A DNA stretch of 64,000 nt from an uncultured Jannaschia sp. (lineage in GTDB: Bacteria > Pseudomonadota > Alphaproteobacteria > Rhodobacterales > Rhodobacteraceae), in contig NZ_CANNEZ010000001.1 of assembly GCF_947503795.1 (NCBI RefSeq), forward strand, positions 1,479,001 to 1,543,000, read 5' to 3'. Shown in pieces: positions 1-64,000 of this stretch (position 1 is its first letter; every line of letters begins with the position of its first letter). The translations under genes and the position numbers were made by a program. Below the pieces are notes generated by a model. That model saw only the letters and a program-made list of their open reading frames with translations, had not been told where the DNA came from and made no database searches.

Positions 1-279
1 ACCGAGGCCGCGGCGGACCATCCGAACGTGGCCGAAGTGCGCGGCGACGGCCTGCTGGTCGCGGTCGAGTTGATGGAGGACGTGGGCGCGCGGACTTGGT
101 TCCCGACCGCCAGCGTGGCCCCGAAGGTCTCGGCGGCGATGCTGTCGCGCGGTGTGATCGGGCGGGCGATGCCGCAATCGGACATTCTTGGCTTCTCACC
201 ACCCCTCTCGGTCACGCGCGAGGAGATCGACATCATCGCGGACACGCTGCGGGCGGCCTTGTGGGAGGTGCTGCCCTGA
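1..279 (+). CDS. Class III (omega-type) aminotransferase, C-terminal fragment
   Basis: The open frame enters from the left edge, so only about 92 C-terminal residues are present. The GDGLLVAVEL segment and the GFSPPLSVT segment followed by a short helix to the stop are typical of the small C-terminal domain of PLP-dependent class III aminotransferases. These transfer amino groups between omega-amino compounds and pyruvate or another keto acid in the cytoplasm. The catalytic lysine lies outside the window, so substrate cannot be judged. The stop codon overlaps the proposed start of the next gene (CTGA), which suggests translational coupling. Confidence 0.75.
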   Translation, partial: TEAAADHPNVAEVRGDGLLVAVELMEDVGARTWFPTASVAPKVSAAMLSRGVIGRAMPQSDILGFSPPLSVTREEIDIIADTLRAALWEVLP

Positions 280-1172
280 ACCCCGACGCGCCCTGGACCA
301 CGCCCGAAGCCGAGTGGCGCCGCGATGTCGAGCGCGTCCGCGCGGGTCGGCGGTTGGCCCCGGATCGCTGGCCCGACGGCGCGCGCTGCGCCTTTGCGCT
401 GTCCTTCGATTGCGATCACGAGACGTTCGAGCTGGGCGCCGGGCGCGCGGCCATCGGGCGACTGGCCTGGGGCGAGTTCGGGCGACGGGCGGGCCTGCCT
501 CGTGTGCTGGCCACTCTTACCCGCCACGACGTGCGCGCGACGATGTTCCTGCCCGCCGTCGCCGGCCTGATCGACCCGGGCGCCGTCGCCGCGCTGACCG
601 GTCCCGGCCACGAGGTCGGCGTCCACGGCTGGATCCACGAGAACAATTCGAAGCTCGATCGCGACACCGAACGCGAGCTGATGATCCGCGCCCGCGATGC
701 CCTGCGCGAGATGACGGGGACGGAGCCGGTCGGCCACCGCGCCGCGAATTGGGACCTGAGCGCGAACACGGTGGAGTTGGTGGCGGAGCTGGGATTTGCC
801 TATGACAGCTCGCTCATGGCCGACGACACCTGCTACGAGCTGCTGTCCGACGGCACGCCCACCGGCGTGGTTGAGATCCCCGTCGACTGGGTGCGCGACG
901 ATGCAGTTTACCTTCTGTTCAACCGCGACCCGCCGACCCGGCCCTGGACGCCGCCCGAGGCCGTCTTCGACATCTTCCGCCGCGAATTCGACGCGGCCTT
1001 CGACGAGGGCGGGCTCTGCCAGCTTGTCATGCATCCCTTCGTGATCGGCTACCGCTCGAGGATCTGGATCCTCGACGAGTTGATTGCCCACGCGAAATCG
1101 CGCGGCGCGGTCTGGTTCCCGACCCATGCGGAGCTGGCCGCCTGGGTCACGTCGGACGCCGCCTACGCCTGA
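276..1172 (+). CDS. Polysaccharide deacetylase family (NodB-fold) hydrolase
   Basis: About 298 residues. A metal-dependent carbohydrate esterase 4 / PuuE-like fold is indicated by SFDCDHET (Asp45 and Asp47 as candidate catalytic and metal aspartates), the H-x3-H motif GVHGWIHE (His117, His121), RAANWD and a late LVMHPF. No signal peptide is visible, so a cytoplasmic C-N or N-deacetylase acting on a small molecule is as likely as a cell-wall enzyme. Start choice: the frame has no ATG near its beginning. CTG at 276 follows a perfect GGGAGG (263-268) with 7-nt spacing and overlaps the upstream TGA. GTG at 261 is the alternative. Confidence 0.75.
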   Translation: MNPDAPWTTPEAEWRRDVERVRAGRRLAPDRWPDGARCAFALSFDCDHETFELGAGRAAIGRLAWGEFGRRAGLPRVLATLTRHDVRATMFLPAVAGLIDPGAVAALTGPGHEVGVHGWIHENNSKLDRDTERELMIRARDALREMTGTEPVGHRAANWDLSANTVELVAELGFAYDSSLMADDTCYELLSDGTPTGVVEIPVDWVRDDAVYLLFNRDPPTRPWTPPEAVFDIFRREFDAAFDEGGLCQLVMHPFVIGYRSRIWILDELIAHAKSRGAVWFPTHAELAAWVTSDAAYA

Positions 1173-1645
1173 AGCGCCGCGATCCGGTCGAGGGCACGCG
1201 CGGCGAAGGAGATCAGGGCCTCGGCCTCGGCCACGACCTCCGGCGGGTAGCTGCCCTCGGCATCGAGGATGTTCACCGTCGCTCCGACCGTCCCGCCCCG
1301 GACGACCGGCAGGTTGACCACCGCGCCGCAGCCCAGCGACCCGATCAGCGCGTGGTCGGGAAAGACTTGCGCGATCTCCGCCAATGTCTGCGCCACGAAG
1401 ACTTCGCCATCGGTCACGACGCGGGCGAACCAGTCATTCATCTCAATCGGCTTGGTCCCCGAGGTCGGATAGGCCTCCGGATGGCTGGTGAAGGCGCGTC
1501 GCGCCTCCATCGCATCGAGGTCCACCGTCATGATCGTGAAGAGCCGGGCCGGCACGCGGGCGCGGGTCAAGGCCATCAGCGCGGCATAGGCGTCGTCGGG
1601 CGTGGTCGCCTTGGACAAGGCGGTGTCGAAGGCGTCAGGCTGCAT
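1163..1645 (-). CDS. GAF-domain protein
   Basis: 160 residues forming a single GAF-like domain. The core runs through RLFTIMTVD, a helix, then GCGAVVNLPVVRGGTVGATVNILD, the last strands typical of the fold. GAF domains bind small molecules or act as redox or nucleotide sensors; no output domain is attached. The ATG at 1645 lies inside the end of the upstream ABC ATPase gene (11-nt overlap), so this is the last gene of a peptide-type ABC operon. Its ligand is unknown; sensing the imported substrate is only an inference. It converges with the deacetylase gene, overlapping it by about 10 bp. Confidence 0.7.
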   Translation of the reverse strand: MQPDAFDTALSKATTPDDAYAALMALTRARVPARLFTIMTVDLDAMEARRAFTSHPEAYPTSGTKPIEMNDWFARVVTDGEVFVAQTLAEIAQVFPDHALIGSLGCGAVVNLPVVRGGTVGATVNILDAEGSYPPEVVAEAEALISFAARALDRIAALQA

Positions 1646-2387
1646 CGAACCCCTCCGCTCCGCCGGACGCGGAATAGAGCTCACGGGCATAGGGATCGGT
1701 GAAGGCGCCGTCGTGCAGGGCCGATGACAGCGCCACCTCGACCACGCGGCCATGGCGCATCACGGCCAGCCGGTCGCACATGAACCCCACCACGTGCAGG
1801 TTATGCGTCACCATCAGGTAGGTCAGGTTACGTTCGCGCCGCAACCGCTTCAGAAGGTTCAGGATTTCCGCCTGGACTGAGACGTCCAGCGCCGAGGTCG
1901 GCTCGTCCAGCAGCAGCACCTTCGGCTCCAGCATCAGGGCGCGGGCGATGGCCACGCGCTGGCGCTGCCCGCCCGAAAGCTGGTGCGGGAAGCGGAACCG
2001 AAAGCGCGCGTCGAGGCCGACGGATTCCAGCACCTCCACCACCCGCGCGCCGCCCCCCGGGGCGCCGTGGATCACCAAGGGTTCGGCCAGCGTCGCGTCG
2101 ATGGTCTTGCGCGGGTGGAGCGAGGCATAGGGATCCTGGAACACCATCTGACAGACACGCGAAAACGCCCGGTCCGGGCCATGGCTGCGGGGTTTGCCCA
2201 GCACGTCGATGCCGCCCTCCCATTCGGGCGCGATGCCCGCAATGGCCTTCAGGATGGTCGACTTTCCCGACCCGGACTCGCCAACCAGCGCGAAGCTTTC
2301 CCCCTCGGGGATGGTGAGCGACACGTCGTGCACAACGGGCACGCCGCCATAGCCGATGGTCAGGTCGCGGAGTTCGATCGCGGTCAT
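1635..2387 (-). CDS. Peptide-type ABC transporter ATPase (DppF/OppF-like)
   Basis: 250 residues, nucleotide-binding domain only. Walker [10 protein letters not shown] at about 36-44, Q-loop VFQDPY near 83-87, signature LSGGQRQR near 137-144, Walker B LLLDEP near 158-163, D-loop SALD and switch His in MVTHN. It energises import together with the partner ATPase, two permeases and a substrate-binding protein encoded next to it. ATGA overlap with the upstream ATPase gene. It is short for the subfamily and lacks the long oligo_HPY tail seen in the second cluster. Confidence 0.88.
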
Positions 2388-3223
2388 GTTCCCTCCCACG
2401 CGCTGCGGTCGAGCACGGGCAGGAACTCGCGCGTCTCGTTCATCCGGGGTGCGGCGGCGAGCAGACCCTTGGTGTAGGGATGCTGCGCCGCGGCCATGTT
2501 GACCGCATCGAAGCTCTCGACCACCTCGCCCGCGTTCATCACCAGCACGTGGTCGCAATAACGCGCCACGAGGTCGAGGTCGTGGCTGATGAGGATAAGG
2601 CCCATCCCGTTCTGCACGATCAGGTCGTTGATAAGGTCCATCACCTGCGCTTCGACCGAGACATCGAGCGCCGAGGTCGGCTCGTCCGCGATCAGCAGGT
2701 CCGGCTCGGGGATCAGCATCATCGCGATCATCACGCGCTGGCCCATGCCGCCCGACACCTCGTGGGGATACATCTGCATCACCCGCTCGGGGTCATTGAT
2801 GCGCACCTTCTCGAGCATCTCGAGGACGCGGGCGCGCAGCTGCGCGCGGCTCATGCGCGCGCCGTGGACGGTCAGCGCCTCGGCGATCTGGTCGCCCATG
2901 GTCATCACGGGGTTGAGCGAGAACTTCGGGTCCTGCATCACCATCGAGATGCGCGCGCCCCGGATCGCGCGCATCTTTCGGCCCGAAAGACCGGTCAGTT
3001 CCGTCCCGTCGAAGGCGATGCGATCCGCCGTCACGCGGCCCGGCGGCCGGATCAGGCGCAGGATCGCGCGCCCGGTCAGGGACTTGCCCGACCCGCTTTC
3101 GCCCACGATCCCGAGGCGTTCGCGACCCATGGCGAAGGACACGCCCTTGACGACCTCGGCCGGGCCGTCGGGCGACGGAAAGGACACACGGAGGTTGTCG
3201 ACCTTGAGGAGCGGGCCGGTCAT
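2384..3223 (-). CDS. Peptide-type ABC transporter ATPase (DppD/OppD-like)
   Basis: 279 residues. Walker A GESGSGKS at 41-48, Q-loop VMQDPKFSLNP near 95-105, signature VSGGMGQR near 156-163, Walker B LLIADEP near 176-182, and switch His in LISHD. The C-terminus carries the HPYTKGLLAAAP segment typical of the oligo/dipeptide ATPase tail. It forms the heteromeric ATPase pair with the downstream gene. The start at 3223 overlaps the permease stop (ATGA). Confidence 0.9.
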   Translation of the reverse strand: MTGPLLKVDNLRVSFPSPDGPAEVVKGVSFAMGRERLGIVGESGSGKSLTGRAILRLIRPPGRVTADRIAFDGTELTGLSGRKMRAIRGARISMVMQDPKFSLNPVMTMGDQIAEALTVHGARMSRAQLRARVLEMLEKVRINDPERVMQMYPHEVSGGMGQRVMIAMMLIPEPDLLIADEPTSALDVSVEAQVMDLINDLIVQNGMGLILISHDLDLVARYCDHVLVMNAGEVVESFDAVNMAAAQHPYTKGLLAAAPRMNETREFLPVLDRSAWEGT

Positions 3224-4128
3224 CGGTCGGTGCTGTGCTTGGGGTCGAGCACGTCGCGCAGCCCGTCGCCGAGAAAGCAGAAGCCCAGCGAGACGATGAT
3301 GATCGCGAAGCCAGGCATGGTCGCGACCCACCACTGGTCGAGGATGTAGCTGCGCCCGCGCGAGATCATCGCCCCCCATTCCGGCAGCGGCGGCTGCGCC
3401 CCGAGCCCCAGGAAGCCGAGCCCCGCCGCGATCAGGATGATGCCCGCCATGTCGAGCGTGACGCGGATGATCATCGACGAATAGCAGAGCGGCAGGACGT
3501 GGTTGAAGATTACCCGCGCCGAGGACGCGCCCTGAATCTGGACGGCCGAGATGAACTCGGCCCCCCGGAAGGTCAGGACCTCGGATCGGGCGATGCGGGC
3601 ATAGGGCGGCCAGGCGGTGATGGCGATGGCGATGACGGCGTTTTCGATCCCCGGCCCGAGTGCCGCGACGAAGGCGAGTGCCAGGATCAGCTTCGGCATC
3701 GACAGGAACATGTCGGTGATCCCCATCAGCACCCGGTCGATCCAGCCGCCGAAATAACCCGAGACGGCGCCGATGATCAGGCCCAGCGGCGCGGTGATGA
3801 CCGCCACGAGGACCACGATCAGGAGCGTGATGCGCGCGCCGTAGACGACGCGGCTGTAGATGTCGCGCCCGAGTTCGTCCGTGCCCATCCAGTGCGCGCC
3901 CGAGGGCGGCAGGAGGCGGTCGCCCAGCTCCTGCGCGTTGGGCGGGTAATGCGCGACCCACGGCGCGAAGAGCGCCGTCAGGACGAGCGCGATGATGATG
4001 AAGAGGCCAAGGGCCGCCAAAGGGTTGCGGAGCAGCGCCCGCGTCAGCGCATAGGCGCGCCCGGCATTCGCCTGCAGCCGCGAGGCGGGCGTCGTGTCGG
4101 TCAGCCATCGGGCAGCGGAGAAGGCCAT
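3220..4128 (-). CDS. Peptide-type ABC transporter permease (DppC/OppC-like)
   Basis: 302 residues. One hydrophobic helix near 38-58 (LGLFIIIALVLTALFAPW) is followed by the periplasmic loop with HWMGTDELGRDIYSRVVYGAR, a hallmark of DppC-type subunits, then about five more membrane helices with an EAA-like cytoplasmic loop. It is one half of the membrane channel with the DppB-like partner. Ends in an ATGA overlap with the ATPase gene. Confidence 0.9.
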   Translation of the reverse strand: MAFSAARWLTDTTPASRLQANAGRAYALTRALLRNPLAALGLFIIIALVLTALFAPWVAHYPPNAQELGDRLLPPSGAHWMGTDELGRDIYSRVVYGARITLLIVVLVAVITAPLGLIIGAVSGYFGGWIDRVLMGITDMFLSMPKLILALAFVAALGPGIENAVIAIAITAWPPYARIARSEVLTFRGAEFISAVQIQGASSARVIFNHVLPLCYSSMIIRVTLDMAGIILIAAGLGFLGLGAQPPLPEWGAMISRGRSYILDQWWVATMPGFAIIIVSLGFCFLGDGLRDVLDPKHSTDR

Positions 4129-4137
4129 GACGCGTCC

Positions 4138-5214
4138 CTAGCGGCTTCGGGCGTCGAGCACGCGGTAGAGCATGTCCGACCCCTTGTTGATGACGATGAA
4201 CACGGTCCCGATCACCAGCGTCGCGCCGAGGACGGCGGCCATGTCGGCATTGAGGAGCGCGTTCGTCAGGTAGTTGCCGATGCCCGGCCAGGAAAACACG
4301 ATCTCGATCAGGACCGAGCCTTCGAGCAGCGACGCGTAGCTGAGCCCTACGACCGTGATGATCGGGATGCGGATCGGGCGGAAGGCGTGAACCCAGATGA
4401 CGCGCCACTCGCTCATGCCCTTGACGCGGGCGGTGGTCAGGTACTCTTGCCCCAGCTGGTCCAGCATCAGCGACCGCGTCATCCGCGAGATGTAGGCAAG
4501 GCTGTAGAAGCCGAGGATCAGCGCGGGCAGCACCATGTGATGCGCCGCGTTGCGGAACACGTCCCACTGGCCGTCGAAGGCTGCGTCGATCAGCATCACG
4601 CCCGTCACCGTCGGCACGAGCCCCTCGAAGAAGATCGAGAGCCGCCCCGGCGGCGCCGCCCAGCCGAGCCCTGCGTAGAACACCGCAAGCGCCACCAGCC
4701 CCAGCCAGAACGCCGGAACCGCGTAGCCCACGAGGCCGAGGACGCGGATCACCTGATCGACCCACGAGCCCTGCCGGTAGGCCGCCAGCACCCCCATCGG
4801 CAGCCCGAGCGCCACGCCCACGATCAGGCCGATCGTCGCCAGCTCGAAGGTCGCCGGCACGACACGGCCCAGATCCTCGATCACCGGGCGGCCCGTGGTG
4901 ATCGACATGCCCAGGTCGCCGCGCAACACGTCGCCCACATAGGTCGCGAACTGCACCAGCAGCGGATCGTCGAGCCCCATCTCGGCCCGGACCTGGTTGT
5001 AGGTCTCGATCGTCGCACGCTCGCCCACCACGGCCAGCACCGGGTCGATCGGCATGACGCGCCCGATGAAGAACGTGATCGCCATCAGCCCGAGGAAGGT
5101 CAACACGATCACCAGCGTCATCGCCCCCGCCCGCATCGCACGGTCGGCGCCGCGGGATCGCGACGTGCCCATCCGCGCGGATGGCGAGCTCGTGACGGCG
5201 GTCTCGGCGCTCAT
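4138..5214 (-). CDS. Peptide-type ABC transporter permease (DppB/OppB-like)
   Basis: 358 residues, slightly longer than the usual 310-340 because of an N-terminal tail of about 30 polar residues (MSAETAVTSSP...) before the first helix. The motifs DLGMSITTGRPV and FSWPGIGNYLTNALLNAD are characteristic of DppB permeases, and six membrane segments can be drawn. First gene of the leftward transport operon, divergent from its substrate-binding protein across a 162-bp intergenic region. Confidence 0.9.
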   Translation of the reverse strand: MSAETAVTSSPSARMGTSRSRGADRAMRAGAMTLVIVLTFLGLMAITFFIGRVMPIDPVLAVVGERATIETYNQVRAEMGLDDPLLVQFATYVGDVLRGDLGMSITTGRPVIEDLGRVVPATFELATIGLIVGVALGLPMGVLAAYRQGSWVDQVIRVLGLVGYAVPAFWLGLVALAVFYAGLGWAAPPGRLSIFFEGLVPTVTGVMLIDAAFDGQWDVFRNAAHHMVLPALILGFYSLAYISRMTRSLMLDQLGQEYLTTARVKGMSEWRVIWVHAFRPIRIPIITVVGLSYASLLEGSVLIEIVFSWPGIGNYLTNALLNADMAAVLGATLVIGTVFIVINKGSDMLYRVLDARSR

Positions 5215-5269
5215 GACGGTCCTCTTGTTCGCTATAAGAACGAAAGTTCAGATAATTCTTGGATTGCGC

Positions 5270-5306
5270 AAGCGCTTTTGGTTTAGTCGGACGAATTAAG
5301 TCGGAC
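5270..5306. promoter_or_regulatory. Divergent control region of first peptide ABC cluster
   Basis: The 162-bp gap between the divergent permease and binding-protein genes holds a perfect palindrome AAGCGCTT (5270-5277), the core found in many LacI-family operators. A direct repeat of AGTCGGAC follows at 5285-5292 and 5299-5306, one helical turn and a half apart. A GTTC-N7-GAAC dyad lies at 5227-5241. The elements are plain in the sequence; the regulator is not encoded nearby, so the assignment is inference. Confidence 0.3.
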
Positions 5307-5376
5307 CGGATACGCGAGGGGCGGATCGCCCGCCCGGCCGCGTCTCCGGCATCCCCCTGACAGGAGAGAGAACCCC

Positions 5377-6963
5377 ATGCGTTTCATCCGATCAACCATT
5401 CTGGCCAGTGCGCTGGTCTTGCCGATGGGTACGCCGGCCCTGCTGGCCGAGACGCCGGACAACATGCTGGTGGTCGCGCAGAACATTGACGACATCGTCG
5501 CGCTCGACCCCGCGCAGGCCTATGAGTTCACCGCGGGCGAGCTTCTGACCAACATCTATGACCGCCTCGTGCAGTACGATGCCGAAGACCCGACGGTCCT
5601 CGCCGCCGGTCTGGCCGAAAGCTGGGAGACGGATCCCGAGAACAAGACGATCACGTTCCAACTGCGCGACGCGACCTTCCATTCCGGCAACCCGGTGCGC
5701 GGCGAGGACGTGGTGTTCTCGTTCAAGCGCGTGGTCGACCTGAACCTGAACCCGGCCTTCATCCTGACCCAGCTCGGCTGGACGCCCGAGAATGTCGAGG
5801 AGATGGTCGCCGCCGACGGCAACACGGTGACCGTGCAATATGCCGGGGACTATTCACCCGCCTTCGTCCTGAACGTGCTGGCCGCCCGCCCCGCCTCCAT
5901 CGTCGACAAGGCCCTCGTGATGGCCAACGAGGTGGACGGCGATCAGGGGAACGCCTGGCTGAACCAGAACTCCGCCGGGACCGGGCCGTTCATGCTGGCC
6001 GGGTATCGGCCGTCCGAACTGGTTCGGATGACGGCCTATGACAACTACTTCAAGGAAGGCCCCAAGATCGAGCAGGTGGTGATCCGCCACACGGTCGAGC
6101 CCGCGACCCAGCAACTCCTGCTGGAGCAGGGTGACGTGGACATGGCCCGCAACCTGACGCCCGACCAGGTGAATTCCATGAGCGGCGACGGCGCACGGGT
6201 CGAGGTCTTCCCGCAGGCCGCGATCCACTTCCTCGTCTTCAACCAGAATGTCCCGGAACTGACGAGCGAGGCGCTCTGGGAGGCGTCGCGCTACCTGATC
6301 GACTACGAGGGCATGACCGACACTTTCCTCAAGGGCCAGATGGAGATCCACCAGTCCTGGTGGCCCAAGGGCTTTCCGGGTGCGGTGACCGACACGCCCT
6401 ACAGCTACGACCCCGAGAAGGCGCGTCAGATACTCGAGGACGGCGGCGTCGAGCTGCCGATCAACGTGACGCTGGACACCATCGCGGCGCAGCCCTTCAC
6501 GGACATGGCGCAGGCGATCCAGAACACCTTCGCCGAGGTCGGGATCAACTTCGAGATCACCAGTGCGACGACCGCGCAGATGATCACCAAGTACCGCGAG
6601 CGCAAGCACCAGGCGGCGATGCTCTACTGGGGTCCGGACTTCATGGACCCGCATTCCAACGCCAAGGCGTTCTCGTACAACTCCAACAACGATCAGGACG
6701 CCTATGCCGCGACGACCACGTGGCGGAACTCCTGGGCCGTGCCCGAGGAGCTCAACGAGATGACGCGCGCCGCGCTGGAGGAGAGTGACCCCGCCAAGCG
6801 CGAGGCGATGTACACCGACCTGCAGCTCCGCATCCAGGAGACATCACCGATCATGATCATGTTCCAGGCGTCCTACCAGGTCGGCATGGCCGAGAACGTG
6901 TCGGGCTACGTCAATGGTGCCACCTCGGACTTCGTGTTCTACCGGCTGGTCGAGAAGAACTGA
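5377..6963 (+). CDS. ABC transporter substrate-binding protein, family 5 (DppA/OppA-like)
   Basis: 528 residues. N-terminal Sec signal peptide of about 24 residues (MRFIRSTILASALVLPMGTP) with cleavage after ALLA. It then follows the SBP_bac_5 pattern: AQAYEFTAGELLTNIYDRLV, ESWETDPENKTITFQLRDATFHSG with the family-typical V-R-F-xDG-like segment, and NSAGTGPFML. It acts in the periplasm and delivers a peptide or similar solute to the divergent permeases. SD AGGAGAG precedes the ATG. Substrate class cannot be set from the sequence; opines, nickel chelates and glycosides also use this family. Confidence 0.9.
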   Translation: MRFIRSTILASALVLPMGTPALLAETPDNMLVVAQNIDDIVALDPAQAYEFTAGELLTNIYDRLVQYDAEDPTVLAAGLAESWETDPENKTITFQLRDATFHSGNPVRGEDVVFSFKRVVDLNLNPAFILTQLGWTPENVEEMVAADGNTVTVQYAGDYSPAFVLNVLAARPASIVDKALVMANEVDGDQGNAWLNQNSAGTGPFMLAGYRPSELVRMTAYDNYFKEGPKIEQVVIRHTVEPATQQLLLEQGDVDMARNLTPDQVNSMSGDGARVEVFPQAAIHFLVFNQNVPELTSEALWEASRYLIDYEGMTDTFLKGQMEIHQSWWPKGFPGAVTDTPYSYDPEKARQILEDGGVELPINVTLDTIAAQPFTDMAQAIQNTFAEVGINFEITSATTAQMITKYRERKHQAAMLYWGPDFMDPHSNAKAFSYNSNNDQDAYAATTTWRNSWAVPEELNEMTRAALEESDPAKREAMYTDLQLRIQETSPIMIMFQASYQVGMAENVSGYVNGATSDFVFYRLVEKN

Positions 6964-6984
6964 TCTCCTCGACATGAAACTGCG

Positions 6985-7012
6985 AAGGGCGGCCCCGGTG
7001 GCCGCCCTTTCC
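6985..7012 (+). terminator. Rho-independent terminator after binding-protein gene
   Basis: A perfect 10-bp stem (6985-6994 with 7000-7009), 5-nt loop and trailing TTT sit 22 bp after the binding-protein stop codon. The U-tract is short but the stem is strong. The following 200 bp up to 7211 show no gene. Confidence 0.7.
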
Positions 7013-7211
7013 TATGTCCGGCCGTGGTCTCGTGGGCGTGCCGACGTATCCGGCCGTAAACGACTTCGGCCACCACAGGGCGCGGACGCCGGATCTGAGG
7101 GACTGACCGGAGCTTCGCACCGCGTCCGCGAGCATTCGCGATGCAGCGCACCCGCGGGTCCAGCCCGCTAAACCTGTTGTGCAAGTCGGCGCCAACGGCG
7201 ATGCAGCATAG

Positions 7212-8504
7212 ATGGCCACCGAGATCGAGTTTTCTTCCGCGGCACTGAACGCGACGGCGCGACGGCACATTCGCGTGTTTCAGCTCCACCAGTTCCTAGA
7301 CCGTCTGGCGATGGGACTGACCGTCGCCGTCGTCGCCCTGGCCTTGACCGACCGGGGCATGGACCTTTTTCAGATCTCACTTCTCTTCGGTATCTACTCG
7401 CTCACCACGATGGCGATGGAACTGCCGTTCGGCGGCCTTGCCGACAGCATCGGGCGCAAGCCGGTCTTCCTGACGGCGGTCGTCGCCAGCCTGATCTCGC
7501 TCGCCCTGTTCCTCTCTACGAGCGACTTCCATGTTCTCGCGCTGTCGTTCGCTTTCATCGGGTTCGGACGGGCGCTCAGGTCGGGGACGCTGGATGCCTG
7601 GTTCGTCGAGACCTTCAAGGCCGACGCGCCCGATGTGGACGTCCAGCCCGCACTGGCCAAGGCGCAATGGGCCAATGCCATAGGTTTGGCCATCGGTGCC
7701 GTCCTGGGCGGGCTCCTGCCCGACATTCTGGGCGAGGTCGCGACAGACCTTGGGTTCAGCATCTACGATGTGTCCTACGTGGCGAGCTTCTGCGTCATGC
7801 TCGGCGTGTTCGTCTTCACGATGTGGGCCATCGTCGAAGCCCCGAGTCCGATGAACGCCACGGCTCTGGTGCGCGGCTTCGCCAATGTCCCGACGGTGAT
7901 ACGCGACGCGAGCCTCCTTGCGCTGAAGCACCCCGCCCTGTCGCTGCTTCTGGCGGCGTTGGCCTTCTTCCTGATGGCGACCAACCCGGTCGAGGTGATC
8001 TGGCCGACCCATGCAAAGCCGATGCTGGACGGGGGGCTTGCCAACACCGTCATCGGCGTCGTGACCGCGACCTATTTCTTCTCGATCGCGTTCGGCGCGT
8101 TTCTGTCTCCGCATATCAGCCGGATCTTCAGACGGCGGCACGCCGTGACGCTGGCCGCGACCTTTGCGTGCCTGGCGGCGGCTCAGATCGCCTTGGCGCT
8201 GCAAGGCGGTATCGTCGGATTTGTGGCGGTCTTCGTCCTATACTCCGTGATCCTTGGTGTCAGCGAGACGCCCGCCAGCAGCATTCTGCACCGCTGCGTG
8301 GAAGACCGTCAGCGATCAACCATGCTATCCCTGCGATCGCTGATACAGCAGTTGGGGGCCGCGCTCGGCCTGCTTCTGGCCGGAGCCGTCGCCGAGATCT
8401 ACTCGACGCCCATCGCGTGGATGGTCGGTGCGGCGTTCCTGATCGTTGCGGTGATGCTGATCCTCGTGCTGGCCAGCCGGCTGGCCACGGATGCGGATAG
8501 CTGA
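7212..8504 (+). CDS. MFS transporter
   Basis: 430 residues with about 12 hydrophobic segments in two halves. The loop between helices 2 and 3 reads LPFGGLADSIGRKPVF, matching the MFS motif G-x-L-a-D-x-x-G-R-k-x. The overall look is of a drug/metabolite efflux or sugar-type facilitator of the inner membrane; no substrate-specific motif is seen. It stands alone between two ABC clusters. No clear SD precedes ATG 7212, and the start is otherwise supported by the first helix beginning about 25 residues later. Confidence 0.8.
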   Translation: MATEIEFSSAALNATARRHIRVFQLHQFLDRLAMGLTVAVVALALTDRGMDLFQISLLFGIYSLTTMAMELPFGGLADSIGRKPVFLTAVVASLISLALFLSTSDFHVLALSFAFIGFGRALRSGTLDAWFVETFKADAPDVDVQPALAKAQWANAIGLAIGAVLGGLLPDILGEVATDLGFSIYDVSYVASFCVMLGVFVFTMWAIVEAPSPMNATALVRGFANVPTVIRDASLLALKHPALSLLLAALAFFLMATNPVEVIWPTHAKPMLDGGLANTVIGVVTATYFFSIAFGAFLSPHISRIFRRRHAVTLAATFACLAAAQIALALQGGIVGFVAVFVLYSVILGVSETPASSILHRCVEDRQRSTMLSLRSLIQQLGAALGLLLAGAVAEIYSTPIAWMVGAAFLIVAVMLILVLASRLATDADS

Positions 8505-8600
8505 GGGCGACATCGCTCGGATCGGGCCGGACTGGGCACCGCACCACGACGCCCAGGGAGCGGCCACCGCGACCGCCCCTCGCTGTTCAATCGCCGCGCG

Positions 8601-9749
8601 TCACTCCACGACGGTCAGGTCCTGCCAGCCGCTCGTCAGCGCCTCGCCGCCGCCGGGACGAGCCACGATGCAATCCTCGACGCGGGCCGAGAAGTTACCC
8701 TCCTGGAAGATCGAGGGCTCGATGGTGAAGATCATGCCCTCTTCGACCGGAGTCTCGTCGCCCGCCGTCAGGAAGGGCGGCTCGTGGACGTCCCAGCCGA
8801 TCGCGTGGCCCAGGCGGTGGCGGAACCTGTCGCCGTAGCCCGCATCCGCGATCACGTCGCGGGCGACCTTGTCGACCGCCTCGCAGGTGGTGGCCCCCGC
8901 CTTCAATGCGGCGATGCCCGCGTGCTGGCTCTCCATGATGAGCTTGTGGACCTTGATCTGCTCGGCATTGGGCGCGCCGAAGGACACCGTGCGCCCGAAA
9001 TCGTAGCACATCCCGTCATGGATCGCGCCGAAGTCGAAGAGAACCGATACCGGCGCCGTCAGCACGCGCGGCCAGCTTTGCAGCTTGCGCCCGAAGAGGA
9101 TCGGATGGTTCGGCCCGGTGTTGTAGAGCGACGTCGTGAAGGACGGCCCGAGCGAGCCCTGCTTTTTGAGCTGGTAATCCACCTCGGAGGACACATCGAG
9201 CTCGGTCATTCCGATCTTGAGGTTCTTGACCACCTCGGCGAAGGCCGCCTCGGTCATGGCGCCGGCCTGGCGCATCTTCTCGATCTCGTCGGCATCCTTG
9301 ATGACGCGGAGCTTGCGGAGCATGTCGGTCGCCGACACGAAGCGCGCGCCGGGCACCAGCTTCTGCAGCTCCATCAGGCTCTCGGCCTCGGCATCGTCGG
9401 AGGTCGCGATGGTCGCGTCGTCCTTGATCCCAAGCTCCTTGAGGATGCCGCGCACCATGTCGACCGGGTCGTCCCAGTCGCCGAGGACGCGAACGTCATG
9501 GCCCTCGATGCCGCACGCCGAACCGAACTCGACCGTCATGCGCGGCAGAGTCAAAATGGGGTCGTGATCGGGCGACAGCCACGCGCCTTCCAACCACATG
9601 CCGGGATGCAGGTTGCGGCCGTAATTCGGGATGTCGCGGTGAAGCCCGGTCAGATAGTCGAGATCGGTGCCGATCGGCACGAAGACGAGATCCGCCTTGC
9701 CCGCAATGATCTCGCGGTATTTCGCCATGCGTTCCTGATAGCTCGCCAT
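8601..9749 (-). CDS. M24 family metallopeptidase (Xaa-Pro dipeptidase/creatinase-like)
   Basis: 382 residues: creatinase-type N-terminal domain (about 1-150) and pita-bread C-terminal domain. The five expected metal ligands are visible: Asp in LFDFGAI, Asp in CYDFGRT, His in HRLGHAIG, Glu in FTIEPS and Glu in ARVEDC. The cytoplasmic enzyme cleaves an N-terminal residue before proline or a creatine/ectoine-like amide. It is the last gene of the second peptide ABC operon (SD GGAGG, start 2 nt from the ATPase stop), so hydrolysis of the imported solute is the natural inference. Confidence 0.85.
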   Translation of the reverse strand: MASYQERMAKYREIIAGKADLVFVPIGTDLDYLTGLHRDIPNYGRNLHPGMWLEGAWLSPDHDPILTLPRMTVEFGSACGIEGHDVRVLGDWDDPVDMVRGILKELGIKDDATIATSDDAEAESLMELQKLVPGARFVSATDMLRKLRVIKDADEIEKMRQAGAMTEAAFAEVVKNLKIGMTELDVSSEVDYQLKKQGSLGPSFTTSLYNTGPNHPILFGRKLQSWPRVLTAPVSVLFDFGAIHDGMCYDFGRTVSFGAPNAEQIKVHKLIMESQHAGIAALKAGATTCEAVDKVARDVIADAGYGDRFRHRLGHAIGWDVHEPPFLTAGDETPVEEGMIFTIEPSIFQEGNFSARVEDCIVARPGGGEALTSGWQDLTVVE

Positions 9750-9750
9750 G

Positions 9751-10749
9751 TCAGGCCTCCTTCAAAAGCTGAGTGGGTTCGTCGTTGAGGTGGCAGGCCG
9801 ACCGTCGGTCGCCCTCCAGATCGCGCAGCGCGGGCGCCTCGACCCGGCAGCGGTCCATCGCGAAGGGACAGCGCGGGTGGAAATGGCAACCCGACGGCGG
9901 GTCCATGGGCGACGGGATGTCGCCCTCGATCGGGGCGTAGGTCATGCGGCGGCGGTCGAGCCGGGGCACGCCCTCGATCAGCGCGCGGGTATAGGGATGG
10001 TTCGGCGCGTCGAACAGCGCCTCGGCCGGGCCGCTTTCGACGATGCGGCCCAGATACATGACGATGACGCGGTCCGAGACATATCGCACGACCCCGAGAT
10101 CGTGGCTGATGAACAGATAAGTCAGATCAAGTTCGTCGCGCAGGTCCATGAAAAGGTTGACGATCTGTGCCTGGATCGAGACGTCGAGCGCGGAGACCGC
10201 CTCGTCGCAGACGATGAGATCGGGCTTGACGGCCAACGCGCGGGCGATGCCGACGCGCTGGCGCTGACCGCCCGAGAACTGGTGCGCGAAGCGTTCACGG
10301 AACGCGGGGTCGACGCCGCAGCGCTCCATCAGGGCCTCGACATAGGAGGTCAGCTCATCGGGGCCGACGACGCGGTGGACGCGGGGCGCTTCCGCGATCA
10401 GCTCGCCCAGCCGCTTGCGGGGGTTGAGCGACGAGAACGGGTCCTGGAAGATCATCTGCCGGTCGAGCCCGGCGCCGCGATCCGGGTGGCCGTCGTGGAT
10501 GATCTCGCCGGTCGTGGGCTGGATGAGCCCGGCCACCATGCGCCCCAGCGTGGACTTGCCGCATCCGCTCTCCCCGACGACGCCGACAACCTCGCCCCGG
10601 CGCATGGCAAAGGTTACGCCGTCCACGGCGCGCACCCCGGCCCGGCGCCTGGCCAGCCCCAACCGCGCAAGCACGCGACCGATCAGGCCCGTGCCGCCGT
10701 CGAAGACCTTGGTCAGATCGCGAACCTCGAGAATGGGCGCGTCGGTCAC
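9751..10749 (-). CDS. Peptide-type ABC transporter ATPase (DppF/OppF-like, with HPY tail)
   Basis: 332 residues. Walker A GESGCGKST, Q-loop IFQDPFSSLNPRKR, signature FSGGQRQR, Walker B LIVCDEA (cysteine before Asp-Glu, and Ala rather than Pro after), H-loop ISHDLG. The C-terminal extension has HPYTRALIEGVP and the cysteine-containing GCHFHPRCPFAMDRC segment typical of oligopeptide ATPases. Overlaps its partner ATPase by 4 nt (ATGA type). Confidence 0.9.
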   Translation of the reverse strand: MTDAPILEVRDLTKVFDGGTGLIGRVLARLGLARRRAGVRAVDGVTFAMRRGEVVGVVGESGCGKSTLGRMVAGLIQPTTGEIIHDGHPDRGAGLDRQMIFQDPFSSLNPRKRLGELIAEAPRVHRVVGPDELTSYVEALMERCGVDPAFRERFAHQFSGGQRQRVGIARALAVKPDLIVCDEAVSALDVSIQAQIVNLFMDLRDELDLTYLFISHDLGVVRYVSDRVIVMYLGRIVESGPAEALFDAPNHPYTRALIEGVPRLDRRRMTYAPIEGDIPSPMDPPSGCHFHPRCPFAMDRCRVEAPALRDLEGDRRSACHLNDEPTQLLKEA

Positions 10750-11720
10750 GTCGTGCCCTCCGTCAGCGGATGGACGCAGCGCACCATCCGGCCTGGCGCG
10801 ATCTCGACGGCCGGGGGTGGCGCGGCACAGGCGGCGGTGGCGCGGGCACAGCGGGGCGCAAAGGCGCAGCCCTCGGGAAGTTCGGTCAGCGACGGCATTC
10901 GGCCGGGGATCTGCGGCAGGCGCACGCCCTTGGGATGCGAGGCCGGCACGCTATCGATCAGGCCGCGCGTGTAGGGATGGGCGGGCGCGTCGATCAGGTC
11001 GTCGACCGGCCCGCTCTCGACGATGCGGCCCGCATACATCACGGCGATCCGGTCGGCGATGCCCGCGATGACGGCGAGGTCGTGGGTGATCCAGATCAGC
11101 GCCGTGCCGCGATCGGTGCAAAGCTTCTGGACGACCGACAGGATCTGGCCCTGGATCGTGACGTCGAGCGCGGTGGTCGGCTCATCCGCGATGATGACCT
11201 CGGGGTCGTGGAGGAGTGCCGTCGCGATGGCCACGCGCTGCCGCATCCCGCCCGAAAGCTGGTGGGGATAGGCGCGCAGCCGGGCCTCGGGCGCGGCGAT
11301 CCCGACCTCCTGCAACGCGGCGAGGCAGCGGGCGCGGGCCGCGCGGCGACCGATGGTCTCGTGGGCGCGGAGCGCGTCGATCATCTGCGTCTCGATCCGA
11401 AGAACCGGGTTGAGCGTCATCATCGGGTCCTGGAAAATCATCGCGATCCGCTTGCCCCGCATCGCGCGCAGCCCCTCGGGCGAGAGCGCGGTGAGATCGG
11501 TGCCGGTCAGGTCCACACTCCCGCCGACGACGCGACCGGGCGGCGAGAGGAGCCCCGTGATCGAGAAGCCGGTGATGGACTTGCCGGAACCGCTTTCGCC
11601 GACCAGCGCGAGGATCTCGCCGCGCGCGACGGCGAGGTCGATCTCGCGGAGCGCGCGCACCTCCTCACCCCCGAAGAAGAACGAGGTCGAGAGGCCGCGG
11701 ACATCGAGGACGGTCTCCAT
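10746..11720 (-). CDS. Peptide-type ABC transporter ATPase (DppD/OppD-like)
   Basis: 324 residues. Walker [10 protein letters not shown]-loop IFQDPMMTLNP, signature LSGGMRQR, Walker B IIADEPT, H-loop ITHDLA, then HPYTRGLIDSVP and a CAFAPRCARATAAC tail of the oligopeptide subfamily. It pairs with the adjacent OppF-like ATPase. Its ATG directly abuts the permease stop codon. Confidence 0.9.
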   Translation of the reverse strand: METVLDVRGLSTSFFFGGEEVRALREIDLAVARGEILALVGESGSGKSITGFSITGLLSPPGRVVGGSVDLTGTDLTALSPEGLRAMRGKRIAMIFQDPMMTLNPVLRIETQMIDALRAHETIGRRAARARCLAALQEVGIAAPEARLRAYPHQLSGGMRQRVAIATALLHDPEVIIADEPTTALDVTIQGQILSVVQKLCTDRGTALIWITHDLAVIAGIADRIAVMYAGRIVESGPVDDLIDAPAHPYTRGLIDSVPASHPKGVRLPQIPGRMPSLTELPEGCAFAPRCARATAACAAPPPAVEIAPGRMVRCVHPLTEGTT

Positions 11721-12614
11721 TCAGCGGTCCAGATGTGGGTTGAGGACGTCGCGCATCCGGTCGCCGAGGACATTGACGCTGACGATGAGGACGAGGAGCA
11801 CAAGGCCCGGCAGGACGCTGATCCACCAGCGGCCCGATTGCAGATAGTCGAAGCCGTTGGCGATCAGCAGGCCGAGCGAGGGCCGCGTCGGCGGCAGGCC
11901 GAGCCCGAGAAAGGAGAGCGTCGCCTCGAGCGAGATCGCCTGCGCCATCTGGATCGTGGCGACCACGAGGATCGTCGGCAGGCAGTTGGGCAGAACGTGG
12001 AGGAACAGAATGCGCCACGGTCCAAGCCGCAGGCCGCGCGCCGCCTCGACATAGTCGCGGGCGTTCTCGACCAGTGCGACACCCCGCACCGTTCGGGCGA
12101 AATAGGCCCATTGGACCACGACGAGGGCGAAGATGATCTTGTCGACCCCGCGCCCGAGGATGACGAGCAGGACGAGTGCCACGAGGATGGTCGGAAAGCT
12201 GAGCTGCAGGTCCACAATCCGCATCAGGAGCGCGTCGACCCAGCCGCCCCGGAACGCCGCGACGAGGCCCACCAATGTGCCGACGGTCAGCGCGATCAGC
12301 CCCGAGGCGAGACCCACCAACAGCGAGATGCGCAGCCCGTAGAGCATCGCCGAGAGCATGTCGCGCCCCTGCCCGTCCGTCCCGAGCCAGTGCGTCATGC
12401 CCGAGAAGGCCTGCTCGCCCGGTCGAAGAAGGTTGTCGAGGATCGAGACCGACGCGAGGTCGTACGGGTCTTGCGGGGCGATCCACGGCGCCAGAAGTGC
12501 CAGCCCCGCCATGAGAACGAACACGAAGAGCGCGATTGCGGCCGAGGGAACGGCGAGGAATGCGCTGGTGAAGAGGCGCAGGCGGGAGGGGCGCTCGACG
12601 GCCGTGGCGGTCAC
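11721..12614 (-). CDS. Peptide-type ABC transporter permease (DppC-like)
   Basis: 297 residues. First helix near 17-40, then the periplasmic signature HWLGTDGQGRDMLSAMLYGLRISL, five further helices and an EAA loop near EAARGLRLGP. It forms the channel with the DppB-like subunit, whose gene overlaps it by 4 nt. Confidence 0.9.
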   Translation of the reverse strand: MTATAVERPSRLRLFTSAFLAVPSAAIALFVFVLMAGLALLAPWIAPQDPYDLASVSILDNLLRPGEQAFSGMTHWLGTDGQGRDMLSAMLYGLRISLLVGLASGLIALTVGTLVGLVAAFRGGWVDALLMRIVDLQLSFPTILVALVLLVILGRGVDKIIFALVVVQWAYFARTVRGVALVENARDYVEAARGLRLGPWRILFLHVLPNCLPTILVVATIQMAQAISLEATLSFLGLGLPPTRPSLGLLIANGFDYLQSGRWWISVLPGLVLLVLIVSVNVLGDRMRDVLNPHLDR

Positions 12615-13585
12615 GCGTCACCGCCGACGCGCACGCGCGGATCGAGGATCGAATAGACGATATCCACGAGGAGGTTCAGGCCGACGAACATCACGACGAC
12701 GAAGATGAGGTAGGCCACGATCAGCGGACGGTCGAGCACCGCGATCGCGTCGATCAGCATCTTGCCGACGCCGGGCCAGGAGAAGATCGTCTCTGTCACG
12801 ACGGCGAAGGCGATGACGCCGCCGAACTCCATCCCGAGGACGGTCACGATCGGGATGAGGATGTTCTTGAGGACGTGGACCCCGATGATGCGACGCTCGG
12901 CGATGCCATTGGCGCGGGCGAAGCGGATGTAGTCGGCATGCAGCACCTCGCGCATGCCCGCGCGGGTCAGGCGGATGACCATCGCCGTCATCACGAGCGA
13001 CAGCGTGAAGGCGGGCATCAGGAGGTGGCGGAGGCCGTCGAGTGTCAGGAAGCTGACCTCGACGCCGAAGACGTCGGTGAGCTCGCCGCGGCCGATCGAG
13101 GGCAGCCAGCCGAGGCAGACCGAGAAGACGAGGATGAGGATGAGGCCGATCCAGAAAACCGGGACCGAGAAGCTGACCATCGAAAAGCCCATGATGGTCT
13201 TCGAGATCCAGCTGTCGGGCTTCAGGCCGGCATACATGCCCATCGGCAGCCCGAGGACGACGGCCATGACGAGGGCCACGACGGCCAGTTCCAGCGTGGC
13301 GGGAAAGCGTCCCCAGATGAGGGTCATGGCCGGTATGCCGTGGGTGAAGGAGCGGCCGAGATCGCCTTGCAGAAGGTTCGTCAGGAACAGCCAGTACTGC
13401 TCCCAGATCGGCTTATCGAGGCCGAGATTGGCGATGATGTCGTTGAGGCAGGCTTGCGTGCATTCCGACGAGGCGAAGATGTAGACGGGGTTGCCGACCA
13501 CGTTGACGCCGAAGAACACCAGCATCGTCATCACGATCAGGACCAGAAGGGCCTGAAGGATGCGCTTGATGATGAACTCCAGCAT
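12611..13585 (-). CDS. Peptide-type ABC transporter permease (DppB-like)
   Basis: 324 residues. The N-terminal helix MLEFIIKRILQALLVL, GDLGRSFTHGIPA and FSWPGVGKMLIDAIAVLDRP are typical of DppB-type permeases, and six helices are visible. The periplasmic loop contains an unusual Cys pair (SSECTQAC). It follows the binding-protein gene by 29 bp in the same operon. Confidence 0.9.
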   Translation of the reverse strand: MLEFIIKRILQALLVLIVMTMLVFFGVNVVGNPVYIFASSECTQACLNDIIANLGLDKPIWEQYWLFLTNLLQGDLGRSFTHGIPAMTLIWGRFPATLELAVVALVMAVVLGLPMGMYAGLKPDSWISKTIMGFSMVSFSVPVFWIGLILILVFSVCLGWLPSIGRGELTDVFGVEVSFLTLDGLRHLLMPAFTLSLVMTAMVIRLTRAGMREVLHADYIRFARANGIAERRIIGVHVLKNILIPIVTVLGMEFGGVIAFAVVTETIFSWPGVGKMLIDAIAVLDRPLIVAYLIFVVVMFVGLNLLVDIVYSILDPRVRVGGDA

Positions 13586-13614
13586 CGTCTCTTCGCCTCG
13601 CGGGTTGGTTCAGG

Positions 13615-15222
13615 TCACTCGACGCGCTTGATCTCGGTCGCGAGTGTCCGCTCGTTGGTGCGCGGCGTGTGCTCGAGACCCGAGCGCATGGCCCACTTGT
13701 TGACCTGGAAGTGCAGCGGGATCAGCGCGTAGTCGGCCATCGCGATCCGCGTGGCGTCCTGCAGAAGCTCCAGCCGCGCCTCGCGGTCGATGGTCTGCTT
13801 GGCGAGGATCGACTTGGCGTCGATATCCGTGTTCGAATACCGGCCGAAATTGCCGTTCCCACCGCCCGTGGCCGCATTGTAGGTCTCGAGGATGCCCGAG
13901 ACGGTGTAGGTCGCCTCGCCCGCCACGGTGCCCCAACCGGTCAGCGACATCGAGAATTTCGGGCTATCGAAGCCGGGGAAGCTGTCCTCGCCGCCCCGGA
14001 TCAGGTCCGAGAAGAAGATGTTGCGCGGCATGGTGTCCACGGCCGTCTCGATACCGATGCGGGACCAGAACTGCGCGACCGCCTCGATGACGCGGGCGTC
14101 ATTGATGTAGCGATCGTTCGGCCCGTGGATCGTCATCTTGAAGCCGTCGCCATAACCCGCCTCGGCCAGCAGCCGCTGTGCCTCCTCGGGGTCGTAGGCA
14201 TCGGGCTCGAGCTCGTCGACATGGCCGAAGAAACCCGGCGGCACGATGTTCGCGGCCGGGAGCGACGCGCCGCCCATGATGCGGTCGCGGATCGCCTCGC
14301 GGTCGATGGCGAGGCTGAGCGCCTTGCGCACGCGCATGTCGCGCAGCGGGTTGGGCGTCAGCGGGTTGCCGTCCATGTCGGTGACGTAATCCTCGACGTG
14401 GCGATAGGCGGGCATCATGTAGATCAGCCGGTCCGACGAGACGGTCGAGACGGTGAAGTCCGGGTTCGCCTCGAGCTGCGGCAGATCGACGGTCGGCGGA
14501 TAATCGATGATGTCCACGTCGCCGTTCAGGAGCGCCGCGAGCCGCGAGCTGTCTTCGCCCACGGGACGGAACACGACCTGGTCCCAGCCGGGATCGCCGC
14601 CCCACCAGTTCGGGTTCTTGACCACGCTGATGCGGTTGCCGGGGCTGTATTCCTCGAACATGAACGGGCCGGTGCCGGTGGCCGCCTCGCCCGAGTTGAA
14701 ATCGACCGACGCGGTGGCTCCGGACGCCGCATGCTCGGCCACGATCGGCAGCATGGCGAGGTCCTCGGCCATCGTCGGATAGGGCCCCTGCGTCGAGATA
14801 TGGACGGTGTAGTCGTCGATCTTCTCCCACGACTTGCCACCCTTATCGAGCTGGAAGGCGGGGGATGCGGGCGCGCCGTCGATGCCGGCCTTCAGGCGGT
14901 CGAAGGTAAAGATCACGTCGTCGGCGTTGAACGTCTCGCCGTCATGCCACTGCACGCCCTCGCGCAGCTTGAACTCCCACTTCTCCTCTTCGATCGGCTC
15001 CCACGAGACGGCGAGGCCGGGCACGGGCTGCGACGCGCTGTCGAGATCGACGAGATGCTCGAACATGTGCTCCTGCACCTGGAGGTCGGCCGAGAGCTGC
15101 GTCCAGTGGGGATCGAGCGAGCTCGCCTCGGATCGCGCGCCGATGGTCAGCACATCCTGTGCGTAGACCGGCATCGCCAGCGTCACGGCGAAGGCCGTGA
15201 TCGTCAGATTTATCTTCGACAT
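13615..15222 (-). CDS. ABC transporter substrate-binding protein, family 5 (DppA-like)
   Basis: 535 residues. ATG 15222 is chosen because it follows AGAGAGGAGAATTC and opens a clean Sec signal peptide (MSKINLTITAFAVTLAMPVYA) of about 21 residues. The mature protein has the SBP_bac_5 pattern EASSLDPHWTQLSADLQVQEHMFEHLV, KWEFKLREGVQWHDGETFNADDVIFTF and GTGPFMF. First gene of a six-gene leftward operon (binding protein, two permeases, two ATPases, M24 peptidase). A peptide-like solute is inferred from the peptidase partner. Confidence 0.9.
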   Translation of the reverse strand: MSKINLTITAFAVTLAMPVYAQDVLTIGARSEASSLDPHWTQLSADLQVQEHMFEHLVDLDSASQPVPGLAVSWEPIEEEKWEFKLREGVQWHDGETFNADDVIFTFDRLKAGIDGAPASPAFQLDKGGKSWEKIDDYTVHISTQGPYPTMAEDLAMLPIVAEHAASGATASVDFNSGEAATGTGPFMFEEYSPGNRISVVKNPNWWGGDPGWDQVVFRPVGEDSSRLAALLNGDVDIIDYPPTVDLPQLEANPDFTVSTVSSDRLIYMMPAYRHVEDYVTDMDGNPLTPNPLRDMRVRKALSLAIDREAIRDRIMGGASLPAANIVPPGFFGHVDELEPDAYDPEEAQRLLAEAGYGDGFKMTIHGPNDRYINDARVIEAVAQFWSRIGIETAVDTMPRNIFFSDLIRGGEDSFPGFDSPKFSMSLTGWGTVAGEATYTVSGILETYNAATGGGNGNFGRYSNTDIDAKSILAKQTIDREARLELLQDATRIAMADYALIPLHFQVNKWAMRSGLEHTPRTNERTLATEIKRVE

Positions 15223-15463
15223 AGACGAATTCTCCTCTCTGCAATCGAGCCGACACGCGGGCTCACGTCGTGGCTTAATGCGAGGAAGTTCGCACCGCGC
15301 ACAGTTGTTCTTGAATGCACTGTGCGGGGTTCCCGCCGACCTGTCCACATTTTTTGCGCGGTATCCGACGATTGGCCGCGCCGCCGGCGGGACCGGGCGC
15401 GGACATGGTCGGTCTGGAATGGGTCGAGGGTCTGCCGGGCCGGGGCCGACGCCCCCTGCCCGC

Positions 15464-16291
15464 TCAGCCGAGGCCGAGGATGCGCTTGGCTTCGGCCGGG
15501 GTCGCGACGGGGCGGTCGTGTTCGGCGCAGATCGCCGCCGTCCGCGCGACCAGCGCGGCATTCGACGGGGCGAGCACCTCGCGCGAGAGGCGCAGGTTGT
15601 CTTCGAGCCCCGTCCGCGCGTGCCCGCCCGCCGCGATGCTCCAGCGGTTAAGCACGTCCTGCTGCGCGCCGATTCCCGCGGCGCACCACGGCGCGTCGTC
15701 GCCAAAAAGACGTTTCACCGTGCGGACGTAGAAGTCGAACACCTCGCGGTCGGCGGGCATCGCGTTTTTCACGCCCATCACGAACTGGACGTAGGGCGTG
15801 TCCGCGATCTGGCCCGCCGCGTGCATCTCGGCGGCCCGCAGGATGTGGCTGAGGTCGAAGGCCTCGATCTCGGGCTTCACGCCATGTTCGATCATCTGGG
15901 CGGCCAGCCAGTCGACGAGATCGGGCGGGTTCTCGTAGACGAGCGTGGGGAAGTTGTTCGACCCGACCGAGAGCGACGCCATATGCGGCCGCAGCGGCAG
16001 CATCCCGCCACGCGCCTGCCCCGCCCCCGAACGCCCGCCGGTCGAGAACTGAATGATGATGTCGGGGCAGTGTGTCTCCAACCCCTCCTTCAGCGCGGCG
16101 AAGCGATCGGGATCGCTGGACGGGGTCTCGTCGTCGTTGCGGACATGGGCGTGGACGATGGCGGCCCCGGCCTCGTGCGCGGCATGGGTGCTCTCGACCT
16201 GCTCGGACACGCTGATCGGCACGGCGGGGTTATGGGCCTTCCGCGGCAGGCTCCCGGTGATCGCGACACAGATGATGCAAGGCGTCGTCAT
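15464..16291 (-). CDS. BKACE family beta-keto acid cleavage enzyme (DUF849)
   Basis: 275 residues. The family condenses a beta-keto acid with acetyl-CoA and cleaves it to acetoacetate plus a new CoA thioester, using a zinc ion. Visible landmarks are N-terminal CVAITGS, the metal pair HAHVR (His48, His50), the FSTGGRS turn and ARTGLEDN with the conserved Glu. Last gene of the hydroxyquinol operon, overlapping the dioxygenase gene by 4 nt. In this context 3-oxoadipate is an attractive substrate, which would give succinyl-CoA directly; that is inference. Confidence 0.88.
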   Translation of the reverse strand: MTTPCIICVAITGSLPRKAHNPAVPISVSEQVESTHAAHEAGAAIVHAHVRNDDETPSSDPDRFAALKEGLETHCPDIIIQFSTGGRSGAGQARGGMLPLRPHMASLSVGSNNFPTLVYENPPDLVDWLAAQMIEHGVKPEIEAFDLSHILRAAEMHAAGQIADTPYVQFVMGVKNAMPADREVFDFYVRTVKRLFGDDAPWCAAGIGAQQDVLNRWSIAAGGHARTGLEDNLRLSREVLAPSNAALVARTAAICAEHDRPVATPAEAKRILGLG

Positions 16292-17169
16292 GCGCTCGGC
16301 GCCAGCACGAAATCGTGGATGACCTCGTGGAACGGCCCCGCGGCGCCTTCGGCGGCGATGCGGACGGGATCGTCGATCAACTCGAACTTGGCGAGCAGGC
16401 TCTGCTTCACGCCGAACACCGCGTCCGAGTTGATGTATGTGTCATCGGGATCGAAGATGTGGGTAATCAGCGTCTCGAAGCCCGGCGCTTCAAGGATGTA
16501 GTGCAGATGCGCCGGGCGGTAGGGATGCCGGCCGAGCTGCGCCAGGAGCTTTCCCACCGGCCCGTCATCAGGGATCGGGTAGAAGCGCGGTCGCGCGCCC
16601 CAGAAATGATAGCGCCCATCCGCGCCCGTGCGGAACACGCCGCGCAGATTGAAGTCGGGTTGGATGCCCTTCTGCTGGACGTCGTAGAAGCCGTCATCGT
16701 TCGTCTGCCAGACGTCGAGCGTCGCGCCCTCGATCGGCCGGCCGCCGGTGTCGAGGATGCGCCCCTTGATCAGCATCGGCTCGCCCTTGCCGTCGAGGCA
16801 GATGTTTGCCCCCATCGGCAGCTCGGGCGCGTCCGGCACGTGAAACGGCCCCAGCACGGTGCTTTCGGAGGCCCCGCTGGGCTTTCGGTTGTTGATCGCG
16901 TCGACCAGCATCGACACGCCCAGCACGTCGCTCAGCAGGATGAACTCCTGCCGCCAGTCGTCGGACATGTGCCCCGTCTCGGTCAGGAACTTGATCGCCT
17001 CGAGCCATTCGGCCTGCGTCGGCTCCATTTCCTTGATGGCCTCGTGCAGATGCCGGATGATCGTCGCCATCAGCGCGGCCAGCCTTGGATTGGCCGTGTC
17101 GGCCATCCGCGCGATCACCACGTCGGCCGAGGTCTCTTCGGTGAAGTAGCCGAGATTGTCTTCTCGCAT
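16288..17169 (-). CDS. Intradiol ring-cleavage dioxygenase, hydroxyquinol 1,2-dioxygenase type
   Basis: 293 residues. The N-terminal helical dimerisation domain (1-100) precedes the beta-sandwich catalytic domain. Fe(III) ligands appear as Tyr162 (DGFYD), Tyr197 (RFYPIP), His221 and His223 (RPAHLH), the standard Tyr2His2 set. Ortho-cleavage of benzene-1,2,4-triol gives maleylacetate, matching the maleylacetate reductase in the same operon; a catechol dioxygenase would not need that partner. The start at ATG 17169 is preceded by AGGAGAG. Confidence 0.9.
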   Translation of the reverse strand: MREDNLGYFTEETSADVVIARMADTANPRLAALMATIIRHLHEAIKEMEPTQAEWLEAIKFLTETGHMSDDWRQEFILLSDVLGVSMLVDAINNRKPSGASESTVLGPFHVPDAPELPMGANICLDGKGEPMLIKGRILDTGGRPIEGATLDVWQTNDDGFYDVQQKGIQPDFNLRGVFRTGADGRYHFWGARPRFYPIPDDGPVGKLLAQLGRHPYRPAHLHYILEAPGFETLITHIFDPDDTYINSDAVFGVKQSLLAKFELIDDPVRIAAEGAAGPFHEVIHDFVLAPSA

Positions 17170-17179
17170 CGTCACTCTC

Positions 17180-18934
17180 CTATCGGGCCAGCACCGTGCC
17201 GAGCACCCGGCCGAGTTCGGCCTCGGGGTCGGCCGCCAGCGTGTCATGCCGCCAGCAGACATGCTGGTCGGGTCGCGTCAGGATGCAGCCGGTGTCGCCG
17301 ACCTCGCGGGCGCGGGCCCAGTCGCCGGTATGATCGACATAAGGCTGGCGCGGTCCGATCACGTGGGTGTGGATCGTCACCCCCAGGTCTCGGGCAACCG
17401 CCTCGGCCGCCGCGACCCAAGGCTCGCCGCCGAGCCCGGTGAACAGCGTGAATGCCCCGCCCCCCGCCAGGTCGAGAGTCGAGACCTTGGCCCCGTCGCC
17501 GTCGAAGAGCCATGCATGCGGGATGCGCGCGCCGGGCCACGTGGTCGGCTGGTAATGAAGGTCCGCGTCGAGCGCGAAGTCGGGCTCCATCTGGCCGTCG
17601 GTGACGATGGCATCCGAGCTGTAGCGCTGGTTCATCTCGACCCCGTGGGCGTCGAATTCGTATTTCTTGAACGCGATCGCCTCGCGGAGCGCCGCCCGCT
17701 GGGCCTGCGCCGCCTCGGTCGTGTCGCAGCGGGCATCCATGTTGGCCTGCATCGTCTCGGGATCGTTGCTCTCGGTCAGGCCGAGCGCCTCGAAGATGGG
17801 ACCGAACTCGCCGATGGACTGGTTGGCGCGGGTCACGATCTGCTTGGCCACGGGCGCGCGTTCGACCGAGTAGGTCACCAAGAGTGCCTCACCCGCCTGC
17901 CCCTTCAGGACCGCCGCGATCTTCCAGGCGAGGTTGAACGCGTCTTGGATCGAGGTGTTCGACCCCAGCCCGTTCGACGGCGGATGCCGGTGGATCGCGT
18001 CACCCATGCAGAACACCCGGTCCTTCTGGAGATGGGTGGCGTAGTAGTTGTTGACGGTCCAGGTTGACCAGCTCGTGATGTCCACCTCGAGCTGGGGATC
18101 GCCGACGAGGTCGCGGACGACCTTGGTGGCGAAGGCGTCATCGACATCCGGCGGCGGCTGGTTGATGTCGTAGCCCCAGACGATCAGCCACTCGTTCCAC
18201 GGCCGCACCATCCGCACGAGGCCCATGCCGATGCCGCCCACATCCGCGCCCGGCTGGACGACCCAGTAGAGGACCGACGGCCGGTGGGCGACGTATCTGG
18301 ACAGGTCCGCCTTGAAGAGGATGTTCATCGAGCCGCCGACGCCCATCCTGCCCTCGAAGGGCAGATCGATCTGGTCGGCCACCAGCGAATTTCCCCCGTC
18401 GGCGCCGATCAGGTATTTCGACCGGATCGTCACCTCCTTGCCGGTCAGCCGGTCGAGGCAGGTCGTGGTCACGCCCTCCGCGTCCTGGTCGTGGCGGAGG
18501 TATTCCGTGCTCATTCGGGCCTGCGTGCCGCGCTTGCAGGCGGTCTTGAAAAGAAGCGGCTCCATGAAGGTCTGCGGCAGGTCGTTCATGAAGGTGGGCG
18601 AGCTGAGCAGATGCTCGGCCTTCGACATCGGGTGGGTGCCCCAGCTCTTCATGCGGCCGATCTCCTCGCCCACGAGGCTTTCGCAGAAGACGTTCTCGCC
18701 CATCAGCTCCTGGTCGGCGGCGAACATGTAGGCCTCGTCCTCGACGTCGCGCCCCAGATCGCGAAGCACCTCCATCGTGCGCTGGTTGGTGATGTGCGCG
18801 CGGGGCGTGTTGGCCAGCCAGCGATAGCGGTTGATGGCCATGTTCTCGATCCCGTAGGTCGAGAGCAGCGCCGCCGAGGCCGACCCGGCGGGGCCCGTTC
18901 CGATGATGAGAACGTCCGTGGTGATATCTGCCAT
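17180..18934 (-). CDS. FAD-dependent aromatic hydroxylase (TfdB/phenol 2-monooxygenase family)
   Basis: 584 residues. N-terminal FAD fold GTGPAGSASA (about 12-21), mid-domain YLIGADGGNS (DG motif) and GDAIHRHPPSNGLGSNTSIQDAFNLAWK (GD motif), then the thioredoxin-like C-terminal domain of class A two-domain hydroxylases. It uses NAD(P)H and O2 to add a hydroxyl to a phenolic ring in the cytoplasm. As the only hydroxylase in the operon it should make hydroxyquinol, for example from resorcinol or a hydroxybenzoate; the exact substrate is not readable. Ends 10 bp before the dioxygenase start. Confidence 0.88.
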   Translation of the reverse strand: MADITTDVLIIGTGPAGSASAALLSTYGIENMAINRYRWLANTPRAHITNQRTMEVLRDLGRDVEDEAYMFAADQELMGENVFCESLVGEEIGRMKSWGTHPMSKAEHLLSSPTFMNDLPQTFMEPLLFKTACKRGTQARMSTEYLRHDQDAEGVTTTCLDRLTGKEVTIRSKYLIGADGGNSLVADQIDLPFEGRMGVGGSMNILFKADLSRYVAHRPSVLYWVVQPGADVGGIGMGLVRMVRPWNEWLIVWGYDINQPPPDVDDAFATKVVRDLVGDPQLEVDITSWSTWTVNNYYATHLQKDRVFCMGDAIHRHPPSNGLGSNTSIQDAFNLAWKIAAVLKGQAGEALLVTYSVERAPVAKQIVTRANQSIGEFGPIFEALGLTESNDPETMQANMDARCDTTEAAQAQRAALREAIAFKKYEFDAHGVEMNQRYSSDAIVTDGQMEPDFALDADLHYQPTTWPGARIPHAWLFDGDGAKVSTLDLAGGGAFTLFTGLGGEPWVAAAEAVARDLGVTIHTHVIGPRQPYVDHTGDWARAREVGDTGCILTRPDQHVCWRHDTLAADPEAELGRVLGTVLAR

Positions 18935-19008
18935 GCTGGCCTCCCTCTTGGCGGTGGATCAGGCGCCGGTGGCGCGGATCGCGTCGATGTGGTGTCGGGG
19001 CGCGCGGG

Positions 19009-20073
19009 TCATCTGACGGGGTCGCGCGACGTGGGGATGTTCGGGCCGGAGAGCCGGCGCTGGATCGGGAAGAGTTGCAGGCCCGTCCGTTCGCTCAGCA
19101 GTCCCCAGAGGCCGCGGGGTGCCACGAGCATCACGGCAATCGCGAGGACGCCCAGCGTCATCAGGTACCAGCTTCCGAAATCCGCGAGCAGTGATTGGAG
19201 TGCGAAGAAGATCAGCACGCCGAGGATCGGGCCCTCGATCGTGCCGATCCCGCCGATGACGACAATGAAGATCACGTAGGCCGTCCAGTCGGTGAGGCTG
19301 AAGGCCGCGTCGGGACTGATGCGCGCCTTCTGCATGTAGATGAGCCCGCCCGCGAGGCCGGTTCCCAGCGCCGAGGTCAGGAACACGATCCACTTCATGC
19401 GGCCGGCGTCGACGCCCACCGATTGGGCGGCCTGCGTGTTGTCTCGCACCGCGGCCAGCGCCAGCCCGCGCCGCGTCCGCAAGAGCCAGTAGATGCCGCC
19501 GATGGTCACGAGTGCCAGTGCCAGCGCCAGCCAGTAGGCGAGGATGTCGCGTGCCGCCGGGGCGCGGATGTCGAGAAGCGTCTGAATGCCCTCGACGAAC
19601 CACATGTCGCGCGTCGCGTCGCGCGGCAGCGACGTGCCCGTCCCGCCGCCCAGCGCCTTCCACTGGGCGACCAGCAGGCGCACGACCTCGGCCAGCACCC
19701 AGGTGCCGATGGCGAAATATGCGCCGTTGAGGCGGAAGGCGAAGAAGGCGAAGGGCACGGCCAGAACGAGGCCTGCCAGCCCGGCCGCGAGGATCGCCGG
19801 GACCGGGTCCATCCCGGCCAGGATCACGGCCGCGAACATCGCGTAGGCGCCGATCCCGACGAAAGCCTGCTGGCCCACGCTGACGAGGCCGCCATAGCCC
19901 GCGAGCAGATTCCAGAACTGCGCCAGAACCAGCATCGTCAGGATGAAGAACATGTCCTGTATCGTACCCCGCCCGGCAAAGAGCGGCAGGGCCACGAGCA
20001 CGGCGACGAGGACGATGGCCAGTGCGCCCGTGACACGGGAGGCGGGCGTGCGGGTGGTGACGGAATAGGCCAT
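19009..20073 (-). CDS. Branched-chain-type ABC permease (LivM-like)
   Basis: 354 residues, about nine membrane helices. Family hallmarks: NLLAGYGGLVSVGQQAFVGIGAY near the N-terminus and TRRGLALAAVRDNTQAAQSVGVD (EAA-like loop), then GGIGTIEGPILG. The start at 20073 overlaps the LivH stop by one base (TGATG). The C-terminus has a long polar tail after the last helix. It probably transports an aromatic acid or phenol precursor for the surrounding catabolic genes. Confidence 0.88.
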   Translation of the reverse strand: MAYSVTTRTPASRVTGALAIVLVAVLVALPLFAGRGTIQDMFFILTMLVLAQFWNLLAGYGGLVSVGQQAFVGIGAYAMFAAVILAGMDPVPAILAAGLAGLVLAVPFAFFAFRLNGAYFAIGTWVLAEVVRLLVAQWKALGGGTGTSLPRDATRDMWFVEGIQTLLDIRAPAARDILAYWLALALALVTIGGIYWLLRTRRGLALAAVRDNTQAAQSVGVDAGRMKWIVFLTSALGTGLAGGLIYMQKARISPDAAFSLTDWTAYVIFIVVIGGIGTIEGPILGVLIFFALQSLLADFGSWYLMTLGVLAIAVMLVAPRGLWGLLSERTGLQLFPIQRRLSGPNIPTSRDPVR

Positions 20074-20936
20074 CAGTCGTTCGCCCTCGGGAAGAGGCCG
20101 CGCGGCCGCACGAGAAGGACGGCGAGGAAGGCGACATGCCCCGCGAGGATCTGCCATTCGGGGTTGATCGCGGCGCCCACGGTTTGCGCGACGCCGATGA
20201 TGACGCCCCCCGCGAGCGTCCCCCAGAGCGAGCCGAGCCCGCCGATGATGACGGCCTCGAAGGCGTAGATCAGGCGCGCGGGGCCGATGCTCGGGTCGAA
20301 ATTCGCGCGCAGCCCGAGATAGAGCGCGGCGATGGTGACGATGATCAGCGCGATGCCGGTGGCGGTCGCGAAGATGCGCGCGGGCTTGATCCCCATGAGG
20401 CCCGCGGTGGTCGCATCGTCCGAGGTGGCCCGGAAGGCGCGGCCAAGTTCGGTCCGGTAGAAAAGCTGGTTCAAACCGACGATCACGAGGATGGCGGAGG
20501 CGAAGGTCAGAAGCGGCATGACGCCCAGCGCGATGGGCCCCACGTCGATCGACGCCGTGGTCAGCGCGTTGGTCGGCAGGCGCTGGCTGTCGGCCGAGAA
20601 GGTCTCGAGCAGGACGTTCTGGAGCGCGATGGAGAGACCGAAGGTCACGAGGAGCGGCGGCAGGATGTCGTCGCCCAACGTGCGGTTCAGGAGGAATTTC
20701 TGAAGCCCGTATCCCAGCGCGAACATCAACGGCATCGCGATCAGCACGGCGACGAAGGGCGACAGCCCCAGCAGCGTGACCAGCAGCAGGATCAGGTACG
20801 CCCCCATCACGATCAGGTCGCCATGGGCGAGATTCACCAGCCGCATGATCCCGAAAACGAGGCTGAGCCCGGCGGCAAAGAGCGTATAGAGCCCGCCGAG
20901 CAGGATGCCCTGAAGGATGGTGTCGACCCAGATCAT
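20073..20936 (-). CDS. Branched-chain-type ABC permease (LivH-like)
   Basis: 287 residues, about eight helices. Hallmarks are ILLGGLYTLFAAGLSLVFGIMRLVNLAHGD at the N-terminus, ELGRAFRATSDDATTAGLMGI (EAA-like loop) and GGLGSLWGTLAGG near the end. Partner of the LivM-like subunit. Its ATG overlaps the ATPase stop by 4 nt. Confidence 0.88.
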   Translation of the reverse strand: MIWVDTILQGILLGGLYTLFAAGLSLVFGIMRLVNLAHGDLIVMGAYLILLLVTLLGLSPFVAVLIAMPLMFALGYGLQKFLLNRTLGDDILPPLLVTFGLSIALQNVLLETFSADSQRLPTNALTTASIDVGPIALGVMPLLTFASAILVIVGLNQLFYRTELGRAFRATSDDATTAGLMGIKPARIFATATGIALIIVTIAALYLGLRANFDPSIGPARLIYAFEAVIIGGLGSLWGTLAGGVIIGVAQTVGAAINPEWQILAGHVAFLAVLLVRPRGLFPRAND

Positions 20937-21655
20937 GCGGCGGCTCCGAAATAGGCGGCGTGGATATCGTCGCGGCTGATGGTGTCGGGGGTCCCGGTCA
21001 GGGTGATCCGACCCTCCATCATGCAGTAGATGCGGTCGGCCACCGCGAGGGCCTGGCCGATATCCTGCTCGACCACGACGAGCGACGCGCCGGCCGCCTT
21101 GATCGCCGGGACGGCCCTGTAGATGTCCTTGATGACCACCGGCGCCAGCCCGAGGCTGATCTCGTCGCAAAGGAGGACGCGCGGATTGCTCATCAGGGCG
21201 CGTCCGATCGCGACCATCTGCTGCTGTCCGCCCGAAAGCGCGGTGGCGGGCGATTGCCGCCGCTCGCGCAGGATCGGGAAGAGGTCGTAGACCGTTTCGA
21301 GGCTCCAGTGCCCGTCCACCTTGCGCCCGTAGCGCCCGATCAGCAGGTTTTCCTCGACGCTGAGCGACGGAAAGAGCTTGCGGCCCTCGGGCACCATCGC
21401 AACGCCCCGTGCCATGATCTCGTCGGCGGGCATGGCGCCGATCGGGTCGCCATCGAAGGCGATGGCGTCGGGCGCGCCGCGCAGCACGCCAGCGATGGCC
21501 CGCATCAGCGTCGTCTTGCCCGCGCCATTCGCGCCGATGATCGCGACGGTCTCATTGGGGGCGAGGTCGATATCGACGCCGAACAACGCCTGGAAATCCC
21601 CGTAATGCGCCGTCAGGCCACGGGTCTGGAGCAGGGGTGCGCGTGCGTCGGCCAT
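20933..21655 (-). CDS. Branched-chain-type ABC ATPase (LivF-like)
   Basis: 240 residues. Walker A GANGAGKTT, Q-loop MVPEGRKLFPSLSVEENL (the LivF-specific form), signature ALSGGQQQM, Walker B VLLCDEISLGLAP, and VVEQD in place of a switch-His TH motif, as usual for LivF. Pairs with LivG. Confidence 0.9.
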   Translation of the reverse strand: MADARAPLLQTRGLTAHYGDFQALFGVDIDLAPNETVAIIGANGAGKTTLMRAIAGVLRGAPDAIAFDGDPIGAMPADEIMARGVAMVPEGRKLFPSLSVEENLLIGRYGRKVDGHWSLETVYDLFPILRERRQSPATALSGGQQQMVAIGRALMSNPRVLLCDEISLGLAPVVIKDIYRAVPAIKAAGASLVVVEQDIGQALAVADRIYCMMEGRITLTGTPDTISRDDIHAAYFGAAA

Positions 21656-22374
21656 CAGACGTCGATCCCGAGATAGATTTCGCGAACCTCGCGGCTGGCC
21701 ATGATCTCGGCCGGGTCGCCGATGCCGATGACACGCCCGAAATCGAGCACGAGCAGCCGTTCGACCACAGAGGTCAGCGCATGGAGGACATGCTCGATCC
21801 AGATGATCGTCGTGCCCTGCGCATGGATGTCGCGGATGGTGCCGATCAGCGCCTGGCATTCCGCGTCGGTCAGGCCGCCCGCGATCTCGTCGAGAAGCAG
21901 AAGCTTCGGCCGGGTCGCCATCGCGCGCGCCAGCTCCAGCCGCTTGCGGCCCAGAAGCGAGAGCTGCCCCGCCGGCGTATTGGCCCGCGCGATCAGCTCG
22001 GTCCGCTCGAGGATGTCGGCGCAGTCGTCGCGCACCGCCGCCTCGGACAGGTCGCGCCCGTAGGTCGCCGCGACCACCAGGTTCTCGAAGACGGTGAGGT
22101 TCTGGAAGGGCTGCGGGATCTGGAACGACCGCCCGATGCCCGACAGGCACCGGTCCATTGCCGAGACGCGCGTCACGTCGCGCCCCTCGAACCGGATCGT
22201 GCCCGCATCGGGCGCGAGGTTCCCGGTGATCAGGTTGAACAGCGTCGACTTCCCCGCCCCGTTGGGTCCGATGATGCCGAGCGCCTGCCCCTCGGGCACG
22301 TCGAAGCTGGCATCGTCGGTCACGGTCAGCGCGCCGAAGCTCTTGGACACGGCATCAAGGGCGAGGATGGTCAT
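21655..22374 (-). CDS. Branched-chain-type ABC ATPase (LivG-like)
   Basis: 239 residues, start at ATG 22374. Walker A GPNGAGKST, Q-loop SFQIPQPFQNLTVFENLVVA, a degenerate signature LSLLGRKRLELA (LSLL replacing LSGG, as in many LivG proteins), Walker B LLLLDEIAGGLT and switch His in WIEHV. It forms the heteromeric ATPase with LivF. Confidence 0.9.
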   Translation of the reverse strand: MTILALDAVSKSFGALTVTDDASFDVPEGQALGIIGPNGAGKSTLFNLITGNLAPDAGTIRFEGRDVTRVSAMDRCLSGIGRSFQIPQPFQNLTVFENLVVAATYGRDLSEAAVRDDCADILERTELIARANTPAGQLSLLGRKRLELARAMATRPKLLLLDEIAGGLTDAECQALIGTIRDIHAQGTTIIWIEHVLHALTSVVERLLVLDFGRVIGIGDPAEIMASREVREIYLGIDV

Positions 22375-22429
22375 CGAAGGCTCCTGTGCGGACCCGCGCG
22401 GCACGGCGCGGGTCCGGGGGTCGCTGGGG

Positions 22430-23704
22430 TCAGGACATGGGTTCCATCGTGCCGCCCGTCGGGATGTCCGGGTGGTCCGAATTGTCGACGATCACGAGGT
22501 CGTAGCCGCCCCCGCCCTTCAGCCGCCACTGTCCGCCGACCAGCGGCGTCTTGGCGACGTTCTGCGCCGCAAAGGGCGGCAGGCCCGCGCCGTCGAACGC
22601 GATCCGCCCGACGATCGAGGACAGCTCGGTCGCGGCGATCGTCTCGGCCACGGCATCCGGGTCGCCGGCATCCGCGGTCCGGCCCATCACGTCGGCGGCC
22701 ATCTCGAAAAGCGCGTGGGCGAAGCCGATCGGCTGCGTCCACTGGCGGCCCGTCGCCTCGGAGTAGGCGGCAGCCAATTCGCCCGAGGATTGCCCCGTCA
22801 GGGTCGAGCTGAAGGGGTGCGACGGCGACCACCAGACCTCGGAGGAGAGGTTGTGCCCTTCATCGCCCAACGCCTCGACAGCCTGCGGGAAGAGGATCGC
22901 CTTGCCGATGCTCGCGGCCTTGGGATTGAACCCCTGCTGCTTGGCCTGCGTCCAGAAGGTCGTGAAATCCGGCGGGATCGGAACGCCTGTCACGATCTCG
23001 CAATTGGCGGACTTGAAGGCGTTGATCTGGGCGCTGAAATCGTCGGTCAGGTTCTGATAGCGCCCCGTGTCGGTCAGGCTGTAGCCCTGCGCGTCGAGGA
23101 CGGGCGGGAAGCCCACGGTCTCGTCGCCCCAGGCGTTGCCGTCGCCGTCGTTCGGGAAGAGCGCGCCGACCGACTTGTTGGTGTCGAGCTGGTTCCACAT
23201 CGCGGTGAAGACGCTGATGACGTCCTCGAGCCCCCAGAAGAAGTGAAAGCTGTAATCGAAGGGCCGCCAGGATCCCGGATCGCCGGGATTGCCCTGCTGG
23301 CCGATGAAATAGGGCTGCCACGGGGCCACGGTCGAGATGACGGGTATGCCCTCGGCCTCGCAGGTCGTGGCGACGGGGTTCGTGGTCTCGGGCGTGGACG
23401 CCACCAGCATCAGGTCGATCTCGTCATCGACGATCAGCTCGTTGGCGACCTCGGCGGCCCGGTTCGGATTGGACTGGCTGTCCTTGACGATGACCTCGAA
23501 ATTGGCCCCCGCCTCGGACCCGAGGAAGCCGTCGATGATGAATTGGTCCGCCTCCGAGAACGCCGCGAGCGGCCCCGATTGCGGGCTGACATAGCCCAGC
23601 CGGATGCGCGCGCCCTGCGCGATCGCGGGTGCGGCGAGCCCGCCCGCTGCGAGGGTCAGCCCCGTGGCGGCACTGGTCTTCATAAGGGTCCGGCGTGTGA
23701 TCAT
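22430..23704 (-). CDS. Branched-chain-type ABC substrate-binding protein (Peripla_BP_6, LivK-like)
   Basis: 424 residues. The N-terminus MITRRTLMKTSAATG with a hydrophobic stretch ending in APAIA looks like a Tat signal (twin Arg then Leu-Met-Lys). The mature part begins RIRLGYVSPQSGPLAAFSEAD, typical of type I periplasmic binding proteins, with ANELIVDDEIDLMLVASTPET later. It is expected to capture the extracellular aromatic substrate for the LivHMGF components encoded just downstream. Confidence 0.88.
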   Translation of the reverse strand: MITRRTLMKTSAATGLTLAAGGLAAPAIAQGARIRLGYVSPQSGPLAAFSEADQFIIDGFLGSEAGANFEVIVKDSQSNPNRAAEVANELIVDDEIDLMLVASTPETTNPVATTCEAEGIPVISTVAPWQPYFIGQQGNPGDPGSWRPFDYSFHFFWGLEDVISVFTAMWNQLDTNKSVGALFPNDGDGNAWGDETVGFPPVLDAQGYSLTDTGRYQNLTDDFSAQINAFKSANCEIVTGVPIPPDFTTFWTQAKQQGFNPKAASIGKAILFPQAVEALGDEGHNLSSEVWWSPSHPFSSTLTGQSSGELAAAYSEATGRQWTQPIGFAHALFEMAADVMGRTADAGDPDAVAETIAATELSSIVGRIAFDGAGLPPFAAQNVAKTPLVGGQWRLKGGGGYDLVIVDNSDHPDIPTGGTMEPMS

Positions 23705-23734
23705 GGTGTCCTCCCTGACGTCATGTCTCGTGCG

Positions 23735-24838
23735 TTATCGTATCGGTTCGTCCCCGGCCCAGGCGGCCTGAAGCAAGGCGCGGATGTCGCCCCGCGTGAC
23801 CGGATGTGGGTTCGGATAGGGCTTCGTGGTGGCCAGATCGGCCGCGCGGTCGAGATCGGCCTCCGCCAGTCCCAGATCGCGCAGCGCCAAGGGCGCGCCG
23901 AGCCCGGCGGCGAAGCGGTGCAGTGCCGGGCCCGCCGCCTCGCCGCCCAAGAGCCTGCTGATCGGCCGGAGTTCGGCCTCGGCGCTGCGGGCGTTGTAGG
24001 CGATGGCATGGGGCAGGATGACCGCATGCGTTTCGGCATGGGGCAGACCGAAGGCGCCGCCGAGCGTGTGGCAAATCTTGTGATGCAGCGCCATGCCGAC
24101 CCGTCCCAGCACCGTGCCGCAGGCCCAAGCGCCGCGCTGCGTGGCGGCACGCGCGGTGACGTCGCCGGGCGCGGCGACAACCGCGGGGAGCCCGTTCACG
24201 AAGGCCTGCAGGCCCTCCACCGCCAGCCGGTCGCTCGCGTCGGTGCGATCGGGTGAATAGAGCGCCTCGGCGGCATGGGCCATCGCGTTCAGCCCCGACG
24301 TGACCGTCATCGCCACGGGCAAGGTCAGCACCAGCTCCGGATCGTAGAGGATGGTTTCCGGCAGCACCTTGGGGTCGCTCAGCGTGGTCTTCACCCCGTC
24401 TTCGGTCTGGCCGAGGATCGGGGTCGCCTCGCTGCCGGCATAGGTCGTGGGGATCACGATCTGCGGCAGGTCGGTGCGGTAGGCCAGCGCCTTGCCGAGA
24501 CCCGTGGTCGATCCGCCCCCGATCGCGACGAGGCAATCCGCCCGGAGCGTGCGCAGGAGGTCCAGCGCGGTCTCAGTCACTTCGACCGGGGTATGCATCG
24601 CGGCCCCGGTGAAAAGCCCTGCGGCCCGCCCGCCGAGCCGATCCGCGATGTCGCGGCCCTCGGCCTCTTGCTGAGGGGTGGTGAGGATCAACGCCCGCGT
24701 CGCGCCAAGGCGCCGCATCTCGGCATCGACGGTCCCACGGACGCCGGGTCCGAACACCACGCGCACCGGACCGTCGGCCGCGACGTGGAAACCATCGGCT
24801 TCGACGGGGTTCGTGGTATCGCTCTGTCCTGCATCCAT
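23735..24838 (-). CDS. Maleylacetate reductase (iron-containing ADH family)
   Basis: 367 residues. The NAD(P)-binding segment VAIGGGSTTGLGKALA (about 104-119) and PTTYAGSEATPILG are characteristic of maleylacetate reductases. Metal-ligand-region histidines are replaced or rearranged (MALHHKICHTLGGAFGLPHAETHA), as in this metal-independent subfamily. It reduces maleylacetate to 3-oxoadipate in the hydroxyquinol branch. First gene of the leftward catabolic operon and divergent from a LysR gene. Confidence 0.9.
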   Translation of the reverse strand: MDAGQSDTTNPVEADGFHVAADGPVRVVFGPGVRGTVDAEMRRLGATRALILTTPQQEAEGRDIADRLGGRAAGLFTGAAMHTPVEVTETALDLLRTLRADCLVAIGGGSTTGLGKALAYRTDLPQIVIPTTYAGSEATPILGQTEDGVKTTLSDPKVLPETILYDPELVLTLPVAMTVTSGLNAMAHAAEALYSPDRTDASDRLAVEGLQAFVNGLPAVVAAPGDVTARAATQRGAWACGTVLGRVGMALHHKICHTLGGAFGLPHAETHAVILPHAIAYNARSAEAELRPISRLLGGEAAGPALHRFAAGLGAPLALRDLGLAEADLDRAADLATTKPYPNPHPVTRGDIRALLQAAWAGDEPIR

Positions 24839-24905
24839 GGACCGAGGATATCATCCGCTATCGTTGGCTTGATCGAAAACGAGTGGCGCAATATCACTTC
24901 GCGTT
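24839..24905. promoter_or_regulatory. Divergent LysR/catabolic operon promoter region
   Basis: 67 bp separate the divergent start codons, a classic LysR arrangement. An ATC-N8-GAT dyad is present at 24860-24873, and a GCAATA...TTATGC near-dyad lies close to the LysR start. Neither is a convincing full T-N11-A site, so the position of the operator is uncertain. Confidence 0.35.
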
Positions 24906-25856
24906 ATGCAACTTGATCCAAGCCATCTCCGTATGCTGGCCGCCATCGTCGATGCGGGCGGTCTGGTCGAGGGCGCGCAGAAACTGGGAAAGTCGCAGCC
25001 CAGCGTGTCGCGCACGCTCTCGATGCTCGAGGCGCGGCTGGGCTCGCGGCTCTTCGAGAAGGGCAAGCGTCCGCTCCGGCCCACGGAACTGGGCCTCAGC
25101 CTCGCCGTCCAGGGCCGTCTGATCGCCGAGGCCGCCGAGGCCGCCGCCCGAGCCGTCGCGCTCTATTCCGGCGGCAAGTCCGGCACGGCGCGGATCGCGG
25201 GTACGCCGGTCTTCATGGACGGGGTCGTCTCGAACATGATCGCCGCCTTCCAGACCGCGTTCCCGGACGTCACGATCAACCAGAGCTACGGCTATCTCGC
25301 GGATCTGACCGAACAGCTGGCCGTCGGCACCATCGACCTCGCGATCTGCCCGGTGCATCCCGACCGCGTGCCCGACGGGCTTTCGTTCAAGTCGATCCTG
25401 CCGGGACGGAATGTCATCGCCTGCGCGCCGTCGCACCCCCTCGCCCGTCGTGCGACGCCGCGGCTCGCCGATATTGCGGCCTATCCATGGATCGCGCCCC
25501 CGGTCGACAGCCCGCTTTACGAGGACCTGCGCCTGGCGCTGTCGGGGATCGGCGTGACCGAGTTCAATGTCAGCTTCACGGGCGGCTCGCTCGCGTCGAT
25601 CCTCAACGTGCTGGCCGGATCGGACGCGTTAACGGTGATGCCTTATTCGGTCGTGTTCATGCAGCAGCACCTCAAGGCGGTCACCGCGCTGCCGATCCGC
25701 ATCGACCATCCCGAGCGCAAGCTGGGCCTGCTCTGGCGCGCCGACCGGCAGATGCGTCCGGCTGTCCACCGCTTCATGGGCTTCGTCGAGCTGGAATTCC
25801 GCGAGATGGCCCGGCGCATCGTCGAGAAGGAGAAGGCCGCGCTTTGGCGGCGCTGA
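24906..25856 (+). CDS. LysR-type transcriptional regulator of hydroxyquinol operon
   Basis: 316 residues. N-terminal winged HTH at about 5-62 (HLRMLAAIVDAGGLVEGAQKLGKSQPSVSRTLSMLEARLGSRLFEK) and a periplasmic-binding-type effector domain (from about 90 to 295). Divergent from maleylacetate reductase, so it is the likely activator responding to a pathway intermediate and repressing its own gene. Effector unknown. Confidence 0.88.
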   Translation: MQLDPSHLRMLAAIVDAGGLVEGAQKLGKSQPSVSRTLSMLEARLGSRLFEKGKRPLRPTELGLSLAVQGRLIAEAAEAAARAVALYSGGKSGTARIAGTPVFMDGVVSNMIAAFQTAFPDVTINQSYGYLADLTEQLAVGTIDLAICPVHPDRVPDGLSFKSILPGRNVIACAPSHPLARRATPRLADIAAYPWIAPPVDSPLYEDLRLALSGIGVTEFNVSFTGGSLASILNVLAGSDALTVMPYSVVFMQQHLKAVTALPIRIDHPERKLGLLWRADRQMRPAVHRFMGFVELEFREMARRIVEKEKAALWRR

Positions 25857-25932
25857 GGCGGCGCAAGGCGCACGCAATCGTGTGTTCGCGCGACGCCTTC
25901 GCTAGGCTAGGTCCGACCGAGGAGACCGCGCC

Positions 25933-26388
25933 ATGCTCGACAGACCGACCCGACCCAGCCGCCGCACCCTGATCCTCGGGGGTGGCGCCCTCGTCCTCGG
26001 GGGCGCGACAGTCGCCGCCTGGGCGACCCGCGACCGCTTCGAGGGCGATGCGATGACGCCCGGCGACGCACTGGCCGCCGCGCGGTCGGGCGACGTGCTT
26101 CTGGTCGATATCCGGCGCCCCGACGAGTGGAATGCGACCGGCATCCCCGAAGGCGCGGCCCCGCTCGACATGCGACGCGATGATTTCGCGGCGGCGCTGA
26201 CCGAACTTGCGGGCGCGTCGGACCGGCCCATCGCCCTGATCTGCGCGCGGGGCGTGCGGTCCGACCGGCTGTCCGCCCGGCTGACCGAGGCCGGCTTCAC
26301 CCGGATCATCGACGTTCCCGAGGGGATGCTGGGCTCGAGCGCGGGACCCGGATGGCTCGCCCGCGAGCTGCCGGTGGTGCGCCCGTGA
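25933..26388 (+). CDS. Exported rhodanese-domain protein
   Basis: 151 residues. A twin-arginine-like leader PSRRTLILGGGALVLGG is followed by one rhodanese fold: VLLVDIRRPDEWNATGIPEGA and the active-site loop ICARGVRS with the catalytic Cys near 105. Rhodaneses carry persulfide sulfur; export to the periplasm is inferred from the leader. SD GAGGAG precedes the ATG. Its stop overlaps the GTG of the esterase gene (GTGA). Confidence 0.82.
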   Translation: MLDRPTRPSRRTLILGGGALVLGGATVAAWATRDRFEGDAMTPGDALAAARSGDVLLVDIRRPDEWNATGIPEGAAPLDMRRDDFAAALTELAGASDRPIALICARGVRSDRLSARLTEAGFTRIIDVPEGMLGSSAGPGWLARELPVVRP

Positions 26389-27200
26389 TCCGCGCCGCGG
26401 CCCTCGCCCTCGCGCTGACCCTGCCCGCCGCCGCGCAGGCCTGCGGCCCCGAGAGCCCCTGCGACATCGCGAATGGCGTCTATCGCATCGCCCTGCCCGA
26501 CGCGCCGGACGGCCCTGTCCCCGCCGTCATTTTCCTGCACGGCTTCGGCGGCTCGGGCGAAGGGACGATGCGCCAGCGGGGCACCATCGCGGCCTTCACC
26601 GCGCGCGGCTACGCCTTTATCGCGCCCGACGGCCAGCCTCGCGAGGGGCGTGGGGGGCTGCGCTGGAACTTCCGCGACGACGGGCGGGCCCAGACCCGCG
26701 ATGAGGATGATTTCCTGATGGCCGTCGCCGACGATGCCGCCGTCCGCCACGGCGTCGATCGCGACCGGATCGTGCTGGCCGGGTTCTCGAACGGCGCGTT
26801 TCAGGTCACCTATCTCGCCTGCCGGCACCCCGAGGCCTTTGCGGCCTATGCGCCGGTCTCGGGCGGGTTCTGGCGCCCGCATCCCGAGGGTTGCGCCGGA
26901 CCGGTGCGCCTTCTCCAGACCCATGGCTGGTCGGATTCAACCGTGCCGCTGGAGGGCCGCCCGCTGCGCAACGGGGCCTTCGTGCAGGGCGACATCTTCG
27001 CGGGACTGGGCCTCTGGCGACGGGCGAACGGCTGCGCGTGGGATGACCCGGACGGATACACCGAAACGGGGCAGTTTCAGCGGCGCTTCTGGGAATGCGA
27101 CGAGGGCTCGGCGCTGGAGATGGCGCTGTTTCCCGGCGGGCATGGCGTGCCGCAGGGCTGGGCGGACATGGCCGCCGACTGGTTCGAAGCCCTACCCTGA
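26385..27200 (+). CDS. Secreted PHB-depolymerase-like (LpqC/esterase) hydrolase
   Basis: 271 residues. The GTG start at 26385 is chosen because it overlaps the upstream stop and opens a signal peptide (VIRAAALALALTLPAAAQA). Alpha/beta-hydrolase features: oxyanion region FLHGFGGSG, nucleophile elbow AGFSNGAF (Ser), and a late FPGGHGVPQGW with the likely catalytic His. It belongs to the polyhydroxybutyrate depolymerase / feruloyl-esterase-like group; the natural ester is unknown. The paired Cys near the mature N-terminus (ACGPESPC) suits a periplasmic or secreted protein. Confidence 0.8.
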   Translation: MIRAAALALALTLPAAAQACGPESPCDIANGVYRIALPDAPDGPVPAVIFLHGFGGSGEGTMRQRGTIAAFTARGYAFIAPDGQPREGRGGLRWNFRDDGRAQTRDEDDFLMAVADDAAVRHGVDRDRIVLAGFSNGAFQVTYLACRHPEAFAAYAPVSGGFWRPHPEGCAGPVRLLQTHGWSDSTVPLEGRPLRNGAFVQGDIFAGLGLWRRANGCAWDDPDGYTETGQFQRRFWECDEGSALEMALFPGGHGVPQGWADMAADWFEALP

Positions 27201-27203
27201 GGG

Positions 27204-29042
27204 CTATTCGGCGGGCGTCGGCGCCAGCGCGGCGCGCAGCTCGGATCGCCAGTGCCGCGCACGGGTCGCGACCAGCGGGGCGCGCACCTCCTGAGGGGTA
27301 GCGAGCCAGCCCGCGAAGGGGCGCCCCGACAGATGCGAGAGCGGCACGGCGAGGACGAGGCTCGCCATGATCGGCAGGAGCCAGAGCGATACGTAGCCCG
27401 TCGCCATGCCCGCGAGCAGGAGCGCGCCCAGCACCGTTTCGACCGCGTGGAACCGCGCCAGCGTGCCCCAGCCGTGTCGTCCACCGGATCGGTCCTGCGG
27501 TGTCCAGTCGATGCGCCGCCCAGTCAGGGCCGCGACCACGGCCATGGTCTGCTGCACCATCAGGATCGGCGCGTATGCGACCGAGATCGCGATCTCGACC
27601 AGAAGCGAGCCACCGAAGCGCCCGGCGCCGCCGACCTGCGCCAAGGGCGTCCCCGCCGCCAGCAGTGCCACCGCGCCTACGAGCTTGGGCGCGAGCAACA
27701 GGCCGTAGAGCGCGGCCATCAGCCAGACATGGTTGACGGGCGACATCTCGGGCCAGCTCGGCATGGTCGGGTTGGCGGGGGAGAAGTAGTTGATGACGGA
27801 CCGCTCGGCGCTGACCCCGATCATCGCCCAGAGCGTCAGCAGCAGGAACCAAAGCGGCGACAGAAGGTAGCCGATCGCCCCGTGGAAGAGATGGAACCGC
27901 GACAGCGCATGGAGGCCGCGTGTGCCCAGAAGACCGAGATGCTGGAGATTGCCCTTGCACCAGCGCCGGTCCCGCAGGACGTGGTCGATCAGCGTCGGCG
28001 GCGTTTCCTCGTAGGAGCCACGCAGCCGCGGCAGGAAGCGCACCGACCAGCCCGCGCGCCGCAAGAGCCCCGCCTCGACGAAATCATGGCTGAGGATGAG
28101 CTGGTCGCGACCCCGCAGGCCGCGCATATGCGGCAGACCCGCGCTGGCCGCGAAGGCCTGCACGCGCAGGATGGCGTTGTGGCCCCAGTAATTGCCCTCG
28201 CGTCCCGTCCAGCGGGCCAGCCCCTCGGCGAGGGCCGCGCCGTAGACGGCGTTGGCGAATTGCTGGCTGCGCGCGAAAACCGTGTCGGCACCGATCAATT
28301 GCGGGAAGGACTGGATCAGGCCGGCGGACGGATCGCGCCCGAGCGCGTCGGCCAGCGCGCCGATGGCCGACGCGCTCATCAGGCTGTCGGCATCGAGGAT
28401 CAGCATCGCATCATGCGCCCCGCCCCACCGGGTCAGCCATTCGGCGAGGTTGCCGACCTTGCGATCCGTGTTCCGTTCGCGGCGACGGTAGTAGAGCGGC
28501 GCGTCGGGCATACGGGTGCGCAGGGCCGCGAAGGCATGGGCTTCCTGCGCGGCCCGGCCCGGATCGCGGGTGTCCGACAGGATGTAGAGCGCGAAGCGGT
28601 GCGCCCCCGGCTTCCGCGCCAGCCGCTCGAGCATGGCAGCGGCGTTGCCGAAGACGTCCCACGGCGCCTCTTCATGGACGGGCACCAGAAGCGCCACGTC
28701 GAGCGCCGTGACCGGCCCCGTCTCGGGGGCCGCGCGGCGCTGCATGGCGGCGGCCCCGGCAAGCACGGTCACGAAGGTCAGCGCGATCCAGAAGAACCCG
28801 ACCGCGATCAGCGTGGCCAGAAGCCCCTCGGCCCAAGTCGTCCCGTCGGTCGCAAACCAAGCGAGAAACGCCCAGAGCAGGCCGCCCGTCGCGATGGCCG
28901 CCGGCAGGAACGTTCCCATCCGCCAGCGCGCGGCGACGGGGTCGGGCGTGGCACCGGGGGCGAGGTCATCGCGGAACGCGCGGCCGAGATCCTGTCTCGG
29001 ATGGGCCAACGGCGCCTCGGGGGGCATGCCGGCGCGCGTCAT
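27204..29042 (-). CDS. opgH: Glucans biosynthesis glucosyltransferase H
   Basis: 612 residues, short compared with the enterobacterial form (about 850) and in line with Rhodobacter-type OpgH. GT2 features: VALLVPVHEEAPWDV, LILDADSLMS (DxD-type), SHDFVEAGLLRRAGW and the DRRWCKGN element (RxxRW). About seven membrane helices flank the catalytic domain. It polymerises UDP-glucose to the beta-1,2 backbone of osmoregulated periplasmic glucans and extrudes it. The start overlaps the OpgG stop by 4 nt. Last gene of the operon. Confidence 0.9.
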   Translation of the reverse strand: MTRAGMPPEAPLAHPRQDLGRAFRDDLAPGATPDPVAARWRMGTFLPAAIATGGLLWAFLAWFATDGTTWAEGLLATLIAVGFFWIALTFVTVLAGAAAMQRRAAPETGPVTALDVALLVPVHEEAPWDVFGNAAAMLERLARKPGAHRFALYILSDTRDPGRAAQEAHAFAALRTRMPDAPLYYRRRERNTDRKVGNLAEWLTRWGGAHDAMLILDADSLMSASAIGALADALGRDPSAGLIQSFPQLIGADTVFARSQQFANAVYGAALAEGLARWTGREGNYWGHNAILRVQAFAASAGLPHMRGLRGRDQLILSHDFVEAGLLRRAGWSVRFLPRLRGSYEETPPTLIDHVLRDRRWCKGNLQHLGLLGTRGLHALSRFHLFHGAIGYLLSPLWFLLLTLWAMIGVSAERSVINYFSPANPTMPSWPEMSPVNHVWLMAALYGLLLAPKLVGAVALLAAGTPLAQVGGAGRFGGSLLVEIAISVAYAPILMVQQTMAVVAALTGRRIDWTPQDRSGGRHGWGTLARFHAVETVLGALLLAGMATGYVSLWLLPIMASLVLAVPLSHLSGRPFAGWLATPQEVRAPLVATRARHWRSELRAALAPTPAE

Positions 29043-30556
29043 GCGGCCGTCCAACGATAGAGCCAGACTTCCGAGGCGGCCTGTCCGCCCCGCATGAGCT
29101 GCGCGCGGAGTTCCGCTGCCTCGCGTTCGCCCGGATCGAAGGTGAAGGCGAGGCGCGCGCCGCCGGTCTCGGGATTGCGCTGCAGGATGCCGCCCGAGGT
29201 GTCCGCCTGGTTCGAGGAGACATGCAGCGTGACGTCCGACAGGTCGCCCGAGAGCGCGGGGTGGTCGGCGAAGTCGATCGCGGCCAGCCACCGGTCGCCC
29301 TCAAAATTGCGCCCCATATGGGTGTCGCGAACAGGGGCCACGTCGGGGCGGCCGGGCGCATCGGCATTGCCATGCCACGACATCCGGTAGGCGAAGCGAT
29401 GCTCCTCGCCGGCGGCCAGCGGCACGCGCGGGCGCCAATAGGCGACGATATTGTCGTAGATTTCGCGGTCCGACGGGATCTCGACCAGCCGGACGACGCC
29501 CGCGCCCCAATCGCCCATGGGCTCGATCCAGAGGCTCGGCCGCTCGTGGTAATGCGCCTCCAGATCGGCGAAATCCGAGAGCTTGTCGGCGCGCTGGCGC
29601 AGCCCGAAGCCACGCGGGTTCTCATCGACGAAGCTCGACACCTGAAGCTCCACCGGGTTGGCCAGTTGCCGCCACAGCATCTCGCCCGCGCCGTTCCAGA
29701 TCGAGAGGCCGTCGCTGTCATGGATCGCGGGGCGGAAATCGTCGAAGCGGGGGCGGTTCGTCTGGTCGTAGAGGAACATCGAGGTCAGCGGCGCGATACC
29801 CGCATGGTCCAGATCGACGCGCGGGTAGAGCGTCGCCTCGACCTCCATCACGCAGGCGGGGCCGGGCTGGACGACGAAGCGGTAGGCGCCCGCGACCGAC
29901 GGGCTGTCGAGCAGCGCGTGCAGGACGACGCGGTCATCGCCGGGCACAGGCGTCTCGACCCACATGCGGGTGAAATCGGGAAACTCTTCACCCTGCGGAT
30001 CGCCCGTCCGGAGCGCCAGACCCCGCGCGGACAGCCCGTATTGCTGCGCCGCCCCGATGGCGCGGAAATAGCTGGCGCCCTGGAAGACGGCGAACTCGCG
30101 GGCATTCGTCTCGCCCGGAAACACGTGGCGCAGGCGCAGACCCGAAAACCCCATCGTCGCATCCACCGGCAGCTCGGGCGCGCGATCCGTCCAGTCGAAC
30201 AGGTCCATGTCGAAGGCGAGCCTGTGCGCGGTTGCGTTCTCGACCACCGCGACCTCGACGGCGCGCGGGAAGTAGAGGCCGGGATGGAAGAGATCCATCT
30301 CGAAGCCCCGCGCCTCGCCCGCCCAGACGGCGCGGCGCGTGTCGAACCAGAACTTGCGGTACTGGTCGTAGGTCAGGTCGCGCCACGGCGCGGGGATCAG
30401 CGGGCGCGGCGCGAAGGGACGCGACGCGAGATCGCGGGCCATCGCGCGCACGGTCTCCGCGTCGAACGGCATGGCCGAGACATATTGCGGCATCGCGGCC
30501 AGCGGCCGGGCCAGGGCCAGCGCCGAGACGCCCGCGAGGAAGACGCGCCGCTTCAT
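29039..30556 (-). CDS. opgG: Glucan biosynthesis protein G
   Basis: 505 residues. N-terminal MKRRVFLAGVSALALARPLAA has a twin Arg and a short hydrophobic core, so Tat or Sec export. The mature protein follows the MdoG pattern: YDQYRKFWFDTRRAVWAG, GLYFPRAVEV, FPDFTRMWVETP, TSMFLYDQTN and ENPRGFGLRQR near 325-335. Periplasmic, needed for branching or release of the glucan backbone made by OpgH. Overlaps both neighbouring genes by 4 nt. Confidence 0.9.
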   Translation of the reverse strand: MKRRVFLAGVSALALARPLAAMPQYVSAMPFDAETVRAMARDLASRPFAPRPLIPAPWRDLTYDQYRKFWFDTRRAVWAGEARGFEMDLFHPGLYFPRAVEVAVVENATAHRLAFDMDLFDWTDRAPELPVDATMGFSGLRLRHVFPGETNAREFAVFQGASYFRAIGAAQQYGLSARGLALRTGDPQGEEFPDFTRMWVETPVPGDDRVVLHALLDSPSVAGAYRFVVQPGPACVMEVEATLYPRVDLDHAGIAPLTSMFLYDQTNRPRFDDFRPAIHDSDGLSIWNGAGEMLWRQLANPVELQVSSFVDENPRGFGLRQRADKLSDFADLEAHYHERPSLWIEPMGDWGAGVVRLVEIPSDREIYDNIVAYWRPRVPLAAGEEHRFAYRMSWHGNADAPGRPDVAPVRDTHMGRNFEGDRWLAAIDFADHPALSGDLSDVTLHVSSNQADTSGGILQRNPETGGARLAFTFDPGEREAAELRAQLMRGGQAASEVWLYRWTAA

Positions 30557-31878
30557 CGTCGGGCCCGCCACGGCTGCGACTTGAACCATCCGGCGGTGTA
30601 CGCGCAGAGGATCAGAAGCGCGAAGCCGGTCAGGTTCACGAAGGCCCAGGTCGCCGCGTTGCGCCCGATCACGTCGAGGACGAAGCCGCTGAGCCGCGCG
30701 AGGACCATCGAGAAGACGAAGACCGCGAGGCTCTGTTGCCCGACCTTGGTCACGAGGCGGATGAGACCGTTCCAGAGCCGTGCGCCCGCGCCCTGCCCGG
30801 CCGCCACGAGCCGCTGACCGCCCGTGCCCGCCGCCGCCCAGAAGAGATAGGCGAGGCTGAGGAAGTGGATGTAGTGCAGCGGTCCGAAATCGGACTTGTC
30901 GAACCACGCGCCGTTCGCCTGCCGCCAGTCGAAGATCGGATTGCAGGACCCGAAGCCCGTCTCGGTGCAAGCGGTGAGCGCAGTCCATGCGTCCTTGACC
31001 GGCTCGGTCTGGAAAAAGCGAAAGCCGATCGACGAGAGCAGCATCGACACCAACACGACCGCGAGTGCGAGGCCCAGCAGCCACGCCTTGACCGGCGGCG
31101 CGGGGATCCAGCCACGCATGAAGGCGAAGCCGGTGAAAAAGATGAGTTGCCACCCGAAGGGGTTGAAGAACCAGTTGCGGTCCGACCACGGCTCGGCCGG
31201 AAGGGCCAGATGCAGGTGCCCAAGGCCGAGCCATTCGAGAAACGCGCCCTGCGCGAAGACCCAGACCGTCAGCGAGACCGCCGCCAGGAGCGGCAGCGAC
31301 ACGCGGGCCAGGGCCACCACGGCCGGCATCATCACCAGGACGACCATGTACATGGGCAGGATGTCGAAATAGTTCGGCACGTAGGTCAGCGTCAGCAGGC
31401 CGATCATCTGTGGTGCCGGCTCGGCGAAGAACTTCCACAGGTTAAGCGTGCCGATATATTCCTTCTCGAACGCGCCCGAGGCATCGATCGTCGCGAGGAT
31501 CGTCGCGATGGCCACGAACATCGCGATATGCGCCCAGTAGATCTGCCAGACGCGGTAGCCGACGCGCGCGGTCCCCATGAGCCAGCCCAGCCGGTCGAAG
31601 GTGCGCCCGAAGGCGATGGCCGAGGCCATGCCAGAGCAGAAGACGAAGATCTCGGTCGCGTCCGAAAAGCCGAACCGCGCGGGGATCCAGAGCGTCCAGG
31701 CGTTTCCGGGCGTGTGGGCCAAGAGGATGATGAACATCGCCAGCCCGCGAAACACGTCGAGGCGCGGGTCGCGGATCGCCGCGCCCGCCGTCGCGGTCGT
31801 GGCGCCCGGCGTGGCGGCGAAGCCGGTCGCGGGTGCGGTCGTCGTCATGTCGGACAGGCCCTTGGCATCCCTCGGCAT
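30553..31878 (-). CDS. opgC: OpgC-type membrane acyltransferase for periplasmic glucans
   Basis: 441 residues with about ten membrane helices. The first helix region RDPRLDVFRGLAMFIILLAHTPGN is the OpgC signature, and the Arg/His pattern is that of membrane acyltransferases that succinylate glucans. ATG 31878 directly follows the stop of the upstream TPR gene (TAG-ATG). An internal ATG at 31848 (MTTTAPATG) is the alternative; neither has a strong SD. The Thr/Ala-rich first 30 residues are probably disordered. Confidence 0.85.
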   Translation of the reverse strand: MPRDAKGLSDMTTTAPATGFAATPGATTATAGAAIRDPRLDVFRGLAMFIILLAHTPGNAWTLWIPARFGFSDATEIFVFCSGMASAIAFGRTFDRLGWLMGTARVGYRVWQIYWAHIAMFVAIATILATIDASGAFEKEYIGTLNLWKFFAEPAPQMIGLLTLTYVPNYFDILPMYMVVLVMMPAVVALARVSLPLLAAVSLTVWVFAQGAFLEWLGLGHLHLALPAEPWSDRNWFFNPFGWQLIFFTGFAFMRGWIPAPPVKAWLLGLALAVVLVSMLLSSIGFRFFQTEPVKDAWTALTACTETGFGSCNPIFDWRQANGAWFDKSDFGPLHYIHFLSLAYLFWAAAGTGGQRLVAAGQGAGARLWNGLIRLVTKVGQQSLAVFVFSMVLARLSGFVLDVIGRNAATWAFVNLTGFALLILCAYTAGWFKSQPWRARR

Positions 31879-33234
31879 CTAGCCCGTCGCCGCACCGCGG
31901 AAAACGTGTTTCTGCGCCGCCGCGATCTTTTGGCGGCGGCTTGCCGCGTAGTTGTCCTCGGTCCCGCCGCGCCGGGCCGTGCGGTCGGCGATCAGCGCTT
32001 CGGTCTCGCCCAACCGTCCGGCGCGCAGCCCCGCGTCGATGCACAGCCGCTCGAAGACGTCGCGCTGCGCGTGGCTGCCGCCCGCGTCGGGCATGTAAGG
32101 GCGGGCGCGCGACAGGGCGGCGAAGGCGGTGTCGTAATCGCCCTCGCCGAAGGCCGCGACACCGCGCGCGGCGTCCATCCCCGGCGCGGCCATCCGTGCG
32201 GCGACCCCATCCTGCCGACCCGCATCCGACGCGATCCGCGCGGCCAGCCGATCGGCGGCATCGGGGCGGTGATCGCCCGCGAGCGCCAGCATGTAGTGCA
32301 GGTCGGCAAAGATCAGGCAGCCATCCTCGGTCCGCCGTTCGGACAGATCGGCCAGCTCGACCCAGCGTTCGCCGACATCGACGCCCTCCAGCTCCAGCCG
32401 GGACAGAAGGGACGTCGCATTGGCGATGTCGCGGTAGTCGTCGGTCTGTTCGGCCCGGACCTGCGCGTCATAAGTGGCCAGAGCTTCGTCGAGGCGCCCG
32501 AGATCGAGCAGCATCAGCGCGCGGTGCCACCAGACGTGGAAGCGGAAGTTGTTGCAATGCGCCCAGACCGCCTCGCGCCCGTCGAGCCACCCGAGGCCCC
32601 CTGCCGCGTCGCCGGTCATGTCGTGGACATGGGCGACCGCGTGCAAGCCCCAGGCATCGTCGGGGGCGATCTCCAGCGCCCGGTGCCCGGCGCGCGTCGC
32701 TGCACCGTGCTCGCCCGTCTCCTCCAGCGCGAAGGCGTGGCACCCGAGAAGATATCCACGCCCCGCATGGTCCTCGCCATGGGCGGGCAGACATCGCTCG
32801 ACCGAAGCGCGCATCCCCACCGCATCGCCGATCACGAAGCGGATCGCATGGCAGAGCTTCATCAGGAGCGTATCGCCCGGCGCCTCGGCCAGCACGGCCT
32901 CGAGCGCGCCGATGGCCCCGTCGTAATCCCCTGCCAACAGCCGTTCGAGCGATGCGGTCAGCGCCCGCTCCCGGCCGTTGCCCTCGCCCCGCTTGGCGGC
33001 GGCCAGCGCCTCCTCGGCGACGGCCATCCCCTCGCGCCGCCCGAGAAGCGCCATGAAGAGCCCCTTGAGTGCATGGCCCGAGGCGTGGTCGGGCGCCGCG
33101 TCCAGAAGGCGTCCCAGATGCACGGGCGTCGCCGCGCCATGCGAGAGGAAGGCGCGCGCCGTGTCGTTCCAATGACCGAGGGCCGCCGCGGGCAGCGTCA
33201 CCGGCTGGTCGAAGATGTCGTGCAGGACGGGCAT
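31879..33234 (-). CDS. TPR-repeat protein of the glucan operon
   Basis: 451 residues of alpha-helical tetratricopeptide-type repeats. Clear copies are DYDGAIGALEAVLAEAPGD and GRLDEALATYDAQVRAEQ. ATG 33234 is chosen because GGAG lies 7 nt upstream. No signal peptide or membrane helix is seen, so it is likely cytoplasmic. It is the first gene of the opgC-opgG-opgH transcription unit with no gap to opgC. Role unknown; a scaffold or regulator of glucan synthesis is possible but not shown. Confidence 0.72.
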   Translation of the reverse strand: MPVLHDIFDQPVTLPAAALGHWNDTARAFLSHGAATPVHLGRLLDAAPDHASGHALKGLFMALLGRREGMAVAEEALAAAKRGEGNGRERALTASLERLLAGDYDGAIGALEAVLAEAPGDTLLMKLCHAIRFVIGDAVGMRASVERCLPAHGEDHAGRGYLLGCHAFALEETGEHGAATRAGHRALEIAPDDAWGLHAVAHVHDMTGDAAGGLGWLDGREAVWAHCNNFRFHVWWHRALMLLDLGRLDEALATYDAQVRAEQTDDYRDIANATSLLSRLELEGVDVGERWVELADLSERRTEDGCLIFADLHYMLALAGDHRPDAADRLAARIASDAGRQDGVAARMAAPGMDAARGVAAFGEGDYDTAFAALSRARPYMPDAGGSHAQRDVFERLCIDAGLRAGRLGETEALIADRTARRGGTEDNYAASRRQKIAAAQKHVFRGAATG

Positions 33235-33333
33235 GGGGCGGCTCCGGGGCAAGTGTCCCCACGGGCTTAGCCGGGGTGCCCGCGTCATCCTATAGCCGCA
33301 GGTCCCGTGTCACGGACACGTTACGAAACGCGA

Positions 33334-33367
33334 GCGGGGCGGCGCCCCGCCGCCGAAGGGAGGCGGC
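33334..33367 (-). terminator. Candidate GC-rich hairpins after CoA-transferase gene
   Basis: Read on the minus strand, the CoA-transferase stop is followed by a GCCGCC/GGCGGC hairpin (33349-33367) and a perfect 7-bp GCGGGGC/GCCCCGC hairpin with a 3-nt loop (33334-33350). They share bases and so may be alternatives. No U-tract of note follows, so termination is only suggested. The remaining gap before the TPR gene's start shows nothing else. Confidence 0.4.
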
Positions 33368-33368
33368 C

Positions 33369-34559
33369 TTATTCCGCGAAGGGATCGTCGCGCTCCAACC
33401 GGTCGGTGTGGGCCCCGAAGCGCGGCGGCGGGCGGCGATAGGTGACGGGCGTGCGCGATAGCTTCAGCGGGTTGCCGACCAGCGGCAGGGTCGCGTCTCC
33501 CGGCCCCTCCATGTCCAGCGCCATGCCGCGTGCCGCGACCTGCTCGGTCTCGAACACTTCGGGCAATGTTTTGACAGGCCCCACCGGCACGCCCGCAGCC
33601 TCGAGCCCGGCGGTCAGGTCGGCCGACCGCATCGCCGCCATCGCGGGCTCCAGGATGGCCGCCAGCGCGGCGCGGTTCGCGATCCGGGCGGGGTTGGTCG
33701 CGAACCGCCCGTCCGTCGCGAGGTCTCCCAGCCCCAGCACGCCGCAGAACCGCCGGAACTGCCCATCATTGCCGACCGCGACGATGACGTGGCCGTCCGA
33801 TGTCGCATAGACGCCGTAAGGCACGATGTTCGGGTGGTCGTTGCCGCGCCGTTTGGGTGCCTCGCCGGTCAATCGCGTGTTGACCGCCTCGTTGATCGTC
33901 CAGGCGATCTGGCTGTCGACGAGGGCGACGTCCACATGCTGGCCCTCGCCCGTCGCCTCGGCATGGCGCAGCGCGGCCAGAAGGCCCACGCATGCATACA
34001 TGCCGCACATCACGTCCGCGATGCCGACCCCGACCTTCATCGGTTGGCCCTCCGGGTCGCCCGTCAGGGACATGATGCCGCCGTAGCCCTGCGCCATCAG
34101 GTCGTAGCCCGGCTTCGACGCATTTGGCCCCGTCTGACCGAAGCCGGAGATCGAGCCGTAGACGAGCCGTGGGTTGACCGCCGACAGCGCCGCATAGTCG
34201 AGCCCGTATTTCGCCAGCCCGCCCGGCTTGAAGTTCTCGATCACGATATCGGCCATCGCGGCGAGGCGCTTGATCTCGGCCTGTCCGGCCTCGGAGGCGA
34301 TATCGATCCCGACCGACAGCTTGTTGCGGTTGGCGCACATGAAATAGGCCGACAAATCCGTGTCTTCCGCGCCGTCCTTCACGTAAGGAGGACCCCATTG
34401 GCGCGTGTCGTCGCCGCCCGATGCGGGATTCTCGACCTTGAGAACCGTGGCCCCCAGATCGCCCAGAAGCTGCGTGCAGGTCGGCCCGGCCAGGATGCGG
34501 CTGAGATCGAGGACGCGGACACCCGCGAGCGGGCCCGCCGGTTCAGATGCGTCCGTCAT
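33369..34559 (-). CDS. Class III (CaiB/BaiF) CoA-transferase
   Basis: 396 residues. LAGVRVLDLSRILAGPTCTQLLGDLGATVLKVE at the N-terminus and the catalytic Asp region KPGYDLMAQG (Asp near 168) define the family, with VALVDSQIAWT and the two interlocked-ring domains. It moves CoA between a donor thioester and a carboxylate. The start lies 17 nt inside the upstream ThDP-enzyme gene, so the two are translationally coupled. A formyl-CoA:oxalate-type pairing with a ThDP decarboxylase is one hypothesis. Confidence 0.87.
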   Translation of the reverse strand: MTDASEPAGPLAGVRVLDLSRILAGPTCTQLLGDLGATVLKVENPASGGDDTRQWGPPYVKDGAEDTDLSAYFMCANRNKLSVGIDIASEAGQAEIKRLAAMADIVIENFKPGGLAKYGLDYAALSAVNPRLVYGSISGFGQTGPNASKPGYDLMAQGYGGIMSLTGDPEGQPMKVGVGIADVMCGMYACVGLLAALRHAEATGEGQHVDVALVDSQIAWTINEAVNTRLTGEAPKRRGNDHPNIVPYGVYATSDGHVIVAVGNDGQFRRFCGVLGLGDLATDGRFATNPARIANRAALAAILEPAMAAMRSADLTAGLEAAGVPVGPVKTLPEVFETEQVAARGMALDMEGPGDATLPLVGNPLKLSRTPVTYRRPPPRFGAHTDRLERDDPFAE

Positions 34560-36150
34560 AGGCTCTCCGATCGATATGGGCCGCGATCAGCGTGAAGCTG
34601 TCGGCCACCAGCGCAGTGTCCATCGCGGCGCGCAGGGCCTCGCGGTCATGGACATCGACGCCGTGGCCGCCGAAGCCCCGCGCGACGGCGGCGTGGTCGG
34701 TGCCGTCGAAATCGACGCCTGCATTCCGCATCTGGCGCTGGCGCTGTTTCAGTTCGATCAGGGCGAGCGAGCGATCGACGAAAACCACGATCACCACCGG
34801 GAGACCCAGCGAGGCGGCCGAGGCCAACTCGCCCGCCACCATCAGGAAGCCCGCGTCGCCCGTGAAGGCCACGACGGGTCGCTCGGGCGCCGCGCGCTTG
34901 GCCCCAAGCGCCAGCGGCAAGGCGCAGCCCATGGTGCAGAGGCCCGAGGATTGCAGGAGCATGCGCGGCGCCGGGCAGTCCCACATCTGGCTCAGAAGGA
35001 TACGATGCGCGCCACTATCGACCGTCGCGATGGTATCGGGCGGACAGACGGCGCGGCAGGTCTCGATCACGGCGCCCGGACCCCAGTCTTCGGCGGCGAA
35101 GGCGTCCTTCAGGGCTGCGTGGGTCGAGGACACGTCCCAGACCGACCCGGCTTCGATCTCATCGCCGAGATAGTCCAGCGTCTCGCCCACCGGGGCCACG
35201 GCCTCCAGCGTCGCGCCGTGCATGCCGTGGGTGTTGGCCGCGTGGCAGATATCGAGGACGTTCTGCGTCTCGGGATCCCAGACCTCGCGCCAGCCGGTCC
35301 GCATCTCGATCGGGTCATAACCCGCGAGGATCACGAGATCCGCCTCGCGGAAAAGCGGCAAGAGATGGGTGTCGGCCTTCGGCGACAGGCCCGCGCCGCC
35401 GAGGCAAAGAGGGTGGTCCTCGGGCATCAGGCCCTTGCCCTTGTAGGTCGTGACCAGCGGCACGCCATGCGCCTCGCAAAAGCGAAGGATCGCGTCGCCC
35501 GCGTCGTCGCGGACGGCGTCGAGCCCGGCCAGCATGATCGGACGCTTCGCCTCGGCCAGCCAGTCTCGCGCCGTCTCCAGCGCGTCGACCCCGATGCTGC
35601 CCGGCGCGGTGGCGGGCCGCCGTACGGGCGCATCGGCCACCGCCTGATCTGCGACCGAGATCGGCACGTCGATCAGCACGGGACCGCACCGACCGCCCGC
35701 CCCGCCGGTAGCGATCCGCACCGCCTTGTCGGCCTGCACCGCGGCCGCCTCGGGAGTGAGCGTGAAGGTCGCGCGCGTGATCGGGGCCAGCACCGCGCGG
35801 TGGTCGAGCACCTGGTGGGTGTAGGTCTCGGCCTCCGCCGCATCGACGCATCCCGTCAGCACGATCATCGGCACCCGATCCTGATCGGCATTGGCGATCA
35901 CGTTGATGCCGTTCATCAGGCCCGGCCCCACCGTCGCCACGAGGATCGCGGGCGCGCCGTCGACATGATGCCCGCCCTCGGCCATGAACCCGGCCGCGTT
36001 CTCGTGGTGGCAGAGATGGAACGCAATGCCCGCCGCTTCCAGCGCGTCGACGAGGGTCAGGACCTCGCCGCCGGGCATCCCGAAGGCGTGCCGGCAGCCG
36101 GCATCGTGAAGTCGTCGGGCGAGGGCGTCAGCGGCGCGGATCGTGCTCAT
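34543..36150 (-). CDS. Thiamine-diphosphate enzyme (acetolactate-synthase-like)
   Basis: 535 residues in the three-domain POX/AHAS order. The N-terminal Pyr domain holds the catalytic Glu (CHHENAAGF, near 50). The central domain lacks a clear FAD signature. The C-terminal PP domain carries FTGDAGFLMVAGELASA, with VVFVD where the usual Asn-Asn is expected. Candidates are an oxo-acid or oxalyl-CoA-type decarboxylase or carboligase rather than true AHAS, given its CoA-transferase and acyl-CoA dehydrogenase partners. Overlaps both neighbours. Confidence 0.8.
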   Translation of the reverse strand: MSTIRAADALARRLHDAGCRHAFGMPGGEVLTLVDALEAAGIAFHLCHHENAAGFMAEGGHHVDGAPAILVATVGPGLMNGINVIANADQDRVPMIVLTGCVDAAEAETYTHQVLDHRAVLAPITRATFTLTPEAAAVQADKAVRIATGGAGGRCGPVLIDVPISVADQAVADAPVRRPATAPGSIGVDALETARDWLAEAKRPIMLAGLDAVRDDAGDAILRFCEAHGVPLVTTYKGKGLMPEDHPLCLGGAGLSPKADTHLLPLFREADLVILAGYDPIEMRTGWREVWDPETQNVLDICHAANTHGMHGATLEAVAPVGETLDYLGDEIEAGSVWDVSSTHAALKDAFAAEDWGPGAVIETCRAVCPPDTIATVDSGAHRILLSQMWDCPAPRMLLQSSGLCTMGCALPLALGAKRAAPERPVVAFTGDAGFLMVAGELASAASLGLPVVIVVFVDRSLALIELKQRQRQMRNAGVDFDGTDHAAVARGFGGHGVDVHDREALRAAMDTALVADSFTLIAAHIDRRAYDGRI

Positions 36151-37304
36151 TCCGCCGCGATATCACTCCGGTCCGGGGCGTCAAACCCGTCACGCGTCTG
36201 CGGCAGCCTCCTCCCGAGAACGTGACCGGCGATCTGGTTGCGCAGCACCTGCGCCGTGCCGCCGCCGATGGTGAACATCCGCACGTCGCGGTACATCCGC
36301 TCAAGCGGTGTCTCGTCGCCATAGCCCTTGGCGCCGAACATCTGGAGCGCGCGGTCCACGACCCGCACCGCCATCTCGGAGGTCATCAGCTTGGCGCGCG
36401 CGGCCTTCACCCGGTCGGGAAAGCGATCGGTCGTCGCGGCGTCCTGGATCATCAGCCGGGCGGCGTGGATCTCGGTGTCCATGTCGGCCAGCATCCATTG
36501 CAGGCCCTGGAATTCGGCCAGCGGACGCCCGAACTGCTCGCGCTCCTGAAGGTACTCCGCCGCAAGGCGCGCCGCGTCCGCCGCCACCCCGAGCGCGATG
36601 GTCGCCGCCCCGACCCGCTGGGTGTTGTAGGCGTCCATCAACGCGCCGAAGCCCGCATCCGGGATGACCATGTCGTCGGCCACGAAGAGGTTCTCGATGT
36701 GCAGCTCGGCCTCGGGCATCCCGCAGAGACCCATCGTGCGCTCCAGCCGCGCCACCCGCAGCCCCTCGCCCGCTTCTGCCAGGAAGCCACGGATGCCGTG
36801 GGGCGTCCGGGCGAAAATCAGGTGCAGCTTCGAGACGCCGCCACCGGTGATCCAGTGCTTGACCCCGTCGAGCCGCCAGCCGCCGGGCACCCGCACGGCA
36901 CGCGTCGTCATCGAGGTCGCGTCGGACCCGGCCCCCGGCTCCGTGATGCAGATGGCGGGTTTGTCCCCGGCCAGCACCAATCGGGCCGCCCGATGCTTCT
37001 GCGCCTCGGTGCCGTAAGCCATCACCGCGCTGAGCGCGCCCATGTTGCCCTCGACCAGCACGCGCCCGGTCAGGGTACATGCCCCCGAAACCGCCTCGAC
37101 GATGCGCACCACCTCGGTCAGGGGAAGGCCGGGCCCGCCATAGGCCTCGGGAATGGTCATCCCCATCAGCCCCGCGCGGGCAAGGTCCGCGACGTTCTCA
37201 TGGCAGTAGCGCCGCTCGCGGTCCCAGGTCGCCGCGCGGTCCCGGAAGCCCGGCAGCAGCGCCTCGGCGCGCACAAGGTGATCGGGGGGTGCGGTGTCGA
37301 GCAT
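36147..37304 (-). CDS. Acyl-CoA dehydrogenase
   Basis: 385 residues. N-terminal helical domain, then ICITEPGAGSDATSMTTRA (FAD/substrate loop) and KHWITGGGVSKLHLIFART in the beta domain. The C-terminal helices include QMFGAKGYGDETPLERMYRDVR, with Glu near the position of the catalytic base of short-chain members, and GGTAQVLRNQIA. It oxidises an acyl-CoA to the enoyl-CoA, passing electrons to ETF. First gene of a three-gene operon with overlapping downstream genes, divergent from a LysR gene. Confidence 0.88.
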   Translation of the reverse strand: MLDTAPPDHLVRAEALLPGFRDRAATWDRERRYCHENVADLARAGLMGMTIPEAYGGPGLPLTEVVRIVEAVSGACTLTGRVLVEGNMGALSAVMAYGTEAQKHRAARLVLAGDKPAICITEPGAGSDATSMTTRAVRVPGGWRLDGVKHWITGGGVSKLHLIFARTPHGIRGFLAEAGEGLRVARLERTMGLCGMPEAELHIENLFVADDMVIPDAGFGALMDAYNTQRVGAATIALGVAADAARLAAEYLQEREQFGRPLAEFQGLQWMLADMDTEIHAARLMIQDAATTDRFPDRVKAARAKLMTSEMAVRVVDRALQMFGAKGYGDETPLERMYRDVRMFTIGGGTAQVLRNQIAGHVLGRRLPQTRDGFDAPDRSDIAAE

Positions 37305-37391
37305 GGCGGGTCTCCTTGCGGGATAATATCGACGCTGGACGTGTTCAAAACCATCGAATTAGATTGGCATCTGCATTCAAGGAACCTGAAG

Positions 37392-38201
37392 ATGCGAAAT
37401 CGAGATCTCGCCACCCTTCGCATGATCGCCCGTGTCGGATCGTTCCGCGAAGCGGCGGAGCGCCTGAACATGACGATCTCGGCGGTTTCGATGCAGATGA
37501 AGGCGCTGGAGGCCGATCTGGGCGGCGCGCTCTTCGACCGGAGCTTGCGGCCGCCCCGCCTGACGGCGCTCGGCCGTTCGGTCGCGGAGACGGCGGGAGA
37601 TGTGCTGGACGCGGAGACGCGGCTGCGCGCCCTCGCCCGCCCCGATGCGCCGCTGGCCGGACGCTTTCGGCTGGGCCTCGTGGCCAGCGCCGGGCCACGG
37701 CTCCTGCCCGGCTTCGTGACCCGCGCGCGCGCCGTGCCCGAGGCCTATTGGACCTTCCATACTGGCTTATCTGAAACGCTCGAGGCCGAGGTCGCGACGG
37801 GCGCGCTGGACGCGGCGGTGGTGACGGCCACGGGCGTGCCCCAGGGCGGGATGCGCCACCGCCTTCTGGCGCGCGAGCCCTTGGCGACCGCCCTGCCCGA
37901 CCGCGCCGCGCCCGACCTGCCCTTCCTCCAGTTCGCGCCCGGCACGGGGATCGGGCGCATCATCGCCGACGAGCGACCGCGTCATCCCGGCCTCGCCGCC
38001 CGGCCCGTCCTCGTCCTCGACCATGTCGCGACGATCCTCGCGCTGCTCGATGCGGGCCACGGGGCGACCATGCTGCCGGCCCCCGATTTCGGACGGCGGG
38101 CGCACACGCCGCTCGACCGGACGCGCGACCTGGTGCTGGTGACCCGCGCCGGAACCATGCTCGACGCCGAGGTCGAGCGGCTGGCCGCCCTTCTGGTCTG
38201 A
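37392..38201 (+). CDS. LysR-type transcriptional regulator
   Basis: 269 residues, shorter than usual (about 300) because the effector domain is compact. N-terminal HTH DLATLRMIARVGSFREAAERLNMTISAVSMQMKALEADLGGALFDR. ATG 37392 begins exactly at the family's normal N-terminus, preceded by GAA-rich sequence. It diverges from the acyl-CoA dehydrogenase operon with an 87-bp gap, which is the expected target promoter. Confidence 0.83.
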   Translation: MRNRDLATLRMIARVGSFREAAERLNMTISAVSMQMKALEADLGGALFDRSLRPPRLTALGRSVAETAGDVLDAETRLRALARPDAPLAGRFRLGLVASAGPRLLPGFVTRARAVPEAYWTFHTGLSETLEAEVATGALDAAVVTATGVPQGGMRHRLLAREPLATALPDRAAPDLPFLQFAPGTGIGRIIADERPRHPGLAARPVLVLDHVATILALLDAGHGATMLPAPDFGRRAHTPLDRTRDLVLVTRAGTMLDAEVERLAALLV

Positions 38202-38207
38202 GGCGCC

Positions 38208-38687
38208 CTAGCGCGCCGCGTCGGCCACCGCGGCGAAGGCGGCATCGAGTTCGGCGGCGATCGCGGCCAGGCCTGGCGCCTCGTCCATATAGGGCGCGAA
38301 GACGACCGAGGGTGGCACGTAGCTGAAGCTGGCCGTGCCGTCGGCGTTCTCGGTGACGTAGATCCGGATCGGAGCCTCGATCATCGCCGCCGTCGAGAGG
38401 CGCAGCACCCGCACGGCGAAGTCGTTGTTGTAAAGGCCGATCACCCGATTGCCGGGGATCTCGATGCCCCGTGCGGCGGCGGCCCCGGTCGGACCCGCCA
38501 TGGTCACCACGGCAAGGCCCGCGGGCTTTGCCGCTGCCCGCAGGTCGTCCACCAGCGTATCGAACGTCTTCGCCGTCCGCTCGACCACCCAGCCGTCGCG
38601 CGGCGCGATGTCGGCGACCTCCTGGGCCAGGGTCGGGACCGCGAGGCACAGGGCCATGCAAGGGGCGAGCATCAGGGCGCGGAGCAT
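38208..38687 (-). CDS. Exported DUF302 protein
   Basis: 159 residues. Signal peptide [22 protein letters not shown], then the DUF302 fold: [37 protein letters not shown] and [15 protein letters not shown], ending with VVFAPY and a helix. Function of DUF302 is not established; periplasmic location is inferred from the leader. Converges with the LysR gene with a 6-bp gap. Confidence 0.78.
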
Positions 38688-38817
38688 CTGCGGATCCTTC
38701 TTGGGTAGGTCGACGCGATCCTGCCCCCTGCGCCCTCCGCCGCCCAGCCCCGCGCGATCACGTCTGCGCCAGTTCCGCCCTTGCGGATCGCCTCCGGCCT
38801 GTTCTAGACCCGCCGGC

Positions 38818-38907
38818 GGAGCGGTGGCCGAGTGGTCGAAGGCGCACGCCTGGAAAGTGTGTAGGCGGGAAACCGTCTCGAGGGTTCGAATCCCTTCCGC
38901 TCCGCCA
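38818..38907 (+). tRNA. tRNA-Ser (anticodon GGA), CCA encoded
   Basis: 90 nt including CCA. The acceptor stem GGAGCGG pairs with CCGCTCC, the D-arm has GCCGAGTGG, and the anticodon loop CTGGAAA sits on a CACGC/GTGTG stem giving anticodon GGA. A long variable arm (class II) and the T-arm GGGTTCGAATCCC follow. An integrase gene begins 150 bp downstream, so the 3' end is a probable integration site. Confidence 0.96.
38881..38907 (+). other. Probable island attachment site (tRNA-Ser 3' end)
   Basis: P4-type integrases commonly recombine in the T-arm/acceptor 3' end of a tRNA gene. Here the tRNA-Ser 3' end is intact and faces an integrase. I could not find a second copy of this sequence downstream to 64000, so the other end of the element is either beyond the window or degraded. 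Confidence 0.45.
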
Positions 38908-38932
38908 CGCCACCATCTCGATGACTTTAGTT

Positions 38933-38956
38933 GGGCCTCTTTGGGCGGCCTTTTTT
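38933..38956 (+). terminator. Candidate terminator after tRNA-Ser
   Basis: A short GGCC/GGCC stem with a 9-nt loop is followed directly by a run of six T (38951-38956), about 30 bp past the tRNA. The T-run is good and the stem weak. Confidence 0.4.
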
Positions 38957-39057
38957 CTTACAGATCAGCGGCATGGCACGTCAGCTAAGCTGCACTGGAT
39001 TTCGTTGGTTTTACCCTATATTCGTCTGTTGCGTGGTACGGATAGTGGTATGATCGG

Positions 39058-40227
39058 ATGGCGCTGGACGGCAAGTTAACCAAGAAGCTCGTGTCGAATC
39101 TTGGCCCCGGCCGGCATGGCGATGGCAACGGTCTCCACCTAGTCGTCGATCCTTCCGGCGCGCGGCGCTGGATCGTGCGGGTGACGGTCAAGGGACAGCG
39201 CAATGCCATGGGCAAACCCCTGCGGACGGATTTCGGCCTCGGCAGCGCCGAACTTGTGACGCTGCCTCAGGCACGGGATCGGGCGCTCGAGTACCGCAGG
39301 ATGGCGCGGGCCGGGCTCAACCCCCGCTTCAACGCGACGCGCGAGGTGCCGTCTTTCGAGGAGATCGCGGGACAGGTACATATCGAGCGTCTGCCGACCT
39401 TCAAGAACGCCAAGCATGGCCAGCAGTGGATCAACACGCTGCGGGACTACGCCTTCCCGAAAATCGGCCGCATGCCGGTCGACAGTATCGGCCAGCCGGA
39501 GGTCCTGATGTGCCTGTCGCCGATCTGGACCGAGAAGCACGAGACGGCCCGGCGCCTGGCTCAACGGATCAAGATCGTGCTCGATGTGGCCCGCTCGAAG
39601 GGGTTCCGCGATGGGGAGAACCCGGTCACGACGATCAAGGACGCGGCCATTCTGCCGAGAGTTCGCGCGAAGCCGCAGCATCACGGCGCAATGCGCTGGC
39701 AGGACTTGCCGACCTTTTACGTCGCCTTGCGCGAGCGCAAAGCGATGGCGGCGCACGCGCTGATGTTCACCTGCTTGACCGCGTCGCGCACTAACGAGGT
39801 TCTCGGCATGCGCTGGGAGGAAGTCGATCAAGCCGAGCGGCTCTGGACCTGCCCTGCCGAGCGCATGAAGACCGGCGAGGCCCATCGCGTGCCGCTGACG
39901 CCGGAGATGCTTCAGATCCTCGACGAGCAGCGAGCCCTCGGGTCGGATGTCGTCTTCGAAGGTCAGAAGCGAAACCGTCCGATGTCGAACATGTCGATGT
40001 TGATGCTGCTTCGCCGGATGGGGGTGAAAGACGTGACGGTCCATGGGTTTCGCTCGGCCTTCCGCGACTGGGCGGCGGAGGCGGCGGGCGCGCCCCGCGA
40101 GGTCGCGGAGATGTGCCTCGCGCACCGGGTCGGCACAGCCGTGGAACGGGCCTACGCCCGGTCGGATCTGCTGGAGAAGCGGCGGGTACTGCTTGCGCGC
40201 TGGGCCAATCACGTATGTGGGGGCTAA
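39058..40227 (+). CDS. int: P4-type tyrosine recombinase (island integrase)
   Basis: 389 residues. N-terminal Arm DNA-binding domain (DUF4102-like, KLTKKLVSNLGPGRHGDGNGLHLVV), core-binding domain, and catalytic domain with a complete set of residues: Arg in TASRTNEV, Lys in MKTGEAHR, HGFRSAFRD (His-x-x-Arg), His in LAHRVG and the nucleophile Tyr in ERAYARSD. It directs integration and excision at the adjacent tRNA-Ser. The position next to the tRNA marks the left end of a genomic island. Confidence 0.92.
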   Translation: MALDGKLTKKLVSNLGPGRHGDGNGLHLVVDPSGARRWIVRVTVKGQRNAMGKPLRTDFGLGSAELVTLPQARDRALEYRRMARAGLNPRFNATREVPSFEEIAGQVHIERLPTFKNAKHGQQWINTLRDYAFPKIGRMPVDSIGQPEVLMCLSPIWTEKHETARRLAQRIKIVLDVARSKGFRDGENPVTTIKDAAILPRVRAKPQHHGAMRWQDLPTFYVALRERKAMAAHALMFTCLTASRTNEVLGMRWEEVDQAERLWTCPAERMKTGEAHRVPLTPEMLQILDEQRALGSDVVFEGQKRNRPMSNMSMLMLLRRMGVKDVTVHGFRSAFRDWAAEAAGAPREVAEMCLAHRVGTAVERAYARSDLLEKRRVLLARWANHVCGG

Positions 40228-40231
40228 GCGG

Positions 40232-41113
40232 ATGTTCGCGCCTTTCGGGTATACATCACTCCATACGCTCTGGAAAGAATTCGTGGCTCGGCACGCCGAG
40301 CCTCTTTGTGAAGTCGCTCGAACGAAATATGCCGCGTCTGAGTCGATAGGGGACTTCATTCCGATTTCGGGTTTTGGACAGTTCGGCTCGCCAGCGGATT
40401 TCGTCGAACAGGCATTTATCGAAACGTTCGACGGCCAAGCGATTTCATTCGTCACGACGCGCGAGGCGATCGGACGTTTTGCAGCAAGCGATGATAGCGG
40501 GCCATTCCGCCTGCTGGATCGCCTGACGGCCTTTGAGGCAACCACCTATATCCTCGAACACGATCCCGAAGTGATGCAATCGTCGGTGCTCCGTTCGGTT
40601 GGGTCCGACGAGTTCGATCCATGGCCGCATACGTCAGAAGGCCTCAATGTTTGGCGTGAGTATTACGTCGCAGGACAGCAGGCCAACGCGCCCTTCCGTC
40701 AGCTTCGCTTCCATACCCTGCCCTACACCTTCGAGCGCAACCGCTTCATCGTGCCTCGAGAACCGCCTCCCTGGGGGGACGATCTGATCGACGAGCTGTT
40801 CGCCCCACGCCTCAGGGAGCATGGAGGCCAATCCTTCGCCCTGACCGACGACGAGGCGCGCGACTGGCGGCGGCGTGTTCTGTCGCCTCGGTATATCGAG
40901 GCCCAGCGTGGCGGTTCCGATGGCACCTCTACTCCAGGGCGGCCGTCGCGCCGCGAAGAAATCCGCTTGGCTTATCGGAACGTCTTTCCAACCGGAGATC
41001 AGTTGTCCTGGAAGCGGGCGCAAAAGGCTGTCCAGGATGCAGGGGCTCCGACCGTGAGCTTGGACACCTTCAAGCGCGCCGTTCGTGATCTGAGAAATAA
41101 GAGGCAACACTAG
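40232..41113 (+). CDS. Unrecognised protein between two recombinases
   Basis: 293 residues, start 4 nt after the integrase stop and probably co-transcribed. I do not recognise a family. No signal peptide or membrane helix is seen. It is rich in aromatic residues through the middle (EYYVAGQQANAPFRQLRFHTLPY), and the final 50 residues (EEIRLAYRNVF..., SWKRAQKAVQDAG, SLDTFKRAVRDLRNK) resemble a small helical DNA-binding or recombination accessory domain. A directionality or accessory factor is only a guess from position. Confidence 0.6.
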   Translation: MFAPFGYTSLHTLWKEFVARHAEPLCEVARTKYAASESIGDFIPISGFGQFGSPADFVEQAFIETFDGQAISFVTTREAIGRFAASDDSGPFRLLDRLTAFEATTYILEHDPEVMQSSVLRSVGSDEFDPWPHTSEGLNVWREYYVAGQQANAPFRQLRFHTLPYTFERNRFIVPREPPPWGDDLIDELFAPRLREHGGQSFALTDDEARDWRRRVLSPRYIEAQRGGSDGTSTPGRPSRREEIRLAYRNVFPTGDQLSWKRAQKAVQDAGAPTVSLDTFKRAVRDLRNKRQH

Positions 41114-41114
41114 G

Positions 41115-41161
41115 GCAAAACCCCTTGGCAAAAGGCCCATACGGGTTTTGCATCTTTTGCC
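41115..41161. repeat. Two interleaved inverted repeats before second recombinase
   Basis: GCAAAACCC (41115-41123) pairs with GGGTTTTGC (41143-41151), and GGCAAAAG (41127-41134) pairs with CTTTTGCC (41154-41161). The order A-B-A'-B' is that of a pseudoknot in RNA or of four related recombinase arm-binding sites in DNA. It lies between the unknown gene and the second recombinase, just downstream of a stop codon. Confidence 0.6.
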
Positions 41162-41228
41162 TCGGTTCCGACATCCATCGAATGCAGGCCAACGAACTCC
41201 TCGCAATCCCAGCGAGGAGGATCGAGCG

Positions 41229-42467
41229 ATGCCCAGCCTGTTCGACGACAACCGAACCTACGTCCTCGGGGACCCCGAACTCGAGCTGATCGGCGACCGC
41301 AACAAGCTCGCGCAGTGGCGGCACGAAGGGAATCCTATGGTCCCAGTTCGTGTTGTGAAATTCCCGTCCCCCTCCGGTCCGAAGATCCATCTCCGCAATG
41401 ACCGCATCATCCATCGATGGCAGGGCTATGCGGGCCGCTACGATCCAAAGACCCAGGACCGGCATCTGGCGGCCATCCGATTCATGGAAGAGCTGACGGA
41501 CGGAAAAGCGTTCGCCTGCCTCGCGTGCGATAACGTCAACGGTGTCCGCGAAGCCTTGCGCTGCTCGCTCGGGGCAGCGGGTGATGCGCGCCGGTCTCGC
41601 TCGACGGTTTCGCATATGCTCTCCCATCTGCGCGCCTTCCTCGAATGGCTCCTCAAGCAATCCGAGTTCGAGCGTCTCCCGCGCGACCTGCCAGGCTATC
41701 TCGAACTCTCCCGCAAGGAGTATGCCGCCGCCCTGCCCCGGCCTTCCCGCGCCTATCCGGAGATTGCGGAGGCGGAGGGAATGCTGCGAGCGATGCCAAA
41801 GGGCACGCGCAAGGAACGCCGCGACCGCGCGCTCTTCGCGCTCGCCTTTCTCGGCGCGCTACGAGCCGATACGGTCGTCTCGCTGCGCAAGAAACACGTT
41901 CTTCGCGACCAGCGGAAGATCGTTCAGGATGCCTCCGTCGTCCGCGCCAAGAACGGCAAAAGTCAAACCATCATCTGGTTCCCGATTCCGGACCTGTTCG
42001 GCACGGTGGTCACAGCATGGATCGTCGAGCTCACCGAGCTGGGCGCGATCGCCGAGGATGCATTGTTCCCGAGTGACAGCTGGTTAAACGAGCCGAGGCG
42101 CATGGCCGCGCCGGATCGCGCCCCGATCGAACCGATGGCGACGAAGCACGCCGTCACCGGGGCCTTCCGCATTGCATGCCGGTCGGCGGGCACGAACTAC
42201 ACGCCACATGCCGCGAAGCATACGATCGCCGCGCTGCGCGACGAACGGCATCTTACCCACGAACAACGCAAAGCTTGGTCGGAGAACATGGGCCACGAGA
42301 GCGAAGCGATCACCGAACGGCACTACGGCAAGATGTCAGACGATCGGCGGGCAGCGCTCTTCGAGGAGATAGGAAAAGAGGGTCAGGCAGATTCGACCTT
42401 TGATCAGGATCAGAGGCGACGCGTGAGTGAACTGCTCGATGAGCTTAACAAGATAGTCCGGGGCTAG
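41229..42467 (+). CDS. Atypical tyrosine recombinase/phage-integrase-like protein
   Basis: 412 residues, ATG 41229 preceded by GAGGAGG. The catalytic-domain layout is visible: Arg in GALRADTVVSL, Lys in RAKNGKSQ, His in TPHAAKHT, His in GHESEAIT and Tyr in ERHYGKM. The second catalytic Arg (His-x-x-Arg) is a Lys (HAAK), which is unusual and could lower activity or mark a distinct subfamily. No Arm domain like that of the upstream integrase. Last gene of the integrase module. Confidence 0.75.
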   Translation: MPSLFDDNRTYVLGDPELELIGDRNKLAQWRHEGNPMVPVRVVKFPSPSGPKIHLRNDRIIHRWQGYAGRYDPKTQDRHLAAIRFMEELTDGKAFACLACDNVNGVREALRCSLGAAGDARRSRSTVSHMLSHLRAFLEWLLKQSEFERLPRDLPGYLELSRKEYAAALPRPSRAYPEIAEAEGMLRAMPKGTRKERRDRALFALAFLGALRADTVVSLRKKHVLRDQRKIVQDASVVRAKNGKSQTIIWFPIPDLFGTVVTAWIVELTELGAIAEDALFPSDSWLNEPRRMAAPDRAPIEPMATKHAVTGAFRIACRSAGTNYTPHAAKHTIAALRDERHLTHEQRKAWSENMGHESEAITERHYGKMSDDRRAALFEEIGKEGQADSTFDQDQRRRVSELLDELNKIVRG

Positions 42468-42929
42468 GTACCAGTAATAGGTCGCCTGTGAACGCAGCTA
42501 GTGATTTACTACGGTACGGAATGAGTAAATAATCGCGAAAATTTCGGAGCCATGAGGAGAGGCACGGTGCCACGTCCGTATTACGGCTCAATTTTACAAC
42601 CGAAGCAGACCCGCTTTTTACCCCGCGAATGAATGTCATATTTTCGAGAATGCTGCGTAATGTAGTTCCAGCTAAGGCTTGCGTCGGGGCCTTACTGAAT
42701 GGCTATGCACCCGAGATATAGAGCAGCCCTGGCGCTGTTGCATGAAGCGTTTGAAGGACGGGTTTATCCTTCCCAGCTATCCACCAAACAAAGCGGCACC
42801 TAATCCAAACTCCTGACGCGGCTGGGCCCGCGTGGTGCCGGCAGGATTCGCGCAGCTTCCTCGGCCGGCTTTGCCTCTCGCCGAACCGACCATTCTTCCC
42901 GGTTCCCCCAACAACCGGGGAGGTGCGTC
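42468..42929. other. Non-coding interval with no recognisable gene
   Basis: About 460 bp, visibly more AT-rich in its first half than the chromosome. No credible ORF or RNA. A sequence GGCGCTGTTGCATGAAG near 42730 recalls the terminal repeat of IS6-family elements, but no transposase or partner repeat is seen. It probably holds the left flank of the decayed insertion that follows. Confidence 0.4.
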
Positions 42930-43966
42930 GTGACCGACGAGCTCCGTTCCCTTCTGAACGTGTGACACAAGATGCCGCGGGAGCATCACGCCCGCGTCTA
43001 CCTTGAGGGCCTGATCTGGTCGGCGGACCGCGTCTGCCCGCACTGTGGCTTAGTGCGGTCCATCCGGCTGCGTCGCATGAGCGTCCGACTAAGCCTTTAC
43101 CAGTGCCGGAAGGCCGAGTGCCGCGGCACAACTCACCGTCACCATTAAGACCCCGCTGCAAGGCATTAAGCTCGACCTGCGAATCTGGATCCGCACAAAG
43201 ATGCTCGTGCTGATCTCGTCGAAGGGGATCTCGTCGGTCGTCATGGTCCGCCTGCTCGGTGTGAACGAGAAAATGGGACGGAAGATGGGCCACGCGATCC
43301 GCGAGTTGATGGACGACCGCCATGGCGAGTATCCGCGCCTCGAAGGCGCGGTCGTTGTGGACAAGGGCTACCGCGGCGGCGCGCCGCGCCGAAGTCGCTG
43401 TCGGGCGCTGCGGCCGCACGCGGGCTCAGCACGACCCGGCCGATGGTCTTCGTCGCAGCCGACCGCGAAGGCCGCGCGCGCGCCGCGGTGGTGCCGGACG
43501 GCACAGGGGCGACGCTCGGGACGAAGGTTGCCGGGTGGAGCGACCCCGACACGCCTTGGCTGATGACCAACTGCAATTCCGCATACGCCGCGGTGAGCCG
43601 GCAGATGCAGGGGCATTCGGCGGTCATCCACCGCCGAGGACAGCATACCGACCCGATTACGGGCGCCCACGCGAACACGCCCGAGGCGTTGATCTCGTCC
43701 CTGCGGCGGGCGCTGGTATAGGTCTCCCACCTCCTGCCGCCGCCCCACCACCAGAACTACATCGACGCGGTTTTCTGGCGCTGGAACCTCCGCGAGCCGG
43801 CGAGCGAGAAGACCGTTTAGCGGGTTGGTGGCTATGGACGGGTGCGCACCAAGACCACCAAGATCTCGAAGCTCCTGCCGGTGGTCAAGCAGATGCGCGC
43901 TGCTACAGGGTGCGTTCGTGCGGCAGGTCCGGCGGCCGCCGTGCTACTGGCTCCGATGGCCGTGAT
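42930..43966 (+). pseudogene. Decayed IS1595/ISXO2-type transposase
   Basis: Pieces of one transposase appear in shifting frames. The zinc ribbon (DRVCPHCG...YQCRKAEC) starts at GTG 42930 after an in-frame TGA at about 42963. The frame then changes near 43122 (LTVTIKTPLQGIKLDLRIW), giving SSKGISSVVMVRLLGVNEKMGRKMGHAI. VVVDKGYRGG matches the VDETYIGG box with Glu lost. A further shift near 43400 leads to TNCNSAYAAV and AHANTPEAL (HTN-x-x-E box). Several stops make it non-functional. Terminal inverted repeats were not found. Confidence 0.8.
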
Positions 43967-44065
43967 AGAAGAAGGATGCAAGCGGTCGAGGTAGAAGGGG
44001 CGAGGGGGCGTTCCGGTGGGGCATGCCCAAACAGTACGTTCTCTAGGAATGATCGTTTCTCTGTT

Positions 44066-44596
44066 CTAACTGCGTCGCCGCGCGAGTTCCCGGTAGAGCG
44101 CTGCGGGCGTAACGCCGATGCCGTCGGCGACCGCTTTCCAGCCGCCTCGCTCCGGCGGGCCGTGAAGTTCGAGCCAGCCGTCGAGGCGGTCCGAGAGACG
44201 CTTCAAGCGCATCAGTTCGACGCGGCCCCGTAGCGCCTGAATCTCGAGCGCAGCGCGTTGCAGCATCCTGGCCGTGGTAGTCGGGTCGGCCATCAGCCGG
44301 TCCATGAGGACGCCGCGCTCCAACGATAGCACGGTCCCCGCAATGCGCATGACGGCGTCGCAGTGATAGCGCGGCGCGAAGAGCGACGCCTCGGCCAGCA
44401 GCGTGCCGGCCGACGCGACATGGAGGGTGAGATGGCCCCCGTCCGCCAAGGGACGCTCCAGCGCCACCGCACCATCCCGCACGAGATGGACCGTCGTCAC
44501 AGGGTCGTCGCGGCGGAACAGGATCTGCCCGGCAGCCACATCGGACCGCCGGGCGTCCGCGAAGAGATCGATGAGTTCGGACATGATCCGGATCAT
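44066..44596 (-). CDS. Crp/Fnr-family transcriptional regulator
   Basis: 176 residues from ATG 44596 (AGGA 4-5 nt upstream), short for the family. Cyclic-nucleotide-binding beta barrel (about 20-100: AGQILFRRDDPVTTVHLVRDGAVALERPL, SAGTLLAEASLF), dimer helix, and an abbreviated C-terminal HTH (WKAVADGIGVTPAALYREL). No N-terminal Cys cluster for Fe-S as in FNR. It diverges from a periplasmic protein gene with a 54-bp gap at the edge of the copper island, so it may control that promoter. Ligand unknown. Confidence 0.8.
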   Translation of the reverse strand: MIRIMSELIDLFADARRSDVAAGQILFRRDDPVTTVHLVRDGAVALERPLADGGHLTLHVASAGTLLAEASLFAPRYHCDAVMRIAGTVLSLERGVLMDRLMADPTTTARMLQRAALEIQALRGRVELMRLKRLSDRLDGWLELHGPPERGGWKAVADGIGVTPAALYRELARRRS

Positions 44597-44650
44597 ACGT
44601 TCCTGTCCCGCCTCCAGGATAGGGTGCGACGCCATCCAATGGAGGTTCGC

Positions 44651-45229
44651 ATGCGCACCCGTCTGCTTCTCGCCATCCTCGCCGCACCCACCGTCCTCGT
44701 GGTCACGTCCCCGCCGGCATCGGCGCAGTCGGCTCATTCCCACACCGCCGGCATGGCGCACGGGGCGGCGAGCGCCGCGGCCTTGACCGAGCCGGGCCAG
44801 GGGGCGTTCGCCGCGCTGTCAGAGGTCGTGCGGGTGCTAGAGGCCGATCCGGACACCGACTGGTCGCGGGTCGATCTCGACGGACTGCGCGCGCATCTAG
44901 TGGACATGGACCTTCTCGCGACAGGCGCGGTGGTCGAGACGACGGGCCTGCCCGATGGCCTACGCGCTCGGGCTACCGGTCCCGCGGCGGTCCTCGGCGC
45001 CCTCCGCCGGATGGTGCCCGCTCATGCGATACAGCTCCGGGCCGATCAATCCTGGACGGTCGAGGCGGTGGTGGGACCCAAAGCCGTCACGCTGAGGGTC
45101 ACCGCGACCGATCCCGCGACCGTCGCCCGCATACAGGGGCTGGGCTTCTTCGGCCTGATGGCAAGCCAGGACCATCACCGCGCGCATCACCTCGCGATCG
45201 CGCGGGGCGACACGCCGCACGGGCACTAG
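44651..45229 (+). CDS. Exported His-rich protein of the copper island, unknown function
   Basis: 192 residues. ATG 44651 has GGAGG with 5-nt spacing and opens a Sec signal peptide (MRTRLLLAILAAPTVLVVTS, cleavage near ASA-QS). Mature N-terminus is HSHTAGMAHG, and the C-terminus ends DHHRAHHLAIARGDTPHGH, both potential metal-binding stretches. The central part (TEPGQGAFAALSEVVRVLEADPDTDWSRV) is probably helical. I do not recognise the family. It begins the run of copper genes but lacks the CsoR-type palindrome, and is controlled perhaps by the divergent Crp-like regulator. Confidence 0.72.
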   Translation: MRTRLLLAILAAPTVLVVTSPPASAQSAHSHTAGMAHGAASAAALTEPGQGAFAALSEVVRVLEADPDTDWSRVDLDGLRAHLVDMDLLATGAVVETTGLPDGLRARATGPAAVLGALRRMVPAHAIQLRADQSWTVEAVVGPKAVTLRVTATDPATVARIQGLGFFGLMASQDHHRAHHLAIARGDTPHGH

Positions 45230-45253
45230 GCGTAGCGGGCTTGCGCCGGCGCG

Positions 45254-45270
45254 ATACCCCCAATAGGTAT
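45254..45270. promoter_or_regulatory. CsoR-type operator, copy 1 (ATACC-N7-GGTAT)
   Basis: A 17-bp dyad, ATACC then CCCAATA then GGTAT, lies 7 bp before the start codon of the small exported protein at 45278. A possible -35 (TTGCGC, 45241-45246) precedes it so that the 3' arm would overlap the -10. The same arms and spacing recur at 48600 and 50800. Confidence 0.75.
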
Positions 45271-45277
45271 TGGATCG

Positions 45278-45601
45278 ATGCGAGCCGTCCTTTGCTTTCT
45301 TCTAACCTGTGCCGTGCTCATGATGGCGAGCCTGTCGGCGTCGCACGTCTCCGCGCATGTCGGTCATGGTGGAGGGGACGACATTATGCGGATGGACCAT
45401 TCGGACGATGCGTCCGCCTTGGCGGAATGCTGCGACGCGACGTCGGGGCGGACCGCGCCGGGCTGCGGGTTCGACGCTTCCCTCGAACGTGCTGCATTCG
45501 AGGTGGCGCAGACGGCAATGATCCTTGGGCACCGTATCGTGCAGGCGCGCGCGCCGGACGGTCTCGCCCCGGAGACGCCGCTCGATCCTCCGAAAATCTG
45601 A
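45278..45601 (+). CDS. Small exported His/Met/Cys-rich protein (CopL-like leader gene)
   Basis: 107 residues. Signal peptide MRAVLCFLLTCAVLMMASLS, then AHVGHGGGDDIMRMDHSDDASALAECC and a further Cys, giving a cluster of His, Met and Cys suited to copper binding. First gene of a predicted CsoR-controlled operon (this gene, DUF411, cytochrome c, CopC, CopD, membrane protein). Position and composition recall CopL-type first genes of cop operons, but similarity is only general. With the operator 7 bp upstream there is almost no room for a leader, so the mRNA may be leaderless. Confidence 0.7.
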   Translation: MRAVLCFLLTCAVLMMASLSASHVSAHVGHGGGDDIMRMDHSDDASALAECCDATSGRTAPGCGFDASLERAAFEVAQTAMILGHRIVQARAPDGLAPETPLDPPKI

Positions 45602-45665
45602 AGGCTCGCACGAGACCCTTCCAGGCGCATCGCCGCGCCCGACCTTCGATTGAGGATACGATCCC

Positions 45666-46145
45666 ATGACCACACGCCGCAACCTGCTCGCCCTCCTGGG
45701 CGGAACGGCTTTCGCCGCCGCCTTGCCCCTCGCTGTCGGCGCCGAGATGCGCGCACCCCTCCACGTCCTCGCCGCCCCCGGCTGCGGGTGCTGCCATGCA
45801 TGGGCCGACCTCGCCAGCGCGCGGGGCCACGCCGTCACGGTCGAGGAGATGACCGACCCCGACGCGCAGAAGGCTGCGCTCGGCGTGCCGATAAATCTGG
45901 CCTCCTGCCATACGGTCCGGGCTGGGGATTACGTGTTCGAGGGGCACGTGCCCTTCGCCGCGCTCGACGCGGTGCTGCGGGACCGGCCGAACATCGCGGG
46001 TCTCGCCGTGCCGGGAATGCCGATGGGCTCGCCGGGCATGGGGGACGATCCGTCCGCGCGCTTCGACGTCATCGCCTTCGGCGGTGCGGCAGGCGCGGGC
46101 CGCGTGTTCTACCGCGCCGGGACGCCGGACCCCTTCGCGGGCTGA
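45666..46145 (+). CDS. DUF411 metal-binding protein, Tat-exported
   Basis: 159 residues. Leader MTTRRNLLALLGGTAFAAALP has a twin Arg. The DUF411 core has APGCGCCHAW (Cys40, Cys42, Cys43, His44), LASCHTV and EGHVP, then PGMPMGSPGM. DUF411 proteins accompany copper and silver resistance genes and are presumed periplasmic metal binders or chaperones. It sits 64 bp downstream of the leader gene and 4 bp before the cytochrome gene. Confidence 0.85.
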   Translation: MTTRRNLLALLGGTAFAAALPLAVGAEMRAPLHVLAAPGCGCCHAWADLASARGHAVTVEEMTDPDAQKAALGVPINLASCHTVRAGDYVFEGHVPFAALDAVLRDRPNIAGLAVPGMPMGSPGMGDDPSARFDVIAFGGAAGAGRVFYRAGTPDPFAG

Positions 46146-46149
46146 CGGC

Positions 46150-46617
46150 ATGCGCCGGTCCATCGCCATCGGCGGTCTCGCGCTCGCAAGCGCGGCCGCC
46201 CTCTCGCTTTTCGTCCTCTCTACTTGGACGGCACGGGCGGAGATCGTGCGCCTGCGGGCGGACGACCCGTCCACCGTCGCCATCGGGGCACAGGTCTACG
46301 CCGCCGAATGCGCCGCGTGCCACGGCACCGACCTGGAAGGTCAGCCCGACTGGCGCGTGCGGGGCGCCGACGGCCTGCTGCCCGCCCCGCCCCACGACGA
46401 GACGGGACATACGTGGCACCATAGCGGCGACGATCTGTTCCGGATCGTGAAGCTGGGCCTGCCGACGCTGATCGGCGACCCGGACTACGCCACGGCCATG
46501 CCGGCCTATGGCGGCGTGCTGACGGACGACGAGATCGTCGCCGTCCTCTCATACATCAAATCCACATGGCCCGCGGAGATCCGCGCGGCCCACGACGCGA
46601 AGGTTCCCACCCGATGA
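46150..46617 (+). CDS. Class I c-type cytochrome, membrane-anchored or exported
   Basis: 155 residues. N-terminal hydrophobic segment (about 5-25) acts as signal or anchor. Haem motif CAACH at 54-58, axial Met likely in ATAMPAYGG, and a C-terminal helix EIVAVLSYIKSTWP. It carries electrons in the periplasm. In this island it could accept electrons from copper oxidation by the multicopper oxidase or cupredoxins, which is inference. Its stop overlaps the CopC start (ATGA). Confidence 0.87.
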   Translation: MRRSIAIGGLALASAAALSLFVLSTWTARAEIVRLRADDPSTVAIGAQVYAAECAACHGTDLEGQPDWRVRGADGLLPAPPHDETGHTWHHSGDDLFRIVKLGLPTLIGDPDYATAMPAYGGVLTDDEIVAVLSYIKSTWPAEIRAAHDAKVPTR

Positions 46618-46961
46618 CCCGATCCCTCCTGCTCGCGGCGATCCTGTCCGCTGCCGCCGCGACCGGCGCGACCGCCCATGAGAAGACCGCCGCCACGACT
46701 CCGCAAGTCGGCGCGACCGTGGCCGAAGTGCCGATGCTGCACGTCGTGTTCGGAGGTCCCATGCGCGTGACCTTCGCGGAACTGACTCGCGCGGACGTGC
46801 CGGTCGCCATCACCCGTAAGGCGGGCATGGAGCCGGTCACCGAACTTCATGCAACGCCGGACGCCGCGCTGGCGCCAGGCGCCTACCGCTTCGAATGGCG
46901 CGGGTTGGCCGAAGACGGGCATCCGATGCAGGGCGAACTGCTCTTCACCGTGGCCGAGTAA
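46614..46961 (+). CDS. copC: CopC-family periplasmic copper-binding protein
   Basis: 115 residues. Signal peptide MTRSLLLAAILSAAAATGATA is followed directly by His22, so the mature protein would start with His, the first Cu(II) ligand in CopC proteins. The second site is DGHPMQGE (Asp101, His103). Fold strands VAEVPMLHVVFGGPM and APGAYRFEWRGLAEDGHPM match the family. It delivers or buffers Cu(II) for CopD, encoded 2 bp downstream. Confidence 0.9.
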   Translation: MTRSLLLAAILSAAAATGATAHEKTAATTPQVGATVAEVPMLHVVFGGPMRVTFAELTRADVPVAITRKAGMEPVTELHATPDAALAPGAYRFEWRGLAEDGHPMQGELLFTVAE

Positions 46962-46963
46962 CG

Positions 46964-47842
46964 ATGACGGGCCTCGCCCCCATGGACGCCTTCGCGGTCG
47001 CGAGCGCGCTGCTCAAGGCGGCGGGCTATGCCGCGGCGCTGCTCGCCATGGGGGGCGTGCTCTTCGCCGTGGCCTTCGACGACCGGGCGGAGGCGGACGT
47101 CCTGCGCCTCGCCCGCCGCCTTGCCGTCGGCGCGGCGCTGCTCGGCCTCGCGGTCCTCGCGGCGCGGTTCGGCCTGCGCGCGGCGCGCATCTCCGGGATG
47201 GGCTGGGATGGCGCAACGGATCCCACGATGCTGGGCTTCGTCTGGCAGAGCCCGCTCGGCACCGCGGCAGCCTGGCGCGGGCTGGGCGAGGCGGCGATCC
47301 TCGCGGTCCTGCTGCCGGGCATCGGGCGGTTCGCCGCAATCGGTGGTGCGGTGGCGGTGGCCTATTCCTACACGCAGGTCGGGCACACGCTGGCCGAGCC
47401 GCGTTGGATCCTGGCCGTGCTCTTGACCCTGCACCTCCTGGCTGCGGCGTTCTGGATCGGCGCGCTCGCGCCCCTCCATCGCGCCGCCCGAACATCCGAC
47501 GGCGCGCCGCTGCTCCACGCCTTCGGGGTGGCGGCAGGCGTCGCGGTCGCGTTACTGGCTATGGCCGGGACGGTCCTCGCCTGGCTTCTGGTCGGCTCGC
47601 TCGAAGGGTTGTTCGGTACGGCCTATGGCTGGGGCCTGCTCGCCAAGGTCGCGGTCGTCTGCGCGCTGCTCGGCCTCGCCGCCCTGAACAAGTGGCAACT
47701 CGTCCCTGCCCTGCGCGAGGACACTCCCGGCGCGGCTGCGACTCTGCGCCGGTCCATCGCCGTCGAAGGCGCGACGGTCGCGCTGATCCTCGTTCTGACG
47801 GCGGCGATCACCACTGCGACCACGCCGCCGATCAACCTATGA
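46964..47842 (+). CDS. copD: CopD-family copper transport membrane protein
   Basis: 292 residues with eight predicted membrane helices. Conserved histidines lie in YTQVGHTL and LTLHLLAAAFWIGAL, the latter being the CopD-family hallmark. It likely moves copper across the inner membrane together with CopC. Direction is debated for the family. Overlaps the next gene by 4 nt. Confidence 0.88.
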   Translation: MTGLAPMDAFAVASALLKAAGYAAALLAMGGVLFAVAFDDRAEADVLRLARRLAVGAALLGLAVLAARFGLRAARISGMGWDGATDPTMLGFVWQSPLGTAAAWRGLGEAAILAVLLPGIGRFAAIGGAVAVAYSYTQVGHTLAEPRWILAVLLTLHLLAAAFWIGALAPLHRAARTSDGAPLLHAFGVAAGVAVALLAMAGTVLAWLLVGSLEGLFGTAYGWGLLAKVAVVCALLGLAALNKWQLVPALREDTPGAAATLRRSIAVEGATVALILVLTAAITTATTPPINL

Positions 47843-48279
47843 CAGGGGGCGTCGTCATACCGCTTGCCGCCGGCACCGCCTTTGCCGCCGCGACCATCGC
47901 TCTGCTGCGCTGGACGGGGATGGACCGGGATCGCGCGACGGGACCGCTGATGCTCGTCGCGATCGCCCTGTTCTATCCGGTCTTCGCCGTGGAGAACGGA
48001 TCGCGCGCAGAGGTCGCGATCCATGCGGGCATCGCCCTGGCGTTTCTCGGAGCCGCCATCATCGGGCATCGCCGGGGCCTCGCCCTGGTCGGCATCGCCA
48101 TGATGGCCCACGGCGCGTTCGACCTTGCTGCCCACGTCCTGACCGATGGGCCCGCGCCGCGCTGGTGGGGACCGTTCTGTCTCGGCGTCGATGTCGTCCT
48201 CGGCGCGTGGCTCCTGATCGCCCGGCCATGGGCGACGATCAGTCGCGAGCGCGATCGAGAAGCTGGATCAGCTCCATGA
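47839..48279 (+). CDS. Small polytopic membrane protein of the copper operon
   Basis: 146 residues, four to five hydrophobic helices with His residues at helix ends (EVAIHAGIAL, IIGHRRGLALVGIAMMAHGAFDLAAHVL). I do not assign a family. It is translationally coupled to CopD and is the last gene of the first copper operon. Its 3' end overlaps the convergent csoR gene by 41 bp. A copper-related membrane role is inferred from position and histidines. Confidence 0.7.
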   Translation: MTGGVVIPLAAGTAFAAATIALLRWTGMDRDRATGPLMLVAIALFYPVFAVENGSRAEVAIHAGIALAFLGAAIIGHRRGLALVGIAMMAHGAFDLAAHVLTDGPAPRWWGPFCLGVDVVLGAWLLIARPWATISRERDREAGSAP

Positions 48280-48511
48280 ACTTCGCCCTCTGGTCCGTCC
48301 GGTCGCCCGAGGCGAGCGCATCCTCGATGCAGTGCGACGCATGATCCTCGATCACCAGCTTCTCCACGCCCTTGAGGGCGGCGCGCACGGCCGCGATCTG
48401 CGTGAGGATGTCGACGCAGTAGCGGTCCTCCTCGACCATCCGCGCCACACCGCGAACCTGGCCCTCCAGGCGCTTGAGACGTTTCAATGCGGCTTCGCGG
48501 TTCTCATGCAT
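48239..48511 (-). CDS. csoR: CsoR-type copper-sensing repressor
   Basis: 90 residues from ATG 48511. Alpha-helical CsoR/RcnR fold: ALKRLKRLEGQVRGVARMVEEDRYCVDILTQIA. The Cu(I) ligands Cys32, His57 and Cys61 show exactly the C-x24-H-x3-C spacing of copper sensors. RcnR and FrmR have different patterns. In-frame ATGs at 48541 and 48592 would add 10 or 27 residues; none has a good SD, and I chose the family's usual N-terminus. The ATACC-N7-GGTAT dyad upstream (48600) implies autoregulation and control of the divergent operon. Confidence 0.9.
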   Translation of the reverse strand: MHENREAALKRLKRLEGQVRGVARMVEEDRYCVDILTQIAAVRAALKGVEKLVIEDHASHCIEDALASGDRTDQRAKFMELIQLLDRARD

Positions 48512-48599
48512 GGGCCAGATAAAGGCTTTGCGCCCGTCCATGTCGAGAGCGCGCGTGCCCGGCGGACCGACGGAACCGTTTCCCATAACCATCGTTCAA

Positions 48600-48616
48600 A
48601 TACCCATAAGGGGTAT
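48600..48616. promoter_or_regulatory. CsoR-type operator, copy 2 (ATACC-N7-GGTAT)
   Basis: The 17-bp dyad ATACC-CATAAGG-GGTAT lies in the divergent region between csoR and the DUF305 gene, 11 bp before the latter's ATG. In this copy the arms extend to ATACCC/GGGTAT with a 5-bp centre. Best evidence that CsoR acts on this island. Confidence 0.8.
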
Positions 48617-48627
48617 AAGGAGGCCCT

Positions 48628-49140
48628 ATGACCCATCACGACAACTCACAATCTGGCGGCTCCGGCTATGGCCGGTTCGCCGCGATGATCGCGGCCTCGA
48701 CGGTCATCATGTACGGCCTGATGTATCTCAACACCTACGCGCTGGACCACGTGTTCTTCAGCCAGACGCGGATGTGGATGGCGCTCTACATGGGTGCGAT
48801 GATGGCGATCGTCATGCTTGCCTTCATGCTCGGCATGTACGCGAACCGTACCATCAATATAGCGATCTTCGCAGGTGCCGCCGTGGCATTTGCGGCCTTT
48901 CTCTATCTTGTTCGCAGCCAGGATACCGTGGGGGACGTCGCATGGATGAAGGCGATGATCCCGCACCATTCCATCGCCATCATGACGTCCGAGCGGGCCG
49001 ACATCTCCGACCCTCGCGTCCGCGAACTGGCCGATGCCATCATCGAGGCGCAGCGCGCCGAGATCGCGGAGATGAAGCGATACATCGCTGACATCGAGGC
49101 GAACGGCGATGCCGCGCCCGGCACGCCGCGCGCCGAGTGA
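48628..49140 (+). CDS. Membrane-anchored DUF305 protein
   Basis: 170 residues. Three hydrophobic helices (about 17-35, 48-70, 76-95), then a DUF305 domain with WMKAMIPHHSIAIMTSERAD (His113, His114) and LADAIIEAQRAEIAEMKRYI. DUF305 proteins bind metals through His/Met and occur in copper and iron loci. SD AAGGAGG, 4-nt spacing. First gene of the second predicted CsoR operon. Confidence 0.87.
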   Translation: MTHHDNSQSGGSGYGRFAAMIAASTVIMYGLMYLNTYALDHVFFSQTRMWMALYMGAMMAIVMLAFMLGMYANRTINIAIFAGAAVAFAAFLYLVRSQDTVGDVAWMKAMIPHHSIAIMTSERADISDPRVRELADAIIEAQRAEIAEMKRYIADIEANGDAAPGTPRAE

Positions 49141-49177
49141 CCCCGCCACCCTGCAACCCGACAGCCCGGAGGCTATC

Positions 49178-49957
49178 ATGCCCAAGGACACCCTGACCGA
49201 CCCCGCAGCCACAGCGACCGGCAAGAAAGCCGTTCTTTACCGGATGGTAATGGACAAGCACACCTGTCCCTACGGGATCAAATCCAAGTACCTGCTGGAG
49301 AAGGAGGGCTTCACGGTCGACGACCGCTGGCTGGAGACCCGCGAGGAGACCGACGCCTTCAAGGCTGAGCATGGCGTGAAGACCACGCCGCAAACGTGGA
49401 TCGAGGGCGAGCGCGTCGGCGGATACGACGACCTCCAGGTCCGCCTTGGCAAGAAGAATCCGAACGAGAGCGACACCTCCTACGTCCCCGTGATCGCGAT
49501 CTTCGCCACGGGTCTGGGTCTGGCTCTGGCCTTCGCCACCTTCGCGGGCGTGCCGTGGTTGTCCTGGCAGGTGCTGGGCTGGTTCATCTCGATCAACATG
49601 GTCCTGCTGGGGCTTCAGAAGCTTAAGGACCTGGAATCCTTCTCGACCATGTTCCTGAACTACGACCTTCTGGCGAAGCGCTGGCCGCCCTACGGCTATA
49701 TCTATCCCTTCGTGGAGACGGGTGCCGGCCTCCTGATGACGGCGATGGTCTGGACCTGGCTGTCCGCCCCTGCCGCCTTGATCGTGGCGACCATAGGTGC
49801 GGTCAGCGTGTTCAAAGCGGTCTATGTCGACAAGCGCGAACTCAAATGCGCCTGCGTCGGCGGCAACTCCAACGTGCCCCTGGGCTTCGTCAGCCTTACG
49901 GAGAACCTCGCCATGATCGGCATGTCGGTCGTCATGCTCGGGCTCCTGGTCCTGTGA
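49178..49957 (+). CDS. Glutaredoxin fused to MauE/DoxX-like membrane domain
   Basis: 259 residues. Residues 17-92 are a glutaredoxin fold with a monothiol-style active site HTCPYGIK (Cys30-Pro-Tyr-Gly), KTTPQTWIEG (cis-Pro loop) and GGYDDL. Residues 105-259 form a four-helix membrane domain of the MauE/DoxX kind with CACVGGNSNVPLGFVSLTEN between the last helices. The fusion suggests thiol electron transfer through the membrane to a periplasmic disulfide partner, plausibly the DsbA-like protein encoded next. GGAG SD, 7 nt. Confidence 0.85.
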   Translation: MPKDTLTDPAATATGKKAVLYRMVMDKHTCPYGIKSKYLLEKEGFTVDDRWLETREETDAFKAEHGVKTTPQTWIEGERVGGYDDLQVRLGKKNPNESDTSYVPVIAIFATGLGLALAFATFAGVPWLSWQVLGWFISINMVLLGLQKLKDLESFSTMFLNYDLLAKRWPPYGYIYPFVETGAGLLMTAMVWTWLSAPAALIVATIGAVSVFKAVYVDKRELKCACVGGNSNVPLGFVSLTENLAMIGMSVVMLGLLVL

Positions 49958-49988
49958 CCGGCATGCCTTCGACGCACGGGGTCACGGC

Positions 49989-50759
49989 GTGACGGCGACC
50001 CCAAGGCGCAACCTGCTGGTCGGGCTCCTCGCCCTCGGCGGCGGCTACGCCGTCCTGCGGACCGGTACGGCGGCCTATGGGCGACTGACCGGCATGGACC
50101 TCGCTTACGAGCCGATGGAATGGCCCGAGGGCTTCCGCAAGCTCGTCGCAGGGTCCACCAGTTCCGGCGGCTTCGACCCCTTCGTGGGGTTGGACGCACC
50201 GGCGACGCCAGACCGCGCGGTCGATACCGTCGCCGTGGAGGCCGATCCCTGCGGCGCCCTCTTCGGCGGGCCACTCGATTCCGGCATCGTCCCGATCGCA
50301 TCGTTCTCCGACTACAATTGCCCCTTCTGCCGCGTCCTCACCCAGCGGCTCGCGGCCTATGAGGCGGCGGAGGACGGGGTGCGGGTCGTCTGGCACGAGC
50401 TGCCGATCTTGGGGGACGGCTCGCGCGCCGCCGCGCGCGCCGCGCTCGCGGCCAAGCGGCAGGGCGCCTATGTCGCGTTCCACGAGCGATTGATGCGCTC
50501 CCCCTTCGAGCCGACGGACGAATACCTCCGCGTGCTCGCGGCCGATTTGGGCATCGACGCGGACCGGCTCGCCGCGGACATGGCGAGCGATGCGGTCGCG
50601 GACGAGATCGCGACGAGCTTGGCACTCGCACGCGGCCTCGCCACGGTCGGCACCCCCGTCCTCGTGATCGGACGGACGGTGATCGAGGGCGCGCCCGACA
50701 TGGATACGATCAAGCGGATCGTTGCCGAAGAGCGCGAGCAACCACCGATATGCGCATGA
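49989..50759 (+). CDS. DsbA-like thioredoxin-fold oxidoreductase
   Basis: 256 residues, GTG start. An N-terminal hydrophobic segment preceded by RR (PRRNLLVGLLALGGGY) serves as a Tat-like leader or anchor. Thioredoxin fold with insert: DYNCPFCRVL (Cys111-Pro-Phe-Cys114), helical domain, and cis-Pro loop VGTPVLVIG. It is a periplasmic thiol-disulfide enzyme, probably paired with the adjacent glutaredoxin-MauE protein, and may keep copper-protein cysteines in the right state. Last gene of the second copper operon. Confidence 0.86.
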   Translation: MTATPRRNLLVGLLALGGGYAVLRTGTAAYGRLTGMDLAYEPMEWPEGFRKLVAGSTSSGGFDPFVGLDAPATPDRAVDTVAVEADPCGALFGGPLDSGIVPIASFSDYNCPFCRVLTQRLAAYEAAEDGVRVVWHELPILGDGSRAAARAALAAKRQGAYVAFHERLMRSPFEPTDEYLRVLAADLGIDADRLAADMASDAVADEIATSLALARGLATVGTPVLVIGRTVIEGAPDMDTIKRIVAEEREQPPICA

Positions 50760-50799
50760 CGAGTCATCTCACCGGGCGCCGAACGGCCGACGAGGCCAC

Positions 50800-50816
50800 A
50801 TACCCCTGTGAGGTAT
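50800..50816. promoter_or_regulatory. CsoR-type operator, copy 3 (ATACC-N7-GGTAT) with promoter
   Basis: ATACC-CCTGTGA-GGTAT, extended to CATACC/GGTATG. A TTGACA (50818-50823) begins directly after it and a weak TAGCGA lies 17 bp further (50841-50846). If that promoter is used, the first base of the mRNA falls next to ATG 50854. It precedes the third copper operon. Confidence 0.75.
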
Positions 50817-50853
50817 GTTGACACGATCCCCTATGTTCTCTAGCGAATGTGTC

Positions 50854-51228
50854 ATGCGTGCTCTCATAGCCATTCTCGTGACGATTCGGACGACGGCCAT
50901 CTTGGCCGTCATTGCCGTTCTCGCGTTTGGCTCCCTATCGGCATCCGTGTCGGCGGGGACGTATGATCATCATGCATTCGTTTCGATCGACGATCATTCG
51001 CTTCAGGGTGAGCGTCAGGCCGCGTCCTGCCCGTCCGGCGACGTTTCGGGCGAACACGGCATGGATGATGGCAACTGCTGCATCGGCACGTGCACCACGA
51101 TCCTGACCGTCGCCGCACCGGTCGACGTCCCCGAACGGTTGCTTGTCCTGAGCGGTCCAGCATTCCGTCCGTTGTCCGCACGCTCGAGTTTTGTCGAGTT
51201 CGTTCGTCCGCCGTCTCTGAGCATCTGA
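50854..51228 (+). CDS. Small exported Cys/His-containing protein (leader gene of third copper operon)
   Basis: 124 residues from ATG 50854. Alternative ATGs at 50815 and 50833 lie within or near the operator/promoter. A long hydrophobic leader (LIAILVTIRTTAILAVIAVLAFG) with cleavage near VSA precedes a YDHHAF segment and EHGMDDGNCCIGTCTTIL, a His/Met/Cys cluster. The pattern echoes the small leader protein of the first copper operon (His-Met-Asp then a Cys pair), though they are not close in sequence. Family not recognised; metal binding inferred. Confidence 0.65.
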   Translation: MRALIAILVTIRTTAILAVIAVLAFGSLSASVSAGTYDHHAFVSIDDHSLQGERQAASCPSGDVSGEHGMDDGNCCIGTCTTILTVAAPVDVPERLLVLSGPAFRPLSARSSFVEFVRPPSLSI

Positions 51229-51306
51229 TCGCGGCCCGCGCGCGGGCCTGACTTCAGATGACGGTCCCACAGCGCCGGGATCCGCTCGAGACGAGCTGGA
51301 CAAGAC

Positions 51307-51528
51307 ATGACAATCAAGATTTTCGCGGTCGGGGCCTTGCCTCTGATCCTAGCCGCGTGCGGCACCTCGACGCCGTTGCCGGACGTGGTCGGCATCACGG
51401 CCCCCGCCAGCCCGACGGTCGCGGCGCGGCGCACCGGCTACGCGAACCCAATTCGTAACTACACGATACGCCCCGTGGTCGATCCGGCCGACTGGCGCGA
51501 ATCCAATCGTTCGCAGGAGGGCAAGTGA
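51307..51528 (+). CDS. Small lipoprotein
   Basis: 73 residues. MTIKIFAVGALPLILAACGTS is a lipoprotein signal with lipobox LAAC. The mature part is proline-rich and short (PLPDVVGITAPASPTV...), ending ESNRSQEGK. It overlaps the efflux gene start by one base (TGATG), so it may be a partner of the outer-membrane protein. No family recognised. Confidence 0.65.
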   Translation: MTIKIFAVGALPLILAACGTSTPLPDVVGITAPASPTVAARRTGYANPIRNYTIRPVVDPADWRESNRSQEGK

Positions 51529-52988
51529 TGCGCCTTCTGAAGATGAGCGCGATCGTCCTGCCGTTCGCCTTGGGGGCCTGCGCCACGACATTGCCGGCGG
51601 GGATCACTGCCAGTGGAGCAGGGTTCGGCCTCGTCGCAAGCAAGACGCAAGGTGCCACCGGCAAGCGAACCGTCTGGGTGCAGAACGCGGCGCAAGCCCG
51701 CGAGGTCGCCGAAAGCGTCCATGCGATGACGCATCGCCGCACGATCTCCGCCGACACGGCCGTTCAGGTCGCCCTCCTCAACAACCGGGGTCTCCAGGCA
51801 GCCTATGCCGATATCGGGATTTCCGCAGCCGAGGTTTGGCAGCAGGCGACCCCGGAGAACCCGATCGTGTCCGTCGGACTTCTGGGCATCGGCGCGCCGG
51901 AACTCGGCCTCTTCCGAGCCCTCGAATCCGTCGTTGCGGTGAACCTGCTCGATGCCCCGACCCGCAGACGCCGGGTGGCGGTCGCGCAGGCGGATTATCA
52001 GCGCGCCCAAATGCAGGCCGTAGTCGATACCCTGACCCTGGCGGCGCAGACCCGCACCGCATGGATCGATGCCGTCGCCGCGTTCGAAACGGTGGCACTC
52101 CTGAACCAGGCCGCTTCCGCGGCGGACGCCTCTTCGGAACTGGCGGCACAGCTCGGACGAACCGGGGCGCTGAACCGCGCCGGTCAGGCGCGCGAACAAG
52201 TCTTCGACGCCGAACTCGCCGCGCAAGCGGCCGAGGCGCGTCTGGCGGCAGCGGCGGCCAAGGAGCGGTTGACCCGATTGATGGGACTTTGGGGGACGGA
52301 GGTCGACTACTTCGTTCCGGATGCACTGCCCGCCCTGCCGGGCGGCCTCAAATCGACCGCGGGGATCGAGGCGCGCGCGCTTCAGAACCGCGTCGATCTT
52401 GAAGTGGCCCGCCTGAGCTTGGCGGCCACAGCCGCTGCCTATGGCCTGACCGACGCGACGCGTGTCCTGACCGATCTCGAAGTCATCGCCGGGGCCGAGC
52501 TGGAGCGTGAGCGTGAGGACGGTGACATCGAAGAGGAGGTTACGCCGCAGGTCGAGCTGGAGTTCCAAATCCCGATATACGACAGCGGCCGCGCCCGGTT
52601 GCGCAAGGCGGAACTCTCCTACCTCCAGGGCGCGAACCTCCTGGCCGAGACGGCCGTCGCGGTCCGCTCCGAAGCGCGCGACGCGGAGACGCAGTACCGC
52701 GGCAGCTATGCCGTGGCGCGCCAATACCGCGACGTGATCCTGCCGCTCCGCCGAACGATCAACGAGGAATCGCTGCTGGCGAACAACGGGATGATCACCA
52801 GCACGTTCGAGCTTCTCGCCGACGTGCGCGAGGGGCTTGGCAGCCAGCTCGATGCGGCCGAAGCCAAACATCAGTTTTGGCTCGCAGCAGCCAATCTCGA
52901 TGCCGCGATCTACGGCGGTGGCGGTGCGGGTGGCGGCGGCGGCGAGGGCGGCGGTGTCGATCTCGGCGGCGGCGGCGCGCCTCACTGA
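51528..52988 (+). CDS. TolC-type outer-membrane efflux lipoprotein
   Basis: 486 residues. Lipobox FALGAC at about 15-20. Two repeats of the outer-membrane-factor helical hairpins: AVQVALLNNRGLQAAYADIGISAAEVWQ, LDAPTRRRRVAVAQADYQRAQM, LEFQIPIYDSGRARLRKAELSY and FELLADVREGLGSQLDAAEAKHQFWLAAANLDAAI. The C-terminus is an unusual glycine-rich tail of about 25 residues ending in APH. Such proteins normally work with an RND pump and periplasmic adaptor, neither of which is seen here. ATG 51528 has GGAGG upstream. Confidence 0.85.
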   Translation: MRLLKMSAIVLPFALGACATTLPAGITASGAGFGLVASKTQGATGKRTVWVQNAAQAREVAESVHAMTHRRTISADTAVQVALLNNRGLQAAYADIGISAAEVWQQATPENPIVSVGLLGIGAPELGLFRALESVVAVNLLDAPTRRRRVAVAQADYQRAQMQAVVDTLTLAAQTRTAWIDAVAAFETVALLNQAASAADASSELAAQLGRTGALNRAGQAREQVFDAELAAQAAEARLAAAAAKERLTRLMGLWGTEVDYFVPDALPALPGGLKSTAGIEARALQNRVDLEVARLSLAATAAAYGLTDATRVLTDLEVIAGAELEREREDGDIEEEVTPQVELEFQIPIYDSGRARLRKAELSYLQGANLLAETAVAVRSEARDAETQYRGSYAVARQYRDVILPLRRTINEESLLANNGMITSTFELLADVREGLGSQLDAAEAKHQFWLAAANLDAAIYGGGGAGGGGGEGGGVDLGGGGAPH

Positions 52989-53019
52989 ATCCCTGAACCC
53001 GACAAGAAGGAACGGATAG

Positions 53020-54378
53020 ATGCTCAATCGACGTCAACTCCTGGGAACCGGCGCAGCAGGCGCCGCCCTCGTCTCCACCCAAGCGTGGTCTCAGACCTCG
53101 AACCGCAGCTTGCCCGAAGCTGTCCTAACAAACGCCTCGGGAACGCAGGCCCCGATAGTTCCCACCACCGGGCCCGACTACAATCCCGTCGTCACGCTAA
53201 ACGGTTGGACCTTGCCGTTTCGCATGAAGGACGGCGTGAAGGAGTTCCATCTCGTCGCCGAACCGGTCGAGCGTGAGCTGGCCGAAGGCACGACGGCCTA
53301 CCTTTGGGGCTACAACGGCACCTCGACGGGGCCGACGATCGAGGCGGTTGAGGGCGATCGCGTCCGCATCTTCGTGACCAACCGCCTGCCGGAGCCGACG
53401 AGCGTCCATTGGCACGGACAGATCCTGCCATCGGGCATGGATGGCGTGCATGGGCTGAGCGGGCCCGGCATTCCGACCGGCAAGACCTATGCCTACGAAT
53501 TCGACCTCAAGAAGTCAGGCACGTTCATGTACCATCCGCACGCCGACGAAATGGTTCAGATGGCCATGGGGATGATGGGCATGTTCGTCGTCCATCCGAA
53601 GGACCCGAGCTTTCGCCGCGTCGATCGGGACTTCCTCATCATGTTGAACGCCTTCGATCTCGATCCGGGCACCTACGTGCCGCGGATCATGGAGATGACG
53701 GACTTCAACCTGTGGACGTGGAACAGCCGGATCTTTCCGGGCATCGATCCGCTGGTCGTAGGCCGGGGCGACGACGTGCGCGTGCGGGTCGGCAACCTGA
53801 CGATGACGAACCACCCGATCCACATGCACGGCTACGACTTCAAGGTGTCGTGCACCGATGGCGGTTGGGTCCCGCCGGAGGTCGCCTGGCCAGAGGTCTC
53901 CATCGACATCCCCGTCGGCGCGATGCGCGCCTTCGATTTCAAGGCCGACCATCTGGGGGACTGGGCGATCCACTGCCACAAGTCGCACCACACGATGAAC
54001 GCCATGGGCCACGACATCCCGACCTTCATCGGTGCGAACAAGACCGACGTGACCGAGCGCATCCGTCGGCTGCAGCCCGAATACATGCCGATGGGCACCG
54101 CCGGCATGGCCGATATGGGCAAGATGGAGATGCCGATCCCCCGCAACACCGTTCCGATGATGAACGGATGGGGCAAGTACGGCCCGATCGAGATGGGCGG
54201 CATGTTCTCCGTCGTGAAAGTCCGGGAGGGCATCGCGTCGGGCGATTACTCCGATCCCGGTTGGTACGACAGCCCACCGCACGAGACCGTGGCCGAATGG
54301 ACCGGCGACGTGCCTGCCCCCGTCGAGGTGACCGACCCGGCGACCCGCTACACCGATCTGTCCAAGATCAGCGGCTGA
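53020..54378 (+). CDS. Multicopper oxidase (copper-resistance type), Tat-exported
   Basis: 452 residues. Tat leader MLNRRQLLGTGAAGAALVS. All four copper-binding motifs are present: HWHGQ (130-132), YHPHAD (172-174), HPIHMHG (265-270) and HCHKSHH (318-324) with a downstream Met. A Met-rich tail (MPMGTAGMADMGKMEMP) resembles the Cu(I)-binding loops of CueO/CopA-type enzymes. It probably oxidises Cu(I) to less toxic Cu(II) in the periplasm. Followed closely by two cupredoxins. Confidence 0.92.
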   Translation: MLNRRQLLGTGAAGAALVSTQAWSQTSNRSLPEAVLTNASGTQAPIVPTTGPDYNPVVTLNGWTLPFRMKDGVKEFHLVAEPVERELAEGTTAYLWGYNGTSTGPTIEAVEGDRVRIFVTNRLPEPTSVHWHGQILPSGMDGVHGLSGPGIPTGKTYAYEFDLKKSGTFMYHPHADEMVQMAMGMMGMFVVHPKDPSFRRVDRDFLIMLNAFDLDPGTYVPRIMEMTDFNLWTWNSRIFPGIDPLVVGRGDDVRVRVGNLTMTNHPIHMHGYDFKVSCTDGGWVPPEVAWPEVSIDIPVGAMRAFDFKADHLGDWAIHCHKSHHTMNAMGHDIPTFIGANKTDVTERIRRLQPEYMPMGTAGMADMGKMEMPIPRNTVPMMNGWGKYGPIEMGGMFSVVKVREGIASGDYSDPGWYDSPPHETVAEWTGDVPAPVEVTDPATRYTDLSKISG

Positions 54379-54411
54379 ACCCCAATCGAGCAGCATTCCA
54401 GGAGTCTTACG

Positions 54412-54906
54412 ATGAAGAAGACACTGATGCCGATCGCGGTGTTCGGAGCGCTCGCCGCTCCGGCCCTTGCGGACGGCTACCACCGCGGACCGCATGACGG
54501 ACCGGTCCTCCATGCCGACGCGATGGCGATCGGCCACCCGGGCAGTCCGGACCTGGTCGACCGGACGATCGACGTGTCCATGCTGGATGCCTCCGATGAG
54601 GCGATGGCCTTCGACGTCGAGGCGCTAGAGATCGAGCGCGGCGAGACGATCCGATTCGTCCTGACGAACCGGGGCGGCGAGCCGCACGACTTCGTCATGG
54701 CGACGCCCGAGGAGATCGCGGCGCACCGCGCCGAGATGTCCGGCATGCCGGATATGAACCACGAGGCGGTCTATGCCGCGCGCGTGGAACCCGGCGAGAC
54801 CGCGACCCTCGTCTGGACCTTCGCCAACGAAGGCGCCTTCGCCTTCGCCTGTCTGATTCCAGGCCACTACGAGGCCGGAATGCGCGGTCGCCTGACCGTG
54901 AGCTGA
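54412..54906 (+). CDS. Exported cupredoxin (blue copper protein), copy A
   Basis: 164 residues. Signal peptide MKKTLMPIAVFGALAAPALA. His-rich N-terminus (YHRGPHDG). Type 1 copper ligands: His92 (GEPHDF), Cys147 (FAFACLIPGHYEAGM), His152 and Met157. Likely an electron-transfer or copper-binding partner of the upstream multicopper oxidase. It is a paralogue of the next gene. Confidence 0.9.
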   Translation: MKKTLMPIAVFGALAAPALADGYHRGPHDGPVLHADAMAIGHPGSPDLVDRTIDVSMLDASDEAMAFDVEALEIERGETIRFVLTNRGGEPHDFVMATPEEIAAHRAEMSGMPDMNHEAVYAARVEPGETATLVWTFANEGAFAFACLIPGHYEAGMRGRLTVS

Positions 54907-54943
54907 CCACCCCAAAACCCAACGGAAACCACGAGGAAGACCT

Positions 54944-55444
54944 ATGAGCAGACTATTGATCCTTTCGGCAGCGATGCTGTCGTTCGCCGCGCCTACCTTC
55001 GCCGCAGGCACCCACAAGGATGGCCATGGCGATGGTCATGCCGATGAGCACCATGCCGAGATGGCGGTCGGGATGCCCGGCGATGCGCATCACGCCACGC
55101 GGACGGTCGAGATCTCCATGCTGGAGACGGATGACGGCGAGATGCTGTTCGAGCCGCGCGACCTGACCTTCGCAGAAGGGGAAACCGTCCGCTTCGTCAT
55201 CACCAACGACGGTGAGCAGGAGCACGAGTTCGTCCTCGATACGCCAGAAGCCAATCAGGAGCACAAGGACCTGATGGCGCGGTTCCCCGAGATGGAGCAC
55301 GACGATCCGAACGCGATCCGCCTCCAGCCGGGCGAGGGCGGCGAGATCGTCTGGACCTTCGCCAACGAGGGCGAGTTCGAGTTCGCCTGCCTCATCCTCG
55401 GCCACTACGAATCCGGCATGCACGGACCCGTCGTCGTTCGGTGA
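54944..55444 (+). CDS. Exported cupredoxin, copy B (tandem duplicate)
   Basis: 166 residues. Signal peptide MSRLLILSAAMLSFAAPTFA. N-terminal His-rich stretch THKDGHGDGHADEHHAEM is longer than in copy A. Type 1 ligands His94 (EQEHEF), Cys149, His154, Met159 with the shared motif FACLILGHYESGM. Colinear with copy A over its whole length, so a tandem duplication with divergence in the metal-capturing N-terminus. Confidence 0.9.
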   Translation: MSRLLILSAAMLSFAAPTFAAGTHKDGHGDGHADEHHAEMAVGMPGDAHHATRTVEISMLETDDGEMLFEPRDLTFAEGETVRFVITNDGEQEHEFVLDTPEANQEHKDLMARFPEMEHDDPNAIRLQPGEGGEIVWTFANEGEFEFACLILGHYESGMHGPVVVR

Positions 55445-55479
55445 ACCGCCGTCCCTTCCCCATCATCAAGGAACACACG

Positions 55480-55770
55480 ATGAAAACGCTTATCCGATCG
55501 ATCACCATGGCGATCGCTCTCGCCACCGCGCCGACCGCCATGGTGGCGCAGGAAACGACCTATACCAAGGGCAGCGTCAAAGCGATCGACGCCGAGGCCG
55601 GCAAGGTCACCATCATCCACGAGGAACTGCTAAACCTCGACATGCCTGCGATGACGATGGTGTTCCGCGCCGACGAGGAGACGTTGGCCGAACTGACCGA
55701 AGGCGAAGAGATCGAGTTCGTCGCCGAGCGCGTCGAAGGCAAGCTGACGGTCGTCGACCTAAAGGAATAA
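55480..55770 (+). CDS. CusF-like periplasmic copper-binding protein
   Basis: 96 residues. Signal peptide to about 23 (AMVA-QE). OB-fold strands YTKGSVKAIDAEAGKVTIIHEE, then LDMPAMTMVF. By comparison with CusF the metal ligands would be His47, Met58 and Met60, and Met55 stands where CusF has its Trp. It carries Cu(I) in the periplasm, normally to a CusCBA pump, which is absent from this window. SD AAGGA. Confidence 0.87.
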   Translation: MKTLIRSITMAIALATAPTAMVAQETTYTKGSVKAIDAEAGKVTIIHEELLNLDMPAMTMVFRADEETLAELTEGEEIEFVAERVEGKLTVVDLKE

Positions 55771-55796
55771 TTTCGCCGCATTGCAGCCTATCGTCA

Positions 55797-55825
55797 CGGG
55801 GTCGCCGGCATGCCCGGCGGCCCCG
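55797..55825 (+). terminator. Strong hairpin after CusF-like gene
   Basis: A 12-bp stem (55797-55808 with 55814-55825, one G-T pair) with loop CATGC, 27 bp past the stop codon. No U-tract follows, so it may attenuate or stabilise the mRNA 3' end rather than terminate alone. It separates the phosphatase gene from the operon. Confidence 0.5.
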
Positions 55826-55891
55826 ATCTCCGGAACGGGGCGTATCTCCTGCCTCCGGACCGATCCCGCCTATCCATGAAAGGTCATCCCT

Positions 55892-56701
55892 GTGACGGAC
55901 ATTCTCCCGATGCGCGGCGCGCTCGGACTGGTCGTACTGTGCCTGATCGGCGCCGCTTCGTATGCCGACCCCGTCTTCTCCTCGACCGACGTCGGCGATC
56001 GGCCGACGGGTCGCATCACCCAGCTTACGGACACGATGGGCGAGATGACGGTCGACTTGCCGGCCTCGACGGCCGAACGCTTGCCAGCTCGGATCGAAGA
56101 GGATGGTCCGCAGGAACGCGCGGCCTTGCGCTTCGAGCCATACCAGATGCTGGACGAACTCTTCCGTCCCGACATCGTCTTTCTGATGCGGCACGGTCCG
56201 ACGGACTGGTCGCAGCGTGACATCAAGGACGTGGCGCCGACCGATTGCGCCAACCAGCGTCTGCTGACCCGAGACGGGACCGATGACATGATCGATCTCG
56301 GCCTGCTGCTCGCAGCGAACGACATCCGACCGTCACGGATCGTGACGAGCGAATGGTGCCGCAACCAAGCTACTCGGGACGCTCTTCTCGAAGGCATGTC
56401 GGTGATCGATCCTGTCTATGTGGAAGGCATCGATCTGATCACCGACCCGTCACTCAACCTTCTCCTGTCGCTTCGAGGTGCGCCCGACGTGGATGAGCTG
56501 CGCGAGCTGATTTCCGCATGGGATGGCGGTGACGGCACCGGTCCGCTTCTCGTGATCTCTCACTTCACCAACATCGAGGAGCTGACGAACTTCACCGTCT
56601 TCGAGGGAGAAATGCTGATGATCGATCCCAAGCGAAACAACCGTGTCCTGGGCTATTTGCGATTGAGATCGGCAGGCCCCGATGTGGGGCATTTCGAGTA
56701 A
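55892..56701 (+). CDS. Exported histidine phosphatase superfamily protein
   Basis: 269 residues, GTG start after AAAGG. Internal ATG at 55910 is an alternative. Leader GALGLVVLCLIGAASYA. The phosphatase core begins near 95 with FLMRHGPTDW (nucleophile His in the RHG motif), VTSEWCRNQATRDAL (second Arg) and LLVISHFTNI (second catalytic His). A periplasmic member of this superfamily at the end of a copper operon is unexpected; its phosphate ester is unknown. The hairpin upstream may make it a separate unit. Confidence 0.8.
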   Translation: MTDILPMRGALGLVVLCLIGAASYADPVFSSTDVGDRPTGRITQLTDTMGEMTVDLPASTAERLPARIEEDGPQERAALRFEPYQMLDELFRPDIVFLMRHGPTDWSQRDIKDVAPTDCANQRLLTRDGTDDMIDLGLLLAANDIRPSRIVTSEWCRNQATRDALLEGMSVIDPVYVEGIDLITDPSLNLLLSLRGAPDVDELRELISAWDGGDGTGPLLVISHFTNIEELTNFTVFEGEMLMIDPKRNNRVLGYLRLRSAGPDVGHFE

Positions 56702-58596
56702 CGTCAAAAGATGGATGCTCGGTAGGGTGCATCCGTGTACGACGCTGATATGCGACGGTTGCAATGTCGCAAAAGGGTTTGCCTCAGCATTTGGAACACC
56801 AGCCGACGAGGGTCTAGATCCAAATGGGACGCTGCGTGGCAACCGTAGCACGGCTCGTCAATGCCCCGGTCGTGGATGACGCAGCGTCCGGCTAATTGAG
56901 GTCACAAGCGTTCGTGGAGACGGTCTCAATGAATTTGCCGGTCGGGTCCGGTCCTTACGGATAGGGACCGACCCAATACTGCCATTTGCGCCAGGAAGCT
57001 GTGCTGTGGTGCGGAATCCTTAACCCGACCGCTGAGCTCACAATAGCGAGAGCAGAAGCCTAGCCGTTAAGTCCTTTGGATTGGACATCTTTAATGCCTA
57101 AACCCAAACCGCTGCAACTGATAAATCCAAAGTCATCCGAGGATTGTGAAGGGCCCCAGCTGAACAAGCCAGTGGGGCCCCATTCTGCAATTCGATAGTA
57201 GTGGCTTGATAGGTTTAGTGGACGCCTGCTCACGTCGACGTCTTCACTGACACATCAAGGTTTATAACTAATGAATGATCACCGACTGGAGTCCTCCATA
57301 GACTATTTGGTAATGAGAATTCCTATCGCCGTACTTGGATCGAGAGCTTGCCTTCTCTCGCAGATCGAAGGGCTGAGTACTTGCTCTTCCGCCAGGATCA
57401 GGCCTGACGTCTCAGACGGCGAAGCTGGGTCCGCTTAGGACTCAGATCCACGAGCCTTCGACGAGTATCATGAACGACAAGCCGGCGCAGCTAAGCTGCC
57501 TTGTCCGAGCGACACATTGCACGCTACTGCCGCGCTCTGGCGGCTTTACAGGATGTGGTCCGCATTTTTCGGCCAGCTCGGACGCATGCTGCGGTGGCGA
57601 CTTCGTTGAGTGACAGTCGAAGGCTCTCGCCCGCACCGTTGACGAAAGATGCGTTCTGGACGCGTTTCTGCCTTAGTTGTGTCGCAATTCCCATGTCGGC
57701 AACAATATGCCGAAAGAGAACCGATTCGTTGCCAGCATCCTGAAGACGCCCAACTTCGGCTCTTTTCATCAAACCGATCAAAATAGACCGGCCTACCAAT
57801 TATGGGCATTTTCTCATTTCGTGCACCAGATCATGTGTGAAATTTGGTATTTGTGCGGGGGCAGTGCACGCTCAAAACACGGTTAACGATCTATTAGGTT
57901 ATGAGCGAAATATTGCCGGTAACATTTATTTGCCCCAACACGAGCGTCCGCGATGTGTCTCACCTGCTTCTCCATCGGCCTCGTAGACGAAGTCATCGGC
58001 TTACCTATCAGATACGCCAGAACGATCTTATGTCCCGAAAACTGCCAGGAGGCTGCGGTCAATCGTAAGTATCTGTCGACCGAGGATAGCGAGTGGCGGG
58101 ACGTCTGCCCGTGTGACCCAGTGCACGCTCGTGTCGTGGAAGGGTTAAGATATATTCCGCTTACGGCTGTGATAAATCCTGCGCGTCAGGCAAGGACCCG
58201 TGGTGCAGGCGTGGTTCGAGCGCCGGCATCTGACGCGTTCAATGTGCAGATACTCGTTCATCCTATTCGGAGCAGAGCTCGGACGAAGCGTTAACGTCTG
58301 TGCTTTGGCCGCCGTCTTTACTCCGCTGAACAAAACCTGACGTATATCGAGAACATGTATGGGCTCAGGCCACAAGGCGCCAAATTAGCCAGCACAATTC
58401 GCTAGCGACATTCAGGTGCAGTGTCCGGTTCAGCCGCATGTCACCCCTAGATGAAGTGTGATGGCGACCGCCTCTATTGATGCGCCATGTCGGATATTCT
58501 GGAGAGCATTGCCAACCTGTTCAAAGAAATATCCAAACAGGAGCGCGCCTCGGCAATTCGCCATCTCTAAAAAGTTGGCAGAAGATACAAGCCGAA
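56702..58596. other. 1.9 kb region without a convincing gene
   Basis: Lower GC than the flanks, many stops in all frames, and no ORF with credible composition. A GGATGC/GCATCC hairpin lies at 56713-56734 and a GGGCCCC/GGGGCCC hairpin at 57151-57180. Between about 57440 and 57800 both strands have short open stretches that look like a decayed gene, but I could not name it. Probably relic DNA from past insertions in the island. Confidence 0.5.
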
Positions 58597-60939
58597 TTAC
58601 GCAAAGCAGAAATCAGATGCATCAAGCTGCGATCCATCCGCAATGCCATCCAATACGATGCCACCACTCGCCCAGTCTATTTCGCCCGCGTCGCCCACAA
58701 ACCGGATCAACGTCGAGGCGCCGTTCTCATAGGAGATGAGGCGTAGATCCTCAAGCCCAGTTACGCCAGGCGAAGAGAAGCAGAGTAGATCGACCCCGAA
58801 TTCGAAATCTGTAACCCGATCAAACCCAGCGTCGAATTCCGAGAAGACGAACCGGTCTGCACCCCTGCCTCCGGTCAGGCTGTCCGTGCCGGCCCCTCCA
58901 GTGAGGATGTCGTCGCCGTCCCCACCTTCAAGCCAATCCGCGCCGCTAGAGCCATTCAGCTCGTCCTGCCCGCTGCCTCCGAATAGGCTGTCATGCCCCA
59001 ACCCGCCAGACAACGCGTCTGAACCCGCACCCCCTTCGATACGATCATGGCCTGGCCCACCAGAGAGAATGTCGGCCTGATCTCCGCCAAGCAGTATATC
59101 GTCCCCGAATCCCCCCATGAGCGTATCGTTTCCCTGCTCGCCGTGAAGGATGTCATCACCAACATTACCCTCCAGCCAGTCTGACCATGTGCCGCCATGA
59201 ATGACATCATCTCCTGCTCCGCCCTGCAGGGTATCAGCGCCGGTGCCACCGATAAGAAGGTCCGCTCCGTCTCCGCCGCCAAGAAGATCTCCCGCGTCGC
59301 CTCCCCAGAGGGTATCGTCCCCTAGACCTCCCGAAAGGGTGTCTGACCAGGTCCCGCCAAAAAGAATGTCGGAACCCTCGCGCCCGACCAGAAGGTCTGC
59401 ACCGGCTCCGCCCTCGATCCGGTCCGGACCCTCTCCTCCATAGATCGTATCAGCGCCGTCGGATCCGTTCTGCATCACGTAGTCCGGGATCTCCGGAGTC
59501 TCGAGCGGCTCCTCGAACCTGAGCTGAACGACTTCGTAAGCGTCGAGCGTGAGTGAGCCGACCCCATCGGCCAGTTCGGTCAGGTCGATTTCGCTTACGA
59601 TGGCGTTGCGCTGGTCTCCGCCCGAATCCTCGTAGCCCACGCGGATTCCCGACACAGCAAGCCAACCGTCCGTGAATAGCGTAAGATCTATGGTTGTCTC
59701 GATCGCGACGTCTGTTCGGGACGACAGGTACACCACACGTTCGCCGGGCGTGGTTTCGTCCAGATCGTCCCGAGACTCCCAAGCCGTCACTTCAATACTG
59801 TAGGGCGTCTCGGGGCCTGTCCATTCGATATCAATAAGCTCGTGGTCTGCGACGGTTTGCCGAATGAGGTCGAACATCGCAGCACGGGTCGTGTTTGTGG
59901 CTATGGAAAGCCCGTCCAGCTCCAATACCTCTAGCGGCTCATCCTTGTGAAGAAGGGCATTCCGCGTATTGTGCAGCATCGGCCAGACGAACGCTGTATC
60001 GACATCCGCTTCGACGAGATTGGTGTAGTGCTCCAAGAACATCGAGGCACCATGCACGCCAAGATCAATGCCATCCTCGCCGAGGGAGAGGTTCAGATTG
60101 ATGTTGTACTCACCCACCATCCGGTCGATTTCGCGTCCGAGCCACTCATCCCAACCTCCTATGCCGGAACCCGCCAAATTCTCCGAAAGCGCGCGGTCTT
60201 CCCTAAATGCGCCGGTATCGTTGTCGAACCCTCCTTCTGCAGGGTCCTTCCAGTAGAAGTTTCGTATAACGCCGTCGAGTTCGTCAACCGCGCCATTCAG
60301 CGAGGCAAAAGCGTCTTGAATTGCTACATTGGCAAGCCGCGGGTCATTGTCGTAAGCGCCGCGAAGATTTCCGGAAGCTTGAAGAAAAATATCGGCGTCC
60401 GTGCCGGCGAGATCCAAACCCGCTGAGATCGCCTTCGTCGCTTTCGCTGCAGCTTGCCCATAGGCTGCCTCCAGGCTGGCATCGCCGATCGTCCGTCCAC
60501 CCCAGTATTCATTTCCGAGTTCCCAAGACCGGATCGTGTCAGGGAACTGGTTCGAGGCGGCTGATACGAAATCCTTGAGATCGCTGAGGAACTGCTCCTC
60601 TGACTGCCCGGGTGGAGGATCAACCGGTATGACGAAGCTCACCGTGATGCCGAGTGATGTAGCCTGCCCGAGAAAAGTCGCCACGCCCTGGGGAAGTTCT
60701 CCCCCGATCAACATGCCGTCTTCGAAGACCTTGTCGGGCATACCGCCCGGATATCGGACATGGCCTACCCCGAAGTGATCCAGCGCGGATTCCGCCGCAT
60801 CGGTCAGGACTCCATCGGGCCTGTCTGTGGGCGCAGAAAACGTGGGAGAACCCGTGTGGGCCTTCGGAAGAAGATTGCTCCCAAAGTGGTCTACCGAAGA
60901 GAAATTACCCGTCGAAGTCGAACTTTGAATCCGCAACAT
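58597..60939 (-). CDS. Secreted RTX protein with glycoside-hydrolase-like N-domain
   Basis: 780 residues, ATG 60939 with AGAGG 5 nt upstream. Residues about 40-370 look like a TIM-barrel glycosidase of clan A: HVRYPGGMPDKVF, RSWELGNEYWGG (Asn-Glu, acid/base candidate) and AFVWPMLHNTRN. A beta domain follows (375-510). Then about 15 Ca-binding RTX nonapeptides (GGxGxDxLx) at 520-690 and a C-terminal type I secretion tail (DRFVFSEFDAGFDRVTDFEFGVDLL). No signal peptide, as expected for type I export. Exporter genes are not in the window. Confidence 0.85.
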   Translation of the reverse strand: MLRIQSSTSTGNFSSVDHFGSNLLPKAHTGSPTFSAPTDRPDGVLTDAAESALDHFGVGHVRYPGGMPDKVFEDGMLIGGELPQGVATFLGQATSLGITVSFVIPVDPPPGQSEEQFLSDLKDFVSAASNQFPDTIRSWELGNEYWGGRTIGDASLEAAYGQAAAKATKAISAGLDLAGTDADIFLQASGNLRGAYDNDPRLANVAIQDAFASLNGAVDELDGVIRNFYWKDPAEGGFDNDTGAFREDRALSENLAGSGIGGWDEWLGREIDRMVGEYNINLNLSLGEDGIDLGVHGASMFLEHYTNLVEADVDTAFVWPMLHNTRNALLHKDEPLEVLELDGLSIATNTTRAAMFDLIRQTVADHELIDIEWTGPETPYSIEVTAWESRDDLDETTPGERVVYLSSRTDVAIETTIDLTLFTDGWLAVSGIRVGYEDSGGDQRNAIVSEIDLTELADGVGSLTLDAYEVVQLRFEEPLETPEIPDYVMQNGSDGADTIYGGEGPDRIEGGAGADLLVGREGSDILFGGTWSDTLSGGLGDDTLWGGDAGDLLGGGDGADLLIGGTGADTLQGGAGDDVIHGGTWSDWLEGNVGDDILHGEQGNDTLMGGFGDDILLGGDQADILSGGPGHDRIEGGAGSDALSGGLGHDSLFGGSGQDELNGSSGADWLEGGDGDDILTGGAGTDSLTGGRGADRFVFSEFDAGFDRVTDFEFGVDLLCFSSPGVTGLEDLRLISYENGASTLIRFVGDAGEIDWASGGIVLDGIADGSQLDASDFCFA

Positions 60940-61347
60940 TTTCGCCTCTGGTCCTGTGTTCTCTACGGACAGAAGCCACTCCGGTCCGGTCGACATCCGG
61001 ACGGCATTGTGTCGAGAGCAAGGCGAAAGATGCAGGTTTTCGGAGACTCAGACTGGACGGGACGTTTATTGTTGCAAGGACCATGCCAAACTAGCGACTA
61101 CCATTTTCGTGTGTAGGCGCGACGGCGCAGTCATCATGTACCTTTGGAATGCTGGCAATCGGCCCAAAGCTGCCACTGATCAGCTCTGCCCATGCCGCAC
61201 TGCAGCTTACCCAAAGCCGACATCTATGTCGTGATTTAGATGCGGTTGTTTGGCGAATAGACTTGTAGCCAAGAGAAACAACCTTGCTCCAATCTCGCGA
61301 TCATGCATGCATACAAGAAAGTAATTGATAGAATTGGATGAGTCTCT
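60940..61347. other. Intergenic region with no recognisable feature
   Basis: About 400 bp between the divergent RTX gene and an orphan ORF. No RNA, repeat or further gene is apparent. It should contain the RTX promoter (leftward) and that of the orphan gene (rightward). Confidence 0.5.
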
Positions 61348-61920
61348 TTGGCTGGAAAGATACCAAAGACTGTAGTGTCGTTAGTGGAACCGGCAGTTTG
61401 GTCTCTCGCGGCACAGTTACTTATTTTGACGACCGATCGGCCGGGTTCGAAGAAGCATCAGCCAACTGTCAACACATTCTATGAGACCGGTATCGTCACC
61501 GCAGTGTACCAGGCGCTACTTATGAGTCCCGTGCTGGCTCATTTAGAAATCAGACATGAAATGCCCTTTCCCACTCCTGGGAAGGGTGCGCCAAAGCGCG
61601 TGGATCTGTGGTTGAGACCTTACAATGGCGGCATTCCACAGATGATCGAAGCTGGCGATTTTGGCGTCAAAAAGGTCCATGATGATTTGGAAAAGCTAAG
61701 AACCTTGAACCCGAAGGGCATCAATTGGTTCTTGGCCTTTTTTCGTTCAGGGGGACCAGCCTTGAACCCACTGCTAGAACTGAAAAAGAGCTTTGAACGG
61801 GCAAACGGCCTGAACGACAAAAAGGTCAAATTGGAGCCGGGTTTGGTGAAGTCGTTCAGCGTCTACCGGCCAAACAAGGAACCTGAACCGTTTGGGATTG
61901 CCCTGCTGAAGGCCCAATAG
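61348..61920 (+). CDS. Orphan protein, possible PD-(D/E)xK nuclease-like fold
   Basis: 190 residues from a TTG start; no in-frame ATG exists and a stop lies 9 nt upstream, so the start is uncertain. AT-richer codon use than the flanking genes suggests separate transfer. The segment KRVDLWLRP...QMIEAGDFGVKKVHDDLEKL has an Asp, then Glu-x-Gly-Asp and a Lys, loosely like the PD-(D/E)xK nuclease core. No leader or membrane helix. Identity is not established. Confidence 0.5.
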   Translation: MAGKIPKTVVSLVEPAVWSLAAQLLILTTDRPGSKKHQPTVNTFYETGIVTAVYQALLMSPVLAHLEIRHEMPFPTPGKGAPKRVDLWLRPYNGGIPQMIEAGDFGVKKVHDDLEKLRTLNPKGINWFLAFFRSGGPALNPLLELKKSFERANGLNDKKVKLEPGLVKSFSVYRPNKEPEPFGIALLKAQ

Positions 61921-61975
61921 CTCGCGGCCCTTAGCTCCCGTTAAATGATCGCGCAGCGAAAGGTTGCTGCTCGTT

Positions 61976-63322
61976 TCAGAACATCGAGCCGATGTCGGAG
62001 GCCCCCGTCGGGTAGGCCGCGGGCATCGACTTCACCTGCGCCGCCGTCAGCCCCAGCTTGATCGCCAGTGAGAAGACATTGATCAGCTCGGCGTAGTCTG
62101 GGCCGAACATGTGCGCGCCGAGAACCTTGCCGTCCATGCCGGTAATGACCTTCGCCCCCGCGTAACTTTCGCCAAGCCGCTTCTGCGAGAACCAGCCAGA
62201 GGTGTCGGTGAAGCTAACATCGAATTCGCCCCCTTCTCGCGCCTCCTCCTCGAGGAGACCAACCCGGGCCAACTCGGGGATGGTAAACACGACACTCGGC
62301 ACGCCGGTGTAGTCAGGCTCGGTGCGCTTCTCCTTCAGCATATTCGAGGCTGCGATCTTGCCCTCGAAGACCGCTACCGGGGTCAGCGGTTTGCCGGGGG
62401 ATGCGGCGGAGTCGCCTGCTGCGAAGATGCGCGGGTTCGACGATGATTGGAGCCAGGGTGTGACCTCCACGCCGCCATGCTCGGTTTCGATGCCCGCGGC
62501 GGCGAGGTCGAGATGGTCGACGGCGGGCACCCTTCCGGCACCGTGGACGACGAGGTCGGCCTCGATGGCATGGTTCTCGCCCCCCTTCCGGTAGACCACG
62601 CGGTGGACTCCCTCCGCCTCCTCGATCCGCTCGATCGCGGCTTCGGGGATGATCTCGATCCCGGCCGCGCGGCTGCGCTCGATCAGCATGTCGACGAGAT
62701 CGGGGTCGAACATCTTCAGCTGCCGCGCGCCTCGGTCGAGGATCGTCACCTCCGCCCCCGCCCGCGCCGCGATATGGGCGAATTCGAATGAGATGTAGCC
62801 GCCGCCGACGAAGACGATACGGCGGGGCAGCTCTGCGAGGTTGAGGAAGTCGGTGCTGTCGATCAGCTTTTTGGCGCCGGGGAAGTCCAGCGGCCGCGGC
62901 TTTGCTCCTGTAGCGATCAGCGCGTGGCGGAAGCCGATCTCGCCATGAGCTTCGATCCCGATCCGGTCCTCGGCCGTGAAGCGAGCACGACCGTGCAGCG
63001 TGCGCACCCCGGCTTCCTTCAGGCCGCTTTCCATGCTCTCCGGCACCGGGTCGGTGAAGCTCTCCTTGTGGTTCATCAGCGCCGGCCAGTCGATACGGGT
63101 CTCGCCCGTGATGCCTTTGCCGGTCAGCCGCTGCGCGGCCTCGACCGCCTCGGCCCCGGCGCGGAGCATCTTTTTCGGGTCGCAGCCCCTGAGCGCGCAG
63201 GTGCCGCCGTAGGGAAGCTCGTCGACAATGGCGACCGACCAGCCGGCCTTGCTGCATTTCTTCGCGGCGTTGATCCCGGCCATGCCGGCGCCGATGACGA
63301 TCAGGTCGAGTGTTTCGGTCAT
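61976..63322 (-). CDS. Glutathione-reductase-like FAD disulfide oxidoreductase of mer locus
   Basis: 448 residues. FAD fold VIGAGMAGINAA (9-20), redox pair GGTCALRGCDPKK (Cys42, Cys47), NAD(P)H fold FVGGGYISFEFAHIAARAG near 170-190, ATG-like VHGAGRVPAVDHL and FAAGDSA. It lacks MerA's C-terminal Cys-Cys, and the expected His-Pro-Thr near the C-terminus reads AYPTGAS, so a typical GR active-site His is missing. Probably an NAD(P)H-dependent reductase serving thiol supply in mercury resistance. Third gene after merA on the minus strand. Confidence 0.85.
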   Translation of the reverse strand: MTETLDLIVIGAGMAGINAAKKCSKAGWSVAIVDELPYGGTCALRGCDPKKMLRAGAEAVEAAQRLTGKGITGETRIDWPALMNHKESFTDPVPESMESGLKEAGVRTLHGRARFTAEDRIGIEAHGEIGFRHALIATGAKPRPLDFPGAKKLIDSTDFLNLAELPRRIVFVGGGYISFEFAHIAARAGAEVTILDRGARQLKMFDPDLVDMLIERSRAAGIEIIPEAAIERIEEAEGVHRVVYRKGGENHAIEADLVVHGAGRVPAVDHLDLAAAGIETEHGGVEVTPWLQSSSNPRIFAAGDSAASPGKPLTPVAVFEGKIAASNMLKEKRTEPDYTGVPSVVFTIPELARVGLLEEEAREGGEFDVSFTDTSGWFSQKRLGESYAGAKVITGMDGKVLGAHMFGPDYAELINVFSLAIKLGLTAAQVKSMPAAYPTGASDIGSMF

Positions 63323-63370
63323 ACATGCTCCTCGTTTCTCAAGTGTTGGGCTGGGGGTGCTCTGGGCTTT

Positions 63371-63733
63371 TCAGCGGTATCTGCCCATGAAGCGCTCGCT
63401 TCGCCCACAGATCGCCGCGGTGCCCCCGCCGACCGCGAGGCCGAGCCATTGCCATCCCCCGCCGCCCAACGGCACCAGCCCGGTGCCGTGGCCCAGCACT
63501 GGACACGTCATTGCCAGCAGATAGGGCCCGGTGTAGCGGCAATGGACACGCCCGCAGCGCCGGGCGTTGAGCAAGCAGGCCCCGCCCATCCAGACCAGCG
63601 CCAAAAGCCAGATCACCGTCTTGGGGCAATTGGGCAGCGGGATCGCCAGGAGCATGGCACCGAGGGGCAGCCACCACGCGATGAAAGAGCCGCTGGCCGA
63701 GCCAAGGAGATCGCGCGAAGACTTGTCACTCAT
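63371..63733 (-). CDS. Cys-rich small membrane protein in the mer operon
   Basis: 120 residues with about three hydrophobic helices (SFIAWWLPLGAMLLAIPL, TVIWLLALVWMGGACLL, GLAVGGG). Cysteines occur at helix edges: LPNCPK, GACLLNARRCGRVHC, MTCPVLG and AICGR. Such paired Cys at membrane borders are typical of Hg(II) transporters (MerT/C/F/E), but the sequence does not match those I know. It starts 3 bp after the merA stop, so co-transcription is sure; Hg transport is inferred. Confidence 0.65.
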   Translation of the reverse strand: MSDKSSRDLLGSASGSFIAWWLPLGAMLLAIPLPNCPKTVIWLLALVWMGGACLLNARRCGRVHCRYTGPYLLAMTCPVLGHGTGLVPLGGGGWQWLGLAVGGGTAAICGRSERFMGRYR

Positions 63734-63736
63734 GGG

Positions 63737-64000
<264 letters not shown>

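Follow-up and report, generated by a model that had tools for sequence, protein, structure and literature searches.

Candidate CsoR operators and CutF-like leader genes at the copper gene runs of an uncultured Jannaschia sp.

CsoR regulons and translational leaders of the CutF/CruR type are each known separately. In Streptomyces lividans the type-2 CsoR operator, TAC-N9-GTA, was defined biochemically in vitro, and RLxR is the DNA-contact motif of the repressor (PMC3902906). RicR of Mycobacterium tuberculosis is a CsoR-family repressor of several operons, including a multicopper oxidase (PMC10141476). CutF, encoded by the first gene of the cutFOG copper operon of Rhodobacter capsulatus, is a small exported protein with a Cys motif and a C-terminal Pro-Pro, and the downstream Shine-Dalgarno sequence is predicted to be paired (PMC9973294, PMC8456105). 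CutF-like proteins have been delimited as shorter than 170 aa, with CxxxC, a C-terminal PP, a Sec signal peptide and a multicopper oxidase nearby (PMC8456105). CruR of Bordetella pertussis is an upstream ORF in which the spacing between a Cys motif and the terminal Pro-Pro is nearly constant (PMC9426467), and its pausing has been studied in vitro (PMC12992588).

The window, a stretch of 64,000 nt analysed in full, contained three exact copies of ATACC-N7-GGTAT, each at the start of a copper gene set, as the first-pass annotation had claimed. The exact scan found no further copy in the window, which also agreed with that annotation, and the motif was absent from 100 dinucleotide shuffles of the window. 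The gene runs spanned 45278-48279 (run 1), 48628-50759 (middle run) and 50854-55770 (run 3).

45254..45270, no strand assigned: candidate CsoR operator 1, exact motif, proximal arm TAGGTAT at 45264-45270
45278..45601, plus strand: hd1, predicted exported leader with Cys-Cys and a third Cys, ending LDPPKI (run 1)
45666..46145, plus strand: DUF411 protein, PF04214 (run 1)
46150..46617, plus strand: cytochrome c, PF00034 (run 1)
46614..46961, plus strand: CopC, PF04234 (run 1)
46964..47842, plus strand: CopD, PF05425 (run 1)
47839..48279, plus strand: DUF6010-like membrane protein, below cut-off at 14.1 bits against 27.3 (run 1)
48239..48511, minus strand: CsoR repressor, PF02583, with C32, H57 and C61
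48600..48616, no strand assigned: candidate CsoR operator 2, flanked by csoR and the DUF305 gene
48628..49140, plus strand: DUF305 protein, PF03713 (middle run)
49178..49957, plus strand: glutaredoxin-MauE fusion, PF00462 and PF07291 (middle run)
49989..50759, plus strand: DsbA-like protein, PF01323 (middle run)
50800..50816, no strand assigned: candidate CsoR operator 3; TTGACA (50818-50823) follows after one intervening base
50854..51228, plus strand: hd3, CutF-like predicted exported leader with CIGTC, ending VRPPSLSI (run 3)
51307..51528, plus strand: small protein, lipoprotein-like by eye, conserved in the operon, no Pfam family (run 3)
51525..52988, plus strand: TolC-like outer-membrane protein, PF02321 (run 3)
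53020..54378, plus strand: multicopper oxidase, PF07732 and PF07731 (run 3)
54412..54906, plus strand: cupredoxin 1, PF00127 (run 3)
54944..55444, plus strand: cupredoxin 2, PF00127 (run 3)
55480..55770, plus strand: CusF-like copper-binding protein, PF11604 (run 3)

With two mismatches allowed, the window held 9 matches against 6.8 expected, so close to background that only exact sites carry weight. The genome-wide scan proposed earlier returned five exact sites in 3.46 Mb, all at copper loci and none unrelated, against one for the pattern read backwards as a control. All five carried an ATACCC arm or longer. The two sites outside the window (C1:906447 and C1:908209) belonged to one second copper locus, in which another CsoR gene adjoined its own operator copy. 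Allowing one mismatch yielded 21 genomic sites, five of them exact, compared with 15 in the control; the mismatched sites are therefore mostly background and were left uncounted. One such copy, before a P-type ATPase gene (C1:1574465), was rejected as a copA operator, since it sits within another long reading frame. The ATPase scored below the heavy-metal cut-off and by eye resembled the calcium type.

The predicted CsoR was encoded divergently beside the middle copy, and its C32-x24-H57-x3-C61 ligands bore out the earlier reading of this gene. It matched PF02583 at 105 bits (cut-off 22.8), and its top two solved relatives were CsoRs. Unlike RicR, it fell short of the NCBIfam RicR model (87 bits, cut-off 175). 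The same ligand spacing was present in both CsoRs of the genome, with RLKR and RLSR as the RLxR motif at residues 11-14, where RcnR has RASK. The csoR start is likely 48511 rather than 48592, which places operator 2 at 88 bp upstream of csoR; on its other side the DUF305 gene begins after 11 bp. The nickel sensor InrS also has C-H-C ligands, and it is gene content that points to copper, not nickel, as the effector.

The motif was strongly associated with csoR in other genomes. In 80 CsoR loci it occurred 93 times, against at most four times for any of 29 permuted arms, and spacers other than 7 gave 0 to 4 occurrences. In 55 of these loci an exact copy preceded csoR by no more than 150 bp. Among the remaining 25, a one-mismatch site was found within 250 bp in 13, and the other 12 had no site even at one mismatch. 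By itself the bare pattern lacks specificity, because 106 of 149 sampled family genomes had an exact match and many of the matches listed lacked G-tracts.

ATACC-N7-GGTAT agrees with the type-2 operator TAC-N9-GTA (PMC3902906), and in this genome sites of that form were present both at csoR and at the targets. The genome scan, the enrichment at csoR loci and this match support the earlier proposal of a putative CsoR regulon of the three runs, and the candidate regulon appears wider than proposed, with five operators and two CsoRs. We infer that CsoR binds the three palindromes as candidate type-2 operators, and we hold the whole explanation, leader layer included, with moderate confidence. A CsoR regulon with this operator is already a known type. 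The likeness to S. lividans (PMC3902906) extends to the pseudopalindrome with G-tracts, RLxR and several operators per genome with one at csoR. In contrast to that system, the targets here were mostly periplasmic or membrane defence genes and not copZA, the one genome encoded two CsoRs, and two window operons contained CutF-like leaders. Transcription is probably not the sole layer of control, as two of the three window runs begin with such a leader.

The layout in front of run 1 was conserved among hd1-type sites.

45241..45246, plus strand: candidate -35 of run 1, TTGCGC, placed by the TTG spacing in hd1-type sites

The proximal arm of operator 1, TAGGTAT, is also a candidate -10 of run 1. 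By position it could also be a Shine-Dalgarno sequence, but in 17 of 18 hd1-type sites TAGGTAT was preceded by a TTG at exactly 17 nt, which favours the -10 reading and a leaderless start. In 15 of the 18 the hd1 start codon was 5 nt behind the operator. The hd1 mRNA may thus be leaderless, starting at or beside the ATG just behind the operator.

The hd1 copy in the window matched no Pfam or NCBIfam family, DUF2946 (PF11162) included; 2 of 13 relatives gave a DUF2946 match, with a best E of 0.19. Exact CxxxC was absent. Under a CutF-like rule that accepts CxxxC or a regional Cys variant with a C-terminal PP, hd1 qualified as a variant only, with CC-x9/10-C and a C-terminal GPPK, DPPK or DPPR. 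The three Cys and the PP were invariant in 13/13 relatives. CC and PP were themselves inclusion criteria for the spacing count, in which 17 of 18 relatives had a Cys-Cys to Pro-Pro distance of 53 residues; for the rule-based scan, which retained 36 leader-like ORFs of 4660, 19 of them within 120 nt of an operator and 18 of these plausible (16 forming one clade); and for part of the profile search, which located hd1 at 6 places in 5 of 295 family genomes. The order operator-hd1-DUF411 recurred in 16 of the 80 csoR loci. Both hd1 and hd3 were Cys/His-rich and, by eye, had hydrophobic N-termini; the hydropathy rule for leaders was applied only to ORFs of the 80 relatives. Features shared with CutF (PMC9973294, PMC8456105) are the small size, predicted export, a Cys motif, Pro-Pro at the C-terminus, the leading position in a copper operon and a downstream Shine-Dalgarno sequence predicted to pair. 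Unlike CutF, the leader here is preceded by a candidate CsoR operator; hd1 moreover has CC-x9/10-C where CutF has CxxxC, opens a DUF411 operon and has end codons that form a candidate anti-Shine-Dalgarno strand. The main text of these two papers does not contain DUF411, and the 5,334 CutF-like proteins in their supplementary lists may include hd1.

The second leader, hd3, conformed to the CutF-like rules of PMC8456105 on length, motifs and gene neighbourhood (124 aa, CIGTC, RPPSLSI, oxidase in the run). It was found in 8 of 295 family genomes. Both Cys and the PP were present in all eight, exact CxxxC in seven, and a multicopper oxidase followed in seven, with an exact operator in front at only two loci (the window and L097). 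Its DUF2946 score (20.2 bits) was below the cut-off of 23.7, one of the eight family members matched DUF2946 (E 0.1), and a plasmid search with hd3 gave no match. Profile comparison of hd1 with hd3 detected no similarity beyond the signal peptide, so common descent is not claimed.

The end codons of hd1 were complementary to the Shine-Dalgarno region of the DUF411 gene.

45585..45590, plus strand: ATCCTC, candidate anti-Shine-Dalgarno in the hd1 end codons (window copy by itself, p 0.08)
45652..45657, plus strand: GAGGAT, Shine-Dalgarno region of the DUF411 gene, complementary to 45585-45590

A complement of at least 6 nt occurred in the end codons of 16 of 18 hd1-type leaders, with L032, L097 and L098, whose downstream start was misassigned, not counted as support; pairing failed in L017 and was at another place in L009. 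With a masked ribosome, the Shine-Dalgarno sequence was predicted to open in 15 of 18 (L005, its downstream start likewise misassigned, not counted as support; L100 left out), and a control mask shifted hd1-type rows by at most 0.02. No opening was predicted for L009, L017, the window hd3 or L103. Pro codons such as CCTCC resemble an anti-Shine-Dalgarno sequence by nature.

The sequence itself shows the operators and how they are conserved, the arrangement of the promoter, the two families of leaders and the spacing within them. As a joint explanation of these we somewhat favour a CsoR regulon with an added layer of leader translation. Apo-CsoR, encoded beside operator 2, would occupy each operator, which overlaps or adjoins the core promoter, and would for that reason block RNA polymerase. 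Cytosolic Cu(I) would release CsoR, and the three runs and those behind the second-locus operators would be transcribed together. The first gene of runs 1 and 3 would encode a Cys-rich leader that is exported and carries Pro-Pro close to its end; once the nascent leader bound copper, the ribosome would pause at the Pro-Pro codons. For run 1 and the majority of its relatives, the leader-end codons would also serve as the anti-Shine-Dalgarno strand for the following gene, and a paused ribosome would thereby free the ribosome-binding site of that gene. We infer that the effect would be activation as in CutF, not repression as in CruR.

A plain CsoR regulon, with hd1 and hd3 as ordinary small periplasmic copper-binding proteins or chaperones that do not affect translation, is rather unlikely. 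It would fit their Cys/His-rich composition and hydrophobic start as well as the leader relatives that lack the Shine-Dalgarno effect, and CutF itself was first proposed as a copper-binding maturation factor (PMC8456105). However, the hd1 stretch between Cys and Pro-Pro varied in sequence and kept its length and PP end, a pattern that an arrest peptide, but not a chaperone, would be expected to show, and at each of the six places located by profile search the leader opened the operon and directly followed an exact operator. It is quite improbable that the leaders act in the direction of CruR, copper relieving the pause and lowering downstream expression so as to trim an over-strong CsoR response. 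CruR, whose Cys motif and terminal Pro-Pro are a set distance apart, does work in that direction. It ends in RAPP and controls Rho-dependent termination ahead of an uptake gene (PMC9426467); hd1 ends in GPPK, DPPK or DPPR, and hd3 mostly in RPP. Yet CruR heads an uptake operon, and the genes of runs 1 and 3 serve defence, so their expression should increase with copper. The anti-Shine-Dalgarno layout, which favours opening on pausing, and the CutF resemblance of hd3, with CxxxC and an oxidase in the same run, also argue against it. Binding of the palindromes by another regulator, such as one of MerR/CueR type (a MerR/CueR-like gene is located some 2 kb outside the window), with csoR a mere neighbour, is very improbable given that the motif tracks csoR in many genomes and equals the in-vitro CsoR operator.

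The leader-layer explanation can be taken further, and we do so tentatively. The system might form a two-compartment AND gate, in which CsoR would read cytosolic copper to permit transcription and the exported nascent leader would read membrane copper to permit translation, with the hd1 end codons as anti-Shine-Dalgarno and possibly a leaderless mRNA. On this reading hd1 proteins would constitute a new arrest-peptide family that senses copper and is distinct from DUF2946. Searches of open-licence PubMed Central listed no paper that appeared to combine a CsoR regulon with a CutF/CruR-type leader. The compact leader set, with its fixed Cys-to-Pro distance, would offer a testable model for how external metal binding controls a pause inside the ribosome. 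In these bacteria copper may be checked twice before defence proteins are made and, if both layers share one mRNA, it would be measured in two compartments before the periplasmic defence proteins are produced.

The first-pass annotation had placed copies of ATACC-N7-GGTAT at 45254, 48600 and 50800, each preceding a run of copper genes. These positions were correct; the window contained no other copy, and none arose in 100 dinucleotide shuffles. Across the whole genome there were five exact copies versus one for the backwards pattern, and one-mismatch copies were close to background. Since the two additional copies (C1:906447 and C1:908209, on contig C1) both belonged to a second copper locus, all five sites were at copper loci. 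Taken alone, the bare pattern is not specific; at least one exact copy was found in 106 of 149 sampled family genomes, many without G-tracts. The gene content was as follows.

Run 1, operator 1 (45254): hd1 (Cys-rich candidate leader ORF, probably exported), DUF411, cytochrome c, CopC, CopD, DUF6010-like protein (below cut-off)
Run 2, operator 2 (48600): DUF305, glutaredoxin-MauE, DsbA-like
Run 3, operator 3 (50800): hd3 (CutF-like leader ORF), small lipoprotein-like protein, TolC-like, multicopper oxidase, two cupredoxins, CusF
Second copper locus, part a: operator, small ORF, DUF411, cytochrome c
Second copper locus, part b: second csoR, divergent from operator, DUF305, glutaredoxin/MauE

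PMC3902906 gives the Streptomyces lividans CsoR target as a pseudopalindrome with consensus ATATACCCCTNAGGGGTATAT, requiring TAC/GTA repeats with 9 bp between them; ATACC-N7-GGTAT is likewise TAC-N9-GTA. Among 80 csoR loci from other genomes the pattern occurred 93 times, against at most four for each of 29 permuted arms and 0 to 4 copies for spacers other than 7. In 55 loci csoR had a copy no more than 150 bp upstream. Of the remaining 25, 13 carried a site with a single mismatch no farther than 250 bp away, one had a two-mismatch site, and 11 had no site better than three mismatches, including L054, which starts nearly at its contig end. Three loci had two exact operators before one csoR, 24-32 bp apart (L037:7936 and 7968, L045:7928 and 7953, L046:7927 and 7951), perhaps cooperative sites. 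The window CsoR carried the ligands attributed to it (C32-x24-H57-x3-C61) and RLKR, and its two best solved relatives were CsoRs. Operator counts, copper-locus placement and csoR association in the 80 loci thus support the proposed CsoR regulon well.

Sixteen of the 80 loci repeated the order operator, hd1, DUF411; in most of them cytc, copC and copD came next, and csoR, operator and grxMauE stood alongside. Of the seven other hd3 loci, only L097 had run 3 behind an exact operator, and there it adjoined csoR. Just upstream of operator 1 (44066-45229) were a cNMP-binding regulator (minus strand) and an exported His-containing protein (plus strand); in 14 of the 80 relatives the regulator again lay next to the hd1 operon.

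By eye, the surroundings of the second CsoR locus (G000:C1:903652-921436; L005, L006), outside the window, resembled a mobile island: one flank bore CDF-type transporters plus a MerR-type regulator, and the opposite flank held ORFs resembling transposases, relaxases and integrases. The sole P1B-type ATPase above the TIGR01525 cut-off (G000:C2:435676-437268, L140) satisfied the copper subfamily model TIGR01511. Because it lies on a different contig from the five operators, no copA was seen under CsoR in this 99.88% complete genome. A MerR/CueR-like regulator with C-x7-C, scoring below the CueR and MerR cut-offs, was found about 2 kb beyond the window (G000:C1:1545062-1545625, L141).

Eighteen hd1-type sites were compared, namely the window, its paralogue in the second copper locus and 16 relatives. 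The proximal operator arm was TAGGTAT in all 18, with TTG 17 nt ahead in 17, and the gap from operator to start codon was 5 nt in 15, 6 nt in two and 7 nt in one. Only 3 of 58 csoR-side sites had this arm. The simplest reading of this layout is that TAGGTAT would double as half-operator and -10, and CsoR would therefore exclude RNA polymerase; hd1-type transcripts would start on the ATG or directly beside it. In run 3 the operator ends one base short of TTGACA, and a weak candidate -10 lies 17 nt beyond, which would likewise put the transcript start near the ATG at 50854; this layout is shared with L097.

No Pfam or NCBIfam family was assigned to hd1, and some relatives gave weak sub-threshold Pfam matches. 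It shares the CutF/CruR plan of a hydrophobic start, a Cys motif (Cys-Cys plus a third Cys), a variable stretch and Pro-Pro at or near the end (GPPK, DPPK or DPPR). Cys-Cys and Pro-Pro stood 53 residues apart in all but one of the 18, which had 52; inclusion required both motifs and not their distance. When 295 family genomes were searched with a profile, hd1 turned up at six places, spread over five genomes, each with an exact operator directly ahead; two of the four outside genomes repeat known sequences, L143 being the same as L016 (by script) and L142 the same as L014 (by eye).

According to PMC9973294, CutF is exported during translation, depends on CxxxC and a proline-rich end, and permits cutO translation as a stem-loop covering the cutO Shine-Dalgarno (SD) is opened. 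Its relative CruR has 45 residues from CXXC to RAPP (PMC9426467) and pauses at RAPP in vitro (PMC12992588). The hd3 family agrees with the rules for CutF-like proteins given in PMC8456105: both Cys and the C-terminal Pro-Pro were invariant (8/8), with CxxxC spacing in seven and a longer one in L100. A multicopper oxidase followed in 7/8 loci, and the window hd3 narrowly missed the DUF2946 cut-off.

Of 4660 short ORFs screened by rule in the 80 csoR loci, 36 were leader-like, and 19 of these lay no more than 120 nt from an operator (those of the hd1 clade, numbering 16, plus L052, L075 and L048). The L048 ORF looks spurious. Three more lay downstream of csoR on its strand, at 16 nt (L065), about 130 nt (L052) and about 1.1 kb (L045). 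In four loci of other lineages (L052, L065, L045 and L075), CutF-like ORFs thus lie within the csoR region or next to it; L052 had one on each side, and in L075 (Silvimonas) the leader stood between an operator and DUF411 plus oxidase genes. Since the scan found leaders outside the hd1 clade, the putative operator-plus-leader arrangement extends beyond one clade, though one clade supplies most instances.

In 16 of 18 cases the final hd1 codons were complementary to the next gene's ribosome-binding region along 6 nt or more (the L032 row was scored from the wrong start). The main clade matches CGGTCC with GGACCG, the window matches ATCCTC with GAGGAT, and in the paralogue the match of CCTCTCGAC with GTCGAGAGG reaches nine base pairs. 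The pairing was broken in L017 and sat at a different place in L009. When the footprint of a ribosome paused on Pro-Pro was masked, the SD was predicted to become more accessible in 15 of 18 hd1-type rows (the L005 row was run from the wrong start), going from 0.11 to 0.33 in the window. No response was seen in L009 or L017, and a control mask shifted these rows by no more than 0.02. Among hd3 copies the predicted accessibility increased in 5/7 (L100 left out), with no rise in the window copy. Because these relatives are not independent samples, and because CCTCC naturally resembles an anti-SD sequence, the pairing and predicted masking effects are no more than suggestive.

Support for the CsoR regulon is good, and the regulon is of an already known kind. 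As far as our searches of the open-licence PubMed Central literature show, the combination of CsoR operators with CutF-like leaders is new, the hd1 family especially, and we offer as a proposal, not an established fact, that the leaders would add a layer of control over the copper runs.
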